Origin: an uncultured Sphingorhabdus sp.
Lineage (GTDB): Bacteria > Pseudomonadota > Alphaproteobacteria > Sphingomonadales > Sphingomonadaceae
Direction of reading: 5' to 3'
Assembly (NCBI GenBank): GCA_937944295.1
Contig: CALDZL010000068.1
Span: 1-64,000, forward strand
Length of the DNA: 64,000 nucleotides
A model generated the notes under the pieces. That model was not told where the DNA came from and searched no databases. It saw only the letters and a list, made by a program, of their open reading frames with translations. Position numbers and translations under genes: made by a program. Positions 1 through 64,000 of the stretch are shown in pieces. Each line of letters opens with the position of its first letter. The first letter of the stretch is position 1.

Positions 1-1104
1 AATATCGATATAGGCAGAATTAGCACGATTATAAGGCGGCGATTCCTCTACCAATGCTTCCTCAGTCCCAGGAACAGAGACCAAATCCTTATCTAGTAAA
101 AATACTTTTGTTGGCGGTAATTGACGGCGCGCCTCAGCAACGGGGCCATCGCTGGCTTTATTGGCATTCATTTTATCCATGCATTGCTGCGCTGTTTTAT
201 CGGGTGCATAACGGGCGCATACCTCTGCCAGTGCATCTTGGTTGCGTTTTAAGTCAGCCTTTCCAATCGCTTCTAGTTCCGCCAGAGAGATATCCACGCC
301 TTCGGTTTTTTTGACCATATTCGCAAATTTCTCTGCGCCCAATTCAAATCCCGAAGCACTGCCCGCTTGTGAACCAACATGCGCTGCCAATTGCTTCATG
401 GCTTTCGATGCAGCATCCGCCGCTTCTTTCAATTCGCTTTGCAATGCCTCATCTTCTACCTCTGCAAAAGCCGTAATTGCATCGCCTACATAAAATTCAC
501 CAAAACCACCAAATCCGCCTTGCCCGCGTTTCACAAAGGTCGCGGGCAAAGGTAATTTCAAATTGGACTGGATTTGCGATGCCGCCGTTGGGATATTTTT
601 GAGATATTTGATAAAAGCCTTAAGCCGCGTTTCTGCATCAGCATAAGGACGCGCGATGTAAACGCTCGGATCTAATGCTCCGATATAATAAGCAGGGTTT
701 TTATGCGGTTGATCGGCTTCCTCTAACCAGAATAATTCGCCCTCCATCGTGTTTATTAGATATTGGCGTTCAAATTTTTGCGCATCGGATAAGTCTGATT
801 CATCAACAGCTTGTGCATCCACAATGGCTTTTTTGCGAAAATCGATCGCCGCTTGTAATCCTGCTTCTGAGAAATCAATCAATTGCCCATCAAATTCATG
901 GCGGCCTTGAGAAATAGCGAAAGTCGGATTAATCTCAAAATAGCCGTTGAGGAAATTTTCCATATAATCCCCCCAAGCGCTGCCATCGCTATCAATCACC
1001 GCTGCACCGCTATCACCTACATTGCCGTCATCACTGCGTTTACAGGCTGATGGTATTGCAATTGCTACTAAAGAAGCCGCGATCAGATATTTGCTGATTT
1101 TCAT
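1..1104 (-). CDS. DUF885-family putative lipoprotein/peptidase, truncated by window edge
   Basis: Minus-strand reading from ATG at 1104 (MKISKYLIAASLVAIAIPSACKRSDDGNVGDSG...) stays open to position 1; lipobox-like PSAC; DUF885-like sequence (GYFEINPTFAISQGRHEFDG). Absent from the ORF track because it has no stop in the window. Confidence 0.75.
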   Translation of the reverse strand, partial: MKISKYLIAASLVAIAIPSACKRSDDGNVGDSGAAVIDSDGSAWGDYMENFLNGYFEINPTFAISQGRHEFDGQLIDFSEAGLQAAIDFRKKAIVDAQAVDESDLSDAQKFERQYLINTMEGELFWLEEADQPHKNPAYYIGALDPSVYIARPYADAETRLKAFIKYLKNIPTAASQIQSNLKLPLPATFVKRGQGGFGGFGEFYVGDAITAFAEVEDEALQSELKEAADAASKAMKQLAAHVGSQAGSASGFELGAEKFANMVKKTEGVDISLAELEAIGKADLKRNQDALAEVCARYAPDKTAQQCMDKMNANKASDGPVAEARRQLPPTKVFLLDKDLVSVPGTEEALVEESPPYNRANSAYIDI

Positions 1105-1218
1105 AGATTGTCTCCCAAAAATTGCTCTCATTTTCTACACATATTATCATATCATACTAGTGTTGATTTGAAATTATAACTTTGTTGTCAATCTTAATAC
1201 CGCTAAGGTTGTTTAACG

Positions 1219-2460
1219 ATGCAACAACACCCCTTTTTCATTGCCAATTTTCGCTACCTTTGGGCTGCACGCTTCGCCGCGATGCTCGCCTATTATGGTT
1301 TGGCGCTTATCATAGGTTGGCAAAGTTATAATATAGCGCGTGAAGAATTGGATATAGCTGCATCTGCGGGCATATTGGGATTAATTGGCCTATTGCAATT
1401 CATACCGCTATTTCTATTAACTCCATTAGTTGGATGGGCAGCAGATCGATGGGATAGACGCTGGATAGCCCGCATCACAAGCTTGGTGCAGGCACTTATC
1501 GCGCTATGCCTTGCGATCCTTACACTCATCGATCAGATCAGTTTAAATTATATCTATATTGCAGCTGTTTTCCTTGGTATCTGCCGCGCCTTTATGGGCC
1601 CTGCCATATCGGCTTTAACCCCCAATCTAGTCCCAAAGGACATGCTGCCCAAAGCCATCGCCCTATCAACCATCGCATGGCAAACTGGTGTTATTATTGG
1701 GCCTGCTATCGCTGGGCCGCTTTATAGCATTGCGGATTATATACCCTATACTCTATGTGCGATACTCTATGCCCTTTCATGTATAGGTCTCTGTTTAATC
1801 AGCAAGGTTGAACGCAGCATGATTGACCGCAGCAAAGGCCCGTTGCGCCAAGTTGCCGATGGCCTATCCTATGTCTGGGGCAATAAATTGGTTCTTGGTG
1901 CTATCACGCTGGACTTATTTGTTATGTTTTTGGCTGGCGCGCAAGCCATGATCCCTGTCTTTGCCCGCGATATATTAGAGGTTGGCGAACTGGGTCTATC
2001 TCTGCTCGCAATATCGCCAGCGCTTGGTGCTTTGCTGGTCGCCACTTGGTTTTCACACAAACCGCTTGCCAAAAATGTTGGCCGTAAGATGCTCATCGCT
2101 ATGGCTGTATTTGGTGCTTGTACTATTGGCTTTGGCTTTTCCAAAATATTGCCATTATCTATGCTCTTTCTCGCGCTGTGCGGTGCTGCCGATATGTTCG
2201 GTGTTTTTGTCCGCTCTACCCTAATCCAGCTCCATACGCCCGATAACAAACGCGGCCGCGTTGGCGCAGTCAGCCAGATGACGATCAGCGCATCAAATGA
2301 ATTGGGCGATGCATTCACTGGCGGTCTGGCACTATTCATCGGTCCTATCGCGGCTATTGCAGTGGGCGGAGCGGGTGCTATGGTGATAACAGGATTTTGG
2401 TATCGGATTTTTCCGCAATTAAATGCAGCAAAGACTTTTGATCCACCAAAAGATGATTAA
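1219..2460 (+). CDS. MFS transporter (enterobactin-exporter/EntS-like)
   Basis: 413 aa, many TM helices, MFS loop GWAADRWDRRWIA. Confidence 0.85.
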   Translation: MQQHPFFIANFRYLWAARFAAMLAYYGLALIIGWQSYNIAREELDIAASAGILGLIGLLQFIPLFLLTPLVGWAADRWDRRWIARITSLVQALIALCLAILTLIDQISLNYIYIAAVFLGICRAFMGPAISALTPNLVPKDMLPKAIALSTIAWQTGVIIGPAIAGPLYSIADYIPYTLCAILYALSCIGLCLISKVERSMIDRSKGPLRQVADGLSYVWGNKLVLGAITLDLFVMFLAGAQAMIPVFARDILEVGELGLSLLAISPALGALLVATWFSHKPLAKNVGRKMLIAMAVFGACTIGFGFSKILPLSMLFLALCGAADMFGVFVRSTLIQLHTPDNKRGRVGAVSQMTISASNELGDAFTGGLALFIGPIAAIAVGGAGAMVITGFWYRIFPQLNAAKTFDPPKDD

Positions 2461-2509
2461 ATAGGTTTAATATTCTGCCGCACAGATGATGGCCATAGGA
2501 GATAATAAG

Positions 2510-3427
2510 ATGATAAATGCAACCATATTGGAAACCATTGGAAATACACCGCATATTAAAATACAGCGGCTTTTTGGCAATCATAATGTTTGGATCAAAT
2601 CAGAACGCTCTAATCCAGGTGGCTCTATCAAAGACCGCATCGCGCTTGCCATGATTGAGGCCGCCGAAGCCTCTGGCGCGCTCCAAGCGGGCGGCACGAT
2701 TATCGAGCCAACTTCTGGCAATACGGGCGTCGGCCTTGCTATGGTGGCAGCGGTAAAAGGCTATAAATTGATATTGGTAATGCCCGAATCTATGTCGCTG
2801 GAACGCCGCCGATTGATGCTCGCTTATGGTGCTACATTTGATCTCACTCCAAAAGAAAAAGGCATGAAGGGCGCTATCGAACGCGCAACAGAATTAATCG
2901 AGCAAACGCCCAATAGCTGGATGCCGCAGCAATTTGAAAATCCCGCCAATGTGGATGTGCATGTTCGCACCACAGCGCAAGAAATATTGCGCGATTTTGC
3001 TGATAACCCAATTGATGTCATTATTACAGGCGTAGGTACGGGCGGCCATATCAGCGGCGTAGCGCAAGTCCTCAAAGAGCATTGGAGCGCCCTCAAAGTC
3101 TATGCCGTGGAACCCACAGCATCCCCTGTGATCAGCGGCGGACAGCCCGGCCCTCATCCCATCCAAGGCATTGGTGCGGGCTTCATTCCAGGCAATTTAC
3201 ACACACAGATTATTGATGGCGCGATCCAAGTGGACCCAGCCGATGCCAAAGAAATGGCGCGGCGCAGCGCACGCAAAGAAGGTATGTTGGTGGGTATATC
3301 ATCGGGCGCTACTTTAGCCGCTATTTCGCAAAAACTGCCTGAACTAAGTAATGATGCCAATATATTGGGATTTAATTATGATACGGGCGAGCGTTATTTA
3401 TCTGTTCCTGACTTCTTGCCAGAATAG
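2510..3427 (+). CDS. cysK: Cysteine synthase
   Basis: [39 protein letters not shown]; start at 2510 preferred because of SD-like aggaga. Confidence 0.9.
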
Positions 3428-3490
3428 ATACCACCAGAATGAGAAGCATGCGCCGTTAAGCACATGCTCTATCATCTCATATCATTCGAA

Positions 3491-5293
3491 TTAAGCGACT
3501 TCAAACATCTCAGGGGCAAGCGCCATAATGCTCTCACCGCCTGTTTCAATTTTGCGGCGCAGTGCCCCTGCATCGGGCATGATACGCTCAGCAAAATAAC
3601 GTGCTGTTACCAATTTTGCTTCATAAAAGTCTTTATTGCCCTCGCCGCTTTCTAATGCCTCACGCGCCGCAACGCTCATGCGCAGCCATTGCAAACCAAG
3701 CGCAACAATGCCCATGATATGCATATAATGATGCGCCCCTGCCCCTACATTATCGGGGTTAGCCATGCCATTTTGCATGAACCACATTGTCGCTGCTTTC
3801 AATTCGCCATTAGCTTTTTCCAGACGCTCGGCAAAATCGCTGCTATCAGCACCAGCTTTTGCAGCCGCGCATTCATCATCCACAATCTTAAAGAAAGCTT
3901 GGACAGCACGTCCGCCATTTTGCGCCAATTTGCGGCCCACCAGATCCATAGCTTGCACGCCATTGGTGCCTTCATAGATCATCGTGATGCGGGCATCGCG
4001 CACATATTGCTCCATTCCCCATTCGCCAATATAGCCATGACCGCCATAAACTTGCTGAGCATTGGTGGCAATGTCATAGCCTTTATCGGTGCCATAGCCC
4101 TTGATGACAGGCGTTAGCAGCGAGAGCAAATCATCGGCGCTTTCGCGTTCTTCTTCGGTTGCGCCTTTATGGATGAGGTCCGCTTGCAGCGCCCCCCATA
4201 GACACAGCGCGCGCAAGCCCTCTGTAATCGCTTTGGCATCCATCAACATGCGGCGCACATCGGGATGGACAAATAAGGTATCGGCTTTTTCTTCCAAATC
4301 TTTTGGCCCAGTAAGCGCACGGCCTTGACGGCGATCCGCTGCATAAGCAACCGCATTTTGATACGATATTTCGGAAATGCCCAATCCTTGTTGGCCAACG
4401 CCAAGACGCGCAATATTCATCATGATAAACATAGCAGCAAGGCCTTTATTCTCTTCGCCCACCAAATAGCCTGTTGCGCCATCATAATTCATCACACAGG
4501 TAGAATTGCCATGAATACCCATTTTATGCTCAATCGATCCGCACGATAATGTATTGCGATCTCCCAAGGAACCATCATCATTAACAATAAATTTCGGCAC
4601 GATGAAAAGTGATATGCCCTTTACGCTGTCTGGTGCATCGGGGGTTTTTGCCAATACCAAATGAATGATATTTTCGGTTAAATCATGCTCACCCGATGAG
4701 ATGAAGATTTTGGTTCCGCTAATCGCATAGCTGCCATCATCATTGGGTTCGGCCTTGGTGCGAATTAAACCCAAATCAGTGCCGCAATGCGGTTCGGTCA
4801 AGTTCATAGTGCCGCCCCATTTTCCAGACACCATGTTGGGTACATATTTTTCTTTTTGTTCTTGGCTGCCTTTCGCCAAAATAGAGGATACCGCGCCGTG
4901 GGTTAAACCAGGATACATCGCAAATGCCATGTTCGAACTGGCCATAAATTCTTCAAAGGCCATGCTCACGACATGCGGTAACTCTTGGCCGCCAAATTCT
5001 TCTGGTGCGGACAATGTTCCCCACCCTGCTTCGCAATATTGCGCATAAGCTTCTTTAAAACCCTTGGGCGTTGTCACGCTGCCATCATCATGACGCGTGC
5101 AGCCTTCTAAATCGCCAGATTGATTGAGCGGGAAAAGAACATTTTCAACAAATTTAGAACCTTCACCCAAAATGGCCTCCACCATATCAGGGCTGGCACT
5201 TTCAAAACCAGGCAGGTTGGAATATTTTTCTAATTTCAAAACATTATTAAGGTTAAACAATGTGTCATTTACGGGGGCTTTATATTGTGGCAT
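3491..5293 (-). CDS. Acyl-CoA dehydrogenase, DmdC-like subfamily (about 600 aa)
   Basis: ACAD motifs ([57 protein letters not shown]). Confidence 0.85.
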
Positions 5294-5354
5294 ATTTTTA
5301 TCCTAAATCTATGATAAATTTAAATTAATGGACGTAATTACATGGTAAATATTA

Positions 5355-5795
5355 TTATTTATCTGAAATCTCTGCTTGTTCAACAACATCAACAAATTCC
5401 GTCAGCTCCATAATAGCGCTATTTATGTCCTCTTTTTGCTTTTTCAGCAGCTCTATACGGTCACGGCATTTTTCAAGCGTTACTTTGCGTTGTAAGTTGC
5501 GTCCATCATCAACATCATAAAGGTCAATCATTTCGCGAATTTCAGCGAGGCTAAAACCAACGCGCTTGGCACGTAATATCCATGCAAGTCTGGCCCTATC
5601 ACGCTTGGAATAAACACGCGATAGTCCTTGTCTATCTGGTGCTATCAATCCTTGGTCTTCATAAAATCTCAGCGCCCGTGCCGTTACATTAAATTCACTA
5701 GAAAGGTCAGAAATTGTGTAAGACTCGCGATTAAGCTTATCAGGAGTATCTAATGTTGCATCGGCTCTAGGTTTTTGCATTGTAACTTTATTCAT
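5355..5795 (-). CDS. MerR-family transcriptional regulator
   Basis: YTISDLSSEFNVTARALRFYEDQGLIAPDRQG MerR HTH; upstream of and codirectional with the acyl-CoA dehydrogenase. Confidence 0.9.
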   Translation of the reverse strand: MNKVTMQKPRADATLDTPDKLNRESYTISDLSSEFNVTARALRFYEDQGLIAPDRQGLSRVYSKRDRARLAWILRAKRVGFSLAEIREMIDLYDVDDGRNLQRKVTLEKCRDRIELLKKQKEDINSAIMELTEFVDVVEQAEISDK

Positions 5796-5829
5796 ATTCG
5801 AATCTCTTCATTACATATCCACCTACTTA

Positions 5830-5861
5830 CCTACTTAACGTTTACGCAAACGTCAAGTAGG
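5830..5861. promoter_or_regulatory. 32-bp near-perfect palindrome, probable MerR operator
   Basis: CCTACTT-a-ACGTTT-acgc-AAACGT-c-AAGTAGG, about 35 bp upstream of the merR-type start codon. Confidence 0.6.
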
Positions 5862-5951
5862 AATATGTATTTAGTTAAAAATGACTAACCGCAAATCGCT
5901 AGCATGAACCTATCATCCAAAATTTATCGCTGATGAAATCCAAGGTTTCAG

Positions 5952-5986
5952 TGAAAAATATAATAAACGGCGATCTAGGCGTTTTA
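5952..5986 (-). terminator. Possible intrinsic terminator of serB
   Basis: Minus strand reads AATAAAACG...CGTTTATTATATTTTT immediately after the serB stop; imperfect stem. Confidence 0.4.
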
Positions 5987-6865
5987 TTATAACACCCAAT
6001 CACTACATTTGATGCCCTGCGCATAGAGTAGTGCCGTCAAATCACCATGGACAATCTTCATATCGGCTGCCTTTTGTGCCGCTGGCTTGGCTTTATACGC
6101 CACCCCCAACCCCGCAGCTTCAATCATAGGTATGTCATTCGCGCCATCACCAACAGCCAATGTTTGGGGCTTCTGCCAATTATTTTGAGCAATGATAGTG
6201 TTTAAAATATTCTGCTTTGTTTGAGCATCAACGATTTCACCATCAATTTCGCCGCTTAATATACCATTATCAATCTTTAATTCATTGGCATAATATTCAT
6301 GAAAGCCTAATGTTTGGGCTACATTACGCGCAAATTGGGTGAAGCCGCCAGAAACCAATATGCATTTTGCGCCTCTGCTGGCCATTGTCTGCACCAATGT
6401 TTTAGCACCTTTGCTCATCGTCACTCTTTCATCTAGGCATGTGATAATAGTATCGGAGTTTAGTCCTCTTAACAGCGCCACGCGCCCGCGTAGCGCTTCT
6501 TCAAAATCCAGTTCGCCGCGCATCGCCGCTTCGGTTACTGCCGCTATTTCCTCTTTAATGCCTGCATAATCGGCAAGTTCGTCGATACATTCCACCGTAA
6601 TCATAGTGCTATCCATATCGGATATTAGCATTTTCTTTTCGCGATTTTCGGTTGGCTGTACGATCCAATCTAGCGGATCAGTCATAGTAGCAAGTGCCTG
6701 TTTTGCAATTAACATATCGCCTGTGAAATTAATATCCGCCGCATATCCATCATCAATCCATATAGTTTTTTCGACAAATAAGCCTGCATCGCGCATGCGA
6801 TCACAGGTTGATGATAATTGTCCGCTTGCAAGCCTATCGCTTGCTATTAAAGTCGCTACTTGCAT
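5987..6865 (-). CDS. serB: Phosphoserine phosphatase
   Basis: HAD motifs LISDMDSTMITVECIDELADYAG, LVSGGFTQFA, AVGDGANDIPMIEAAGLGVAYKAKP; start revised to 6865 (MQVATLIASDRL). Confidence 0.92.
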   Translation of the reverse strand: MQVATLIASDRLASGQLSSTCDRMRDAGLFVEKTIWIDDGYAADINFTGDMLIAKQALATMTDPLDWIVQPTENREKKMLISDMDSTMITVECIDELADYAGIKEEIAAVTEAAMRGELDFEEALRGRVALLRGLNSDTIITCLDERVTMSKGAKTLVQTMASRGAKCILVSGGFTQFARNVAQTLGFHEYYANELKIDNGILSGEIDGEIVDAQTKQNILNTIIAQNNWQKPQTLAVGDGANDIPMIEAAGLGVAYKAKPAAQKAADMKIVHGDLTALLYAQGIKCSDWVL

Positions 6866-7799
6866 GACGAATCCTATCCACGATAAAACAGTAGCGCTTA
6901 TCGCTGGTCCAACCGCCAGCGGCAAGAGCGGATTGGCCATTGCTCTCTCGAAACATTATTCCGATCGCCAATATTGCATTATCAATGCCGATAGCGCCCA
7001 AGTCTATAATCATTTGCCGATTTTAAGCGCCCATCCCAGTGCCGAGGAATTAACGCAAGCCGAACATCGCCTTTATGGCTATTGGGACAGCGAACAATCT
7101 TGCAGCGCAGCCGACTGGGCCAAAGATGCAAAACATCAAATTACGCGCGCCCATGATGCGGGTAAAATTCCAATATTGGTCGGCGGCACGGGTCTTTATA
7201 TGCGTACCTTGCTTGATGGCATTGCGCCTATACCTGACATTGACCCTGAACTACGCCATATTATCAGAGCTATGCCAATCACAGAGGCCTATCATGCCTT
7301 AGTACGAGAAGACCCAGATGCAGCGCAAAGTTTAAATCCCAATGACAGCGCCCGTATTTGCCGCGCATTAGAAGTCATAAGATCAACGGGCCAGAGCATC
7401 ATAAACTGGCGCGCGCGCAAGGAGGGCGGTATTGCCGACACTATCACCTTGCAGCCGCTAATATTATTACCGCCGCGCGACTGGCTCTATGAGCGTTGTA
7501 ATAAACGCTTTATCCAAATGTTTGATAATGGTGCTGTAGAAGAGGTCGAAGCCCTGATAAAACGCGACCCTACCGCCGACAGCCCGCTATGGAGGGCCAT
7601 TGGGGTAAAAGAAATATCTGCCTATATCAAAGGTGATATTGATCAGGATAAAGCAATAGAATTGGGCCAAATAGCAACGCGCCAATATGCTAAACGCCAA
7701 TATACTTGGTTTCGCAATCAATCACCTGTACATTGGCACAGATATGAAAAAGAGATAAATTATAAAAACATCAATATTTTTGAAACTATATTTCATTAA
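6864..7799 (+). CDS. miaA: tRNA dimethylallyltransferase
   Basis: MTNPIHDKTVALIAGPTASGKSGLAIAL P-loop, INADSAQVY, GGTGLYMRTLLDGI; true start 6864 inside the longer tracked ORF. Confidence 0.92.
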   Translation: MTNPIHDKTVALIAGPTASGKSGLAIALSKHYSDRQYCIINADSAQVYNHLPILSAHPSAEELTQAEHRLYGYWDSEQSCSAADWAKDAKHQITRAHDAGKIPILVGGTGLYMRTLLDGIAPIPDIDPELRHIIRAMPITEAYHALVREDPDAAQSLNPNDSARICRALEVIRSTGQSIINWRARKEGGIADTITLQPLILLPPRDWLYERCNKRFIQMFDNGAVEEVEALIKRDPTADSPLWRAIGVKEISAYIKGDIDQDKAIELGQIATRQYAKRQYTWFRNQSPVHWHRYEKEINYKNINIFETIFH

Positions 7800-7878
7800 T
7801 GACTATTGACATGAAATATTTATTTCACTAACGAGCCAACTCTTGCCTATTTTTATTCATAGGATAGACAGTCATCTG

Positions 7879-7938
7879 ATGTTTCATTTTAACCATGCCA
7901 TATCCTGGTATATTATATCGAATTGGAATTATGTGTGA
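7879..7938 (+). CDS. Putative 19-codon upstream ORF overlapping the ilvB start
   Basis: atgtttcattttaaccatgccatatcctggtatattatatcgaattggaattatgtgtga = MFHFNHAISWYIISNWNYV*; its TGA overlaps the likely ilvB GTG in GTGTGA. Confidence 0.3.
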   Translation: MFHFNHAISWYIISNWNYV

Positions 7939-9680
7939 GCGCAAAATCCGGCGCAGAAATATTATTAAAAAGCCTACTTGATCAAGGTGTTGATACCGTT
8001 TTTGGATATCCAGGTGGTGCCGTATTGCCCATCTATGATGCGCTATTTAAACACCCTAAGATTAAACATATTTTGGTCCGTCATGAAGCAGGAGCAGCCC
8101 ACGCAGCAGAAGGATATGCCCGATCAACGGGAAAACCGGGTGTTGTTTTGGTAACATCAGGACCAGGGGCAACCAACGCCGTTACTGGGATTGCGGATGC
8201 GTTTATGGACTCTATTCCGCTTGTTGTCATCACAGGGCAAGTACCATCTACACTTATTGGTTCAGACGCTTTCCAAGAAGCGGACACCGTTGGCATTACG
8301 CGGCATTGCACCAAACATAATTATCTGGTCAAAGACCCCAATGAACTTGCCAGCGTTATGAAAGAAGCATTTTTCATCGCTACCCATGGCCGCCCTGGCC
8401 CTGTGGTTATTGATATACCCAAGGATGTGCAAGTCGCACAACCCGATACAGATACACCGCAGAGAAAAGCACATGCGCGCTGCAATATACCGCATGAAGC
8501 CGACATTCATGATATTACCAAAGCAGTGGAATTATTGGCAGGTGCAAACGCACCCATTCTTTACACAGGCGGCGGCATTATTAACTCTGGTCCAGCAGCC
8601 AGCAAAGCGCTTATCGAACTCGCAGAGCTTTGCAATGCACCCGTTACATCCACATTAATGGGACTAGGCTCACTACCTTCTGATGATCCCAAATGGCTTG
8701 GTATGCTGGGTATGCATGGTACATATGAAGCCAATATGGCGATGAACCAATGCGATGTCATGCTGTGCCTTGGTGCGCGCTTTGATGATCGCGTTACGGG
8801 AAGGCTCGATGCTTTTTCACCCAATAGTTACAAAATCCATGTCGATATTGATCGTAGCTCCATCAACAAAACGGTGCGCGTCGATCTACCGATTGTTGCC
8901 GATGTTGGAAAAGCTATTGAACAGATGGTGAAAGTCTGGAAAGGTAGAAAATTAAAAGCTGCTAATCTTGATAAATGGTGGGATTCTATAGAGGGCTGGC
9001 GTGACGTTAAATGCCTAAAGTACAGAGATAATAAACAAGAAATAATGCCGCAATATGCTATTGAACGCTTATACGAGGCAACCAAAGAATATAATCCCAT
9101 TATTACGACAGAAGTAGGCCAACATCAAATGTGGGCGGCGCAGCATTTTCATTTTCACAAACCCAATAAATGGCTAACTAGTGGCGGCCTAGGGACAATG
9201 GGCTATGGCTTACCGGCAGCGATTGGCGCACAAATCGGCAATCCCGATGCTCTGGTTATTGATATTGCCGGCGAAGCTTCGATACAGATGAATATTCAAG
9301 AATTGGGAACGGCTTCTCAATATCGCCTTCCTATTAAAATTTTTATCATTAACAATCAATGGATGGGCATGGTCCGCCAATGGCAAGAACTTACATTTAA
9401 AAGCCGTTTTTCAGAGAGCTACTCCGACAGCTTACCAGACTTTGTACGCTTAGCCGAAGCGTATGGCTGGAAAGGCATGGTTATCGATCATCCCGATAAT
9501 TTGGATGATGGTATTGCCGAAATGATTGCCCATAAAGGACCCGTTATTGTCGATTGCCGTGTTACAAAAAATGCCAATTGCTTTCCAATGATACCATCGG
9601 GCGCTGCTCATACAGAAATGTTGCTAGATAGCAGCGCTGTTACAGGCGAAATGGATGATGAAGCGAAGGCCCTAGTATAA
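7923..9680 (+). CDS. ilvB: Acetolactate synthase large subunit; non-ATG start (TTG 7923 or GTG 7935)
   Basis: GVDTVFGYPGGAVLPIYDALF, VLVTSGPGATNAVTGIADA, ThDP motif GEASIQMNIQELGTASQYRLPIKIFIINN. Confidence 0.95.
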   Translation: MELCVSAKSGAEILLKSLLDQGVDTVFGYPGGAVLPIYDALFKHPKIKHILVRHEAGAAHAAEGYARSTGKPGVVLVTSGPGATNAVTGIADAFMDSIPLVVITGQVPSTLIGSDAFQEADTVGITRHCTKHNYLVKDPNELASVMKEAFFIATHGRPGPVVIDIPKDVQVAQPDTDTPQRKAHARCNIPHEADIHDITKAVELLAGANAPILYTGGGIINSGPAASKALIELAELCNAPVTSTLMGLGSLPSDDPKWLGMLGMHGTYEANMAMNQCDVMLCLGARFDDRVTGRLDAFSPNSYKIHVDIDRSSINKTVRVDLPIVADVGKAIEQMVKVWKGRKLKAANLDKWWDSIEGWRDVKCLKYRDNKQEIMPQYAIERLYEATKEYNPIITTEVGQHQMWAAQHFHFHKPNKWLTSGGLGTMGYGLPAAIGAQIGNPDALVIDIAGEASIQMNIQELGTASQYRLPIKIFIINNQWMGMVRQWQELTFKSRFSESYSDSLPDFVRLAEAYGWKGMVIDHPDNLDDGIAEMIAHKGPVIVDCRVTKNANCFPMIPSGAAHTEMLLDSSAVTGEMDDEAKALV

Positions 9681-10195
9681 TGCAAATATATAAAGAGAAA
9701 TCTGAACGCCATGTTCTTACATTAACCGTGGATAATGAAGCTGGCACATTGGCAAGAATCGCAGGCATGTTTACGGCACGCGGTTATAATATTGACAGCT
9801 TAACCGTTGCCGATGTCACGGAAGATCGCTCTACAAGCCGCATTACCATTGTGACCAATGGTCCACCCGCTATGATTGAGCAAATTATTGCACAATGTGA
9901 ACGCCTCATTCCAGTGCATAAAGTTACGGACCTAACTGAAGAAGGCCCGCATGTTGAACGCGAATTAGCACTGGTTAAAGTGACGGGCAGCGGTGATAAT
10001 CGGATCGAGGCAATTCGTCTGGCTGATATTTACCGTGCCCGTGTAATCGATGCGACAACCAAAAGTTTCATATTCGAGATAACGGGCAGCCCCGAAAAAA
10101 TAGATACATTTTTGACATTAATGCGCGAAGTTGGCTTTGTAGAAGTCGGGCGCACAGGTGTCGCTGCTCTCATGCGAGGCAGCGAACCTACATAG
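9680..10195 (+). CDS. ilvN: Acetolactate synthase small subunit
   Basis: ACT domain HVLTLTVDNEAGTLARIAGMFTARGYNIDSL; TAATG overlap with ilvB. Confidence 0.95.
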   Translation: MQIYKEKSERHVLTLTVDNEAGTLARIAGMFTARGYNIDSLTVADVTEDRSTSRITIVTNGPPAMIEQIIAQCERLIPVHKVTDLTEEGPHVERELALVKVTGSGDNRIEAIRLADIYRARVIDATTKSFIFEITGSPEKIDTFLTLMREVGFVEVGRTGVAALMRGSEPT

Positions 10196-10229
10196 ATACG
10201 ATAAACACCATAAATTTTGCTATACATAA

Positions 10230-11273
<1,044 letters not shown>

Positions 11274-11301
11274 GGCCAGAACCCCATAAACTACAATCTC
11301 A

Positions 11302-11335
11302 TAAAAAAGGTGGCTCTGATCAATCAGAGCCACCT
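11302..11335 (-). terminator. Intrinsic terminator of the Cys-rich/YHS cluster
   Basis: Perfect 13-bp stem AGGTGGCTCTGAT/ATCAGAGCCACCT followed on the minus strand by a T-run. Confidence 0.8.
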
Positions 11336-11358
11336 AATCCAATAGCTAAAATTACATA

Positions 11359-11619
11359 TTATGCACTAGGAGCGCATTTAGCAGCACAAGCCGCTCCGCA
11401 AGCTGCACAGGCCGCCGCACATGCTGCACCGCAAGCCGCACAGGCCGCCGCACATGCTGCACCGCAAGCCGCACACGCGCCGCAAGCACCACACGCGCCG
11501 CAAGCACTGCATGCTGAACAAGCGCTACAAGGACCTGCCGCTGCAGTCGCTGGTGCAGTCGCCAATGCTAAGCCACCTGCTACTGCCAATAATGTTGCTA
11601 ATTTTGTTGTCTTTGTCAT
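11359..11619 (-). CDS. Secreted Cys/Ala/Gly low-complexity repeat peptide (86 aa)
   Basis: Signal peptide MTKTTKLATLLAVAGGLALATAPATAAA, then 16 Cys in a region of A, C, G, S, P and one K. Confidence 0.75.
   Translation of the reverse strand: MTKTTKLATLLAVAGGLALATAPATAAAGPCSACSACSACGACGACGACAACGAACAAACAACGAACAAACAACGAACAAKCAPSA
11408..11473. repeat. Two identical tandem 33-bp units within the Cys-rich gene, diverged third copy at 11375-11407
   Basis: caggccgccgcacatgctgcaccgcaagccgca x2 (11408-11440, 11441-11473). Confidence 0.9.
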
Positions 11620-11715
11620 TCTACTCTCCGTTCCGATTAATAATAGAACCTACCATAAGGTCCATCTTCTTTTATGGGGACAAATGATCCAGCGCAAGCA
11701 CTGGATCAAATTCTT

Positions 11716-12327
11716 TTATTGGTTCCCAATGCTTGCGCCATTGGGAATTGCAGGCCATTTAGCATCAGATTTTGCTACAAACCCAGGTATATCTTTCAAC
11801 CATCTTGCTTGAACATTTTTGTTGAAGTTTAGAAACAATCTACCGTCAACAACTTTTGATAGTTTTGGATCTCCTGGTGCCAACCTACCGTTAGACATTG
11901 CCCATGCACAGTGGCCACCATATTGCGGGGCATAATTTGCAGGGTTCTTTTTAAATTTCTTCATATTTTTTTTACTAGCAAACTGATAAGTTGCGCCAGC
12001 ATATTCAAGTGAATATTTTGCGTTACCAGCTACTGGTGTGCCATCACCTTGAAAATAACTTACAACATCATAACCACTTACGGCTGGCTTATCCCCATCT
12101 ATACCTTTAAAAACAGGACGATAAGATGCACTCGAGCTTGCTGCGCAAGCGCCACAACTCGGTGCACATGCACCGCATGAGGCTGCGCAAGCTGATGCAC
12201 AGGCACCGCACGCAGAACAAGCTTTGCATGCACCACATGGCGCAGCGGATATAGTCGCTGGGGCTGTTGCGATTGCCAAACCACCAGCTACTGCTAACAT
12301 TGTTGCCAATTTTACTGATTTACTCAT
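11716..12327 (-). CDS. Secreted protein: N-terminal Cys-repeat region fused to YHS domain
   Basis: MSKSVKLATMLAVAGGLAIATAPATISAAPCGACKACSACGACASAC... then RPVFKGIDGDKPAVSGYDVVSYFQGDGTP...YGGHCAWAMSNGRLAPGDPKLSKVVDGRLFLNFN. Confidence 0.85.
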   Translation of the reverse strand: MSKSVKLATMLAVAGGLAIATAPATISAAPCGACKACSACGACASACAASCGACAPSCGACAASSSASYRPVFKGIDGDKPAVSGYDVVSYFQGDGTPVAGNAKYSLEYAGATYQFASKKNMKKFKKNPANYAPQYGGHCAWAMSNGRLAPGDPKLSKVVDGRLFLNFNKNVQARWLKDIPGFVAKSDAKWPAIPNGASIGNQ

Positions 12328-12384
12328 ATTTTTTCCTAACTAATTAACTAAATTTCAAACAAGGATGAAAAATTACAGCGGTCT

Positions 12385-12936
12385 TTAGGCGCCAAATACA
12401 GCGTCATCTGGAACTGTTGGCCAGGCAGCTTCTGATTTTTCAACATAACCAGGGATATCGCTTAGCCAATCTTTTTGTACTTTTTTGTTAAAGTTCAAAA
12501 ATAATTCACCATCAACAACTTTTGCCAATGTAGCATTACCTGGCGCCAGATTTCCTTTAGACATGGCCCATGCACAATGGCCGCCATATTTAGGTACAAA
12601 AGCAGCTGGGTCACCAATGAATTTTTCTTTATTTGCGGCAGAGGCAAAATGATAAACCGCCTCACCATATTGCACGGAAAAATCTTCGCTGCCCAGAACA
12701 GGCGTGCCATCGTCTGTGAAATAGCTTGTCACATCATAACCCGAAACGGCAACATTTCCCCCTTCTACACCAAGAAACACTGGGCGCTTTGCAGCTTCTA
12801 TAACGACCAATTCATCAGCTGCAGTTTCTGATACGGCGGTTTCATTACCACTATTGGCATAGTCTTCGCCACTACCACATGCAGTCAATCCAAAAATAAT
12901 GGTTGCTGCAGCAGATGATAATAATGTCTTATTCAT
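12385..12936 (-). CDS. YHS-domain lipoprotein
   Basis: Lipobox GLTACGSGED; VAVSGYDVTSYFTDDGTPVLGSEDF...YGGHCAWAMSKGNLAPGNATLAKVVDGELFLNFNKKVQ. Confidence 0.85.
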   Translation of the reverse strand: MNKTLLSSAAATIIFGLTACGSGEDYANSGNETAVSETAADELVVIEAAKRPVFLGVEGGNVAVSGYDVTSYFTDDGTPVLGSEDFSVQYGEAVYHFASAANKEKFIGDPAAFVPKYGGHCAWAMSKGNLAPGNATLAKVVDGELFLNFNKKVQKDWLSDIPGYVEKSEAAWPTVPDDAVFGA

Positions 12937-12953
12937 TAATTTTGTCCTTTTGA

Positions 12954-12987
12954 ACTAATCTATATGTATAAATTCACTAATCTATAT
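12954..12987. promoter_or_regulatory. Direct repeat upstream of the YHS lipoprotein gene
   Basis: actaatctatat at 12954-12965 and 12976-12987, 22-bp period, just upstream of start codon 12936. Confidence 0.4.
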
Positions 12988-13085
12988 ACTATATAACGGT
13001 TCGCAGAACAAATGATATGGTTACAAAATCCTATGATTAATTCCATATTATCAAATTTTAGACCTAAATACCTCACAACAATAGA

Positions 13086-14057
13086 TTAATAAGTGATAGA
13101 CCGCAGTCTCTCAGTTGCTTGCTTATATTCATCAACCAATTTATCGACCATCTGAGCTGTGCTCTGAACATCATCGATATTACCAATGCCTTGGCCGCAC
13201 CCCCAAATATCTTTCCAAGCTTTAGCATCAGTATTCCCGCCAGAACCGAAATTCATTTTGCTTGGATCGCTCTCTGGTAGATTTTCAGGATCAAGGCCAG
13301 CGTTTTCAATGGATTCACGCAGATAATTACCATGCACACCTGTAAAGAGGTTGGAATATATAATATCTTCAGCTTTGCCCTTAACAATGCCTTGTTTATA
13401 ATCATCATCAGCACGCGCTTCTTTAGCTGCTATAAAAGCGCTTCCAATATATGCAAAATCAGCCCCCATAGCCTGCGCGCTCAATATAGCCGAGCCCGAT
13501 GCAATAGAACCCGATAATGCAACAGGCCCATCGAACCATGCACGAATTTCTTGCATGAGAGCAAATGGAGACGTTACACCTGCATGCCCACCTGCACCAG
13601 CCGCAACAGGAATCAATCCATCTGCGCCTTTTTCAATCGCTTTGCGTGCGAAACGATCGCTTATAACATCATGCATAGTAATGCCGCCCCATGCATGCGC
13701 GGCTTTGTTCAGGTCTTCGCGGGCACCCAGTGAAGTGATCAACATCGGAACCTTCCATTTGGCGCAAGTGACCATATCTTCTTCAAGGCGATTATTGGTC
13801 CGGTGGACTATCTGATTGACGGCATAGGGCGCCGCTGGACTATCTGGATTATCACGATTATGCTCCGCTAATTCCTCTGTAATTTGGTGCAGCCATTCAT
13901 CCAATTGGGATTGCGGCCGCGCATTGAGCGCAGGAAATGAGCCGACTATCCCTGCCTTACATTGTGCGATAACAAGCTCTGGACCAGAGATAATGAATAA
14001 TGGTGAACCAATAACAGGAAGGCGTAAATTATCAAACAAGGGTGAAGGCATTGCCAT
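13086..14057 (-). CDS. Nitronate monooxygenase
   Basis: LPVIGSPLFIISGPELVIAQCKAGIVGSFPALNAR, GADGLIPVAAGAGGHAG. Confidence 0.88.
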   Translation of the reverse strand: MAMPSPLFDNLRLPVIGSPLFIISGPELVIAQCKAGIVGSFPALNARPQSQLDEWLHQITEELAEHNRDNPDSPAAPYAVNQIVHRTNNRLEEDMVTCAKWKVPMLITSLGAREDLNKAAHAWGGITMHDVISDRFARKAIEKGADGLIPVAAGAGGHAGVTSPFALMQEIRAWFDGPVALSGSIASGSAILSAQAMGADFAYIGSAFIAAKEARADDDYKQGIVKGKAEDIIYSNLFTGVHGNYLRESIENAGLDPENLPESDPSKMNFGSGGNTDAKAWKDIWGCGQGIGNIDDVQSTAQMVDKLVDEYKQATERLRSITY

Positions 14058-14149
14058 ATGAATAATCCAATCTTTAATCGTACGTTTAAAGTTTTACAAA
14101 GCGGTTTAACCCTTCTTTGTCAATCGATTAATAAGAGCATAGTCAGAGC

Positions 14150-15814
14150 TTAACTCAAATTATTAACCGCACTTAATATCGCTCTAATGGATGCCGTAGC
14201 GACATCCTGACTTATCCCTACACCAAATATTTTATCGTCTCCCTCGATGCTACATTCCACATAAGCAGCGGCTGTCGCATGACTACCCGCGCCAATGGCA
14301 TGTTCGGAATAATCAACAATATCAATATTCATTCCAAGCGCATCCGATAAAGCATTGGTCATGGCTGAGATCAGACCATTACCACTGCCTTGAATGGAAA
14401 TTTCTTTATCGCCATAACTAATACGCCCTGCAAATAAACGCTTACCACTGCCGTCTTTCGTCAATTTCTCTTGATGATGGACTAATATATATTTCCCATC
14501 GGCCGATATAAAATATTTCTTTTGAAAAGCATCCCAAATATCATCGCTACTCAATTCTCGGCCCAATTCATCCGACATTGATTGCACCGTTTGCGAGAAA
14601 TTGGCTTGTAATTTCTTCGGCAATTTCAAGCCATGATCTTTTTCCAAGACCCAGGCAATACCGCCCTTGCCGCTTTGCGAATTAACACGAATAACAGCTT
14701 CATAATCACGGCCTAAATCTGCAGGATCAATAGGCAAATATGGAACATTCCAATATTCATCATTGCGCGCAGCTTGCGCCTCAAAACCTTTTTTTATGGC
14801 ATCTTGATGGCTACCAGAAAAGGCAGTAAATACCAAATCTCCCGCATAAGGATGGCGTGGATGCACTGGCAAGTCATTACAATATTCAACCGTTTCAATA
14901 ATATTATCAATATTGGAAAAATCCAAATTAGGCGGCACACCCTGAGTGTAGAGGTTCAAGCCCAATGTTACCAAGTCCACATTACCCGTGCGCTCGCCAT
15001 TGCCAAATAAACAGCCCTCAATCCTGTCAGCACCAGCCATCAGGCCAAGCTCTGCCGCCGCAATACCTGAACCACGATCATTGTGCGGATGCAGCGAAAT
15101 AATTACTTTGTCGCGCGCAGAAATATGACGACACATCCATTCGATTTGGTCCGCATAAATATTGGGGGTTGAGGCCTCAATTGTTGCCGGAAGATTTAAA
15201 ATTAACGGTTTTTCTCTTGTGGGCTGTAACACATCCATTACCGCTTCACAGACTTCCAAGCTGAATTCCAATTCCGCCGTAGAAAAAGTCTCTGGAGAAT
15301 ATTCAAAATGCCAGTCCGTCTGCGGATATTTTGCGGCTTGTTCTGCTAAAATCTCAGCTCCATTGATAGCAATCTGTTTCACTTCTTGCTTATCAAGCTT
15401 AAACACAACATCACGCCAAGCTGGTGACACCGCATTATAAAGATGCACAATCGCTTTTTTAGCACCAGCCATGCTCTCAAAAGTTTGCTCAATCAGATCA
15501 CGGCGTGATTGCGTTAATGCTTGGATGGTCACATCATCGGGTATTTTCTTATCATCGACTAGCGAGCGCACATAGTTAAAATCCGTACTGCTCGCCGATG
15601 GAAAACCTACCTCTATCTCTTTCACCCCAATTGCGACTAGCAAATCAAAAAAACGCTGTTTTTTGGCGCTATCCATCGGATCCACTAATGCTTGATTTCC
15701 ATCGCGCAAATCTGTGGATAGCCATATTGGCGCCTTGGTAATTTGCATATTAGGCCATTGCCTGTCTGGCAAATTCACCTTTGGAAAAGCTCTATATTTG
15801 TTTGTCGGATTCAT
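14150..15814 (-). CDS. leuA: 2-isopropylmalate synthase (long form)
   Basis: [92 protein letters not shown]. Confidence 0.95.
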
Positions 15815-15870
15815 GATGATTTTCCTGCACTAAAATTCTATTGATAAATTTTGTGGAATGTCTTGGCTTT

Positions 15871-15908
15871 CCCTTAGGCTTTCTTCAAAAGATGAGTGCA
15901 CCTAAGGG
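15871..15908 (-). promoter_or_regulatory. Stem-loop in the leuA leader
   Basis: Minus strand CCCTTAGG(tgcactcatcttttgaagaaag)CCTAAGGG; 5' arm contains the stop codon of the leader peptide. Confidence 0.6.
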
Positions 15909-15949
15909 CGCATAAGTAGCAGGCTTAAACGTGACAGACTATAAAGCAT
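15902..15949 (-). CDS. Leu-rich leader peptide of leuA, MLYSLSRLSLLLMRP*
   Basis: atg ctt tat agt ctg tca cgt tta agc ctg cta ctt atg cgc cct tag: 6 Leu in 15 residues, 88 nt upstream of leuA. Confidence 0.7.
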   Translation of the reverse strand: MLYSLSRLSLLLMRP

Positions 15950-16021
15950 ATCTTCTATAAAAATGTTTAGAGCCTCTCGTCCAGTGAAAATACCATAATG
16001 GGAAAATTAATAGATAAATTC

Positions 16022-16522
16022 TTATATCTCATAACGCACAAGTTTAGACCATATATTATCTACATCATGATCAAGACTGTTAAAATTTATAGCACGGCTC
16101 ATGGGATCACGCTTATTTAATGTCATAGACCTTGGTCTTTGCAACAGGCTACGCCGCAACCCTCGCTGTAAATAAGAGAGGCGAAATGCAATATTATTAG
16201 CATCCAATGTAGAGTTTTTCTTATGAATTGATGCTTCTATTAATCCCAATCTCTCGCACACCAATGCATTATATTTGGGGTGCGGACCGCGGTGCAAGGG
16301 ACGGCCACATTCAATTACCAGCCTCTCTTTTGCAGGCAAATAAATACCATTGCTTTTAAAGTCTCTTGAATCAAATCCTGCTTGCTGCGCAATTTCAAAC
16401 ATTCTTAAAAAGGCCCGCTTTTTTAGCAATTGAACAGGGATCAAATGATGTTTCTGAAAACCTGATCTTTTAGCTATACTCAAACTATTTTTAGAAAACC
16501 CACTGATTGATTGTGACGTCAT
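16022..16522 (-). CDS. AHH/HNH-type nuclease-like protein
   Basis: FQKHHLIPVQLLKKRAF...SNGIYLPAKE...GRPLHRGPHPKYNALV resembles the AHH nuclease core. Confidence 0.6.
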   Translation of the reverse strand: MTSQSISGFSKNSLSIAKRSGFQKHHLIPVQLLKKRAFLRMFEIAQQAGFDSRDFKSNGIYLPAKERLVIECGRPLHRGPHPKYNALVCERLGLIEASIHKKNSTLDANNIAFRLSYLQRGLRRSLLQRPRSMTLNKRDPMSRAINFNSLDHDVDNIWSKLVRYEI

Positions 16523-16587
16523 AACGCCATAAAAGTATATTTAGGGGTAAATGGCAAATATAGTAATGATTATGAACAAGGTTCAAA

Positions 16588-17985
16588 TCATTTCTTAGCA
16601 GTAAAATCAAAATCAACGCGCACATCATTCGCTATCTCATCTTGCCCAACCCCAATATTGTGCGCTATTCTGTTAATTTTTGCATATCCTGTAGCGCGGG
16701 CATTATTCTCATTTTCATCTAAAGTAAAATTGATACGCAATGGCCGTTCAATATTTTTGAGGAGCAGCACTCCATCCATTTGATAGCGATTACCACCAAG
16801 GCTCTTTATGCTATTGGAGCTATATTGTGCCTGAGATGATCCCGAAAAGTTAAAATAATCTGCACTGCCAATTGCACCATTAACAGTCGAATCAGAGGTT
16901 GTGACGGACATTAAATTTATCAATATTTTGATGGAAGATTGATCCAAAGCAGCCGATGTAAATTTAATATCAGCATTCCAATCACTAAAATTTCCCGTAA
17001 CAACATCATCATTCCACTTTACTGTAAATCCCAATGATTTTGAACCAATGACAGTCCAATTAGAAGGTTGAATAGCCTTAATTTTTGAAACCTCTGCCTT
17101 TGAAATATCATTCGCCTGATCTGTATCTGCTTGGTCTATATCCGCCTGATCTTCACCCTGAGTTTCCTCTATGTTATTACTCTTCTTTATGTCCTCTCGA
17201 GCCAAGGATGCTATTTCAGAATCCTCAATTGAAAGAGACTGTTCTTCTATCAAAGGCAATGATGTTTCTGGTTCATTAGATATAATAGAAATTGTTTTGA
17301 TTGATTTTACACTGTTCACACTAAATTGAGCAAATATGAACAAGCTCATAAGTGTTGATATAATGAAAAATATGCAGAGCGTCGCATTCATTTTTCCCAA
17401 TGGTTTGATAAGGGGTAATATACGCCATAAAATCGCTTCATCTTTGAAATATTGATGCCTTAATGCACCAGCCACATGCAGGAAGAATAATAAAATTCCT
17501 GCCCAGCTTAATATTTCATGCGCATATGATGATACCATATTCAAGGTTAAGCGCGATACCTCTGATAGGCTCTCAATACCAGGAATATGCGGCCAATAAA
17601 GCGCCTCAAAAATATATGTATCTATATTAAGATCAGAAGTTGACACCATAAGCCAACCACTAAGCGGCATGCCAATCATAAATATATAGAGCGCGATATG
17701 GGTATATTGTGACAATCTATGCGCCCAAGCATCATCATTGAGGGCATTCGGCGGTTTTTTATAAATGCGTAAGATTAAGCGTGCTATTGATGCTAATAAT
17801 ATCAAGATGCCAACCGATTTATGAAATTGCGTGACAGCAAATAGACCCATTTCGTTACTCTGGGAATTTTGCATTTCAGACATATGCCAGCCCAAGCCCA
17901 TTTGAAACGCGAGAGCAAAAGCCAATAACCAATGCAATATTACCGCCAATGCGGAATAATGAAGGGGAGGTAAATTACGCTGCAT
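16588..17985 (-). CDS. Cytochrome b561-like membrane domain fused to YceI-like domain
   Basis: N-term LPPLHYSALAVILHWLLAFALAFQMGLGWHM with further TM His; C-term NWTVIGSKSLGFTVKWNDDVVTGNFSDWNADIKF YceI-like. Confidence 0.8.
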   Translation of the reverse strand: MQRNLPPLHYSALAVILHWLLAFALAFQMGLGWHMSEMQNSQSNEMGLFAVTQFHKSVGILILLASIARLILRIYKKPPNALNDDAWAHRLSQYTHIALYIFMIGMPLSGWLMVSTSDLNIDTYIFEALYWPHIPGIESLSEVSRLTLNMVSSYAHEILSWAGILLFFLHVAGALRHQYFKDEAILWRILPLIKPLGKMNATLCIFFIISTLMSLFIFAQFSVNSVKSIKTISIISNEPETSLPLIEEQSLSIEDSEIASLAREDIKKSNNIEETQGEDQADIDQADTDQANDISKAEVSKIKAIQPSNWTVIGSKSLGFTVKWNDDVVTGNFSDWNADIKFTSAALDQSSIKILINLMSVTTSDSTVNGAIGSADYFNFSGSSQAQYSSNSIKSLGGNRYQMDGVLLLKNIERPLRINFTLDENENNARATGYAKINRIAHNIGVGQDEIANDVRVDFDFTAKK

Positions 17986-18020
17986 GATATGATATTATAA
18001 TCTACAATCAAAATAACAAT

Positions 18021-18818
18021 CTATTTTAAACTATCAGGGACAGCCAATTTAAAAACACTGCGTACCCTTGCTATTCTACTATCTTTATCAATTGTAATAT
18101 AAATCCGCTCATCACCCTCGATACCATCCAATTCCATACTGTTTGAATAAGCACCATTAACGGCTACATCATGCGCAATACGCATCATACGTTTCATTGC
18201 ATCTACTTCATGCAATTGGCGGCATTCATAGTGAATTTCCTGATTAGCAAAATAGGATAATCCTTTAGATTTTAATATCCCTTCTTCATCATATATAAAA
18301 TCAACAGTCGATAAAATTGGAAAGGCACCGCCCTTTTCATAATGATTGACAACATCTACAAAATATTGAGAGTCTGATATAATATTATTAATATTCCACA
18401 CAATAGCTATGCTATTACTATTCATAATGAGCAATCTAATATATCTGAATAAACTCGATATAATGGCTGCATTTTTATAACCGTCTTTAATATGAGAACC
18501 AAAAGATATGGCGATACCCGATTGAAAAGATGCTTCATCAATATTGCAAAATAATTGTTTATAAGAATTTATATTCAAATACCCCTGGAACCACTGTATT
18601 TCCAGCTCCAACCCCTCATATTGGATATTCCAGCTTATATCAGAATAATCTGGCCTCTGATCTTCCTTAATATTTTTTGATTTTGCCCCAGTGTTTTTTA
18701 ATTTGGAACGTAAAATTATATCCATGTGGGTTGATAATAGGCGGTTTACATCATCTATTGAAAATTCAGAGAATAATAATAATAGCAAAGGTTTTTGATG
18801 TTGCGATTCAGCATTCAT
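18021..18818 (-). CDS. Hypothetical protein (265 aa)
   Basis: Long ORF without a family I recognise; no competing ORF. Confidence 0.6.
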   Translation of the reverse strand: MNAESQHQKPLLLLLFSEFSIDDVNRLLSTHMDIILRSKLKNTGAKSKNIKEDQRPDYSDISWNIQYEGLELEIQWFQGYLNINSYKQLFCNIDEASFQSGIAISFGSHIKDGYKNAAIISSLFRYIRLLIMNSNSIAIVWNINNIISDSQYFVDVVNHYEKGGAFPILSTVDFIYDEEGILKSKGLSYFANQEIHYECRQLHEVDAMKRMMRIAHDVAVNGAYSNSMELDGIEGDERIYITIDKDSRIARVRSVFKLAVPDSLK

Positions 18819-18911
18819 ATATGATTCAATTCGCCAAAAGTTCTTACTTTGTTCTTAAAGGCAAAATATACCATAATCAATAGATAATGTTTGTAAGCTT
18901 ATAGGCTATTC

Positions 18912-19532
18912 TTATGACTGTTTTAACTTCTCTAATTGCTCTAATTGCCGCTCTACCCTTTTACGCCATTTGGCATTTTTAGAACCATTTTTCAGCATAT
19001 TTTTCCACAAAGCTTCGGCTTCATCTACCTTGCCTTCAAACAGCGATGCAAGACCCTCATAATAATCTGGAACAGGCCCCTTCGGCCATGACTTACGGGA
19101 TTTGGCAAATGCCAATTGGGCTGGTTCAGTTAATTTCCCTTCGCTCGCCAGTAAAAGTTGCAATCCAAGCGCGCCCCATAATTCGGCATCATTTGGATAT
19201 TTTGTTAAACCATTTTGTAATATAGCGGCGGCAAATTTATAATCTCCATTTTTTGCGGAAGAGTCTGATAATATTAAATAACGTTTGGCCGCACCAAAGT
19301 CAAAATCCATTTCTTGCCGAATAGAAATTAACTCTTGAGCAACGTCCACAGATTCAGTGATTCTTTGAGCATAGGACGCAGGTTGATCAGGACTTCCTTG
19401 ATGCGCATAGCCTGCAAGCGCAAGCGCACCAGCGGCACAGGGCAAACTCCACATTTGGCGCGGCAAACGAGCAAAAATAATAAGTAAAAGGCATGTCAAA
19501 ACAGTAAGTGTAATTGCTATAAACCACCCCAT
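18912..19532 (-). CDS. ccmI: CcmI/CycH-like TPR protein of cytochrome c biogenesis
   Basis: N-terminal TM helix, TPR-like region, last gene of ccm run. Confidence 0.75.
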   Translation of the reverse strand: MGWFIAITLTVLTCLLLIIFARLPRQMWSLPCAAGALALAGYAHQGSPDQPASYAQRITESVDVAQELISIRQEMDFDFGAAKRYLILSDSSAKNGDYKFAAAILQNGLTKYPNDAELWGALGLQLLLASEGKLTEPAQLAFAKSRKSWPKGPVPDYYEGLASLFEGKVDEAEALWKNMLKNGSKNAKWRKRVERQLEQLEKLKQS

Positions 19533-19993
19533 TATTTTACCTCCTGGTCGTTTTGTTTATTTTGTTGCTTTCGGAATAGCGGAATAATAAGATATAATGC
19601 TATTAGAAAAATGAGCATTGGTGCTATCCACAATGCTATGGAAACGCCCGATAGAGATGGATCAAAACTCACATAATCGCCATAGCGCGCTATCATCCAA
19701 TCCTTAATCTCATCTTGCTTTTTGCCTTGTTCTATTTGCAAGCGCACTTGATGGCGCATCGCTTGCGCTATTGGGGCATCGCTATCTGCAATAGATTGAC
19801 TCTGGCATTGTATACAGCGCAATTCCAGCATGAGATCGAAAGCGGCTTGTTCCTCGCTGGCATTGGCCAATTGCTCATGCGCATAAAATAAGCCTGTTCG
19901 ATTATCTTCAGCCTCTATTTTTCCACGCATGTTTTGAGCAAAAGATGCATTCGCCATTAGCAAAGCCATTATTATGATAATGATACGGATCAT
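19532..19993 (-). CDS. ccmH: Cytochrome c-type biogenesis protein CcmH/CycL
   Basis: LRCIQCQSQSIADSDAPIAQAMRHQVRLQIEQGKKQDEIKDWMIARYGDYV. Confidence 0.92.
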   Translation of the reverse strand: MIRIIIIIMALLMANASFAQNMRGKIEAEDNRTGLFYAHEQLANASEEQAAFDLMLELRCIQCQSQSIADSDAPIAQAMRHQVRLQIEQGKKQDEIKDWMIARYGDYVSFDPSLSGVSIALWIAPMLIFLIALYLIIPLFRKQQNKQNDQEVK

Positions 19994-20514
19994 TGAATAG
20001 ACCTTATATCCGCTAATATAGTCGCGACATTATCTTCTCTAATATCGCCAATATATTGCTTTTGGATAATGCCTTTACCATCAACTAAATAAGTCTCTGG
20101 CACACCAGAAGAGCCCAATAATAATTGTATTTGCAAATCAGGGTCGCTTCCTATTTTAACAAATGGGTTCCCATAATCTCTCAGAAATCTGGCGACATTA
20201 TCTGGTGTATCACGCAATGCAATCGCATGGATTTCGACACCAGCATCTTTTAATGCCTCTAGCTGGGGTGCTTCTGCTATACATGGTATGCACCAACTGC
20301 CAAATATATTTAGCAGCCTTACTCTGCCATCTGCGAAATCTGTACTGGCAAGCCCTTCTATTCCATCGGTTGCAGGTTCAAGCGCAAATTCTGGCAGAGC
20401 CTCTCCAACAAGCTGCGAGCGCACAAAATCATCTTTGGGTTGGTTAAGTTGATAAAATAAAAACCCAGCCAAAAAGCTAAATAATATTAAAGGCACCCAT
20501 AATTTTAACGACAT
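19990..20514 (-). CDS. ccmG: Thiol:disulfide interchange protein DsbE/CcmG
   Basis: LNIFGSWCIPCIAEAPQLEAL thioredoxin-like motif; start at MSLKLWVPLIL preferred. Confidence 0.88.
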   Translation of the reverse strand: MSLKLWVPLILFSFLAGFLFYQLNQPKDDFVRSQLVGEALPEFALEPATDGIEGLASTDFADGRVRLLNIFGSWCIPCIAEAPQLEALKDAGVEIHAIALRDTPDNVARFLRDYGNPFVKIGSDPDLQIQLLLGSSGVPETYLVDGKGIIQKQYIGDIREDNVATILADIRSIQ

Positions 20515-20533
20515 ATAATATCTCGATCCATAA

Positions 20534-22471
20534 TTAAGCCCAAGGATTGGCTTCTTCATGTTTTTTTCTGCGTCTATTGGTGCGACCTATCAATGCTATT
20601 AAACCGCCCAAGGCTATAATGACAGCACCATACCATATCCAAGTCACAAAGGGTTTCCACCAGATGCGCAATTGCCATTTTCCGTCCGCATTCTGCTTGC
20701 CCAAGACCGCATATAATTGACCATTCCAGCGCGTCATTAGGGCCGCTTCACTGGTTTCTTGGTTTGGGTTAAAGAATAATCTTTGCTCAGGCTGTAACAT
20801 TTCTACTTCGTCAGCACGGTCATCCTTATCACTAACCTCTATGATGGCCTGCGTTGCCACCCAATTGTCTCCAATAGTGGGAACAACATTTTTTAATTTT
20901 ACATTAAAATCTGCAATCACTTCGCTATCGCCAATGTCCACAGATTTTAGCAATTGCTTACTAAAGCCGCTTTCTGCCGCCATACCAAATGCACATATCG
21001 CTATACCAAAATGGGCTATCACCATCCCATATATTGGCAATGGTGTTCGTCTTAATTTACGGCCCATAAGCGGCATAAAGCTCGCAATCGCTAGGCCTAT
21101 TGATAGCGCAATGGCCAGCATTGAAAATATAGGCGTATCTGGCAACACAACAGCCATTATAATGATGAACACTATAGCAGTAATAGAGGATGTTATCACT
21201 TTCTTGCCAATACGTTCTGCATTATCTTGACGCCATCGCAATAATGGTCCTGCCCACAATAATATCATTAGCAAAAATATGAAGGGTATCGTCGCTTTGT
21301 TAAAATAAGGCGGCCCCACAGATATTTTTTGATCGGCAAATGCTTCAGCGAATAATGGGAATAATGTGCCTACAAATACAATCGCCAAGATTGAAACCAA
21401 TAATATATTATTGCCGACAATAGCACCTTCACGGCTTAGTAAATTGAAAACCTTGCCCTGACGCACCTGATTAATACGCAGCGCATAAAGCAGTAACGCA
21501 CCAGCGACGTTGATCACCATTAGCGCCAATATAAATGCACCGCGTTCTGGATCGACTGCAAATGCATGGACGCTCGTTAAAATACCCGACCGCACCAAAA
21601 ATGTACCCGCCATCGACATTGCAAAACCAACCAAGGCCAATATGATTGTCCAGGACCGCAAAGCATCGCGCGTCGCCATAACGGCTATCGAATGCAGCAA
21701 GGCGGTCGCCGCGATCCATGGCATGAGAGACGCATTTTCAACAGGGTCCCAGAACCACCAACCGCCCCAACCAAGTTCATAATAGGCCCAATAGCTGCCA
21801 GCCGCGATTCCCAATGTTAGAAAAATCCATGCAAGCAATGCCCATGGCCGCATGGCACGTGCAAGAGCAGAATTAATTGTACCGCTAATAAGTCCGCCGA
21901 CTGCCACTGAGAAAGCTATTGAGAGACCAACATAGCCAAAATAAAGCGTTGGCGGATGAAAGGCCAAACCAATATCTTGGAGCAATGGATTCAACCCAGA
22001 ACCCTCTCTAGGTGCAGGGTTCAAGCGTTCAAACGGATTGGAAGAAAAGAGTAAGAAAGCATAAAACCCAAAGGACACAAATGCCTGCACCATCAATGTT
22101 GCTGTAAATGTTTTTTGATCCAGACGCTTCTCAAACAAAGCAATAGCAGCGCCTGATAAAGCCAAAATGCTAACCCACAACAGCATCGAACCCTCATGAT
22201 TGCCCCACGTTCCCGCTAATTTGAATATCCAAGGTTTGTCGATATGGCTATTTTGCGCAACCAACAGCACCGATAAATCTGTATCCAAAAACAATAAGGT
22301 CAACATTGCGAAAGATAATAGACATAAAAGCCCCTGCACTATCGCAATCGGGTTTATGATTTTGAGCAAATTCTCATCTTCGGTTCTCATGTAGAAACAA
22401 GACACAGTGAATTGCAATAATGCCAGAGCAGCCGCAAGCCATAGCGCTATCAACCCTGCCTCAGCCGTCAT
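20534..22471 (-). CDS. ccmF: Heme lyase CcmF
   Basis: GTWGNHEGSMLLWVSIL, WWFWDPVENASLMPWIAATALLHS WWD motif. Confidence 0.94.
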   Translation of the reverse strand: MTAEAGLIALWLAAALALLQFTVSCFYMRTEDENLLKIINPIAIVQGLLCLLSFAMLTLLFLDTDLSVLLVAQNSHIDKPWIFKLAGTWGNHEGSMLLWVSILALSGAAIALFEKRLDQKTFTATLMVQAFVSFGFYAFLLFSSNPFERLNPAPREGSGLNPLLQDIGLAFHPPTLYFGYVGLSIAFSVAVGGLISGTINSALARAMRPWALLAWIFLTLGIAAGSYWAYYELGWGGWWFWDPVENASLMPWIAATALLHSIAVMATRDALRSWTIILALVGFAMSMAGTFLVRSGILTSVHAFAVDPERGAFILALMVINVAGALLLYALRINQVRQGKVFNLLSREGAIVGNNILLVSILAIVFVGTLFPLFAEAFADQKISVGPPYFNKATIPFIFLLMILLWAGPLLRWRQDNAERIGKKVITSSITAIVFIIIMAVVLPDTPIFSMLAIALSIGLAIASFMPLMGRKLRRTPLPIYGMVIAHFGIAICAFGMAAESGFSKQLLKSVDIGDSEVIADFNVKLKNVVPTIGDNWVATQAIIEVSDKDDRADEVEMLQPEQRLFFNPNQETSEAALMTRWNGQLYAVLGKQNADGKWQLRIWWKPFVTWIWYGAVIIALGGLIALIGRTNRRRKKHEEANPWA

Positions 22472-22917
22472 TGAATGACTGACTTTTCTAAGGCTTGGCT
22501 ATTACCCATATCTATATCTTGCAATTCGCGGGGAACATAATTTTCATCATGCTTAGCTAGCAAATTATCCGCAATAAAGATACCATCTTTATCAAGCCTG
22601 CCATCCGCCACAACACCGCTTCCTTCAACGAATAGATTGGGCGTAACACCCGTGTAGCGTACCAATTGCTCCTGATCTTTATCTTGTACTATAAAATTAA
22701 TCGTCACACCATCTTTGGCCGATTGAATAGAACCTTGCTTCACCATTCCGCCCAAGCGAATGGCTTTGCCTATCTCTACCTCTTGGTCGTTCAATGTCGC
22801 AGGTGTATAAAAATAAGAGGCTTCATCACTGAGAGCATTGATCGCGATTAAACTTGCCACCAATAATCCAATTACGGCAATCACAGCCAACAATAATCTT
22901 TGATGCTTAGGTTTCAT
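22468..22917 (-). CDS. ccmE: Heme chaperone CcmE
   Basis: IRLGGMVKQGSI, FIADNLLAKHDENYVPRE; ATGA overlap with ccmF. Confidence 0.9.
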   Translation of the reverse strand: MKPKHQRLLLAVIAVIGLLVASLIAINALSDEASYFYTPATLNDQEVEIGKAIRLGGMVKQGSIQSAKDGVTINFIVQDKDQEQLVRYTGVTPNLFVEGSGVVADGRLDKDGIFIADNLLAKHDENYVPRELQDIDMGNSQALEKSVIQ

Positions 22918-22958
22918 ATAAGCCTCTTTGATAGAGATATGGCGCATTATTTTGAGTA

Positions 22959-23093
22959 TTAATCATTGTTATTTCTCAAATCATTCAGAAGCGCCTCTGA
23001 CCTACGCATGGCATTAAAACTGTTTAATGCTATACCACCCACCAAAATTGTCGATATGATGTAGCTAGCAATTAAAAGATTCTCCACAGTCAT
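22959..23093 (-). CDS. ccmD: Heme exporter protein CcmD (44 aa)
   Basis: MTVENLLIASYIISTILVGGIALNSFNAMRRSEALLNDLRNNND between ccmC and ccmE; below ORF-track cutoff. Confidence 0.75.
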   Translation of the reverse strand: MTVENLLIASYIISTILVGGIALNSFNAMRRSEALLNDLRNNND

Positions 23094-23094
23094 A

Positions 23095-23832
23095 TCATGC
23101 TCCTATATCTTGCGTATCTTCGGCCATCCGTCTCATCCGTGCTTCAATTTTAATATTCGCAAGTGCTGAGCGCATACGCATAATGACAGTGGCTGAGAAA
23201 ATTAATGTGAAACCAATAACAGATATAAATAGTGGCAAGAGATAAGTGGAATCAATGCTAGAACCCGATAATGTGATACTGGCTTTTTGGTGTAAGCTTT
23301 CCCACCAGATAACAGAACGATTAATGATTGGGATATTAACCGCACCAATTACGCCATACACAGCAGTAACACGGCTAACTTGTCCTTTATCACTGCTTGC
23401 ATTTGCCAGAGCAATATAGCCAAGATAGAGAAAAAACAGCACCAAGACCGAAGTCAAGCGGCCATCCCAAACCCACCATGTCCCCCAAGTAGGCTTGGCC
23501 CATAAAGAACCCGTGATAATGCATAAGGCGGCAAAAATCGCCCCAATAGGCGCAATCGCACGCGCAGCAATGCTGGCCAAGGGATGACGCCATACCAGTT
23601 GGGCTATGCTAGAGATAGCAATACCAGTCCAACCGCCAATCGCAAGCCATGCAAAAGGAACATGGATGTATATAAATTTAACGGTGTTGCCCAATAGCCT
23701 CTCGTCTGGGGAATATAATATCCCCCATCCACAAGCACCTAAAACCATTATCAAGCCCGAATAAAATAATAATGGAGTGAGTGGTTTAGCAATCGCTAAA
23801 AAGCGTGTTGGATTTGCAAAACGGTGAATCAT
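23095..23832 (-). CDS. ccmC: Heme exporter CcmC
   Basis: YIHVPFAWLAIGGW, AKPTWGTWWVWDGRLTSVLVLFFLYLGYIAL. Confidence 0.92.
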   Translation of the reverse strand: MIHRFANPTRFLAIAKPLTPLLFYSGLIMVLGACGWGILYSPDERLLGNTVKFIYIHVPFAWLAIGGWTGIAISSIAQLVWRHPLASIAARAIAPIGAIFAALCIITGSLWAKPTWGTWWVWDGRLTSVLVLFFLYLGYIALANASSDKGQVSRVTAVYGVIGAVNIPIINRSVIWWESLHQKASITLSGSSIDSTYLLPLFISVIGFTLIFSATVIMRMRSALANIKIEARMRRMAEDTQDIGA

Positions 23833-23965
23833 ATATATCTTTCTTGCCGATGCATAGCACCCCAATTCTACTAATCCAATGGATGATTTCTATAAATATA
23901 ATGCATAGTTTTACATCTAACCCTATACAAAATCACCCTCTATCATGGTTCTTCTTCAAAGTGAT

Positions 23966-25012
23966 TTATCGCCCAATCAACCGCCGCGCCATATTATCAG
24001 CAATCTGTGCAGAAGGCATTTTTTCGGCCTGACTTTCATCCCATATTTCTGATAATCTTATTGGTATATTATCAATCTTTTTATAGACCTCATCAACAGT
24101 TTTATCGCCCAATATTTCCATACCAACATTAATGATACCACCAGAATTAATAACATAGTCGGGAGCATATAATATATCGCGATCAAATAAGCTTTGCGCA
24201 TCCGCTGCGCTCGCAAATTGATTATTCGCACCACCTGCAACAGCAGAAACCTGTAAATCAGCAATAGTATCGGTATTTAATATACCGCCAAGCGCATTAG
24301 GGCTAAATATATCCGCCTTAACGCTCATAATATCGTCAAGCCCACAAATTTGCGCGCCCAATTGCTCTGCAACTTCGCCCAGCCTATGTTGATTCACATC
24401 TGCAATGGTCAATTTTGCACCATCAGCAGCTAATAATCTCGCTAAACCACCGCCAACACTTCCGACACCTTGTATCGCAACATGAACACCGTCCATAGTA
24501 TCACAACCCAGGCGATATTGAGCAGCGGCCTTAACGCCCAAATAGACACCTCTCGCTGTATAAGGCCCAGGGTCACCACCAACCTTACCATTTGTGACGG
24601 GCAATCCCGCGACATATTTGGTTTCTTTTGATAAGGCTACCATATCTTGATCGCTCATCCCGACATCTTCTGCAGTATAATATTGCCCGCCTAGCATTTC
24701 GATTGAACGGCCAAATTGAGCCAGCATTTCAGGCGTTTTATTACATGCGCTATCCGCCAATATGACGGCCTTACCTCCACCAAGAGGAAGTCCTGCAAGT
24801 GCATTTTTATAGCTCATGCCGCGCGATAGTCTCAGCGCATCTTTTACCGCAGCATGATTATCAACATAATGCCAAAATCGCGTTCCGCCGGCTGCTGGGC
24901 CAAGATGTGTAGAATGCAATGCAATAATTGCCTTTAGCCCAGTTTTAGAATCATCAAAATAATGCACAGATTCATGTGCGTCAAAATCTGATATTTCCCA
25001 CATTGTGGACAT
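23966..25012 (-). CDS. Leucine/Glu/Phe/Val-type amino acid dehydrogenase
   Basis: LHSTHLGPAAGGTRFWHY, MSYKNALAGLPLGGGKAVI, VAIQGVGSVGGGLARLL. Confidence 0.9.
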   Translation of the reverse strand: MSTMWEISDFDAHESVHYFDDSKTGLKAIIALHSTHLGPAAGGTRFWHYVDNHAAVKDALRLSRGMSYKNALAGLPLGGGKAVILADSACNKTPEMLAQFGRSIEMLGGQYYTAEDVGMSDQDMVALSKETKYVAGLPVTNGKVGGDPGPYTARGVYLGVKAAAQYRLGCDTMDGVHVAIQGVGSVGGGLARLLAADGAKLTIADVNQHRLGEVAEQLGAQICGLDDIMSVKADIFSPNALGGILNTDTIADLQVSAVAGGANNQFASAADAQSLFDRDILYAPDYVINSGGIINVGMEILGDKTVDEVYKKIDNIPIRLSEIWDESQAEKMPSAQIADNMARRLIGR

Positions 25013-25142
25013 TAGGCTCTCCTAAAGGATAATATTTCACGAAGAATCAAAATTACACAAGCGCGTAATAATATTACAATATACATTTGTCAGCAATTAT
25101 ATCAAATATATGTTATTTTGAGAGATGATAAGCAATTCATAA

Positions 25143-25220
25143 TGGGGCGATCGAGGGGTCTCGAACCCCCGACCTCCGGTACCACAAACCGGCGCTCTAA
25201 CCAACTGAGCTACGATCGCC
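25143..25220 (-). tRNA. tRNA-His(GTG) with encoded CCA and extra 5' G
   Basis: Minus strand GGCGATCGTAGCTCAGTTGGTTAGAGCGCCGGTTTGTGGTACCGGAGGTCGGGGGTTCGAGACCCCTCGATCGCCCCA; anticodon loop TTGTGGT. Confidence 0.95.
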
Positions 25221-25336
25221 ATCGTGATTGCTAAGATCGGCCTCTTAATAGCACAATATAGCCTAGGTCAAGCGATTTGAATCAGCTTTACAAAAATGCT
25301 ACTTTCATTAGAAATTCACCATGCTACTCTAGTAAA

Positions 25337-26578
25337 ATGAATTTGAGAAAAATCACATCTTATCGCCCTGGGCCTGGTATGTTGGTGAGTGCTGCCTTTA
25401 TCGGGCCTGGCACTGTTGCAACTGCTTCTATTGCTGGGGCTAGTTTTGGCTATACGCTTTTGTGGGCATTGGTATTCGCAACATTAGCAACCATTATTTT
25501 ACAATCATTTGTAACGCGTATTACGATCGTATCTGGCCAAACATTAGGCCGAGCAATATTATCTTCATTCAAAAGCAAAGCCGCTAGAATAATAGTTATA
25601 TTATTATTATTTTCTGCATTATTAATCGGCAATGCAGCCTATGAAGCAGGTAATATTGGCGGCGCAGCTCTGGGTTTAGAGGAATTACTTCCCTCTGCAT
25701 TCATAAATACCATGCACTCAATAGTATCAGCATCTAATCTGGTCGCATTATTTTTGATACTATTATTACTGATCGGAAATGTTGAGCGCATTACAGAGTT
25801 TTTGATAGTGTTGGTTGTGATCATGAGCATCTCATTCCTAATCATATTTTTTATGACCAAGCCCAATATTCCTAGCTTATTAAGCGGATTAGTTCCATCC
25901 ATCCCCAATGATACGATTTTCACAGCAATAGCATTAATAGGCACAACTATCGTTCCCTATAATTTATTCTTACACGCATCCAATGTTCACAAAAAATGGC
26001 AGCATATCGATCAATTAGACAGTGCTAAAACAGAGAGCGCCATCTCCATTGGTATCGGAGGCTTAGTATCGATTGCGATATTGGCCAGTGCTGCCAATAT
26101 ATTTTTCACTCATAATATAAGCATAAGCAATCTTAGTGAGATGGCAATCCAAGTTGAACCTTTATTTGGTAATTTTGCAGCCAAAGCGCTCGCCATTGGT
26201 TTGCTGGCAGCAGGCCTTACTTCGGCTCTCACTGCACCGCTTGCTACGGCCTATATCGTTATCGAAGTTTGGCAAAGTGAAAATAAAAAACTACAAGAGA
26301 GACGATTCAAATATATTGCTATTGCTATTGTTTTGATCGGTGCATCGGTAAATAGTTTTAATATCGATACGCTGCAGCTTATATTTTTTGCGCAAGTCGC
26401 CAACGGATTATTATTGCCTTTTGTAGCAGTCTTTTTGGTAAAATTATCCATGAACAAAAATATCATGGGAGACTATGTAAATAGTAAAATCCAAAATATG
26501 GCAGCATTTGCTATTTTGCTTGTCTCTGTTGCATTAGGATTGCGTACCATATTGCGCGCCTTTGAGATAATGCCATGA
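25337..26578 (+). CDS. Nramp-family-related transporter with non-canonical substrate motifs
   Basis: RPGPGMLVSAAFIGPGTVATASIAGASFGYTLLWALVFATLATIILQ aligns to Nramp TM1-2; TIVPYNLFLHASNVHKKW aligns to TM6. Confidence 0.85.
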   Translation: MNLRKITSYRPGPGMLVSAAFIGPGTVATASIAGASFGYTLLWALVFATLATIILQSFVTRITIVSGQTLGRAILSSFKSKAARIIVILLLFSALLIGNAAYEAGNIGGAALGLEELLPSAFINTMHSIVSASNLVALFLILLLLIGNVERITEFLIVLVVIMSISFLIIFFMTKPNIPSLLSGLVPSIPNDTIFTAIALIGTTIVPYNLFLHASNVHKKWQHIDQLDSAKTESAISIGIGGLVSIAILASAANIFFTHNISISNLSEMAIQVEPLFGNFAAKALAIGLLAAGLTSALTAPLATAYIVIEVWQSENKKLQERRFKYIAIAIVLIGASVNSFNIDTLQLIFFAQVANGLLLPFVAVFLVKLSMNKNIMGDYVNSKIQNMAAFAILLVSVALGLRTILRAFEIMP

Positions 26579-27336
26579 CCATAATCCGCAATATCGACCT
26601 AAATGTTGACCTTGGCGAGATGCCCGATGCCAAAGATCGCGATATAGCAATATTATCAGTGGTGAGCAGCGCCAATATAGCCTGTGGCGGTCATGCAGGT
26701 GATGAAAAATCGATGCGCTTGATGATAAAATATGCCAAAGAGAATAAGGTTCGTATTGGCGCGCATCCTTCCTATCCTGACAAGAAAAATTTTGGCCGTA
26801 AATCCATGGATATAAAGGCTGAGGAATTATCGCATAGTCTAAGCAATCAAATAACCACCATCATGCACATAGCGAAGGAGGAAACTGCGCATATATCTTA
26901 TGTCAAACCGCACGGCGCACTCTATAACGACGCAATGGACAATGATGACCTATCCCATATACTGGTTTCAATTGTGAAAAATATTAATCCATCGCTTGCC
27001 ATAATGGGTATGGCGCAATCTGCATTAGAAAAAGTCGCAATAGACTCTGGTTTAGATTTTATAGAAGAAGCCTTTATAGATCGCGCCTATACCGCGCAAG
27101 CACGCTTGCAAAACCGTTCAATCAAGGATGCTGTCATCACCGACTATGAACTTCAATTCCAACAAGCGCTGTCCATAGCACGCGGCAAATCCATTATTGC
27201 GGAAGGCAAAGAAATTTATATCAAAGCCAAGAGCTTATGCATGCACAGCGATAGCGATGGAGCATTAGAAAATAGTAAGAAATTACGGAAAATGCTGCTC
27301 AAAAATAACATAATGATTAAAGCATGTCATGGATGA
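26575..27336 (+). CDS. pxpA: 5-oxoprolinase subunit A (LamB/YcsF)
   Basis: IDLNVDLGEMPDAKD, SSANIACGGHAGDE, HPSYPDKKNFGRKSM, YVKPHGALYN. Confidence 0.95.
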   Translation: MTIIRNIDLNVDLGEMPDAKDRDIAILSVVSSANIACGGHAGDEKSMRLMIKYAKENKVRIGAHPSYPDKKNFGRKSMDIKAEELSHSLSNQITTIMHIAKEETAHISYVKPHGALYNDAMDNDDLSHILVSIVKNINPSLAIMGMAQSALEKVAIDSGLDFIEEAFIDRAYTAQARLQNRSIKDAVITDYELQFQQALSIARGKSIIAEGKEIYIKAKSLCMHSDSDGALENSKKLRKMLLKNNIMIKACHG

Positions 27337-27937
27337 CATTCGCTTTTACGAAGACCATGCCCGCATCACAATTATCGATGATGGGATACGTCACACGCTC
27401 TTTCAAAATTTACGATCCGTACATATTTTTGAAGAAATCATCATAGGTATCAACGAATTATGTGTAAAATTTGATCCCTTGGCCTTTAGTGAAAAAGAAA
27501 TCATAGCAATCATTTCCGCACAAATCACCCAGCCTGTTCTAAAAACAAATAAAATAAGACAGCATCATTTTTCCATAGACTTTAATACAGCATTAGACAT
27601 GGCATTAGTTTGCAATCATATGAACATGAAACAGACTGAGTTTCAACATTGGTTTACCCATCAATACTTCAAAGTTGATATGATGGGTTTTCAGCCTGGA
27701 TTTGCATATTTATCGCATGATAGCCAAGCACCATCAATATCGCGTCTCGACAAACCGCGTGCAATGGTATCAAATGGCAGCGTAGGTTTTCTGGGAAAAA
27801 CGGCTTGTATATATGCCCATGATGGTCCAGGCGGTTGGCCAATAATTGGATCTATTAATACTCCCATATTTAACCATGACCAAAACCCGCCTAACCTCAT
27901 TCAAGGCGGTGACAACATCTTATTCGAGCTTTTATGA
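27329..27937 (+). CDS. pxpB: 5-oxoprolinase subunit B (KipI)
   Basis: MMGFQPGFAYLSHDS, PRAMVSNGSVGFLGKTACIYAHDGPGGWPIIGS. Confidence 0.93.
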   Translation: MDDIRFYEDHARITIIDDGIRHTLFQNLRSVHIFEEIIIGINELCVKFDPLAFSEKEIIAIISAQITQPVLKTNKIRQHHFSIDFNTALDMALVCNHMNMKQTEFQHWFTHQYFKVDMMGFQPGFAYLSHDSQAPSISRLDKPRAMVSNGSVGFLGKTACIYAHDGPGGWPIIGSINTPIFNHDQNPPNLIQGGDNILFELL

Positions 27938-28884
27938 TAGAAATTATCGACATTGGGTTATTGGCAACATTACAGGGAAAACCCTATCGCGGGAAACGCC
28001 ATTTAGGAATGCCTCTCTCTGGCCCTGCCGACCCAATCTCTATGGCTATAGCCAATAAATTGGTAGGCAATGCTTATGATGCGGTATCGATAGAATATTC
28101 AATATTAGGCGGCATAATAAAGGCCCATTCAGATATTGTCATAGGTCTGGCTGGCCCCATTGAAACTATAACAATAAATAGAAATGGGGCTGAAATAGAT
28201 TGCGATCATTATAACAGTATTTCTATACTTAGAGAGGATATACTATTCATAAAACCGCTGCGTGAAGGTGCGCATATTTACCTATCTGTGCAAGGAGGGT
28301 TTGAAGCCGATCATCACTGGGCTGGGAACTCTACATATCTTCCAGCAAAGATTGGAGGCTATAGCGGAAGAGCGTTAAGGCACGGGGATTGCTTAAAATA
28401 TAAGCAAATACAGCAAAGAGAGAATATGGACAGCATACCTAAATGTTACCGACTGACTTATAGCAATCAACATATCTTGCGTATTTGCGCTGAAAATGGT
28501 GAATTAGAAAGATATTTATCACGCCATATTTGGCATATTGGCAGACAAAGCAGTCGCATAGGTTATGAATTGACAAACAAGTCTGTGAAAAAATTAGATA
28601 TGTCTACAGACGAACATTATGATGGATTAAGCCGCGCGGTATTCGCTGGAACCATTCAATATCCGCCTAACGGTAATCCCTTTTTATTGGGCGTAGATGC
28701 CCAAACTACTGGAGGTTATCCCATCATTGGTCATGTCATTCGCGCTGATCGCCATATCATGGGGCAGATCAAAAGTGGGGATAGCCTACGCTTCATAATA
28801 CAAAAACCCCACGAAGCTCGCAGGGTTTATGAGAATAAATTAAATATGTGGCGAAACTATATTCCCAGCCTATTGTTGGATTAA
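27934..28884 (+). CDS. pxpC: 5-oxoprolinase subunit C (KipA)
   Basis: GKRHLGMPLSGPADPISMAIANKLVGN, VQGGFEADHHWAGNSTYLPAKIGGYSGRALRHGD. Confidence 0.93.
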   Translation: MIEIIDIGLLATLQGKPYRGKRHLGMPLSGPADPISMAIANKLVGNAYDAVSIEYSILGGIIKAHSDIVIGLAGPIETITINRNGAEIDCDHYNSISILREDILFIKPLREGAHIYLSVQGGFEADHHWAGNSTYLPAKIGGYSGRALRHGDCLKYKQIQQRENMDSIPKCYRLTYSNQHILRICAENGELERYLSRHIWHIGRQSSRIGYELTNKSVKKLDMSTDEHYDGLSRAVFAGTIQYPPNGNPFLLGVDAQTTGGYPIIGHVIRADRHIMGQIKSGDSLRFIIQKPHEARRVYENKLNMWRNYIPSLLLD

Positions 28885-28893
28885 TATAATCGG

Positions 28894-29121
28894 TTATTTT
28901 TTAAGGCTTAGGCCACCAAAGCGTTTGTTAAAGCGCGCTACTTGACCACCACTATCCATCAAACGGGAATTGCTCCCTGTCCATGCAGGATGCGATGTAG
29001 GGTCAATATCAAGTTGAAGCGTATCGCCTTCACTGCCCCATGTCGAACGTGTTTCAAAAACTGTGCCATCCGTCATTTGCACCTTAATCATGTGATAATC
29101 TGGGTGAATATCTTTTTTCAT
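28894..29121 (-). CDS. rpmE: 50S ribosomal protein L31
   Basis: [49 protein letters not shown]. Confidence 0.95.
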
Positions 29122-29228
29122 TATATCTGCTCCAATATTGGCTGGTTCCAACCAGTCCATAGCATAAAGTAAGAAGGCCATTAGCCGTGAATGGATACGG
29201 TTGCAAGCTCTGATAGAATAATATTTAA

Positions 29229-29684
29229 TTATTGCGGTGGATCTGCAATCATAGCTGTGAATTTCACTTCAGCCGCTATGGCATCGCCAAGCATAGCTTT
29301 TCCAGAAAATTTACATACTTTTGATCTTTTTTGAACAAATTCAACGTGCAAATCTAACAAACAGCCAGGCTCAACGGGCGTGCGAAATTTGGCACCCTCA
29401 ACAGCCATAAAGTAAACCAATTTGTTCGAGTCGGCCAATCCTAAACTTTCAATCGCCATTATTGCTGCCGATTGCGCTAAAGCTTCAATTATCAGCACAC
29501 CCGGCATTATTGGCCTGCCTGGAAAATGACCTTGAAAGAAATCCTCATTAATGGTCACTGCTTTAATAGCATGAATACGCTCATTAATCACCAATTCTTG
29601 AACGCGGTCCACCAAAAGCAACGGATATCGATGCGGCAGCACCGACATCACGCGCTGTATGTCATAATTGTCATACTCAGCCAT
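29229..29684 (-). CDS. fabZ: 3-hydroxyacyl-[ACP] dehydratase FabZ
   Basis: [36 protein letters not shown]. Confidence 0.95.
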
Positions 29685-29690
29685 TAAAGA

Positions 29691-30410
29691 TTAGCGTCCC
29701 GTAGGTTGTTGCGCAGGCTGTTGCGCAGGAGCAGAAGCCGCCGCTTGCTGCTGTGCAGCAGCTTGACGCCTTGCCGCCGCTAAGCGTAGCTGCTGAATTT
29801 GTTGATATACCGCTTGTGTGTTACGGTCTGGCTGCCACCCCTGCGGGACATTAATATTCACAAAAGGCACCAACGCATCTAGCTTTGCTATAACATCTTG
29901 GCTTAAATTTTGGATCTCTTTGTCCACATCTATTGACGGTGATGAATATAATATTGATTGAGGGGCCAAGATCACATTAATCTGTTTTTCCGTCACAACT
30001 TGCTGCTGTGCGGTAGGATATTGAGCAGAAATCTGTTGCATAGCAAACATTTGTGCCAAGGCAATTGGAACAGAAAGTTGATCGATAGCACTGCTTTCTG
30101 CTCTTATCTGTGCAACTACTGCTGCATTTGCATCTTGTTCAGCCTGAGAGACTTGATTGTCATTATTTGTATCAAGTTGTTTTCTGAAGTTTTGAATATT
30201 AGTTTCACGTCCAGCAATCTCGTCCAATTGTACTTTATATTGAACTTCAATTTGTTGATAGGCAGTACTAAGCGCTTTTGTATTGGCTATAGATAGCTCT
30301 GGGCTAACCACACCAATATTTGATATTTGAGCATAGGCTTTGGTGATTATTGCATTTGATGAAGCAAATATAGCCGAAGCTATGATGAGAGGTTTGATAA
30401 ATTTATTCAT
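29691..30410 (-). CDS. OmpH/Skp-family periplasmic chaperone
   Basis: Signal peptide, coiled-coil-like core, follows bamA; Q/A-rich C-terminal tail. Confidence 0.8.
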   Translation of the reverse strand: MNKFIKPLIIASAIFASSNAIITKAYAQISNIGVVSPELSIANTKALSTAYQQIEVQYKVQLDEIAGRETNIQNFRKQLDTNNDNQVSQAEQDANAAVVAQIRAESSAIDQLSVPIALAQMFAMQQISAQYPTAQQQVVTEKQINVILAPQSILYSSPSIDVDKEIQNLSQDVIAKLDALVPFVNINVPQGWQPDRNTQAVYQQIQQLRLAAARRQAAAQQQAAASAPAQQPAQQPTGR

Positions 30411-33145
30411 TAGAATTGTGTCCCTACATTGAATGAGAATGATTTAATATCGTCGCCTTCTACGCTAGTAAGAATACGCGCTATATCAATACGAAACGGC
30501 CCAAATGGAGAATTCCAATTTACGCCAATACCAACTGAAACACGAGGCCGCGCTGAATCACCCAAAAATATTTCAGTGAAATTCAATTGCGGCACCCCCA
30601 TAGTCCCGTCAGCGTTAAAATTATTTGTCGATGTTATAATATCACCATTAACATCTTGAATCCTAAATAGAGGCTGCCCTGTTGCCAAATCATTTACTTG
30701 CGAACTTTGTAATATAGGCTGCGTGACACCAAAGACAGCCCCAGCATCGGCAAAGATTGAAGGCCGAAGACCAAGACCAGATGCACCAGCGCCCAATGGA
30801 ATTTCTAATTCAGCTCTTGCTAGATAGAAAGTGCGGCCGCCAATAGCATTATCAATTCTGTTATTATTATTGCTACCAGTATCAATAATAGGGGTATTGG
30901 TTGGATTACCATTATCGTCAACGCCAGCTTCTAAACCAACCCTTAAAACGCGCGGACCTACACCACGAATATCAAAACCCCTAATCATACCTTCCCCAAG
31001 GAAAAAACGATCCGTCAAACGAATATCGTCCGTGCCTGGGCCTACTGCAGAACGATCTTCTAATGCCCTAATATAACCGCCCTCCGCTCTTAAAGAAAAA
31101 ATGAAATTACTGCGACCCAAACGCCAATACTTATCAGCTTGAATGCGGGATCTCACAAAAGCAACACTTCCCCCTAAACCTGCGACATCTTGGCTTATAA
31201 TAACGCTATGGCCACGCGTTGGCCTTGCCCGATTATTACGCGTATCATAGGCTAATGAATAACCAAGAGATGAGGTTGTCCTCTGACCAAGGTTATCGCA
31301 CAAGAAAACACCAGCGAGTAAAGGGTCACATTCTATATCACCATCGCCATCAATATCAGAAAAGAACAGATCTTCATCTAATGTAACGTCATCAACGCTT
31401 AGAGCATAGCGCAATTGAAATGATAAAAATTCATTGACAGGAACGCCTGTTGATATCTGAAAGCCAGTAGTTATTTGTTCAAATGTAGTGCTCCGTTCAT
31501 TGTTGAAAAAATTGAAATTATTTAAATCACGGCGAAAAACATCTGCATTAAGAGAAATAGAACGATCGAATAAAAATGGTTCTGAAAATCCAGCATCAAT
31601 AGAGTTTCTAAATTGCGAAACCTGGACGCTAGCTCTTAATTGTTGGCCCTTACCACGGAAATTACGTTGCCGAACTGAACCGCTGAAAATAAAATTTTCA
31701 ACGCTTGAGAATCCTGCGGATAGAGAAAGCTCACCAGTGGGGTTTTCCTCTACATTGGCCGTCAAAATAATACGATCAGCATCGCCACCTTGCTCCTGTT
31801 CTATTGTAAAACTCTCTTGGAAAAAACCAAGCGAACGGATACGATTAGTGGACCGCGTTAAATTGAAGCTGTTGAAAGCATCGCCTTCATTAAGTCGAAA
31901 TTCGCGACGGACAACTTTATCTTGCGTCAGAGTATTACCATTAATATCAATTCTCTCAACATATACACGCTGCGTTTCAGCAACCTCAAAGGTAATATTC
32001 ATCGTTTTTGTTTCACGATCAGGCATAAACCTTGGGTTTACCTCGGCAAAAGCATAACCAAATAAGCCGGCGCCTTCTGTTAAGCTCTCTACTGTATCCT
32101 CAACAGTTTGGGCATTATACCAATCTCCTGCTCTGGTCCTCAGACTATTTTGCAGCAATTCAGAGCTAAAATCGCGAATTTTACTATCAACTTTAACTTC
32201 GCCAAATTTATATCGCTCACCTTCTTCAAGTACGAAGGTTATGATAAAATCTTGCTTATCAGGAGTAAGTTCTGCAACCGCTGAGACAATACGAAAATCT
32301 GCAAAGCCCTCTTGTAAATAAAAACGCCGTAACTGGGCCTGATCAAATGCTAGGCGATCTGGGTCATATGTTGTATTGGAACTTAAAAAGCGTTTAAACC
32401 TTGCCTGCTTAGTGATTAATTCGCCGCGTATATCATTATCAGAAAATACTTTATTGCCGATAACATTTATTTGACGCACTTTGGATTTAGGGCCTTCTAC
32501 AATCTCGAAGACAACATCAACGCGATTTTGCTCTAATTGCACCAATTTAGGCTCAACAGTTGCTGCGAAACGCCCCTGGCGTTTATACAGCTCTGTTATC
32601 CGCGCAACATCTGCACGTACTTTTGAACGCGAATAAATTTGCCTAGGTGCCAAGCGAATTTCTGGTTGAAGATCATCATTATCTACCCGCTTATTCCCCT
32701 CTACAATAATACGGTTGATGATTGGGTTTTCTCGAACCTCAACCACAACTGCACCATTGTTATTGCGTATACTGGCCTCTGCAAATAGTTCAGTAGCATA
32801 TAAATCTTTTAATGCCGTATCAGCAGACTCTTGAGACCATTGCTGCCCCTCACGCAACTTAATATAGGTTTTAACCGTAGTGGATTCTAGTCTTTGGATA
32901 CCAACTACTGTGATTGACCTTATTAAATTTTGTTCCCTTTGCTCCGTAACAGGAACAGAGTCTTGGGCATATGTTGGCGTTACATAAACCATCGCCATAC
33001 CCGCTAAAATAGTAGCCGCCGATGATTTGATAGAAACACACCGCTTAGGTTGCAAAGCAGTAGAAGCCATCAACATATTCTTGGCCAAATTATTCTTCAT
33101 AAACAAATCTTTCATCAAATCTGTATCTGCGCATATCATTTGCAA
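30410..33145 (-). CDS. bamA: Outer membrane assembly factor BamA (start may be downstream)
   Basis: POTRA repeats and C-terminal barrel (FFLGEGMIRGFDIRGVGPR, VGIGVNWNSPFGPFRIDIA, FSFNVGTQF). Confidence 0.94.
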   Translation of the reverse strand: MQMICADTDLMKDLFMKNNLAKNMLMASTALQPKRCVSIKSSAATILAGMAMVYVTPTYAQDSVPVTEQREQNLIRSITVVGIQRLESTTVKTYIKLREGQQWSQESADTALKDLYATELFAEASIRNNNGAVVVEVRENPIINRIIVEGNKRVDNDDLQPEIRLAPRQIYSRSKVRADVARITELYKRQGRFAATVEPKLVQLEQNRVDVVFEIVEGPKSKVRQINVIGNKVFSDNDIRGELITKQARFKRFLSSNTTYDPDRLAFDQAQLRRFYLQEGFADFRIVSAVAELTPDKQDFIITFVLEEGERYKFGEVKVDSKIRDFSSELLQNSLRTRAGDWYNAQTVEDTVESLTEGAGLFGYAFAEVNPRFMPDRETKTMNITFEVAETQRVYVERIDINGNTLTQDKVVRREFRLNEGDAFNSFNLTRSTNRIRSLGFFQESFTIEQEQGGDADRIILTANVEENPTGELSLSAGFSSVENFIFSGSVRQRNFRGKGQQLRASVQVSQFRNSIDAGFSEPFLFDRSISLNADVFRRDLNNFNFFNNERSTTFEQITTGFQISTGVPVNEFLSFQLRYALSVDDVTLDEDLFFSDIDGDGDIECDPLLAGVFLCDNLGQRTTSSLGYSLAYDTRNNRARPTRGHSVIISQDVAGLGGSVAFVRSRIQADKYWRLGRSNFIFSLRAEGGYIRALEDRSAVGPGTDDIRLTDRFFLGEGMIRGFDIRGVGPRVLRVGLEAGVDDNGNPTNTPIIDTGSNNNNRIDNAIGGRTFYLARAELEIPLGAGASGLGLRPSIFADAGAVFGVTQPILQSSQVNDLATGQPLFRIQDVNGDIITSTNNFNADGTMGVPQLNFTEIFLGDSARPRVSVGIGVNWNSPFGPFRIDIARILTSVEGDDIKSFSFNVGTQF

Positions 33146-33324
33146 AATATAATACTGGAATGAGTATCTTCATGCTTAATAGCACATCAAGCGCACCAAA
33201 ATATTATTCTCAATCAACCACTACATAACAAATATCTGGCCACTCCCTGCCCTAACAACCGATCGCAATCAAGCAATCATTATATATGAACTTATAAAAT
33301 CGATTCATGCTATCCTTAAATCAA

Positions 33325-34440
33325 TCAAAAAAGGCCAAATGATGACAAATCATTAAATGTTACCATAATCATAAATCCCACAACGGTTATGAACCCAACC
33401 TTAAAAAACCATTCTTGAAATACAGGACCTACTGCTTTACCTCTAATTGCTTCAATTGCGTACATTAGCAAATGTCCACCATCAAGCATAGGAATTGGCA
33501 ACAAGTTGATGAACCCTAAATTAATCGAAATGAATGCAACCAATGAAATATAAGCCAAAAGGCCAAGAGCAAATTGTTCACCTGAAATTTTTGCAATTTT
33601 CAATGGGCCACCCAATTCTTTTACAGACCGTTTCCCCGTAATTATTTGTCCTAATGATTTGAAAGTTAAACGGATGATATTACCCGTTTCAATCGTCGCC
33701 AATATAGGCGCTTTCCACAGTGGAACAGGCGTAAGCGTAGAATCAAGCTTCGCCTCTATACCAAGCGAACCCAAGCGCGATTCATTGCCATATTGATCTT
33801 TAAAAACTCTCTCTCCTAAACGGCCTGACATGGCAATGGTCTGATCGCCTCTTTCAACTTGAAGCGTAACATCTTCATTGGGCAGTAATGATATTTCACG
33901 TACCAAATCAGGAAAATTAGAAACTTCTGCGCCATTAAACTTCTTAATGATATCGCCAGATTTCATACCCATGGCTTGCGCCGTTTGCGATGGAAAAACT
34001 TTATCAACAACAGCGGGCTGCACCAGATTGCCATAAAATGCATAAAAACCAGCAATGATAAGAATAGCGAACAGAAAATTTATAGCGGGTCCAGCAAATA
34101 CAATTGCCGCGCGTTGCCATAATTTTTTAGATTGAAATGTTTCATTACGCTCTTTTTCTGGTAGTTTTAGCCACTCAGGGTCTTCACCGCCAGCAGCGCT
34201 CATATCACCTTTAAATTGCACATAACCGCCCAAAGGAAGGGCTGCGACGCGCCACAATGTACCGCGCTTGTCGACCCGTCCATAAATTTGCGGACCAAAG
34301 CCGATCGAAAATCGCTCTGCCTTAACGCCGCACCAACGTCCTACCCAATAATGGCCCAATTCATGAATGATGACCAAAATACCAATCATGATGATGAAAG
34401 CGATAATATAAATTATCGGATGCGGGGCTGCTAATGGCAT
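33325..34440 (-). CDS. rseP: RIP metalloprotease RseP
   Basis: IHELGHYWVGRWCGVKAERFSIGFGP, NLLPIPMLDGGHLL. Confidence 0.94.
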   Translation of the reverse strand: MPLAAPHPIIYIIAFIIMIGILVIIHELGHYWVGRWCGVKAERFSIGFGPQIYGRVDKRGTLWRVAALPLGGYVQFKGDMSAAGGEDPEWLKLPEKERNETFQSKKLWQRAAIVFAGPAINFLFAILIIAGFYAFYGNLVQPAVVDKVFPSQTAQAMGMKSGDIIKKFNGAEVSNFPDLVREISLLPNEDVTLQVERGDQTIAMSGRLGERVFKDQYGNESRLGSLGIEAKLDSTLTPVPLWKAPILATIETGNIIRLTFKSLGQIITGKRSVKELGGPLKIAKISGEQFALGLLAYISLVAFISINLGFINLLPIPMLDGGHLLMYAIEAIRGKAVGPVFQEWFFKVGFITVVGFMIMVTFNDLSSFGLF

Positions 34441-34443
34441 ATC

Positions 34444-35628
34444 TTATCCTATTCTCTCAACTGCCAAGGCTCTGGCTTTGGAATCAATCGCCAATAAATC
34501 ATCCAATCCATGCGGAGATGCTGGATCATATTCGCTTAATATTGTTTCACAAAGCTGCGCTATTTGTGTAAATCTCAGTCTTTCCTCTAAAAAAGCACCA
34601 ACTGCAACCTCATTAACCGCATTTAATATCGCAGGACAAGCCCCGCCATATGCCATGGCATCATGTGCAAGGCGCAAAGATGGAAAACGATCATAGTCTG
34701 GCGCTTCAAAATCTAATCGTGCAATATCCACCAAATTAAGCGGCGCACATTGCGTTACCATGCGTTTGGGCCATGCCAACGCGCTGGCAATAGGGATGCA
34801 CATATCAGGTGCGCCAAGCTGCGCGATTGTCGATCTATCAATATATTCGACCATAGAGTGTATCACCGATTGCGGATGTACCAATATTTCGATTTTATCC
34901 AGACCAACGGGAAATAAATGATGTGCCTCTATATATTCCAACCCTTTATTCATCATGGTTGCGCTATCCACGCTAATTTTAGCACCCATGGACCAATTGG
35001 GATGCGCTACTGCCTGAGCAGGCGTGACATTTTGCATCTCTGCTAGGCTCAGCATGCGAAAAGGCCCGCCGCTCGCCGTAAGTGTTAGGCGCTGCACTTG
35101 ATCCAATGATCCACCCGTTAAACATTGGAATAAGGCATTATGCTCGCTATCAACAGGTAATAAAGTAGCCCCAGATTTCTGAACAGCCGCCATCATCAAA
35201 TCACCAGCAGAAACCAGAGATTCTTTATTCGCGAGCGCAACTATTTTACCGCGCTCAATTGCGGTTAAAATAGGCTCAAGCCCTGCGCACCCGACAATGG
35301 CTGCCATCGTCCAATCGCTATCAATTTGCGCCGCCTTCACCAACGCCTTTGCACCGCCGGCAGTGCTAATAGCGCTCCCAGTTAGTGCTTTATCTAGTAC
35401 AGGCAAATATGTTTCATCTGCAATAACCGCTAAATCTGCTGAAAATTCTATTGCTAATTGCGCTAATTTTTCAGCATCTCTATTGGCGGTTAGCACCATG
35501 ACATTATATTGATCGGGTGCAAGACGAATTAAATCTAATGTGGAAGTCCCAACCGATCCCGTAGCTCCAAATATAGAGATAGATTTTATGGCTTTAGAAG
35601 CATCACCATTAATCTGCTCAACATCCAT
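34444..35628 (-). CDS. dxr: 1-deoxy-D-xylulose 5-phosphate reductoisomerase
   Basis: SIFGATGSVGTSTLDLI, LANKESLVSAGDLM, LPVDSEHNALFQCL. Confidence 0.95.
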   Translation of the reverse strand: MDVEQINGDASKAIKSISIFGATGSVGTSTLDLIRLAPDQYNVMVLTANRDAEKLAQLAIEFSADLAVIADETYLPVLDKALTGSAISTAGGAKALVKAAQIDSDWTMAAIVGCAGLEPILTAIERGKIVALANKESLVSAGDLMMAAVQKSGATLLPVDSEHNALFQCLTGGSLDQVQRLTLTASGGPFRMLSLAEMQNVTPAQAVAHPNWSMGAKISVDSATMMNKGLEYIEAHHLFPVGLDKIEILVHPQSVIHSMVEYIDRSTIAQLGAPDMCIPIASALAWPKRMVTQCAPLNLVDIARLDFEAPDYDRFPSLRLAHDAMAYGGACPAILNAVNEVAVGAFLEERLRFTQIAQLCETILSEYDPASPHGLDDLLAIDSKARALAVERIG

Positions 35629-36326
35629 TAAAAACCATCCAAAAACATTGGGATATGGATAAGACCCATGACGAAGAACACGGCCAATATACCATCCGCA
35701 CGATCAAATAATCCGCCATGGCCTGGCAATATATTGCTACTGTCTTTTTTGCCCGCTTTGCGCTTCATCCAACTTTCATACAAATCACCCAATTGCGCCA
35801 AAACAGCCATCGCTATGCCAGATAATAGAGCCTCATACCAAATAGCGCTATTGTTCATGACATTATAAAAACACCAGAGAATAGCAGCGGCGATGACGCC
35901 GCCAAGCAAACCTTCCCATGTCTTTCCTGGACTAATCGATGGGGCTAATTTTCTTTTACCAAATCTTCGGCCTGCAAAATAAGCGCCAGCATCGGTTGCT
36001 ATCACTACCAATAATAACATCAAAGTCGGTATATAGGTTACATCTTTGAGACGAAAATATATTAATGTGAAAGCGGCAAAACCAATATATATTACACCAA
36101 GCACCAACCAGACATAAGTAATATTTTTTGAATAACCAAAATTCTCGGCCAAAGCATACCACTCAAAAATTATGGCCAAGGCAATTATCACAACAAATAT
36201 TGCAAACAACCAGCTTCCTGCCCAGAGCGCGAAGCCAGCAACTAGCGCCATAGCAGCTGCCGATATTAATCTGATTTTTAGATCAGAGCCTTTTTTCTCA
36301 GGTTCAGACTTGGATGTATCACTCAT
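35628..36326 (-). CDS. cdsA: Phosphatidate cytidylyltransferase
   Basis: DAGAYFAGRRFGKRKLAPSISPGKTWEGLLGG, ILPGHGGLFDRADGI. Confidence 0.92.
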   Translation of the reverse strand: MSDTSKSEPEKKGSDLKIRLISAAAMALVAGFALWAGSWLFAIFVVIIALAIIFEWYALAENFGYSKNITYVWLVLGVIYIGFAAFTLIYFRLKDVTYIPTLMLLLVVIATDAGAYFAGRRFGKRKLAPSISPGKTWEGLLGGVIAAAILWCFYNVMNNSAIWYEALLSGIAMAVLAQLGDLYESWMKRKAGKKDSSNILPGHGGLFDRADGILAVFFVMGLIHIPMFLDGF

Positions 36327-36335
36327 TATATCGCT

Positions 36336-37064
36336 TCACCTCCCACCGAAACGGCGTTCCCTATTTGCAAAATCTTGCAAGGCTTGTTCAAGATGCTCTG
36401 GTCCAAAATCGGGCCATAATATATCCGTAAACCACATTTCAGCATAAGCGCATTGCCATAGCATAAAATTAGAGAGTCGATGCTCACCCGAAGTCCTTAT
36501 AAGCAGATCAAGCGGCGGTAAATCAGCTGTATCGAGCATGCTTGCAAACAGCGTTTCATCAATTTCATCTGATCTAATTTCGCCCAATGATTGCATATCC
36601 GCAATCTTACGCGTTATCCGCACCAATTCATCTTGAGACCCATAATTTAGCGCAACCGCTAAAATGGTCTTACCATGCGCTGTTTTAGCAATAGCATCCT
36701 CAATCAAGGCAACAATATCAGGGGCCAGTGCCTGATAATTACCAATCACTTTTAAACGCACATCATTGGCGATAAATTCATCTAAATCACTTTGGATATA
36801 ATTGCGAAGCAGCATCATTAGATCATTGATTTCGGTTTTGGGCCGTTTCCAATTTTCCGATGAAAAAGCATAAATTGTTAGAGCCTCTAACCCCAATTCC
36901 CCAGCAGCACGCACTGTTTTACGAACCGCCTCTACGCCATTTTTATGGCCTATGGCATGTGGCAAAAAGCGCTTTTTAGCCCAGCGTCCATTGCCATCCA
37001 TGATGATGGCAACATGCCGTGCTCCATATGTGTTTTTGATGTTGGTCTCGGACATAATCGGCAA
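36336..37064 (-). CDS. uppS: Undecaprenyl diphosphate synthase
   Basis: HVAIIMDGNGRWAKKRFLPHAIGHKNG, AFSSENWKRP, DLLIRTSGEHRLSNFMLWQCAYAEMWF. Confidence 0.95.
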   Translation of the reverse strand: MPIMSETNIKNTYGARHVAIIMDGNGRWAKKRFLPHAIGHKNGVEAVRKTVRAAGELGLEALTIYAFSSENWKRPKTEINDLMMLLRNYIQSDLDEFIANDVRLKVIGNYQALAPDIVALIEDAIAKTAHGKTILAVALNYGSQDELVRITRKIADMQSLGEIRSDEIDETLFASMLDTADLPPLDLLIRTSGEHRLSNFMLWQCAYAEMWFTDILWPDFGPEHLEQALQDFANRERRFGGR

Positions 37065-37071
37065 AGACGCT

Positions 37072-37629
37072 TTATTGCGTCATTATCTCTTTTTCTTTGG
37101 CCGCTGATGCCTCATCAACCTGCGCGATATGCTCGTCAGTTAATTTTTGCACTTCAGTTGAAAAACGCTTGGCTTCATCCTCACCTATTTCTTTTTTATT
37201 CTCATCAGCTTTAATCATGTCCATGCCATCGCGGCGCACATTACGAATAGCGATACGCGCTTTTTCAGCATAGCTGCTGGCAAGTTTGGCTAATTCTTTG
37301 CGGCGTTCCTCGGTCAAATCAGGAATAGGCAAACGGATAAGCTGCCCATCTGTAATAGGGTTAAGGCCAAGCCCTGCACTGCCAATAGCTTTTTCAACAG
37401 GGGTCACATTCGACTTATCCCATACCTGCACAGAGAGCATTCTTGGTTCAGGTGCAGAGACATTAGCCACTTCGTTCAACCGCATATTAGCGCCATAAAC
37501 TTCGACCATTACAGGATCAAGCAAAGTTACATTAGCACGTCCCGTACGCAAACCACCCAAATCGCTCTTGTAAGAAGATACAGCACCTTGCATGCGGCGT
37601 TCTAAATCAGATTTGTCATATTGCGGCAT
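37072..37629 (-). CDS. frr: Ribosome recycling factor
   Basis: LGGLRTGRANVTLLDPVMVEVYGANMRLNEVANVSAPEPRML. Confidence 0.95.
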   Translation of the reverse strand: MPQYDKSDLERRMQGAVSSYKSDLGGLRTGRANVTLLDPVMVEVYGANMRLNEVANVSAPEPRMLSVQVWDKSNVTPVEKAIGSAGLGLNPITDGQLIRLPIPDLTEERRKELAKLASSYAEKARIAIRNVRRDGMDMIKADENKKEIGEDEAKRFSTEVQKLTDEHIAQVDEASAAKEKEIMTQ

Positions 37630-37630
37630 A

Positions 37631-38356
37631 TTAATTTCCTTCGGTTTCTACAATAGTGGATGTTCCCGTTCCCGCAAGTACAGATGCTAAATTGCCCTGT
37701 TCCCGTATAGAAAACACCACGATTGGAATATCATTATCTCGGCACAGTGCAACCGCACTCGCGTCCATAACACGCAGATTATCAGCTAACACACGGTCAA
37801 AGCTGAGTGTTTCGTAACGCACGGCATTGGGATTATTTTTGGGATCGGCATTATAAACGCCATCAACGCTCGTCCCTTTGAACAATGCATCGCATTTCAT
37901 CTCGGCCGCGCGCAAAGCAGCGCCGCTGTCTGTCGTGAAATAAGGACTACCAACGCCAGCAGCAAAGATAACAACGCGTCCTTTATCCAAATGACGTTCT
38001 GCACGACGTCTAATGACTGGCTCGCATACTGTGTCCATCTGTATTGCGGATTGTACACGGGTAGTAACACCCAATTGCTCCAGAGCATTTTGCATCGCCA
38101 ATGCATTCATCACTGTGGCAAGCATCCCCATATAATCGGCCTGCGCCCTATCCATACCTTTCGCTGCGCCAGCCATACCGCGAAATATATTACCGCCACC
38201 TATAACCAAACATATTTCAAGCCCTGTATCTTTCGCCGCCTTAACTTCATCTGCCATGCGCGCCACTGTTTCAGGATCAATGCCAAATTGACCATTCCCC
38301 ATCAGCGCTTCACCTGAAAGTTTGAGCAAAATTCGCTTAAATTTAATGCCGCTCAT
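37631..38356 (-). CDS. pyrH: UMP kinase
   Basis: [65 protein letters not shown]. Confidence 0.95.
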
Positions 38357-38484
38357 ATCTTTTCCTCTCAAAAGATTCATACTCTATCCATAAGCCATAT
38401 GGCAGATATGACAATGGCGCAAAACTATAAAAGCTCCGCGCCATATATCTTGTAAAACCGATCATTAAAGTCGTTTCTTAACTT

Positions 38485-39408
38485 TTAACTACCTGCCACC
38501 GCAGCAACTTCAGCAGCGAAATCTTCTTCTACTTTCTCAATACCTTCGCCCAATTGGAAACGAACATAGTCGACAAGTTTTATGTCCTTACCAGCTTCTT
38601 TAGCGGCATTGGCAACAACATCTGCGATAGGCGTTTTATTATCAATCACAAAAAGCTGCGATAACAATGCATTTTCTTTGGCAAACTTCTTCATTGCACC
38701 TTGTACCATTTTTTCAACAATCTGTGGTGGTTTGCCAGATTCAGCAGCTTTTTCTGTAGCAATCGCCTTTTCACGCTCTAACATGTCTTGATCAAGGCCA
38801 TCCGCATCCAATGCCAGTGGAAAAGCCGCCGCAATATGCATAGCAAGTTGCTTACCAAGAACAGATAATGTTGCTCCATCGGCATCACTTTCTAAGGCTA
38901 CAAGAACGCCAATTCCGCCCAGTCCTGTTGCTGCAGCGTTGTGGACATAAGATACGACAGCACCATTGTTTACAGATAATGTTTGCACGCGGCGCAAGGA
39001 TTGGTTTTCACCAATGGTCGCAATATTATTCGTCAATGTATCTGCAACGCTTGTTCCGCCCTCATATTCAGCAGCGGCCACTAAATCAATATCATTGGCT
39101 CCGAGACCCAGAGCAATGTCTGCGCATTTTCTTACAAACCCCTGGAAAATATCATTCTTTGCAACGAAATCGGTTTCGCTATTAATCTCAATGGCCGTAC
39201 CTTTAGTGCCATCCACAGCAACACCAACAAGACCCTCTGCTGCAGTACGGCTAGATTTCTTCTGCGCGGCAGCCAACCCTTGTGCCCGCAAATTATCAAC
39301 AGCCGCCTCAATATCGCCATTGGTTTCAGCAAGCGCTTTTTTACAATCCATCATTCCAGCGCCAGTTTTCTCACGCAGTTCTTTTACTGCTGCTGCTGTA
39401 ATAGCCAT
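38485..39408 (-). CDS. tsf: Elongation factor Ts
   Basis: [34 protein letters not shown]. Confidence 0.95.
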
Positions 39409-39504
39409 GGTAAAATTCCTTTATGTTAATGCTTTATCGAAATGAGCGCAGGAGTAGAAATAACCCCTAGGCTTTTTAATTTCAAGATAGCTAAGCTATC
39501 GAGA

Positions 39505-40305
39505 TTAAGCTTTGTCAGCTTCTGCCGCAGGCGCTTCTTCCGCTTTAGGAGCTTCAGCAAGCGCAGCCTCAACAGGAGGTTCGCTCATTGCACCCAAATC
39601 TTCGCCGCGTGCTTGTGCGGCGCCTTGATTACCTTTGCTAGATGCTTCTGCAATTGCGTCACAATAAAGACGAATAGCACGGCTCGCATCATCATTAGCA
39701 GGCACAGGAAAAGCGATGCCAGAAGGGTCAACATTTGAGTCCAAAATTGCAATCACAGGAATACCAAGAACATTGGCTTCTTTAATTGCCAGTTCTTCTT
39801 TATTTGCATCAATCACAAACATAACATCAGGAACGCCGCCCATATCGCGGATACCGCCCAATGAAAGCTCTAATTTATCACGCTCACGGGTAAGCTGAAG
39901 AATTTCTTTCTTTGTAAAACCTGTGGTCTCACCCGATAATTTCTCTTCTAATTCTTTCATGCGTTTAATGGATTGTGAGATTGTTTTCCAATTGGTAAGC
40001 ATGCCGCCAAGCCAACGGTGGTTCACAAAATGCTGCCCTGATGCACGCGCTGCTTCTGCAACAGCTTCTTGCGCTTGACGTTTTGTACCCACCATCAATA
40101 CTTTGCCGCCACCAGCAACCGTAGAGGCTACAAATTCGAGCGCGCGCGCAAATAATGGAACAGTTTGTGATAAATCTAAGATATGAATACCGTTACGAGC
40201 CCCAAAAATATAGGGCTTCATGCGAGGATTCCAACGATGTGTTTGGTGGCCGAAATGCGATCCGGCTTCTAGCAATTGCTGCATTGTAACGACAGGCGCC
40301 GCCAT
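39505..40305 (-). CDS. rpsB: 30S ribosomal protein S2
   Basis: [50 protein letters not shown] ggaagga at proper distance. Confidence 0.95.
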
Positions 40306-40638
40306 AATAATTCTCCTTCCGGTTATACCTCTGGGATATGATGACCTAACATGCGGTTTCCCGCCTATTTGGCACCGGTATATATATACCCCATGTGGAA
40401 TATTTGTGCGGTTACTAGCGGAGCATAAAAAGGTCAAGACTTTTTGCTATATAAAGGCATGATTAACCCCTTATTATGGCGTTACAAATAGAGACCGGCG
40501 TATAATTTTGTAAATATACCAATAAAAACATTGGTTTAATAAAATTATTCATTACTACAGTAATAATTGCTGAATACAGCACTATAAATAAGCCCCTCAA
40601 GCATAGGATAGAGTGGCACTATGTGACAGGAGAGTAAA

Positions 40639-40911
40639 TTGACTATCATTATTTCCCTCATTTTTCTGTTTGCCATGATTTTGTGTAGCCTTATTATATT
40701 AGCGACATTATCAACCAATGCTCATAAAATATTAGATGTCATTATCGACAGAAATATCGAGCAAGAAAAACCCAAAGTCCGTGTCGGTAACATTCAATAT
40801 TCACGCAATACATCTGCAGATAAGTTGAATAGCAATAATTTGTTCAATATGCCCTTAGTATTGAACAAAAAACGAGAGCTTCTCCACGAAAAGCTATCAA
40901 AAGCTGCTTGA
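40639..40911 (+). CDS. Small single-TM protein, paralogue A (TTG start)
   Basis: SD aggagag before TTG; MTIIISLIFLFAMILCSLIILATLST TM helix; PKVRVGNIQYS motif shared with 41229. Confidence 0.65.
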   Translation: MTIIISLIFLFAMILCSLIILATLSTNAHKILDVIIDRNIEQEKPKVRVGNIQYSRNTSADKLNSNNLFNMPLVLNKKRELLHEKLSKAA

Positions 40912-41095
40912 ACATATCTCGAATGCACGCAGTTTTGCACAATCTATCACTTGTTTATCCACATACTTATCATTGATAATTTCGATTTCAGTTAATGCAT
41001 TAATCGATGAAATATTCCCAGATGCAATAATAAATGATTATAAAACAGAGACTTGATGATTTTCAAAATAAAAACTTGACTCTAATTTAAAATAA

Positions 41096-41110
41096 GAACA
41101 AATAGTGAAC
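41096..41110. promoter_or_regulatory. LexA-like direct repeat GAAC-N7-GAAC
   Basis: gaac-aaatagt-gaac upstream of the small membrane protein at 41229; matches the alphaproteobacterial LexA pattern (GTTC-N7-GTTC on the other strand). Confidence 0.4.
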
Positions 41111-41228
41111 ATTAAATATATGTAACTTAATGATTAACATTCTCGAAACATTAATTATAAATTGATTATCGAGAATATTAGCCCCCAGCTAAGCTCATGT
41201 AGAGATAGTTTAATATTTGGAATTTGAC

Positions 41229-41504
41229 ATGACATACCTAATATCTATGCTTTTTGTAATCGCAATTATTTTATCCTTATCAGTAATCGGTGGATCATTT
41301 ACCACGTCTTGGTTGCGCATAATTGAAATATTTGAATTAGAGAATTCTGACGCTATGCCAGCGCCTAAAATTCGTGTTGGTAAACCTATATATTATACAT
41401 CATCTCCACTGAAAATTAACGCTAAAGATAATATCATAATTGCCTTTCCCCGTGAAGTTGAAACACTCCCCACCAAAGATGGTAGATTACCCGAAGCTGC
41501 GTAA
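41229..41504 (+). CDS. Small single-TM protein, paralogue B
   Basis: MTYLISMLFVIAIILSLSVIGGSF TM helix; PKIRVGKPIYY motif shared with paralogue A; both end in AA. Confidence 0.65.
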   Translation: MTYLISMLFVIAIILSLSVIGGSFTTSWLRIIEIFELENSDAMPAPKIRVGKPIYYTSSPLKINAKDNIIIAFPREVETLPTKDGRLPEAA

Positions 41505-41505
41505 T

Positions 41506-42069
41506 TTATATATTAAATATCATCTGAGATATTGGCGCAAAACTCTTTCGATGCAACGGAGTTGGTCCTAAAGCATCAATAGCTTCTCTGTGCTGTTTTG
41601 ACCCATACCCCTTATTCGATACCCATCCATACCCAGGATATTGCGCATCCGCCTCGACCATTAACCTGTCTCTATATTCTTTAGCAATGATTGATGCTGC
41701 TGATATATTAGCATGAAGCGCATCGCCGCCAATCACAAACTCAGCACTATATTCCCAAATTGGCAATCTATTGCCATCCACCAAAATATGGTCTGGTTTA
41801 TGCGGTAGAGCCGCAACGGCACGTTTCATTGATACCATAGTCGCCTGTAATATATTGATATTATCAATCACTTCTGGATCAGCCCAGCCAATGCCATAAT
41901 TGCATTTTTCTATTATTTCAGCTTCTAATTGCGCACGCTTTGGTGCTGATAATTGCTTACTATCATCCAATCCAACGATATTATGATTTTCAGGCAATAT
42001 AACAGCCGCAGCGACAACTGGACCTGCCAATGACCCTCTACCTGCTTCATCGACGCCTGCTATCCTCAT
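41506..42069 (-). CDS. rnhB: Ribonuclease HII
   Basis: MRIAGVDEAGRGSLAGPVVAAAVIL. Confidence 0.95.
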   Translation of the reverse strand: MRIAGVDEAGRGSLAGPVVAAAVILPENHNIVGLDDSKQLSAPKRAQLEAEIIEKCNYGIGWADPEVIDNINILQATMVSMKRAVAALPHKPDHILVDGNRLPIWEYSAEFVIGGDALHANISAASIIAKEYRDRLMVEADAQYPGYGWVSNKGYGSKQHREAIDALGPTPLHRKSFAPISQMIFNI

Positions 42070-42806
42070 TTAAAATCTCTAGGCACACCCATTGGACCAC
42101 TCCCACTACCAATTTCAGGGGCACATAATAAACTAGCCCTTACAAATTGCCGCGCATGTGAAATAGCATCATATATTGCTAACCCTTGCCCCAAAAAAGT
42201 AGCAATAGCGGCTGATAATGTGCAACCCGTTCCATGACTATGCACAGTATCAATGCGTGTATCTTGCCATTGTTTTGGATTTTTTGAAAATAATCTATCA
42301 ATCAATATATCCTTTTTACCATGCCCACCTTTTAGCAATATGTCACAAGGAAACGTATCGAGTAAACTCTGTAATCTTTCAAATTCTGGAATATTTGGCG
42401 TCACCAAAGTCGAATGGCGCATGATTTTATCAAAAGCAGCAATAGTCTGAGTATCGGCCAGCTTATCTCCGCTAGTCGCCACCATCACTGGATCAAAAAT
42501 TATCGGAATATCTTTAAATTGCTCCAGAAAATTCGCAACCGCATTGGCATTATCAGCGCTCCCCAACATACCAATCTTAACAGCATCAACCCCAAAATCA
42601 TCATATATGGCCTGCACTTGCGCAACAACCAAATCCGAATCTATTATTTTAACGGCACTAACCCCTAGACTATTTTGCGCCGTTATAGCCGTAATTGCCG
42701 TCATCGCATGACCACCGAGCGCACTGATAACCCTTACATCGGCCTGAATCCCAGCACCGCCGCCGCTGTCTGAACCTGCTATTGATAATATACGTGCAAT
42801 CGTCAT
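42066..42806 (-). CDS. thiD: Hydroxymethylpyrimidine/phosphomethylpyrimidine kinase
   Basis: ILSIAGSDSGGGAGIQADVRVISALGGHAMTAITAITAQNS. Confidence 0.95.
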   Translation of the reverse strand: MTIARILSIAGSDSGGGAGIQADVRVISALGGHAMTAITAITAQNSLGVSAVKIIDSDLVVAQVQAIYDDFGVDAVKIGMLGSADNANAVANFLEQFKDIPIIFDPVMVATSGDKLADTQTIAAFDKIMRHSTLVTPNIPEFERLQSLLDTFPCDILLKGGHGKKDILIDRLFSKNPKQWQDTRIDTVHSHGTGCTLSAAIATFLGQGLAIYDAISHARQFVRASLLCAPEIGSGSGPMGVPRDFK

Positions 42807-43030
42807 TAGGATTTAAATTTGCGTTTTTGTGACGCGGGGTAATCCAATAATGCAGATCCTAAACGTGTCGGCCTTTTGCATAATTCTCCACCGCAATTCA
42901 GACAAATATAGCCTGTAAATGCCGCACAATCAATGCAAAAGCTGCATTCAAATGAACAGATTACAGCATCTAAACTATCGGGGTATAAATCTCTGCCACA
43001 ACTCTCGCAGTCGGGTCGCATCTCTAACAT
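42806..43030 (-). CDS. DUF1272-family Cys-rich protein
   Basis: MLEMRPDCESCGRDLYPDSLDAVICSFECSFCIDCAAFTGYICLNCGGEL. Confidence 0.85.
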   Translation of the reverse strand: MLEMRPDCESCGRDLYPDSLDAVICSFECSFCIDCAAFTGYICLNCGGELCKRPTRLGSALLDYPASQKRKFKS

Positions 43031-43042
43031 TTTTATCCTTTA

Positions 43043-44395
43043 TTACGCAGCATTAGCAACTGCATCGCAAATATCATCAACCAATTTATGCACCAAAGCC
43101 GCATCATCCCCCTCTGCCATCACACGGATTACGGGCTCGGTACCCGATGGCCGAATAACCAAACGACCAATACCAGCCAACTGCAATTCGGCATCAGCAA
43201 TAACAGCCTTTACATTTGTGTCTTCAAGCGGCGTTCCACCTGAAAAACGAACATTTTTAAGCAATTGCGGTACGGGATCAAATATATGCAACACTTCACT
43301 GGCGGGCTTTTTCATTTCAACCAAGGCCGCCAAAACCTGCAGCGCCGCTATTGTGCCATCCCCCGTTGTTGCATGATCGAGCATAATCATATGGCCAGAT
43401 TGCTCACCGCCAACATTGATGTTTTTATTGCGCATCATTTCCAAAACATAGCGATCGCCAACTTTAGCACGGTGTAATTTTAAATCTTGCGATTCCAAAT
43501 AACGTTCTAACCCTAAATTTGACATCACTGTCGCAACTATACCATCGCCAGTAAGTTCTCCGCTATTGCGCATGCGCGTTGCAATAAGCGCCATAATCTG
43601 GTCACCATCCACGACCTGTCCTTTTTCATCGACGACAATCAATCGATCTGCATCACCATCTAGCGCTATGCCAATATCAGCCCCTGATGCAACAACCGTT
43701 TCTTGCATTAATTCTACATGTGTAGAGCCGCATTTCAAATTAATATTCTTGCCATTGGGTGAAACGCCGATGCTGTTCACTTTAGCACCCAATTCCCATA
43801 TCGCAGATGGCGCAACTTGATAGGCCGCACCATTCGCACAATCGACCACAATATTCAAACCATCGAAACGAACATGCTCGGGTAAGCTGGTTTTTACGGC
43901 ATGGATATAACGACCACGCGCATCTTCTACACGCCGAGCGCGACCAATTTCACAGGAGTCGGCCAAATCAATTTCCGCTGCAATTAAAGCCTCTATAGCC
44001 AATTCATCTTCATCCGATAATTTAAAACCATCGGGGCCAAATAATTTTATGCCATTATCTTCATATGGGTTGTGGCTCGCGGATATCATAACCCCTAGAT
44101 CGGCGCGCATTGATCGCGTTAATAGTGCAACAGCAGGGGTTGGTATAGGTCCAAACTGGACAACATCCATACCTACACTCGTAAAGCCAGCCACCAATGC
44201 ATTTTCCACCATATAGCCTGATAATCGCGTATCTTTGCCAATAACAACACGATGTTTATGCGCACCTCGCAGAAAATGCTTGCCAGCAGCTTGTCCAACT
44301 TTCATAGCGATTTCAGGGGTCATCGCACCTGTATTAGTACGCCCTCTTATACCATCAGTTCCAAAAAAATTTCTTTTTCTCACTCTAACCCCCAT
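43043..44395 (-). CDS. glmM: Phosphoglucosamine mutase
   Basis: [52 protein letters not shown]. Confidence 0.95.
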
Positions 44396-44524
44396 CTACT
44401 ATCAACTCTCTATAATAGTCAGATTAATCTTGCACTAAAAAGATATGGATATAAAAATGACACAAGATCATTTTACAATTAACTTTCTAACATCATACTA
44501 TAAATAAACAATAAAGAGGCCGAA

Positions 44525-45763
44525 ATGACCCGAGCATATTTAATTTTATTCGCATTAATAATGGGCCTCTGCCTAGGGATTTTTACACAAGATAGTTTCC
44601 CATCCATGCTAAAAAGTGCCGATATTATAGGCACTGCTTGGCTTAATGCATTGCGTATGACCGTTGTTCCGCTGATTATATCATTGCTAATTACGGGGGT
44701 ATTACAGGCTGCCAATATGGCGAGAGCTGGCAGCATGACCCTCAAAACAATAATAATTATGGTTGTCATTTTATGGTGTTCCTCAATAATGGCCGCAATT
44801 GTAACGCCATCACTGCTCACCTTATTTCCATTAGGCGATGCATCTATATTGGCAATGCAAGCGGCACTAGGCGATGCGGAACCCATCGGCGAAGTCCCGC
44901 CATTCTCAGCTTTCCTTCAGGCCTTAATTCCAACGAATGTTATCAGCTCAGCAAGCAATGATGAGATATTGCCTCTGATAATATTCACATTGTTGTTCGC
45001 TTTTGCCGTTTCGCGATTAGAAAAAAAACAGCGCAACACAATTGCCGATTTTTTTGCAGCTCTTAGTGAAGCTATGCTGATTATGATTAATTGGGTTTTA
45101 AATATTGCGCCTATTGGGGTTTTCGCACTGGCCATGACCGTAGGTGCAAAAGCAGGTGCTGCTGCTTTTGCAGCATTAATCCATTATGTATTAATCGTGA
45201 CAGCAGTAGGTGCAATTATATGGATTGCTGCATTTTTCTTGGTTGTCTTTGGCGCACGCAAAAACCCAATCATATTTTTTAAAGCTGCTATTCCATCTCA
45301 AGTATTGGCCATTTCTACACAAAGCTCATTAGCCTGTTTACCAGCTATGGTAAAAGGTTCGCATAAATTTGGGGTCGGTAGCCGCTCCACAGATATGGTA
45401 CTTCCCATTGCCGTTGCATTATTCCGTTCCACTGGCCCTTGCATGAATTTAGCCGTGGTTATTTATATTGCTTATCTATTGGGCATTGATTTATCGATTA
45501 CCGCTCTCGCTATCGGTGTAGCCGTTGCTGCCACTACAACTCTAGGTGCAGTAAGTTTACCCGGATCTGTAAGCTTCATCGCATCTATCGCACCGATATG
45601 CATTGCTATGGGCGTACCGATTGAACCCTTGGTGATTTTGGTCGCAATAGAAGCATTCCCAGATTTGATGCGCACAATAGGCAATGTCACCATGAATATG
45701 TCAGTGACTGCGACTATTGCACGATCTGAGAATGATCTAAGTAAAACACATTATCTATCATAA
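44525..45763 (+). CDS. Dicarboxylate/amino acid:cation symporter (DAACS family)
   Basis: NALRMTVVPLIISLLITGV, AISTQSSLACLPAMV, PIAVALFRSTGPCMNLAVV. Confidence 0.85.
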   Translation: MTRAYLILFALIMGLCLGIFTQDSFPSMLKSADIIGTAWLNALRMTVVPLIISLLITGVLQAANMARAGSMTLKTIIIMVVILWCSSIMAAIVTPSLLTLFPLGDASILAMQAALGDAEPIGEVPPFSAFLQALIPTNVISSASNDEILPLIIFTLLFAFAVSRLEKKQRNTIADFFAALSEAMLIMINWVLNIAPIGVFALAMTVGAKAGAAAFAALIHYVLIVTAVGAIIWIAAFFLVVFGARKNPIIFFKAAIPSQVLAISTQSSLACLPAMVKGSHKFGVGSRSTDMVLPIAVALFRSTGPCMNLAVVIYIAYLLGIDLSITALAIGVAVAATTTLGAVSLPGSVSFIASIAPICIAMGVPIEPLVILVAIEAFPDLMRTIGNVTMNMSVTATIARSENDLSKTHYLS

Positions 45764-47049
45764 GCTTTTGGCAATGCCCCCTCAACAGGGTTACGATAAC
45801 GCTCGCGCAATTTCGATTGTCTATTGGATAAACTTTGCAATTGGCCATCGATATAAACGCCTTCAACATTCGTAGATAGTTCGAGGGGATCACCATCCCA
45901 AATCACAACATCAGCAGCACGGTTAATCTGTAATGATCCATATTTATCGGCAACGCCCATGATCTTAGCGGGCATATAGCTGATAGCAGCAAATGCCTCA
46001 TCCCAACTAATCCCAGTTGCCCTTGGAACTTTATTGAGGCTGACCAAATTACCAGCATATTGGGGCGTATAGCGAATCTGATGCGCATCAAAATCATTAA
46101 TCATGCCAATGGCGAGCTCAACACCCGCACGTTTCATTCGGCCATAATTGGATTGCGTGGCTGCCAAGGATTCAAATCCGCTCGGTAAATCATTGAGCGC
46201 TGAAGCAATCACAGGAACATTAGCAGCAGCAATTTTATCCGCCACACGCCATCCCTCGCTCGCTCCAACCAATATCAAAGTCAACTTAGGAAATTCACGT
46301 TTTAGATCCAATAGGCGCAAAATATCATTAGCCCCTTCAACATGCACCAACAACCGTGTTTTCCCATTAATTACAGGCAGCAAGGCCTTCGCATCTTGAA
46401 TGGTAAGCAAATTATCATCGAAACTATCATTCCCCGCTGCATAACGCTGGGCTTCTTGCAGGCTTGCCTTAAAAAGCAAATGGCTAGCACTGCGGCTGCC
46501 GCCTGCTATATCCGCACCACGCGCACCCATCTGTACAAATTGAAATGCTCGGGCTTTTGTGATTGCGTCAAAATCATCGCCCAAATCGGTAATCGCGCCT
46601 TGCCCAGCAAATAATTTACCGCCCGAGGAAGGTGCAACCACAGCGCGTGTAATACCCGCAGCGCGATTCACAGCGATAGGACTGCGAAAGGGATCAATTG
46701 CGCTCGTAACATCCAAGCCAGCGGAAAAGACGCTCTCCCTCGCACTGCTATCATTGGTCTGACTAACAGCACCAATTTCAACAAGACCCAAGCGGCTAAA
46801 CCCTGCAAATATTCCCGGTGTTACCCATTTACCCTTTGCATCAATCGTCTTAGCATCCGTTGGAATAGCGACATTAGCACCAACGGCAGTGATGACGCCA
46901 TCTTTGATAATGACATTGGCATTGTCAATCGGCGCGCGCCCATCGCCAATGACGACTTTACCGCCTGTTATAGCGATGGTTTCCGCCAAAGCAGCTGGAG
47001 AGAGAATAAGGGCTGCACTTAATGATAATGTTTTGATAATATTCTTCAT
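45751..47049 (-). CDS. Amidohydrolase-family protein lacking the N-terminal HxH metal motif
   Basis: Signal peptide; TPGIFAGFSRLGLVEIGAVSQ in place of PGxIDxHxH; C-term ADVVIWDGDPLELSTNVEGVYIDGQ. Confidence 0.82.
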   Translation of the reverse strand: MKNIIKTLSLSAALILSPAALAETIAITGGKVVIGDGRAPIDNANVIIKDGVITAVGANVAIPTDAKTIDAKGKWVTPGIFAGFSRLGLVEIGAVSQTNDSSARESVFSAGLDVTSAIDPFRSPIAVNRAAGITRAVVAPSSGGKLFAGQGAITDLGDDFDAITKARAFQFVQMGARGADIAGGSRSASHLLFKASLQEAQRYAAGNDSFDDNLLTIQDAKALLPVINGKTRLLVHVEGANDILRLLDLKREFPKLTLILVGASEGWRVADKIAAANVPVIASALNDLPSGFESLAATQSNYGRMKRAGVELAIGMINDFDAHQIRYTPQYAGNLVSLNKVPRATGISWDEAFAAISYMPAKIMGVADKYGSLQINRAADVVIWDGDPLELSTNVEGVYIDGQLQSLSNRQSKLRERYRNPVEGALPKAYDR

Positions 47050-48458
47050 TTTACATCTCCCTCGCCCACTTGACCCAGTTCAAAATCGCTCACGGGTCTG
47101 CGCGCTGGATCGTTAGAGTCAAACAATAATGCCCCATCAATCCAGACCTTCTCAGGCCGCGAATAGACCGAAAATGGATTGCCATTCCACAAGACTACAT
47201 CGGCCATTTTGCCTGATTTGAGGCTGCCAACCTTATCTTCTATCCCCAATGATTTAGCCGCATTATAGGTGATCCAGCTCATCGCCTGTGCCTCTGTTAT
47301 ATCAAGCCCCATACGGCGGCCATCGGCCAGCGCTTTGCTCGCCTCTTGGTTGAGACGCTGTATCTGATTATCGTCATCGCTATGGATGATAGCGCAGGCC
47401 CCTGCATTGTGGATAAGCGCCGCATTTTCAGGAATGGCATCATAAGCCTCTATCTTAAAGCCCCACCAATCAGCCCAAACGGCACTGCAAGCATCGGCTT
47501 CTTTCAGATAATCAGCTATTTTATAACTTTCAACCGCATGGTGGAAAGCGGTTACTTTATAATCAAATTCTTTGGCCATATCGAGAATTTGGACCATTTC
47601 ATCGGCGCGATAACAATGATTATGCACCAAAATTTCACCATCCAATACGCCCGCCAACGTCTCCATGCCCAAATCACGGGTAAATTTCTCACCCGAATTG
47701 CGTTTATCCCGATATTCCTGCGCTTTGATCCATGTTTGGCGATTGACCGCCAAGCTACCCATACGGGTTTGCGGTTTTTGATTGCGGCTACCATAAACAC
47801 GTTTTGGATTTTCACCGCACGCCATTTTCATACCATAGGGCGCACCAGGAAATTTCATTTGCTGCACAGTACGCGCCGCCACATTTTTCAGCGTCACAGA
47901 ACGGCCACCAATCAGATTAGCAGAGCCTGGCAAAATCTGCATCGATGTGACGCCGCCATTGGCAAGCGCGCGCGAGAAACCTGGGTCTTGCGGCCAAACG
48001 CCATGTTCCGCATAGACATCGGGCGTGGTGGGCGAAGTGATTTCATTGCCATCGCTATGCGCATCAACACTAGGGCTGGCATAAACCCCCAAATGGCTGT
48101 GCACATCGATAATGCCCGGGGTAATATATTTGCCCGCGCCATCAATGATCAATGTGCCTTCGGGGATAGAGGCATCACCATCGGCCACTTCGGTGATGAA
48201 CCCATCCTTCATAAAGATCGTACCATTGTCTATCTTAGCACCCTCACCATCAAAAATAGTGACATTAATCACGGCCGTAGGGCGAGATGGATAGGCTTTA
48301 TAGGTCGAAGCAAAAGGATCAGATTTTTGAAACGCCGACTTTTGAGCCTCTTCTTTATCATCCTTTTTCTTTTTGGCATAAGATGGCGATACTTCGGCTA
48401 TACTCATTGACAGGCCCGCCAACACCAAAGGCGCCCACATATATTTTGCTTTACTCAC
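47046..48458 (-). CDS. Amidohydrolase-family protein (GTG start proposed)
   Basis: ITPGIIDVHSHLGVYASPSV, LVHNHCYRADE, FHHAVESYKIA, IIHSDDDNQ; GGGAG SD upstream of GTG 48458. Confidence 0.85.
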   Translation of the reverse strand: MSKAKYMWAPLVLAGLSMSIAEVSPSYAKKKKDDKEEAQKSAFQKSDPFASTYKAYPSRPTAVINVTIFDGEGAKIDNGTIFMKDGFITEVADGDASIPEGTLIIDGAGKYITPGIIDVHSHLGVYASPSVDAHSDGNEITSPTTPDVYAEHGVWPQDPGFSRALANGGVTSMQILPGSANLIGGRSVTLKNVAARTVQQMKFPGAPYGMKMACGENPKRVYGSRNQKPQTRMGSLAVNRQTWIKAQEYRDKRNSGEKFTRDLGMETLAGVLDGEILVHNHCYRADEMVQILDMAKEFDYKVTAFHHAVESYKIADYLKEADACSAVWADWWGFKIEAYDAIPENAALIHNAGACAIIHSDDDNQIQRLNQEASKALADGRRMGLDITEAQAMSWITYNAAKSLGIEDKVGSLKSGKMADVVLWNGNPFSVYSRPEKVWIDGALLFDSNDPARRPVSDFELGQVGEGDVK

Positions 48459-48487
48459 AATTCGCACTCCCAATCTATCGATCACCA

Positions 48488-48516
48488 TAAAAAAGGGGCC
48501 GCAAATCGCAGCCCCC
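48488..48516 (-). terminator. Intrinsic terminator downstream of the POT transporter
   Basis: Minus strand GGGGCTGCgatttGCGGCCCCTTTTTT, one mismatch in stem. Confidence 0.7.
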
Positions 48517-48530
48517 TCATATTTTGTTAA

Positions 48531-50141
48531 TTAGGCTTTTTCAGCAACCTCTTCGCTAGGCGCTGCCTTATCATCTTGAAGCGTATCCAGATGCATCAAC
48601 TTTTTGATAAGCGGTGAGATAACCATAACAGCAACTCCTATGCCAACGGCTGTCCAGCCAACAGTTGAATAAACGCCTAGAACAACTTCCTTGCCAGACT
48701 CTTCTCCTACGCCTTCCGCACCTGTTGCAGCAGCTATCAAGCCAGCCGCGAAATTACCAGCCGCAGATGCAAAAAACCAAGTCCCCATTATAAGAGAAGC
48801 CATATGTGCAGGAGATAATCTATTCATAGCAGACAAACCAACTGGCGATAAACATAACTCACCCGTAGTGTGCAACAAATATATCAAGAAGATAAATATG
48901 ACGGGTGTCGGAACATTTACACCTACAGAATTAGCACCCCAAACCAAAACCAAGAAGCCAAGTCCGACCTGAATTACGGCCATGCCAAATTTTAACGGTG
49001 TAGATGGTTCTTTACCTTTCATTGCCAATTTTTGCCATATCAATGCAAATATTGGAGCTAATAATACGATATAAATCGCATTGATTGATTGGAACATAGA
49101 CGCATTCACACCCGCTGTATCAACATGTCTATCGGTAAAGAGGTTCAGAGATGAACCTGCTTGTTCAAAAAGAGCCCAAAACACTATTGACGTTAATATC
49201 AAGAACATAGCTGCAAAAATTCTATCGCGCTCTTCAGCAGGTAATTTAGTAACGGCAATAAATAACACGTAAGTTACTAAACCGCCGCCAAAGGCACCTA
49301 ATACATAACCAACCAAATCTTGATATTGAATAGAAGCCCAACACAGTGCAACCATGGCCAACCCAGCAGAGTATATTCCCCACTCTTTACCACCCGTTAA
49401 TTTATTTGGGTCTTTTGGTTCACCTTTACCCAAGAGTAAGGGCTTTCCAAGAACAAAGAATATCAGACCTATCAACATTCCTACGCCTGCTAGTCCAAAT
49501 CCATATTCCCATCCATAAGTTTGTCCCAAGAAACCACATATAATAGATGCCGTTGCTGCACCTACATTGATACCCATGTAGAATATTGTATAGGCTGGGT
49601 CGCGGCGAATATCGGTTCGTTCATAGAGCTGTCCAACGATAACGGATATATTGGCTTTCAAGAAACCAGAGCCCACTATAATGAGAGCCAAAGCCAACCA
49701 AAATACATTAATCATTGGGTCACTTTGTCCGCCATCGCCCTCAAATGCCATGAAAAAGTGGCCAAAAGTGAGGAGTACAGCCCCAAATAATACAGCTTTA
49801 CGTTGACCTAAGTAACGATCAGCTAAATAACCACCCACAACTGGCGTGATATAAACTAATGCTGTATAAGCACCATATATTTTAGAAGCCTCTGCATCTG
49901 AAAACAGCCAATGCTGTACTAAATAAAATATCAGCAAAGCACGCATGCCGTAATAAGAGAAGCGCTCCCACATCTCTGCTAAGAAAAGCAAAAACAATCC
50001 TTTCGGATGACCTGCAAACTCTGGAGCTGGCCTAGTAACGATGTAAGAACCGCCCAGAAGAAATGCGCCCAAGGCAATTACTGCGAGCCAAAAAGCCCAT
50101 AATTCAAACAATGAATCGAATGTGAATATAAATTCATGCAT
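48531..50141 (-). CDS. POT-family peptide:H+ symporter
   Basis: HPKGLFLLFLAEMWERFSYYGMRALLIFYLVQHW, VGGYLADRYLGQRKAV; start MHEFIFTFDSLF at 50141. Confidence 0.92.
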   Translation of the reverse strand: MHEFIFTFDSLFELWAFWLAVIALGAFLLGGSYIVTRPAPEFAGHPKGLFLLFLAEMWERFSYYGMRALLIFYLVQHWLFSDAEASKIYGAYTALVYITPVVGGYLADRYLGQRKAVLFGAVLLTFGHFFMAFEGDGGQSDPMINVFWLALALIIVGSGFLKANISVIVGQLYERTDIRRDPAYTIFYMGINVGAATASIICGFLGQTYGWEYGFGLAGVGMLIGLIFFVLGKPLLLGKGEPKDPNKLTGGKEWGIYSAGLAMVALCWASIQYQDLVGYVLGAFGGGLVTYVLFIAVTKLPAEERDRIFAAMFLILTSIVFWALFEQAGSSLNLFTDRHVDTAGVNASMFQSINAIYIVLLAPIFALIWQKLAMKGKEPSTPLKFGMAVIQVGLGFLVLVWGANSVGVNVPTPVIFIFLIYLLHTTGELCLSPVGLSAMNRLSPAHMASLIMGTWFFASAAGNFAAGLIAAATGAEGVGEESGKEVVLGVYSTVGWTAVGIGVAVMVISPLIKKLMHLDTLQDDKAAPSEEVAEKA

Positions 50142-50323
50142 CGAATAAACCCCTCTTATGTATAAAGCACTCAAACAAATATAGTGCAGTGATTCCCTCA
50201 ACCTAATCAAAAAATCATCCATGTGAAGCGCAATAATTACAAATGTATCTAATTTTATTATAATTATCCTGCTGTGTGACATTTCTATGGATTGCTCGCC
50301 TCATAATTTGCTAAGCAGCATTC

Positions 50324-50893
50324 ATGTTAAATGATATTTCTTCTTTGCAATCTTATCTATCCACGCGCCGTTCTGGGCGACCAGCACAGATGACAGCAAC
50401 TGGTCCTGACACAGACACATTATATACTATGATAGAAATGGCGCTGCGCACGCCCGATCATGGAAAATTAGCCCCTTGGCGTTTTACTGTGATTGATAAA
50501 GAACGCCGCGAAGATTTCAAAGCCCTATTAACCAACGCATTTTTAACCGAACATCCCTCGGCTAGTGATAGTCAAATCGAAACAGCGTGTAAGATGGCAT
50601 CCTATGCCCCGTCTTTGGTCATTTTAATTTACTCTCCGAAAGAGAGTAAGATTCCAGAGATTGAACAAATATTGAGTACAGGTGCCGTGGGTATGAATTT
50701 TTTGCATGCAGCGCATATCAGAGGCTTTGTAGGAAGCTGGATTACTGGATGGCCTGCTTATGATGAAATAATCCGCCAGAGTTTTTGCAAAGAAAATGAA
50801 AGAATTGCTGGTTTTTTCTATGTTGGAATATCCGACACAATAATATCAGAACGACCAAGACCAATAGCGAGTGAGCATATATCACACTGGTAA
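50324..50893 (+). CDS. Nitroreductase-family protein
   Basis: YLSTRRSGRPAQ, ALRTPDHGKLAPWRFTVID. Confidence 0.88.
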   Translation: MLNDISSLQSYLSTRRSGRPAQMTATGPDTDTLYTMIEMALRTPDHGKLAPWRFTVIDKERREDFKALLTNAFLTEHPSASDSQIETACKMASYAPSLVILIYSPKESKIPEIEQILSTGAVGMNFLHAAHIRGFVGSWITGWPAYDEIIRQSFCKENERIAGFFYVGISDTIISERPRPIASEHISHW

Positions 50894-50969
50894 GAATGTT
50901 GGCGCACAGAAATATAATTGCCATATTCAAAGCTTGACCCGCCCTACTGTATTATGCCACTCATGCAGC

Positions 50970-51311
50970 ATGAATAACAGACAACCAGTATATCTTAAAT
51001 TATTTGAGACGATTGCACATGCGATATTGGACGGCAAATATCAAGATGGTGATTTATTGCCATCGGTGCGTTCCTTTGCCAGTGAACAAGGCGCCAATCC
51101 GCTCACAGTGGCTAAGGCATATCAATTATTTCAAGATCGTGGCCTCGTTACGGTCAGACGCGGTGTAGGATTATTTGTCGCCGATGGTGCCGTTCAAAAA
51201 TTAAAAGCGGATGAACGTCAGAACTTTATCGATAATATATGGCCCGATGTTGATAAACATATGCGCCGCATCGGAATATCTGCTGCTGATTTAATGAAGA
51301 GCGAAACATAA
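50970..51311 (+). CDS. Short GntR-family transcriptional regulator
   Basis: VYLKLFETIAHAILDGKYQDGDLLPSVRSFASEQGANPLTVAKAYQLFQDRGLV. Confidence 0.88.
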   Translation: MNNRQPVYLKLFETIAHAILDGKYQDGDLLPSVRSFASEQGANPLTVAKAYQLFQDRGLVTVRRGVGLFVADGAVQKLKADERQNFIDNIWPDVDKHMRRIGISAADLMKSET

Positions 51312-51341
51312 TTATCGCACAATATTGAACATCATTAAAGA

Positions 51342-53393
51342 TCAGGCATGATACTCTTCTTCATCCTGCTCTTCTAAAATTTCTCTCAGATTAAGAGCTT
51401 GCTGCAGCTCTTCAACTATGCCTTTATCATCGGGCAGTAGTTTTTGTGCTTTCTCCAGCAATTCAACAGCCGCCTTACCATTCACCCCTTGTTCCAATAA
51501 GGTATAACCATAAACGCGGGTAGTATCAACATTGAGCGGATTAATTTCATAAGCAATTTTTGCCATTTTTACAGCATCATCTAATCGATCATAAGCGACA
51601 TAGCTGCGCGCTAATTTTGTTAGAATAATAGTATCATTATATCCGATACGGTCTCGAATAGATTCGAGCCAAAAAATAGCCTGTTGTGCATTACCCAATT
51701 CCATATATGTATCTGCAATTAACTTTTGAGCCATAATATCGCGCGGGTTATTGGAGAGGTAGGATAACAATGTCTCTCTTGCCCTATTAAAATCTTGAGC
51801 CCTGCGATAAGCATCGACCAGTCGCAGCATTAATGATTGTTCAAACTTAATAGCGCGTGCATCATTAAAATGCTTTAGAGCAGCGCTTATATTATTATTA
51901 CGGATTTGGATATCCCCAACTAATATATGCGCATCAGCAACACCTTGATTTTTGGCCAATAAAGATCTTGCCAAATTCAACGCACCAACCCTATTATCTC
52001 GCTCTAATAAGGCTCGGATATAGGGGATGATTAGGTCAGCTCTATCAGGATTTTTTAGCGCTATACTCTGAATCTCTGCGAAATTGCTATCCTCTCTTAC
52101 CAAGGATATACCTGCTGCTTGATTTTGCATCACCCTATTTAAATAGGGTGCAGCTTCGCTTCTTTTGTCCAGTGCTTCAAGAACGCGCGCGGCAATAATA
52201 TTGCTATAGCTATCTGATCCATGTTTATTGATGAATCGCATGATATTTTCATTGGCTTGAATATATTCACCTGCCCTGTAATGGCTGGCAGATAAAAGCT
52301 TAAGCGCTGTTTTATTATTAGGCTGTAGTCCCAACAATTTGCGAAATTTTTTGATCGCTAGATTATAATTTTGCAATTCATATTCTATAATGGCTGATAA
52401 TAATAACCCAGCGGGAAGACTATTTTGCCGATCTCCTGCTTGGCTCAATAATCTGCGTGCTAATTTATAGTTCCGCGCCCTCGCCGCTATCGTTGCCTGC
52501 ATATAATATGCAACACCGCTCTGCGGTTCTAATTCTAATATTTCGCGCGACACTTCTAACATTTCAGATGCGTGGCCAGCATCACCAAGCGTCGTTGCAT
52601 ATTCAATCTTTACGGGAATATCATCAGGGTTAATTTCTAAGGCTCTTTCAAACCAGGGTAATGCCGCCAATAATCCGAATTGAGAGCGCACCATTCGTCC
52701 TCTAAATTCTAATGCCCTTATATTATTCTCATCTAATTCAACAGCATATTCAACTGCCTCAATGGCCGCCTTTTGATCGCCCAAGACAAAACGAAAGCGC
52801 GCAATATCAGTCCACAACATACTATCTTTGGGTGCTTTTTCTACGGCTCTGTCAAATGCTTGCCGCGAGGCATCAATATCACCAACCTCCATGAGGACGC
52901 GGCCCAAAATACGCTGTGCATCCGTATAGGATTCACTACCAATATTATCGCTAGTTAGCGCGGTCTTAGCTTTATCATATTCGCCCAGCAACCAATAAGC
53001 TTTTCCCAGCAAATAATTTATACGACCGCTATCGACGTCCATTTCTTTAACAGACAATAGATCACTTTTGGCATCAGCTGCATCAAATAGCATTAAATTT
53101 ACATTAGCGAGTTCGATTTTTGCTGCTGGCCAGCTCGTATCAGACTCGACCGCTTTTTTTAATATCACACGCGCAGATCTGTAATTTTTTTCTTCTATTA
53201 AAGGTTTTGCTTCATGGAAATATTTCTCGGCCAGTCCTCGATCCTTATTATCAGTATAGAGCCATAATTTCCAACCTATCGCCAACATAAAAGCACCAAA
53301 AAACATTATGCCAATAGTGATTGATCCGGTTTTTTTAATTTCCCGAATGATGCGCTTTCTTGACGACTTGCCTGTGCGATAACGACGCGGCAT
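51342..53393 (-). CDS. TPR-repeat protein, PrsT-like (PEP-CTERM/XrtA-associated)
   Basis: 683 aa, N-terminal TM, many TPR units, directly downstream of PrsR-like regulator. Confidence 0.75.
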   Translation of the reverse strand: MPRRYRTGKSSRKRIIREIKKTGSITIGIMFFGAFMLAIGWKLWLYTDNKDRGLAEKYFHEAKPLIEEKNYRSARVILKKAVESDTSWPAAKIELANVNLMLFDAADAKSDLLSVKEMDVDSGRINYLLGKAYWLLGEYDKAKTALTSDNIGSESYTDAQRILGRVLMEVGDIDASRQAFDRAVEKAPKDSMLWTDIARFRFVLGDQKAAIEAVEYAVELDENNIRALEFRGRMVRSQFGLLAALPWFERALEINPDDIPVKIEYATTLGDAGHASEMLEVSREILELEPQSGVAYYMQATIAARARNYKLARRLLSQAGDRQNSLPAGLLLSAIIEYELQNYNLAIKKFRKLLGLQPNNKTALKLLSASHYRAGEYIQANENIMRFINKHGSDSYSNIIAARVLEALDKRSEAAPYLNRVMQNQAAGISLVREDSNFAEIQSIALKNPDRADLIIPYIRALLERDNRVGALNLARSLLAKNQGVADAHILVGDIQIRNNNISAALKHFNDARAIKFEQSLMLRLVDAYRRAQDFNRARETLLSYLSNNPRDIMAQKLIADTYMELGNAQQAIFWLESIRDRIGYNDTIILTKLARSYVAYDRLDDAVKMAKIAYEINPLNVDTTRVYGYTLLEQGVNGKAAVELLEKAQKLLPDDKGIVEELQQALNLREILEEQDEEEYHA

Positions 53394-53395
53394 AT

Positions 53396-54778
53396 TTACG
53401 CCTGCATATGATATTGCTTGAGCAAATCATAGAGTGTTGGTCTACTGATACCTAATAGTTTAGCCGCATTAGATATATTACCCTCAGTCCTAGAAATTGC
53501 TCTTGTAATGGCGCGCCTATCCGCCAATTCACGTGCAGCTTTCAGATTGATGAACTTATCCATTTCATCGCTATTTTCTTCTAATTCTAAATCATCGACA
53601 GATATCATATTGTCATCTGCCATAATGACGGCGCGTTTTATTGTATTTTCAAGCTCGCGCACATTTCCTGGCCACTCCCACATATCAATTGCGTTCAATG
53701 CATCTGGCCGAAAACCTTTTACTGCTGGGTTCATTTCTGCAGCAAATTTCTTCAGAAAATGCTTGGCTAGTAAGATAGCATCTCCCGTACGCTCGCTAAG
53801 ACTGGGTATATTAACGATGATTTCTGCCAAACGATAATATAGATCATCGCGAAAAGTTTTTTCGGTAATCATTTGGTTCAAATTCCGATGCGTTGCACAA
53901 ACAATGCGTACATCGACAGGGATTAATTTGCGTCCGCCAATACGTTCTACGTTACGCTCTTGCAGAAATCGTAACAATTTAACTTGTAAAGGCAATGGAA
54001 TATCGCCAACCTCATCCAAAAATAAAGTACCTCCATTAGCCTGTTCTATTTTACCTTCTGTAGTTTTCACTGCTCCAGTAAAGGCCCCTTTTTCATGGCC
54101 AAATAATTCAGACTCAAGTAAATTTTCTGGAATTGCGCCACAATTAATCGCAATGAATGGCTTATCATGTCTATCGCTATTATTATGCAATCCATTCGCT
54201 AATAATTCTTTGCCCGTACCACTAGAACCAAGCAACATAACCGATGCATTGGTTTTTGCTACACGCTCTATAGTCCTCGCTACCTTAGTCATTTCGGGCG
54301 AACCACTAATGATATTTCCCAATAGCAGCTCTTCACCAACATCTTGATTGAGCTGATCTTCATGTTTTTGTTCTAATTGATGGACATGTAAGGCACGGCT
54401 TACAATTAAATGTAATTCATCAATATCAACTGGTTTTTGATAAAAATCCCAAGCACCCGCTGCAACGGCTCGCATAGCACTATCTGGTTCACCATGGCCA
54501 GATGCGACAATGATCTTGAGTTGCGGCATTAATTTAAGCATTTCCTCTAGTGCAGCAAACCCCTCCGATGCTCCATCGGGGTCGGGCGGCAAACCCAAAT
54601 CCAAAGTCACCACATCGGGCTCTTGCGCACGCAATATAGCGAGAGCTTCTTCTCTGCTACTAGCTGTAAAAACTTCAAAATCTTCATAGGACCATTTTAA
54701 TTGTTTCTGAAGTCCCAAGTCATCTTCTACGATCAATAATTTAGGCATCGCTTTCATTTTTTTATCAGGCATAATCAC
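53396..54778 (-). CDS. prsR: PEP-CTERM-box response regulator PrsR (sigma54-dependent)
   Basis: Receiver LLIVEDDLGLQKQLKWSYEDFEVFTA; AAA+ GSSGTGKELLANGLHNNS, GHEKGAFTGAVKTTEGKIEQANGGTLFLDEVGD; Fis-type HTH. Confidence 0.88.
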   Translation of the reverse strand: MIMPDKKMKAMPKLLIVEDDLGLQKQLKWSYEDFEVFTASSREEALAILRAQEPDVVTLDLGLPPDPDGASEGFAALEEMLKLMPQLKIIVASGHGEPDSAMRAVAAGAWDFYQKPVDIDELHLIVSRALHVHQLEQKHEDQLNQDVGEELLLGNIISGSPEMTKVARTIERVAKTNASVMLLGSSGTGKELLANGLHNNSDRHDKPFIAINCGAIPENLLESELFGHEKGAFTGAVKTTEGKIEQANGGTLFLDEVGDIPLPLQVKLLRFLQERNVERIGGRKLIPVDVRIVCATHRNLNQMITEKTFRDDLYYRLAEIIVNIPSLSERTGDAILLAKHFLKKFAAEMNPAVKGFRPDALNAIDMWEWPGNVRELENTIKRAVIMADDNMISVDDLELEENSDEMDKFINLKAARELADRRAITRAISRTEGNISNAAKLLGISRPTLYDLLKQYHMQA

Positions 54779-56901
54779 GCACTCTTATCAGTAAAAGATT
54801 GATTTTCATTCTCAGCAACGATTTCTCTTTCGTTCTCTCTTCTCTTAGCAGAAGCTGGTAAAGAGATTGTAAACCTTGTTCCTCTTCCTATAGTACTCTC
54901 AACGCGCAAATTACCGCCCATCGTCTCCACCAATGACATAGATTCATAGGCCCCTATCCCAAAGCCGCCACTTTTGCTTGATTCAAAAGGTTTAAATAAT
55001 TCATTGGAAACGAAACTCTCACTCATACCGCAGCCACGGTCTACAATTTGAATAGTAACAACATCCCCTTGTTTTTGTCCCAATAATCGAATGGGTGCTT
55101 GATTTTCTGTTGCTTCAATAGCATTTTGCACCAAATGCGTTATCGCTGTTTCCAATCTTACTGGGTCAAATACCGCGCATAGATCTGGTTCAAACTCGCA
55201 TTCAATAGGGTGTATTAATTTTTTAGGTTCCAGAGCATTTGATACAATCGGTTCTACTGCATAATATTTAGGTTCACTCCGTTTCACTTTATTATGCTGA
55301 GATAAACGCGCCAGAAGCTTATTCATTTTACCAACAGAAGATTGCAAAGTAGAAACCATATCGTCTCTAAACTCTGGTTTATCAGCATGTTTCTCTGCGT
55401 TGCGAGATAATATACTCAATTGGCTGACCAAATTTTTAATATCATGCATTACAAAAGCAAAACGGCGATTGAATTGATCAAATTGTCGCCCTTCAATTAA
55501 TTTCTTCTGGCTGTCAGCCTCGGCCAAATAACTTCCCAATTGCCGACTAACCACACGGAGCATATCCATATCTTCCCAATCTATAGTCCATGCTATTCTG
55601 GGTTTAGCCAGCACCATAATTCCCGTTAACTTCCCAAAATGGACCAATGGCACAATTAACCATGCATTGGGTTCATCAAATAACCATTGTGGCAATGCGC
55701 GGGGGTCACAACGCTTATCATCCCCTACTCTGACTTCATCCATAATCACAATATGATTAGTAGATTCGAAAAACTCGACCATATATTGTGTACTAGGATT
55801 TGATGGAACATCCGCAGAAGACCAATTCCATCGCGCTTGAAGCATTAATTGTCCGCTCGATGAAGGTGTTAATAATAAACCGCTAGGGCATTCTAATATA
55901 TCAGCCATAGATTTTATAACACGCTCATGAAATGTCATGTCATGACCTAAAAAGCCAATCGTATCTGCAAAACGCATCCATTCCGTACGATAATCATAAC
56001 GGTGCTGGAAAAAATTCTTTGCCAGTTTTACTTTAAACCAAGCTTTAAATTGACCCGATGGCAATACTAATAATGCAATGATTGTCATAGCGAATATCAG
56101 GCTGATTTGTGCAAGCCTGGCATAATCGCCTCCAATAAATTCGATAACAGTATTTAACATTACCATTACAATCAAATATCCGCCAATCGCGAATAAAGAA
56201 ATGGATTGGAATGCGACTGTTCTTGACAATCGTAATCGCAATTCAGAGTTTCGTAGAGCCGCAGCAACAAAAATTGGAGCTAATAAAGTCATTGCAAAAC
56301 CCCGCGTTTGCAATAATTCAAGTGATACTATCTGCGTTAAATAGCTTATCGTATAGAGATTCAAATCATAGGTCCAAAGTGCAGCTAGCGCGGCTAAAGG
56401 CAGACTTATTCCCCAACGTGCATTGGGTGCTGACACCGTATAAAGATTATGTAGCGCTACCAATGCGCCTGCAGCAAATAGCATACGAAATATATAGGAT
56501 GAATAGCGTATCAAAACTATTGCATCTGCCGTTAACCCCAAATTAGCGACTATCAAATCAACACTTGCCTGAAGAAAAAGAACGAAAATAAGCGAAACAT
56601 ATATATAATTAAGACTTTTAGGTTGCTCACGCCCTTCACCACTCCTTAGCAGAACATATAGGAAGATAAGCCAACCCAAGTTTCTGATAGTTTCTGACAT
56701 AAAAGCAGCTAAACTATTAGCCCCCATCAGACTCACTGCAAAACCCCAAACCGATGTAAAGGAAAGCCCTAATAATAAAAATAGTTGCTGTCTGTTGTTC
56801 AAGCCATGCTTATGAAACACCCATATAGCTAGAGCAGAATAGAGAAAGGCAACAGCCATATGTCCCCAATATCCAGCAGTATAGAGTATTTCAGGCATCA
56901 A
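54775..56901 (-). CDS. prsK: Histidine kinase PrsK-like (PEP-CTERM/XrtA system)
   Basis: N-terminal TM region, GAF-like region, FAFVMHDIKNLVSQLSILSRNAEKH, GGFGIGAYESMSLVETMGGNLRVES. Confidence 0.85.
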   Translation of the reverse strand: MMPEILYTAGYWGHMAVAFLYSALAIWVFHKHGLNNRQQLFLLLGLSFTSVWGFAVSLMGANSLAAFMSETIRNLGWLIFLYVLLRSGEGREQPKSLNYIYVSLIFVLFLQASVDLIVANLGLTADAIVLIRYSSYIFRMLFAAGALVALHNLYTVSAPNARWGISLPLAALAALWTYDLNLYTISYLTQIVSLELLQTRGFAMTLLAPIFVAAALRNSELRLRLSRTVAFQSISLFAIGGYLIVMVMLNTVIEFIGGDYARLAQISLIFAMTIIALLVLPSGQFKAWFKVKLAKNFFQHRYDYRTEWMRFADTIGFLGHDMTFHERVIKSMADILECPSGLLLTPSSSGQLMLQARWNWSSADVPSNPSTQYMVEFFESTNHIVIMDEVRVGDDKRCDPRALPQWLFDEPNAWLIVPLVHFGKLTGIMVLAKPRIAWTIDWEDMDMLRVVSRQLGSYLAEADSQKKLIEGRQFDQFNRRFAFVMHDIKNLVSQLSILSRNAEKHADKPEFRDDMVSTLQSSVGKMNKLLARLSQHNKVKRSEPKYYAVEPIVSNALEPKKLIHPIECEFEPDLCAVFDPVRLETAITHLVQNAIEATENQAPIRLLGQKQGDVVTIQIVDRGCGMSESFVSNELFKPFESSKSGGFGIGAYESMSLVETMGGNLRVESTIGRGTRFTISLPASAKRRENEREIVAENENQSFTDKSA

Positions 56902-58290
56902 TTATCTCACACCTTCAGGCCAAAGCACAACACGTACAGTTTGCAACAAAATTAACAAATCCAAAAATGGCGTATAATTTTTGGCATAGTAAAGATCATA
57001 CTCAAGCTTTTGACGGCTATCATCAATTGAAGCACCATAGGGATAATTTACCTGTGCCCAGCCCGTTATTCCAGGTTTTACCATATGCCTCTCAGCATAA
57101 TATTTAATTTTATCTTCTAACTCAGATACAAATTCTGGACGTTCTGGCCGTGGACCTACAAAGCTCATTTCCCCTTTCAACACGCTCCATGTTTGCGGTA
57201 ATTCATCAATACGGGTCATACGGATAAATTTACCCACAGCCGTTATTCGTGGATCATCCTCGCTGGCCCAAATTGCTTTGCCATCAATTTCGGCATCTTG
57301 GCGCATTGAACGCAGCTTGATAATATTATAGGGTTGCCCGAAGAGGCCTATTCTAGTTTGTCTGTAAAAAGCAGGACCTTTGCTCTCTAATTTTACCAAC
57401 AAGCCAAAGAGAATAATGATTGGCGCTGATATAGTGAGCAAAATCACGCTCGCCATTATATCAAAAATACGCTTGGTAAAGCTTGATATTCTGCGACCAG
57501 CAGAAAAACCATCAGAAAAAATAAGCCAGCTTGGATTAACGCTGTCCAAATCAACACGTCCTGTTTCTCTTTCTAAAAATGTAGAGAGATCATTCACATG
57601 GACACCTGTAGTTTTAATGCGCAACAGATCCGATAATGGCAATGCATTTCGACGCTCTTCTAAAGCCAGTACAACTTCACTAGCTGCCATTTTTACCACA
57701 AAATCAGACAGATTATAGATGGCATCGCGATTGATAGCTTCTGGCACAACTTTTTTAGCTTCGCTCATCGCCACATAGCCAGTAACAGTAAAACCTGCAC
57801 CTATTTTGGATTCTAAATCTTTTATGCGCTGTGCCCTTGTACCTGCGCCTAATATTAATAACCGTCTTTTAAAAGCTTCGGCACCTAATGCTGAACCCAA
57901 TATCATACGGTTAATCGATAAGAATAAAAAGGCCAGTCCCATGGCGTATAGTAAATTAGAACGCCATAATGTAGAGCCTGGCATAATGAAAGCCAAGACA
58001 GATTGGAAAATAACACCCAATGATATTGCAACAATGATTCTTGCTATTGCAAATCGAAGGGATTGCAAAGATTGAGCACTATAGACACCAGTAGACAGGC
58101 TAGCGATTTGAACCGAAACCGCAAATAATATGAGCGGTAATACACGATTTCCAATGAAATCAACGCTCATACCAATTTGATTAGCACGCAAAACCCATGC
58201 AACCTCACCTGCAATAAGCAAAAGTATTAAATCAACTATGCCGAGGAAAATAACGGGATAAGGGATATAATGTTTGAATAATCTTACCAC
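56902..58290 (-). CDS. PEP-CTERM/XrtA-associated sugar transferase (TIGR03013-like)
   Basis: KRIFDIMASVILLTISAPIIILFGLLVKLESKGPAFYRQTRIGLFGQPYNIIKLRSMR, MSFVGPRPERPEFV. Confidence 0.88.
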   Translation of the reverse strand: MVRLFKHYIPYPVIFLGIVDLILLLIAGEVAWVLRANQIGMSVDFIGNRVLPLILFAVSVQIASLSTGVYSAQSLQSLRFAIARIIVAISLGVIFQSVLAFIMPGSTLWRSNLLYAMGLAFLFLSINRMILGSALGAEAFKRRLLILGAGTRAQRIKDLESKIGAGFTVTGYVAMSEAKKVVPEAINRDAIYNLSDFVVKMAASEVVLALEERRNALPLSDLLRIKTTGVHVNDLSTFLERETGRVDLDSVNPSWLIFSDGFSAGRRISSFTKRIFDIMASVILLTISAPIIILFGLLVKLESKGPAFYRQTRIGLFGQPYNIIKLRSMRQDAEIDGKAIWASEDDPRITAVGKFIRMTRIDELPQTWSVLKGEMSFVGPRPERPEFVSELEDKIKYYAERHMVKPGITGWAQVNYPYGASIDDSRQKLEYDLYYAKNYTPFLDLLILLQTVRVVLWPEGVR

Positions 58291-58415
58291 AAAAACAGCC
58301 TATCTTATTGGTTCGTAACGCTATGATAGCATCAAATAGTTTAGTGTCGATTAATTTTACAGTTCCAATTAAAAATAAAATAAGACAGTAAAATAAAATG
58401 AGTTTGAATACTAAG

Positions 58416-59819
58416 CTAGTCACTAATAAAAGAAAATGGAGATATTTCTCTTTCTCTTTCGTTAAACAGTAATAATTTGTCACTGGGGGCCTCTGCACGC
58501 TGAGGGCATTCTGGAATAGTACATAATTTACAGCCCAACCCAATAAGCGTTTGATTTCCTTTATCCAAATCCAACCCAGTCGCGATAGACATTTTTTTAG
58601 CAAACTCTGCTCTCAAACCTATGATTATAGTAAATTCAGTTTTATTATCATCTTGGCCATTGGCCGCAGTTAAACGATCATTTTTATAGTGCGAGGACGC
58701 AATTGTGAACCATCGTGTTCTATCCTCTAATTCAATCAATTGCGTTATCATCCTACTTGGCATTTTGGGTGCATCGTGGATATTCCACAATGGGCATCTC
58801 TGCTGTCCTTCTACCAGAGGAGATTTGCTGGCTCCTGCATAGCGTTTTGAAACTTGTCCAGCGCGATCAATCCTCATCATGAAAAATGGTAAGCCTCTGC
58901 TGCCTATTCGCTGTAAACTTGTCAAACGATGTGCAACCATCTCAAAGCTGGCTCCAAATCGTTTCTGCAAAATATTTACATCATATCCGCTGGATTCGCA
59001 GGCTTTAAGAAACCGCTGATAGGGCATAAGAACTGCTGCTGCAAAATAAGATATCAAATGGCGGCGAAATAAGCGCTGAGCAGCTCTATCATCAAAACCA
59101 GCGCCTTTGACCATATTTTCTATTTGATCATCAGCCTCTAAATGTGCCAATTGACTGGCAAGCGCAAATAATCTGCCTGAAGATGATAATGTCTCAGAAA
59201 TTTGTAATTGCCGTGCGTGTAAATCAAGCCGGCGAAGCAAGTTAGGCATGATATCATAAGGCAATATCCGAACTACAATTTGGTGTTTAATGCGCAAACG
59301 TTCCGAAATAGCATTGTAAAGATCATTCGAGCTCTGCCGCAAATCATCCGCCAATTCCTCTGCAATAATATCTAAATCGGCAAAATATCCATTCCATCGT
59401 TCAATTTCTGTTCGCACAGGTTCAGGCTTTAACTGCACATCACCACTAGACTTAGGAGCAGAAATATAAGCATCATAGAGTATAGCAAAAGCTTGCGCCG
59501 TATCGGGAGCAGCAGCCATCCATTCTTGCAACTGACTTCTATCAATAGAAATATCTTCAAAAAGAGAATTGGATAATCGCCGTCTTAATGCTTCTTCACC
59601 ACCACCCGGCTCATCATGGGTTAGGCTGCGCGGATCAAAATCATATGCAGACACCAATTTCATGATAATAGCGGCAGTTAAAGGCCTTTGATTGCGTTCT
59701 ATAAGGTTCAAATAACTAGCAGATATATCTAGGGTTTCAGCCATAGAAACTTGTGTTAGAGCCAATGATCGTCTCAATCTTCTTAAACCATGTCCTGCAA
59801 ATATTTTTTGCTCAGCCAT
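58416..59819 (-). CDS. XRE-family regulator with ImmA/IrrE-like and DUF2083 regions (ScfR-like)
   Basis: GLRRLRRSLALTQVSMAETLDISASYLNLIERNQRPLT HTH; C-term LIGLGCKLCTIPECPQRAEAP. Confidence 0.85.
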   Translation of the reverse strand: MAEQKIFAGHGLRRLRRSLALTQVSMAETLDISASYLNLIERNQRPLTAAIIMKLVSAYDFDPRSLTHDEPGGGEEALRRRLSNSLFEDISIDRSQLQEWMAAAPDTAQAFAILYDAYISAPKSSGDVQLKPEPVRTEIERWNGYFADLDIIAEELADDLRQSSNDLYNAISERLRIKHQIVVRILPYDIMPNLLRRLDLHARQLQISETLSSSGRLFALASQLAHLEADDQIENMVKGAGFDDRAAQRLFRRHLISYFAAAVLMPYQRFLKACESSGYDVNILQKRFGASFEMVAHRLTSLQRIGSRGLPFFMMRIDRAGQVSKRYAGASKSPLVEGQQRCPLWNIHDAPKMPSRMITQLIELEDRTRWFTIASSHYKNDRLTAANGQDDNKTEFTIIIGLRAEFAKKMSIATGLDLDKGNQTLIGLGCKLCTIPECPQRAEAPSDKLLLFNEREREISPFSFISD

Positions 59820-59908
59820 TATAATATACCTTTGCCTGTAACTTATTTACAAAGTTACAGAAATATTATTCATATGTCTATGGTTTGACAATAAAGATTA
59901 TAAAATTA

Positions 59909-60048
59909 ACTATAATAACTAGTTGTGAGAGCTTAATGGTAATAAGTGTTTACCCCTTATTCGGTAGTTCCCTCAACCGACACATATATGCAAGTTTCCT
60001 GGGGAGGAAAATCAAACTGATCGCTGACAGAAATGTCAGCGATTTTTT
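59909..60048 (+). ncRNA. Candidate intergenic small RNA
   Basis: Three consecutive hairpins (AATAAG/CTTATT; TTTCCT-GGGG-AGGAAA; terminator), TATAAT-like box at 59911, no convincing CDS. Confidence 0.4.
60020..60048 (+). terminator. Intrinsic terminator: 10-bp stem, GAAA loop, T6
   Basis: ATCGCTGACA-GAAA-TGTCAGCGATTTTTT. Confidence 0.85.
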
Positions 60049-60169
60049 ATTGCCAATAATAATTTTTGAAAGAAAAATTTAACTAATCACAGTGTATACT
60101 ATAATTATAATGCCATATATTGCTGGCGTAACAAATAATTTCGGAAAATATAATTTTAACGGAAATAAA

Positions 60170-60613
60170 ATGTACAAAAAAGTAAATCATCAAAAGCCGA
60201 AAAAATCACATGGAACTTTAAAGGCAATACTTTGTTTCAGTGGAGTTGTATCATTATTAGCATTGGCAGTGCCTTCAAGCTTTAAGCTCGCAGTAGACGA
60301 AGAAGAACAATATGAAAGAATGTTAGAGGCAGAGCAACTAACTGCCAATGAAGGTCTCGCCATAGCAGAAGAAGAAGCAAAAGCAGAAGCAAAAGCAGAA
60401 GCAAAAGTTGAAAAGCAGCTTAGGCAAGAGCAATCATCTAACACAGTTATTGAAGATACCCTCTATGATAATTTTGAATTTGGCGAACCAAGTTTCAACC
60501 CTAACCCTGTTGCTTTAGATTATCTAAATCCTACCAATCCATCCCCGCAAATAGAAAATAACCTAGGATCAAATGGAGATGCTGACTATGATGATGAATT
60601 TTATGAAGAATGA
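60170..60613 (+). CDS. Hypothetical membrane-anchored acidic protein with AEAK repeats
   Basis: 147 aa; hydrophobic segment AILCFSGVVSLLALAVPSSF, then EEEAKAEAKAEAKAEAKVEK and acidic C-terminus. Confidence 0.6.
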   Translation: MYKKVNHQKPKKSHGTLKAILCFSGVVSLLALAVPSSFKLAVDEEEQYERMLEAEQLTANEGLAIAEEEAKAEAKAEAKVEKQLRQEQSSNTVIEDTLYDNFEFGEPSFNPNPVALDYLNPTNPSPQIENNLGSNGDADYDDEFYEE

Positions 60614-60636
60614 TAGATTATACAATAATATCAATA

Positions 60637-61956
60637 TTATTTTTGCATAATCTCTAAGGTAGCAGCTAATATCGCTTCTGTTCCCGTAGCAATTACTTTC
60701 TCAGCATCAGGCGCCCAGAATGGTGAGTGCAAAGACGGTAAACTATTACCATTTTCTTGAGCAGCCTGATATTCGTCCTGCGGCACCCCGCCGACCCAGA
60801 ATATAAAGCTTTTTATATTATCAGGGTCAGCCCTTCTATAACGGCTAAAATCTTCACCTCCCATAACAGGCGGAGCGCTGATGACACGCTGCTTTCCAAA
60901 TCTTTTAGTGAATAGATTTACTACAGGTTCAACCAAATCAGGATTATTAAATGTCGAAGGCGTATATTCATCCTCTCGGTGGTTAACAATCGGCATTTTA
61001 TCCTCTGGTATACCCGCAGCGATAGCTTCACCTTTAGTGATCCGTTTGATACCCGCAATTAACGCGGCCCGCGTTTCATCAGAATAGCTCCTTACCGTTA
61101 ATAATAGTTTCGCTTCATCCGAAATAATATTATGCTTTGAACCTGCATGAAAACTACCCACTGTAACAACAGCTGGTTCTTGCGGACTTATTTCGCGGCT
61201 GACCAAAGTTTGTAAAGATGTCACAATACGGCTTGCCAACACAACAGGGTCTTTGGTCGTGTGCGGATATGCCCCATGCCCGCCAACGCCGCGCACCGTG
61301 ATATCAACGCTATCAACATTGGCCAGAGCAAAACCACTGGAATAGCCTACTATTCCTGCTGGCACGCCAGCTGCATCATGAAAGGCGAACACATAATCAG
61401 GTTTTGGGAAACGCGTGAAAAGGCCATCATTGAGCATTTCACGAGCACCAGAACCAATTTCCTCTGCTGGCTGTAAAATCATAACCAAAGTACCCGACCA
61501 TTTATCTTTATTAGCCGAGAGATAGCGTGCGGCTCCTACCCAGCCTGTCATGTGGGTATCATGCCCACAAGCATGCATGACGCCCGTTTCAATGCCATCT
61601 TGCGTAGTCGCGACAACCTTCGATGCAAATGGCAATCCAGTCTGTTCAACAACGGGCAGTGCATCCATATCAGCGCGCAGCATTACGGTTGGTCCATCTC
61701 CATTTTTCATCACAGCAACAACGCCTGTTCGTCCAACCTTTTCGGTGACATCGAAACCTAATTTACGTGCTTCATCTGCTAACTTTTTAGCAGTACGAAA
61801 TTCCTGAAAGCTTAATTCAGGATTGCTGTGTAAATCTCTGTAGATTTCCATCAAAGATGGCATCTGCGCCGTAACAGCATCGCGTAATTCATCTGCATGC
61901 GCTGGCGCGGTTAATGATAAGAGCGCAGCACATACCGCAATATATTGAATTTTCAT
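60637..61956 (-). CDS. Secreted M20-family amidohydrolase/peptidase
   Basis: Signal peptide; VMLRADMDALPVVEQTGLPFAS, GVMHACGHDTHMTGWVGAARYL, ILQPAEEIGSGAREML. Confidence 0.9.
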   Translation of the reverse strand: MKIQYIAVCAALLSLTAPAHADELRDAVTAQMPSLMEIYRDLHSNPELSFQEFRTAKKLADEARKLGFDVTEKVGRTGVVAVMKNGDGPTVMLRADMDALPVVEQTGLPFASKVVATTQDGIETGVMHACGHDTHMTGWVGAARYLSANKDKWSGTLVMILQPAEEIGSGAREMLNDGLFTRFPKPDYVFAFHDAAGVPAGIVGYSSGFALANVDSVDITVRGVGGHGAYPHTTKDPVVLASRIVTSLQTLVSREISPQEPAVVTVGSFHAGSKHNIISDEAKLLLTVRSYSDETRAALIAGIKRITKGEAIAAGIPEDKMPIVNHREDEYTPSTFNNPDLVEPVVNLFTKRFGKQRVISAPPVMGGEDFSRYRRADPDNIKSFIFWVGGVPQDEYQAAQENGNSLPSLHSPFWAPDAEKVIATGTEAILAATLEIMQK

Positions 61957-62015
61957 AATCTTCTATCCCCAAATAATAATATATGATGGCATTGACGCAG
62001 AAGATCGTCAAATCA

Positions 62016-62798
62016 TTATTGGGCCGTCCAACCGCCATCGATTTTAATATCGCTACCTGTGATAATAGCGGCTTCTTCGCGGCACAGATAAACGGCCATA
62101 GCGGCTACTTGCTCGATCGTTACAAATTTCTTAGCGGGTTGATTGGCAAGCAAGACATCATTGATAACCTTATCGCGCGTCAACCCCCGAGTCTTCATGG
62201 TATCGGGAATTTGCCCCTCGACCAATGGGGTCCATACATAGCCTGGGCATATTGTATTAGCGGTAATACCCTGCTCCGCTACTTCTAGGGCTATAGTTTT
62301 TGTAAAACCAGAAATGCCATGTTTTGCTGCATTATAAGCTGATTTATACGGACTAGCGACAAGGCTATGCATAGAACCGGTGTTAATAATGCGCCCCCAT
62401 CCTCTCTCTTTCATCGCAGGCAAGGCCGCTTTTGTCACATGAAAGGCCGAAGACAATATAATAGCAATAATCTCGTCCCATTTTTCTTCGGGAAATTCAT
62501 CAACAGGAGCCACATTTTGTATACCCGCATTGTTAATCACAATATCGGGCGCCCCCAAACGTTCCTGACAATAAGACATCATATCACGAATCTCAGACGG
62601 TCTCGTCAAATCAGCCCCGCAATAAGCGGCATCACCGCTCTGCTGCTTTAATTCCTCAACATAAGCATTAATGTCGCTTTCATCGCCAAAACCATTGATC
62701 ATAATATGCGCGCCTTGAGCCGCCAATGCACGCGCATACCCTAAACCGATCCCAGAGGTTGACCCCGTGATTAATGCTATTTTGCCTTGTAGGAACAT
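62016..62798 (-). CDS. 3-hydroxybutyrate dehydrogenase (SDR family)
   Basis: ALITGSTSGIGLGYARALAAQGAHIMINGFG, YNAAKHGISGFTKTIALEVAEQGITANTICPGYVWTPLVEGQIPD. Confidence 0.9.
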   Translation of the reverse strand: MFLQGKIALITGSTSGIGLGYARALAAQGAHIMINGFGDESDINAYVEELKQQSGDAAYCGADLTRPSEIRDMMSYCQERLGAPDIVINNAGIQNVAPVDEFPEEKWDEIIAIILSSAFHVTKAALPAMKERGWGRIINTGSMHSLVASPYKSAYNAAKHGISGFTKTIALEVAEQGITANTICPGYVWTPLVEGQIPDTMKTRGLTRDKVINDVLLANQPAKKFVTIEQVAAMAVYLCREEAAIITGSDIKIDGGWTAQ

Positions 62799-63146
62799 TA
62801 TGAGCCTTTCTTATGATAATAATAATTGCAGATAATGTTGCGCTTTTTGTCTTAAAGAGCAATATATAACGGACCATTAGGGGGTAACAATGCGGCTAGA
62901 TGATATTAAACCAAGCAGCATTGCGCACAATTTAGGCCGTACACATTACTATTCAAGACGGATTTGGATACAGCGGACTGGGTTGATGACGATAATATCT
63001 CTCCTATCACGCAGTACATTAGGCTGGATCGTCTTAATCATGGGCGGCGTTAAATATTCCCCATATGATGACAGCAAAACATGGCAAAGACGCAGCTTTA
63101 AGAGCGACTTCCCTAGTAATTATAACACTTGTAAAGGAATATTATA

Positions 63147-63638
63147 ATGCGTATCCCAATTTTTATCCTCATATTTGCTTCTCTACCAGCAGCAGCGCTA
63201 TATGCTCAATCCACCAAAGATACAGCCAGCGATATAGCGACGCAACCGGCACAAGACGTAAATATCAAAAAAATCGAAATCCCCGAAAAATTAAAGGAAA
63301 TTGAAAAAAGGCCCTATTCGCTCAAAAATATGAATAGCTGTGCTGCCCTTATATCCGAAGTAAAAGCGCTAAATGACGCGCTTGGTTCTGACCTTGATGA
63401 AAAAGGCGATAAAGACGCCTCTGAAAAAAGAAAAGCAACCGCCAAACGTGTTGGTGGATCTATCACGGGCGGTCTCATTCCATTTAGAGGCATAGTGCGC
63501 GAGGTTTCTGGTGCAGCCAAAGCCCAGCGCAAATATAATAAAGCGGTCACGGCTGGTGTAACGCGCAGGGCTTTTCTAAAAGGTATCGGACAAGAGCGCA
63601 AATGCGCTCTACCTGCTCGCCCTACTTCGGTTAAATAA
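63147..63638 (+). CDS. Hypothetical secreted protein
   Basis: Signal peptide MRIPIFILIFASLPAAALYAQ; 163 aa; no family recognised. Confidence 0.65.
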   Translation: MRIPIFILIFASLPAAALYAQSTKDTASDIATQPAQDVNIKKIEIPEKLKEIEKRPYSLKNMNSCAALISEVKALNDALGSDLDEKGDKDASEKRKATAKRVGGSITGGLIPFRGIVREVSGAAKAQRKYNKAVTAGVTRRAFLKGIGQERKCALPARPTSVK

Positions 63639-63646
63639 TATATAAT

Positions 63647-64000
63647 ATGAAGCTCTCCGACTGTCATAATGTATCTGATTTTAGGCAGCTTGCACAAAAG
63701 CGCCTACCCTATCCGATATTTGATTATATCGATGGGGCGGCCGATGATGAAATTACCAAAAACCGCAATAGCAGCGCATATGATGATTGTGATCTTGTTC
63801 CCAATGTTTTGGCGGGAGTGGCCGATATTGATATGTCAGTGGATGTGATGGGGCAAAAATTGGATATGCCTTTGTTCCTCTCTCCCACCGCATTGCAGCG
63901 TCTATTTCATTGGCAGGGCGAGCGCGCCGTTGCCAGAGCCGCCGAAAAATTTGGCACTTATTTTGGCATAAGCTCGCTCGCTACAGTGAGTATAGAGGAA
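63647..64000 (+). CDS. FMN-dependent alpha-hydroxy-acid (L-lactate-type) dehydrogenase, truncated by window edge
   Basis: MKLSDCHNVSDFRQLAQKRLPYPIFDYIDGAADDEITKNRNSSAYDDCDLVPNVLAGV...MPLFLSPTALQRLFHWQGERAVARAAEKFGTYFGISSLATVSIEE. Confidence 0.9.
   Translation, partial: MKLSDCHNVSDFRQLAQKRLPYPIFDYIDGAADDEITKNRNSSAYDDCDLVPNVLAGVADIDMSVDVMGQKLDMPLFLSPTALQRLFHWQGERAVARAAEKFGTYFGISSLATVSIEE

What the first reader, a model, noticed from the sequence alone, without database searches (positions are those of the whole stretch)
11302..12987. Three-gene secreted cluster: YHS lipoprotein, Cys-repeat/YHS fusion and stand-alone Cys-repeat peptide
Seen: three codirectional genes (12936-12385, 12327-11716, 11619-11359) ending at a strong intrinsic terminator. 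The middle protein joins a Cys-repeat segment to a YHS domain. The last gene keeps nearly the same signal peptide and an expanded Cys region but no YHS domain, and the first keeps YHS on a lipoprotein. Established: YHS domains occur in metal-associated proteins such as some copper ATPases. Inference: a periplasmic metal-capture relay or buffer (metallothionein-like donor plus YHS acceptors). I recognise no described system with this composition. No MNIO/DUF692-type maturation enzyme is visible nearby, which argues against a RiPP-type chalkophore.
Basis: partly seen in the sequence, partly recalled or inferred. Interest (0 to 1): 0.85.

Follow-up and report, generated by a model that had tools for sequence, protein, structure and literature searches.

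The report
Metal-stress operon of Cys-repeat/YHS proteins
A small Sphingorhabdus operon probably exports cysteine-packed peptides and partner proteins that mop up excess copper-like metals outside the inner membrane, and it belongs to a wider, apparently undescribed family of exported Cys-repeat proteins that travels with an unstudied protein, DUF6969, instead of the known bufferin-modifying enzyme.

Summary
The three genes are real, in the stated order and strand, and end at a strong terminator: YHS lipoprotein, Cys-repeat/YHS fusion, stand-alone Cys-repeat peptide (16 Cys in 58 residues). The genome is a Sphingorhabdus-like MAG.
(1) A Cys-repeat gene beside YHS genes is conserved in 13 sampled genomes of five genera; the fusion is a local innovation.
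(2) The published sigma-F signature, GTAACC-N15/16-CGAA, lies 63 nt upstream. Near-exact matches precede 18/52 cluster genes against 6/310 others, and bufferin operons share the site. In Caulobacter this regulon is copper-induced and needed for copper tolerance.
(3) The peptides belong to a wider class of exported Cys-repeat proteins linked to DUF6969, which has seven invariant histidines and appears in no paper of the searched library. Such repeats are also fused to cytochrome P460. Many host genomes lack the bufferin enzyme MNIO.
Best reading: a sigma-F-controlled periplasmic thiol buffer for soft metals, probably Cu(I), with YHS proteins as partners. It works like bufferins but is not one. 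Whether DUF6969 modifies the peptides is open. Nothing was measured: no metal binding, no expression.

The parts
13000..13024 (-). Sigma-F (ECF)-type promoter-like site GTAACC-N15-CGAA, 63 nt before the first start codon
   Evidence: kept in both near relatives. Published consensus GTAACC-N16-CGAA (PMC3511200)
12385..12936 (-). YHS lipoprotein (lipobox LTAC, Cys20), NF041384 family
   Evidence: dN/dS 0.09-0.12
11716..12327 (-). Cys-repeat/YHS fusion protein, 203 aa
   Evidence: dN/dS 0.06-0.10
12145..12237 (-). Cys-repeat segment of the fusion (10 Cys, residues 31-61)
11752..12084 (-). YHS domain of the fusion (NF041384 match, residues 82-192; conserved GGHC, C140)
11359..11619 (-). Stand-alone exported Cys-repeat peptide, 86 aa, 16 Cys
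   Evidence: conserved in relatives
11536..11619 (-). Conserved leader/signal region with the LATLLAVAGGLA motif
11308..11335 (-). Intrinsic terminator
11685..11708 (-). Hairpin between fusion gene and peptide gene, no T-run on this strand (role unknown)

Best explanation
The operon is a copper/soft-metal stress module of the sigma-F/NrsF regulon. When the membrane anti-sigma factor NrsF releases sigma-F, RNA polymerase starts at the GTAACC-N15-CGAA site and the operon makes three exported proteins. The stand-alone Cys-repeat peptide and the Cys-repeat arm of the fusion act as periplasmic thiol buffers that bind several Cu(I)-like ions. The two YHS proteins, one of them lipid-anchored, exchange metal or redox equivalents with them through the conserved GGHC cysteine. 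The peptides belong to a wider class of exported Cys-repeat proteins linked to DUF6969. In this genome DUF6969 is encoded beside a lipoprotein Cys-repeat paralogue on another contig and may serve both. Shown here: genes, conservation, linkage, promoter match, presence of sigF-nrsF, DUF6969 linkage. Inferred: export, metal binding, identity of the metal, the YHS role, any action of DUF6969.
For: (a) Linkage: Cys-repeat beside YHS genes in 13 genomes of five genera, fused in three. (b) Promoter: at least 9/10 match to the sigma-F site upstream of 18/52 cluster genes against 6/310 other genes (Fisher p 3e-12), with 22/42 bufferin precursors as positive control. (c) The genome's own bufferin operon carries the same site and is followed by sigF and nrsF. 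(d) NrsF in 13/13 linked-cluster genomes and in none of 9 congeners without YHS, DUF6969 or MNIO. (e) In Caulobacter the sigma-F regulon is Cu-induced in all conditions and sigF::Tn5 is Cu-sensitive (PMC8224329). (f) In G185 sigF-nrsF lies beside a lipoprotein Cys-repeat gene plus DUF6969, with no MNIO in the genome. (g) YHS genes sit in bufferin operons of G022 and G031 and adjoin MNIO in G016 and G097.
Against: No binding, expression or phenotype data. The window's promoter spacer is 15, not the published 16. The published regulon also answers Cr and Cd, so Cu is not singled out. AlphaFold models were too weak to use. DUF6969 is not beside the window operon. The genomes compared are related, so counts are not independent events, and the nine NrsF-negative genomes were chosen because they lacked the other genes.
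Confidence: 0.68

Rival explanations
1. DUF6969-dependent RiPP-like system: DUF6969 is a cytosolic metalloenzyme that reads the conserved leader and oxidises or otherwise modifies repeat cysteines before export, in trans for the window operon. This is compatible with the buffer function but adds a new maturation step.
For: DUF6969 beside Cys-repeat genes through the family and in 22/40 class-wide loci against 0/15 controls. 22 invariant residues including seven His. No signal peptide seen by eye. Leader conserved beyond that of YHS signal peptides.
Against: No fold or homology to a known enzyme. 18/40 class-wide loci have no Cys-repeat gene within 6 kb. DUF6969 is not beside the window operon. 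Conserved leaders could reflect an export route.
Confidence: 0.3
2. MNIO in trans: the genome's only MNIO, in the bufferin operon, also converts the window peptides' cysteines to thiooxazoles, so these are unlinked bufferin-like RiPPs.
For: All 13 linked-cluster genomes have an MNIO; shared sigma-F signature. The MNIO survey says sizeable proportions of precursors are unlinked to MNIO genes (PMC12452194).
Against: 0/45 MNIO loci carry such repeats. Related Cys-repeat proteins occur in genomes with no MNIO: 13/22 class-level and G141, G181, G185, G329. No DUF2282 match, no EGKCG motif.
Confidence: 0.1
3. Thiol redox buffer: the repeats are sacrificial or recyclable thiols against hypochlorite, peroxide or Cr(VI), with YHS proteins as reductant or repair partners; metal binding is incidental.
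For: The sigma-F regulon also includes the methionine-sulfoxide repair system and answers Cr. The repeats are fused to haem/redox domains elsewhere. YHS members with selenocysteine suggest a reactive residue.
Against: In Caulobacter the sigF mutant phenotype under metal stress is specific to Cu, and the companion operons are copper buffers.
Confidence: 0.15
4. The repeat region is low-complexity drift kept by repeat expansion, without a function of its own.
For: Repeat number and motif vary greatly; DNA tandem repeats are present.
Against: Cys density is kept while the sequence around it changes, in many genera and with conserved partners; 0/40 reversed sequences and 0/15 controls give such repeats.
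Confidence: 0.03

Closest known systems
Bufferins (Buf1/DUF2282, Buf2) and oxazolin/EGKCG precursors, MNIO-modified RiPPs
   Same: Exported Cys-rich products, leader-like signal peptide, sigma-F promoter and NrsF regulon, probable copper sequestration in the periplasm
   Different: No MNIO or DUF2063 beside the gene, no DUF2282 match, no EGKCG motif; related repeats occur in genomes with no MNIO; partners are YHS and DUF6969
YHS domain-containing (seleno)protein family NF041384
   Same: Both YHS proteins score far above the model's cut-off
   Different: Here linked to, and once fused with, an exported Cys-repeat peptide; family function is not established
Bacterial metallothioneins and copper storage proteins (Csp)
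   Same: High cysteine density, expected soft-metal binding (from general knowledge)
   Different: Predicted to be exported; low-complexity tandem repeat; no match to any Pfam or NCBIfam model; Csp four-helix fold not established
Caulobacter sigma-F/NrsF regulon
   Same: Promoter signature, sigF-nrsF in the same genome, bufferin operon under the same signature
   Different: The published regulon contains no YHS/Cys-repeat operon; window spacer is 15 instead of 16

Membership tests
Bufferin (Buf1/Buf2) | DUF2282 match (Buf1) or 6/12-Cys Buf2 precursor | tested here: not met
   Cys peptide: no Pfam match at E<=1, while the genome's real bufferin matches PF10048 at 1.3e-23. 16 tandem-repeat Cys; the Buf2 profile itself was not available.
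Bufferin (Buf1/Buf2) | MNIO and DUF2063 genes beside the precursor (usual, not universal) | tested here: not met
   None beside the window cluster; tblastn found none within about 5 kb in eight related loci. The genome's only MNIO is on contig C24.
Bufferin (Buf1/Buf2) | Cys converted to 5-thiooxazole | not testable with these tools
   Needs mass spectrometry
Oxazolin/EGKCG RiPP | EGKCG repeats | tested here: not met
   Repeat units are CSA/CGA/CAA
NF041384 YHS_seleno_dom | Score above curated cut-off of 70 bits | tested here: met
   141.5 and 124.3 bits
Sigma-F regulon | GTAACC-N16-CGAA upstream | tested here: inconclusive
   Exact hexamer and tetramer but spacer 15 in the window; exact N16 site in the G206 cluster; enrichment p 3e-12
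Sigma-F regulon | sigF-nrsF in the genome | tested here: met
   NrsF at G000:C24:46346-46951 with an ECF-sigma-like gene before it
Sigma-F regulon | Expression depends on sigF | not testable with these tools
   Needs a mutant and expression data
DUF6969-linked exported Cys-repeat proteins (provisional, defined here) | Leader motif, Cys repeat, DUF6969 gene adjacent | tested here: inconclusive
   Leader and repeat met; DUF6969 is in the genome beside a paralogue, not beside this operon
Metallothionein (known families) | Match to a curated profile | tested here: not met
   No Pfam or NCBIfam match
Csp copper storage protein | Four-helix bundle with Cys lining the core | tested here: inconclusive
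   Single-sequence model is helical but of low confidence, pLDDT 59.5

The most novel reading that the evidence does not exclude
DUF6969 defines a new, MNIO-independent maturation system: a cytosolic metalloprotein that acts on exported Cys-repeat proteins through their conserved leaders, yielding modified periplasmic metal buffers that are reused as modules on YHS, cytochrome P460 and cytochrome c-like proteins across Pseudomonadota.
Probability: 0.3. Interest if true: 0.9.

Novelty: new variant of a known kind. Interest (0 to 1): 0.74.

Why it matters
Bufferins recently showed that bacteria export modified Cys peptides to sequester copper. This operon points to a parallel route under what looks like the same sigma factor that does not need MNIO. 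It gives a first functional context to DUF6969, found in 90 of 385 sampled Alphaproteobacteria genomes and absent from the searched literature, and to the YHS (seleno)protein family, whose function is open. If DUF6969 modifies cysteines, it would be a new enzyme family for peptide natural products and metal chelators. If it does not, the system is a plain genetically encoded periplasmic metallothionein.

Tried and rejected
Structure route: AlphaFold models of the fusion (mean pLDDT 39.6, six sequences) and of the Cys peptide (59.5) were too weak for a fold search, so none was run. PDB sequence and profile searches with DUF6969 found nothing; the YHS query found only two eukaryotic chains.

DUF6969 as an MNIO relative: rejected (hhalign probability 0.1). 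The MNIO paper's 'CxxxxC' precursor class as the same family: unlikely, since it is a set of 76 MNIO-linked proteins often with Lactamase_B_2, but its profile was not available.

Rfam: no hit. Sigma-70 scan: uninformative, no more sites than in shuffles. MAFFT failed on very Cys/Ala/Gly-rich peptides, probably read as DNA, so dN/dS was not obtained for the Cys peptide. The first look at the 30 best-scoring DUF6969 loci with 1.5 kb flanks found only 3 repeats; wider flanks and a more even choice of families gave 22 of 40.

Full report
WHAT IS THERE. Three minus-strand genes at 12936-12385, 12327-11716 and 11619-11359 are as reported. Both YHS proteins belong to NCBIfam NF041384, YHS domain-containing (seleno)protein, far above its cut-off. 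The stand-alone peptide has 16 Cys in 58 residues after the signal region, spaced 3 or 4 apart; the fusion has 10 repeat Cys plus the conserved GGHC cysteine. The terminator is strong. The YHS-bearing genes show dN/dS near 0.1. The genome is 2.29 Mb and 86% complete; its nearest named relatives are uncultured Sphingorhabdus.

CONSERVATION AND ORIGIN. Two near relatives, G011 and G035, keep all three genes. G028 and G005 of the same genus, and G108, G253, G206, G264, G360, G237, G325 and G328 in four other genera, have a Cys-repeat gene beside or between YHS genes. It is often at the same chromosomal place, near ilvC, a leuA-like gene or a nitronate monooxygenase-like gene. The repeats differ widely (GACAAAC, ANPCAANPC, NPCSAK, ACAASAC), while the leader stays alike. 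In the other genomes the YHS proteins carry only one or two Cys. The fusion therefore most likely arose when the leader and repeat of the peptide were joined to a secreted YHS protein (inference).

DUF6969. A lipoprotein paralogue of the Cys peptide lies elsewhere in this genome (G000:C58), followed by a gene for DUF6969, PF22308. The same pair recurs through the family. In the genus, genomes with DUF6969 are {0, 5, 11, 12, 13, 28, 30, 35, 38}, and genomes with the window-type YHS are the same set without G030 (Fisher p 5e-8, not corrected for relatedness). Class-wide, DUF6969 is in 90 of 385 sampled genomes. Of 40 loci from diverse families, 22 carry an exported Cys-repeat protein within about 6 kb, against 0 of 15 control loci and 0 of 40 reversed sequences. 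Many of these fuse the repeat to cytochrome P460 (PF16694). In further DUF6969 loci from a phylum-wide search, it is joined to what looks like a c-type cytochrome domain (CxxCH, read by eye). Formylglycine-generating-enzyme-like proteins (PF03781) lie beside 11 of the 40. DUF6969 has 22 invariant columns in 28 sequences, seven of them His. No paper in the searched library mentions it.

MNIO. The genome has one MNIO, in a Buf1-MNIO-DUF2063-DoxX operon followed by sigF and nrsF. All 13 linked-cluster genomes have an MNIO. But 13 of 22 class-level genomes with Cys-repeat plus DUF6969 have none, nor do G141, G181, G185 and G329 (G329 is only 73% complete). MNIO is thus not required by the wider family.

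REGULATION. Upstream of the operon, window 13024-13000 reads GTAACC-N15-CGAA, kept in both near relatives as GTAACC or GTAACT with N15. The pattern with spacers of 14-17 occurs three times in the window against 0.26 expected; the other two sites do not precede this operon. The sigma-F site shown in Caulobacter for the bufferin operons is GTAACC-N16-CGAA (PMC3511200). I scored the best site (spacer 15 or 16) within 250 nt upstream. At least 9 of 10 positions match for 18 of 52 cluster genes, 22 of 42 bufferin precursors and 6 of 310 other genes in the same regions (p 3e-12 for the clusters). Internal operon genes are counted among the 52, which lowers the rate; relatedness of the genomes makes the p-value too small. 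NrsF is in all 13 linked-cluster genomes. In G185, sigF-nrsF is next to the Cys-lipoprotein/DUF6969 pair with sigma-F-like sites before both, and there is no MNIO. In Caulobacter the regulon is Cu-induced and a sigF mutant is Cu-sensitive (PMC8224329).

LEADER. Signal regions of the Cys peptides are more alike (mean identity 0.52 secreted, 0.67 lipoprotein) than those of YHS proteins from the same or related genomes (0.31 and 0.44). Part of that set was found with a profile that contains the leader, which biases it. The Sphingomonadaceae peptides found through DUF6969 instead (ten distinct loci) all carry the same L/F-x-x-(M/L)L-x-(V/I)-x-GG-L motif. Such conservation fits a leader read by a cytosolic partner, as in bufferins, but could also reflect a shared export route.

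MECHANISM. Most likely: sigma-F-induced export of Cys-repeat thiol buffers and YHS partners under copper-like stress. Shown: genes, linkage, promoter match, regulator presence. Inferred: export, metal binding, the identity of the metal, YHS function. A YHS role in metal handling gains independent support from YHS genes in bufferin operons: before Buf1-MNIO-DUF2063-DoxX in G031 and before MNIO-DUF2063-DoxX in G022, with YHS and MNIO genes adjacent also in G016 and G097. Selenocysteine in a GxU motif in one listed family member suggests a reactive cysteine at the GGHC position (PMC13188914; the mapping to C140 is my inference).

NOVELTY. It works like a bufferin system but fails the bufferin membership features that could be tested. 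The MNIO landscape paper does not mention YHS, and sequence motifs of the repeats were not found in the library. The library is incomplete, so absence there is weak evidence. I file it as a new variant of a known kind (exported Cys-rich metal buffers of the sigma-F regulon). The categorically new reading, DUF6969 as a modifying enzyme, is open and directly testable by mass spectrometry.

Noticed in passing
L050:7961-10931; L064:5554-8524; G016:C2:961216-962838; G097:C1:233955-235651: A YHS_seleno gene precedes the MNIO-DUF2063-DoxX genes of a bufferin operon in G022 and G031, and YHS and MNIO genes are adjacent in G016 and G097; the MNIO survey paper does not mention YHS.
   Followed up: partly
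L194:2304-3179; L202:463-1395; L220; L222; L225; L227; L229-L233; L237; L242: FGE-sulfatase-like proteins (PF03781, a copper-enzyme family in studied members), some with an evident signal peptide, are neighbours of DUF6969 in 11 of 40 class-wide loci; DUF2336 in 11 and cytochrome c in 9.
   Followed up: partly
L260:522; L262:2957; L264:2448; L265:788: In some DUF6969 loci from the phylum-wide search, NPCAAK-type repeats are joined to what looks like a c-type cytochrome domain (CxxCH), in some cases on both sides of it.
   Followed up: no
window 11685-11708: A 10-pair hairpin without a T-run lies between the fusion gene and the last gene; a possible processing or attenuation site that would set the ratio of peptide to fusion.
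   Followed up: no
window 12954-12985: The element ATAGATTAGT occurs twice just before the first start codon, downstream of the sigma-F-like site.
   Followed up: no
window 16588-17985; L041:7488-8171; L128:3996-4691: A cytochrome b561/YceI fusion lies about 4 kb from the cluster in the window; in G028 and G108 a YceI-like gene is directly beside the YHS/Cys cluster.
   Followed up: no
window 16022-16522; L128:7585-8097: An AHH-family nuclease-like gene (PF14412) near the locus is also kept near the cluster in another genus.
   Followed up: no
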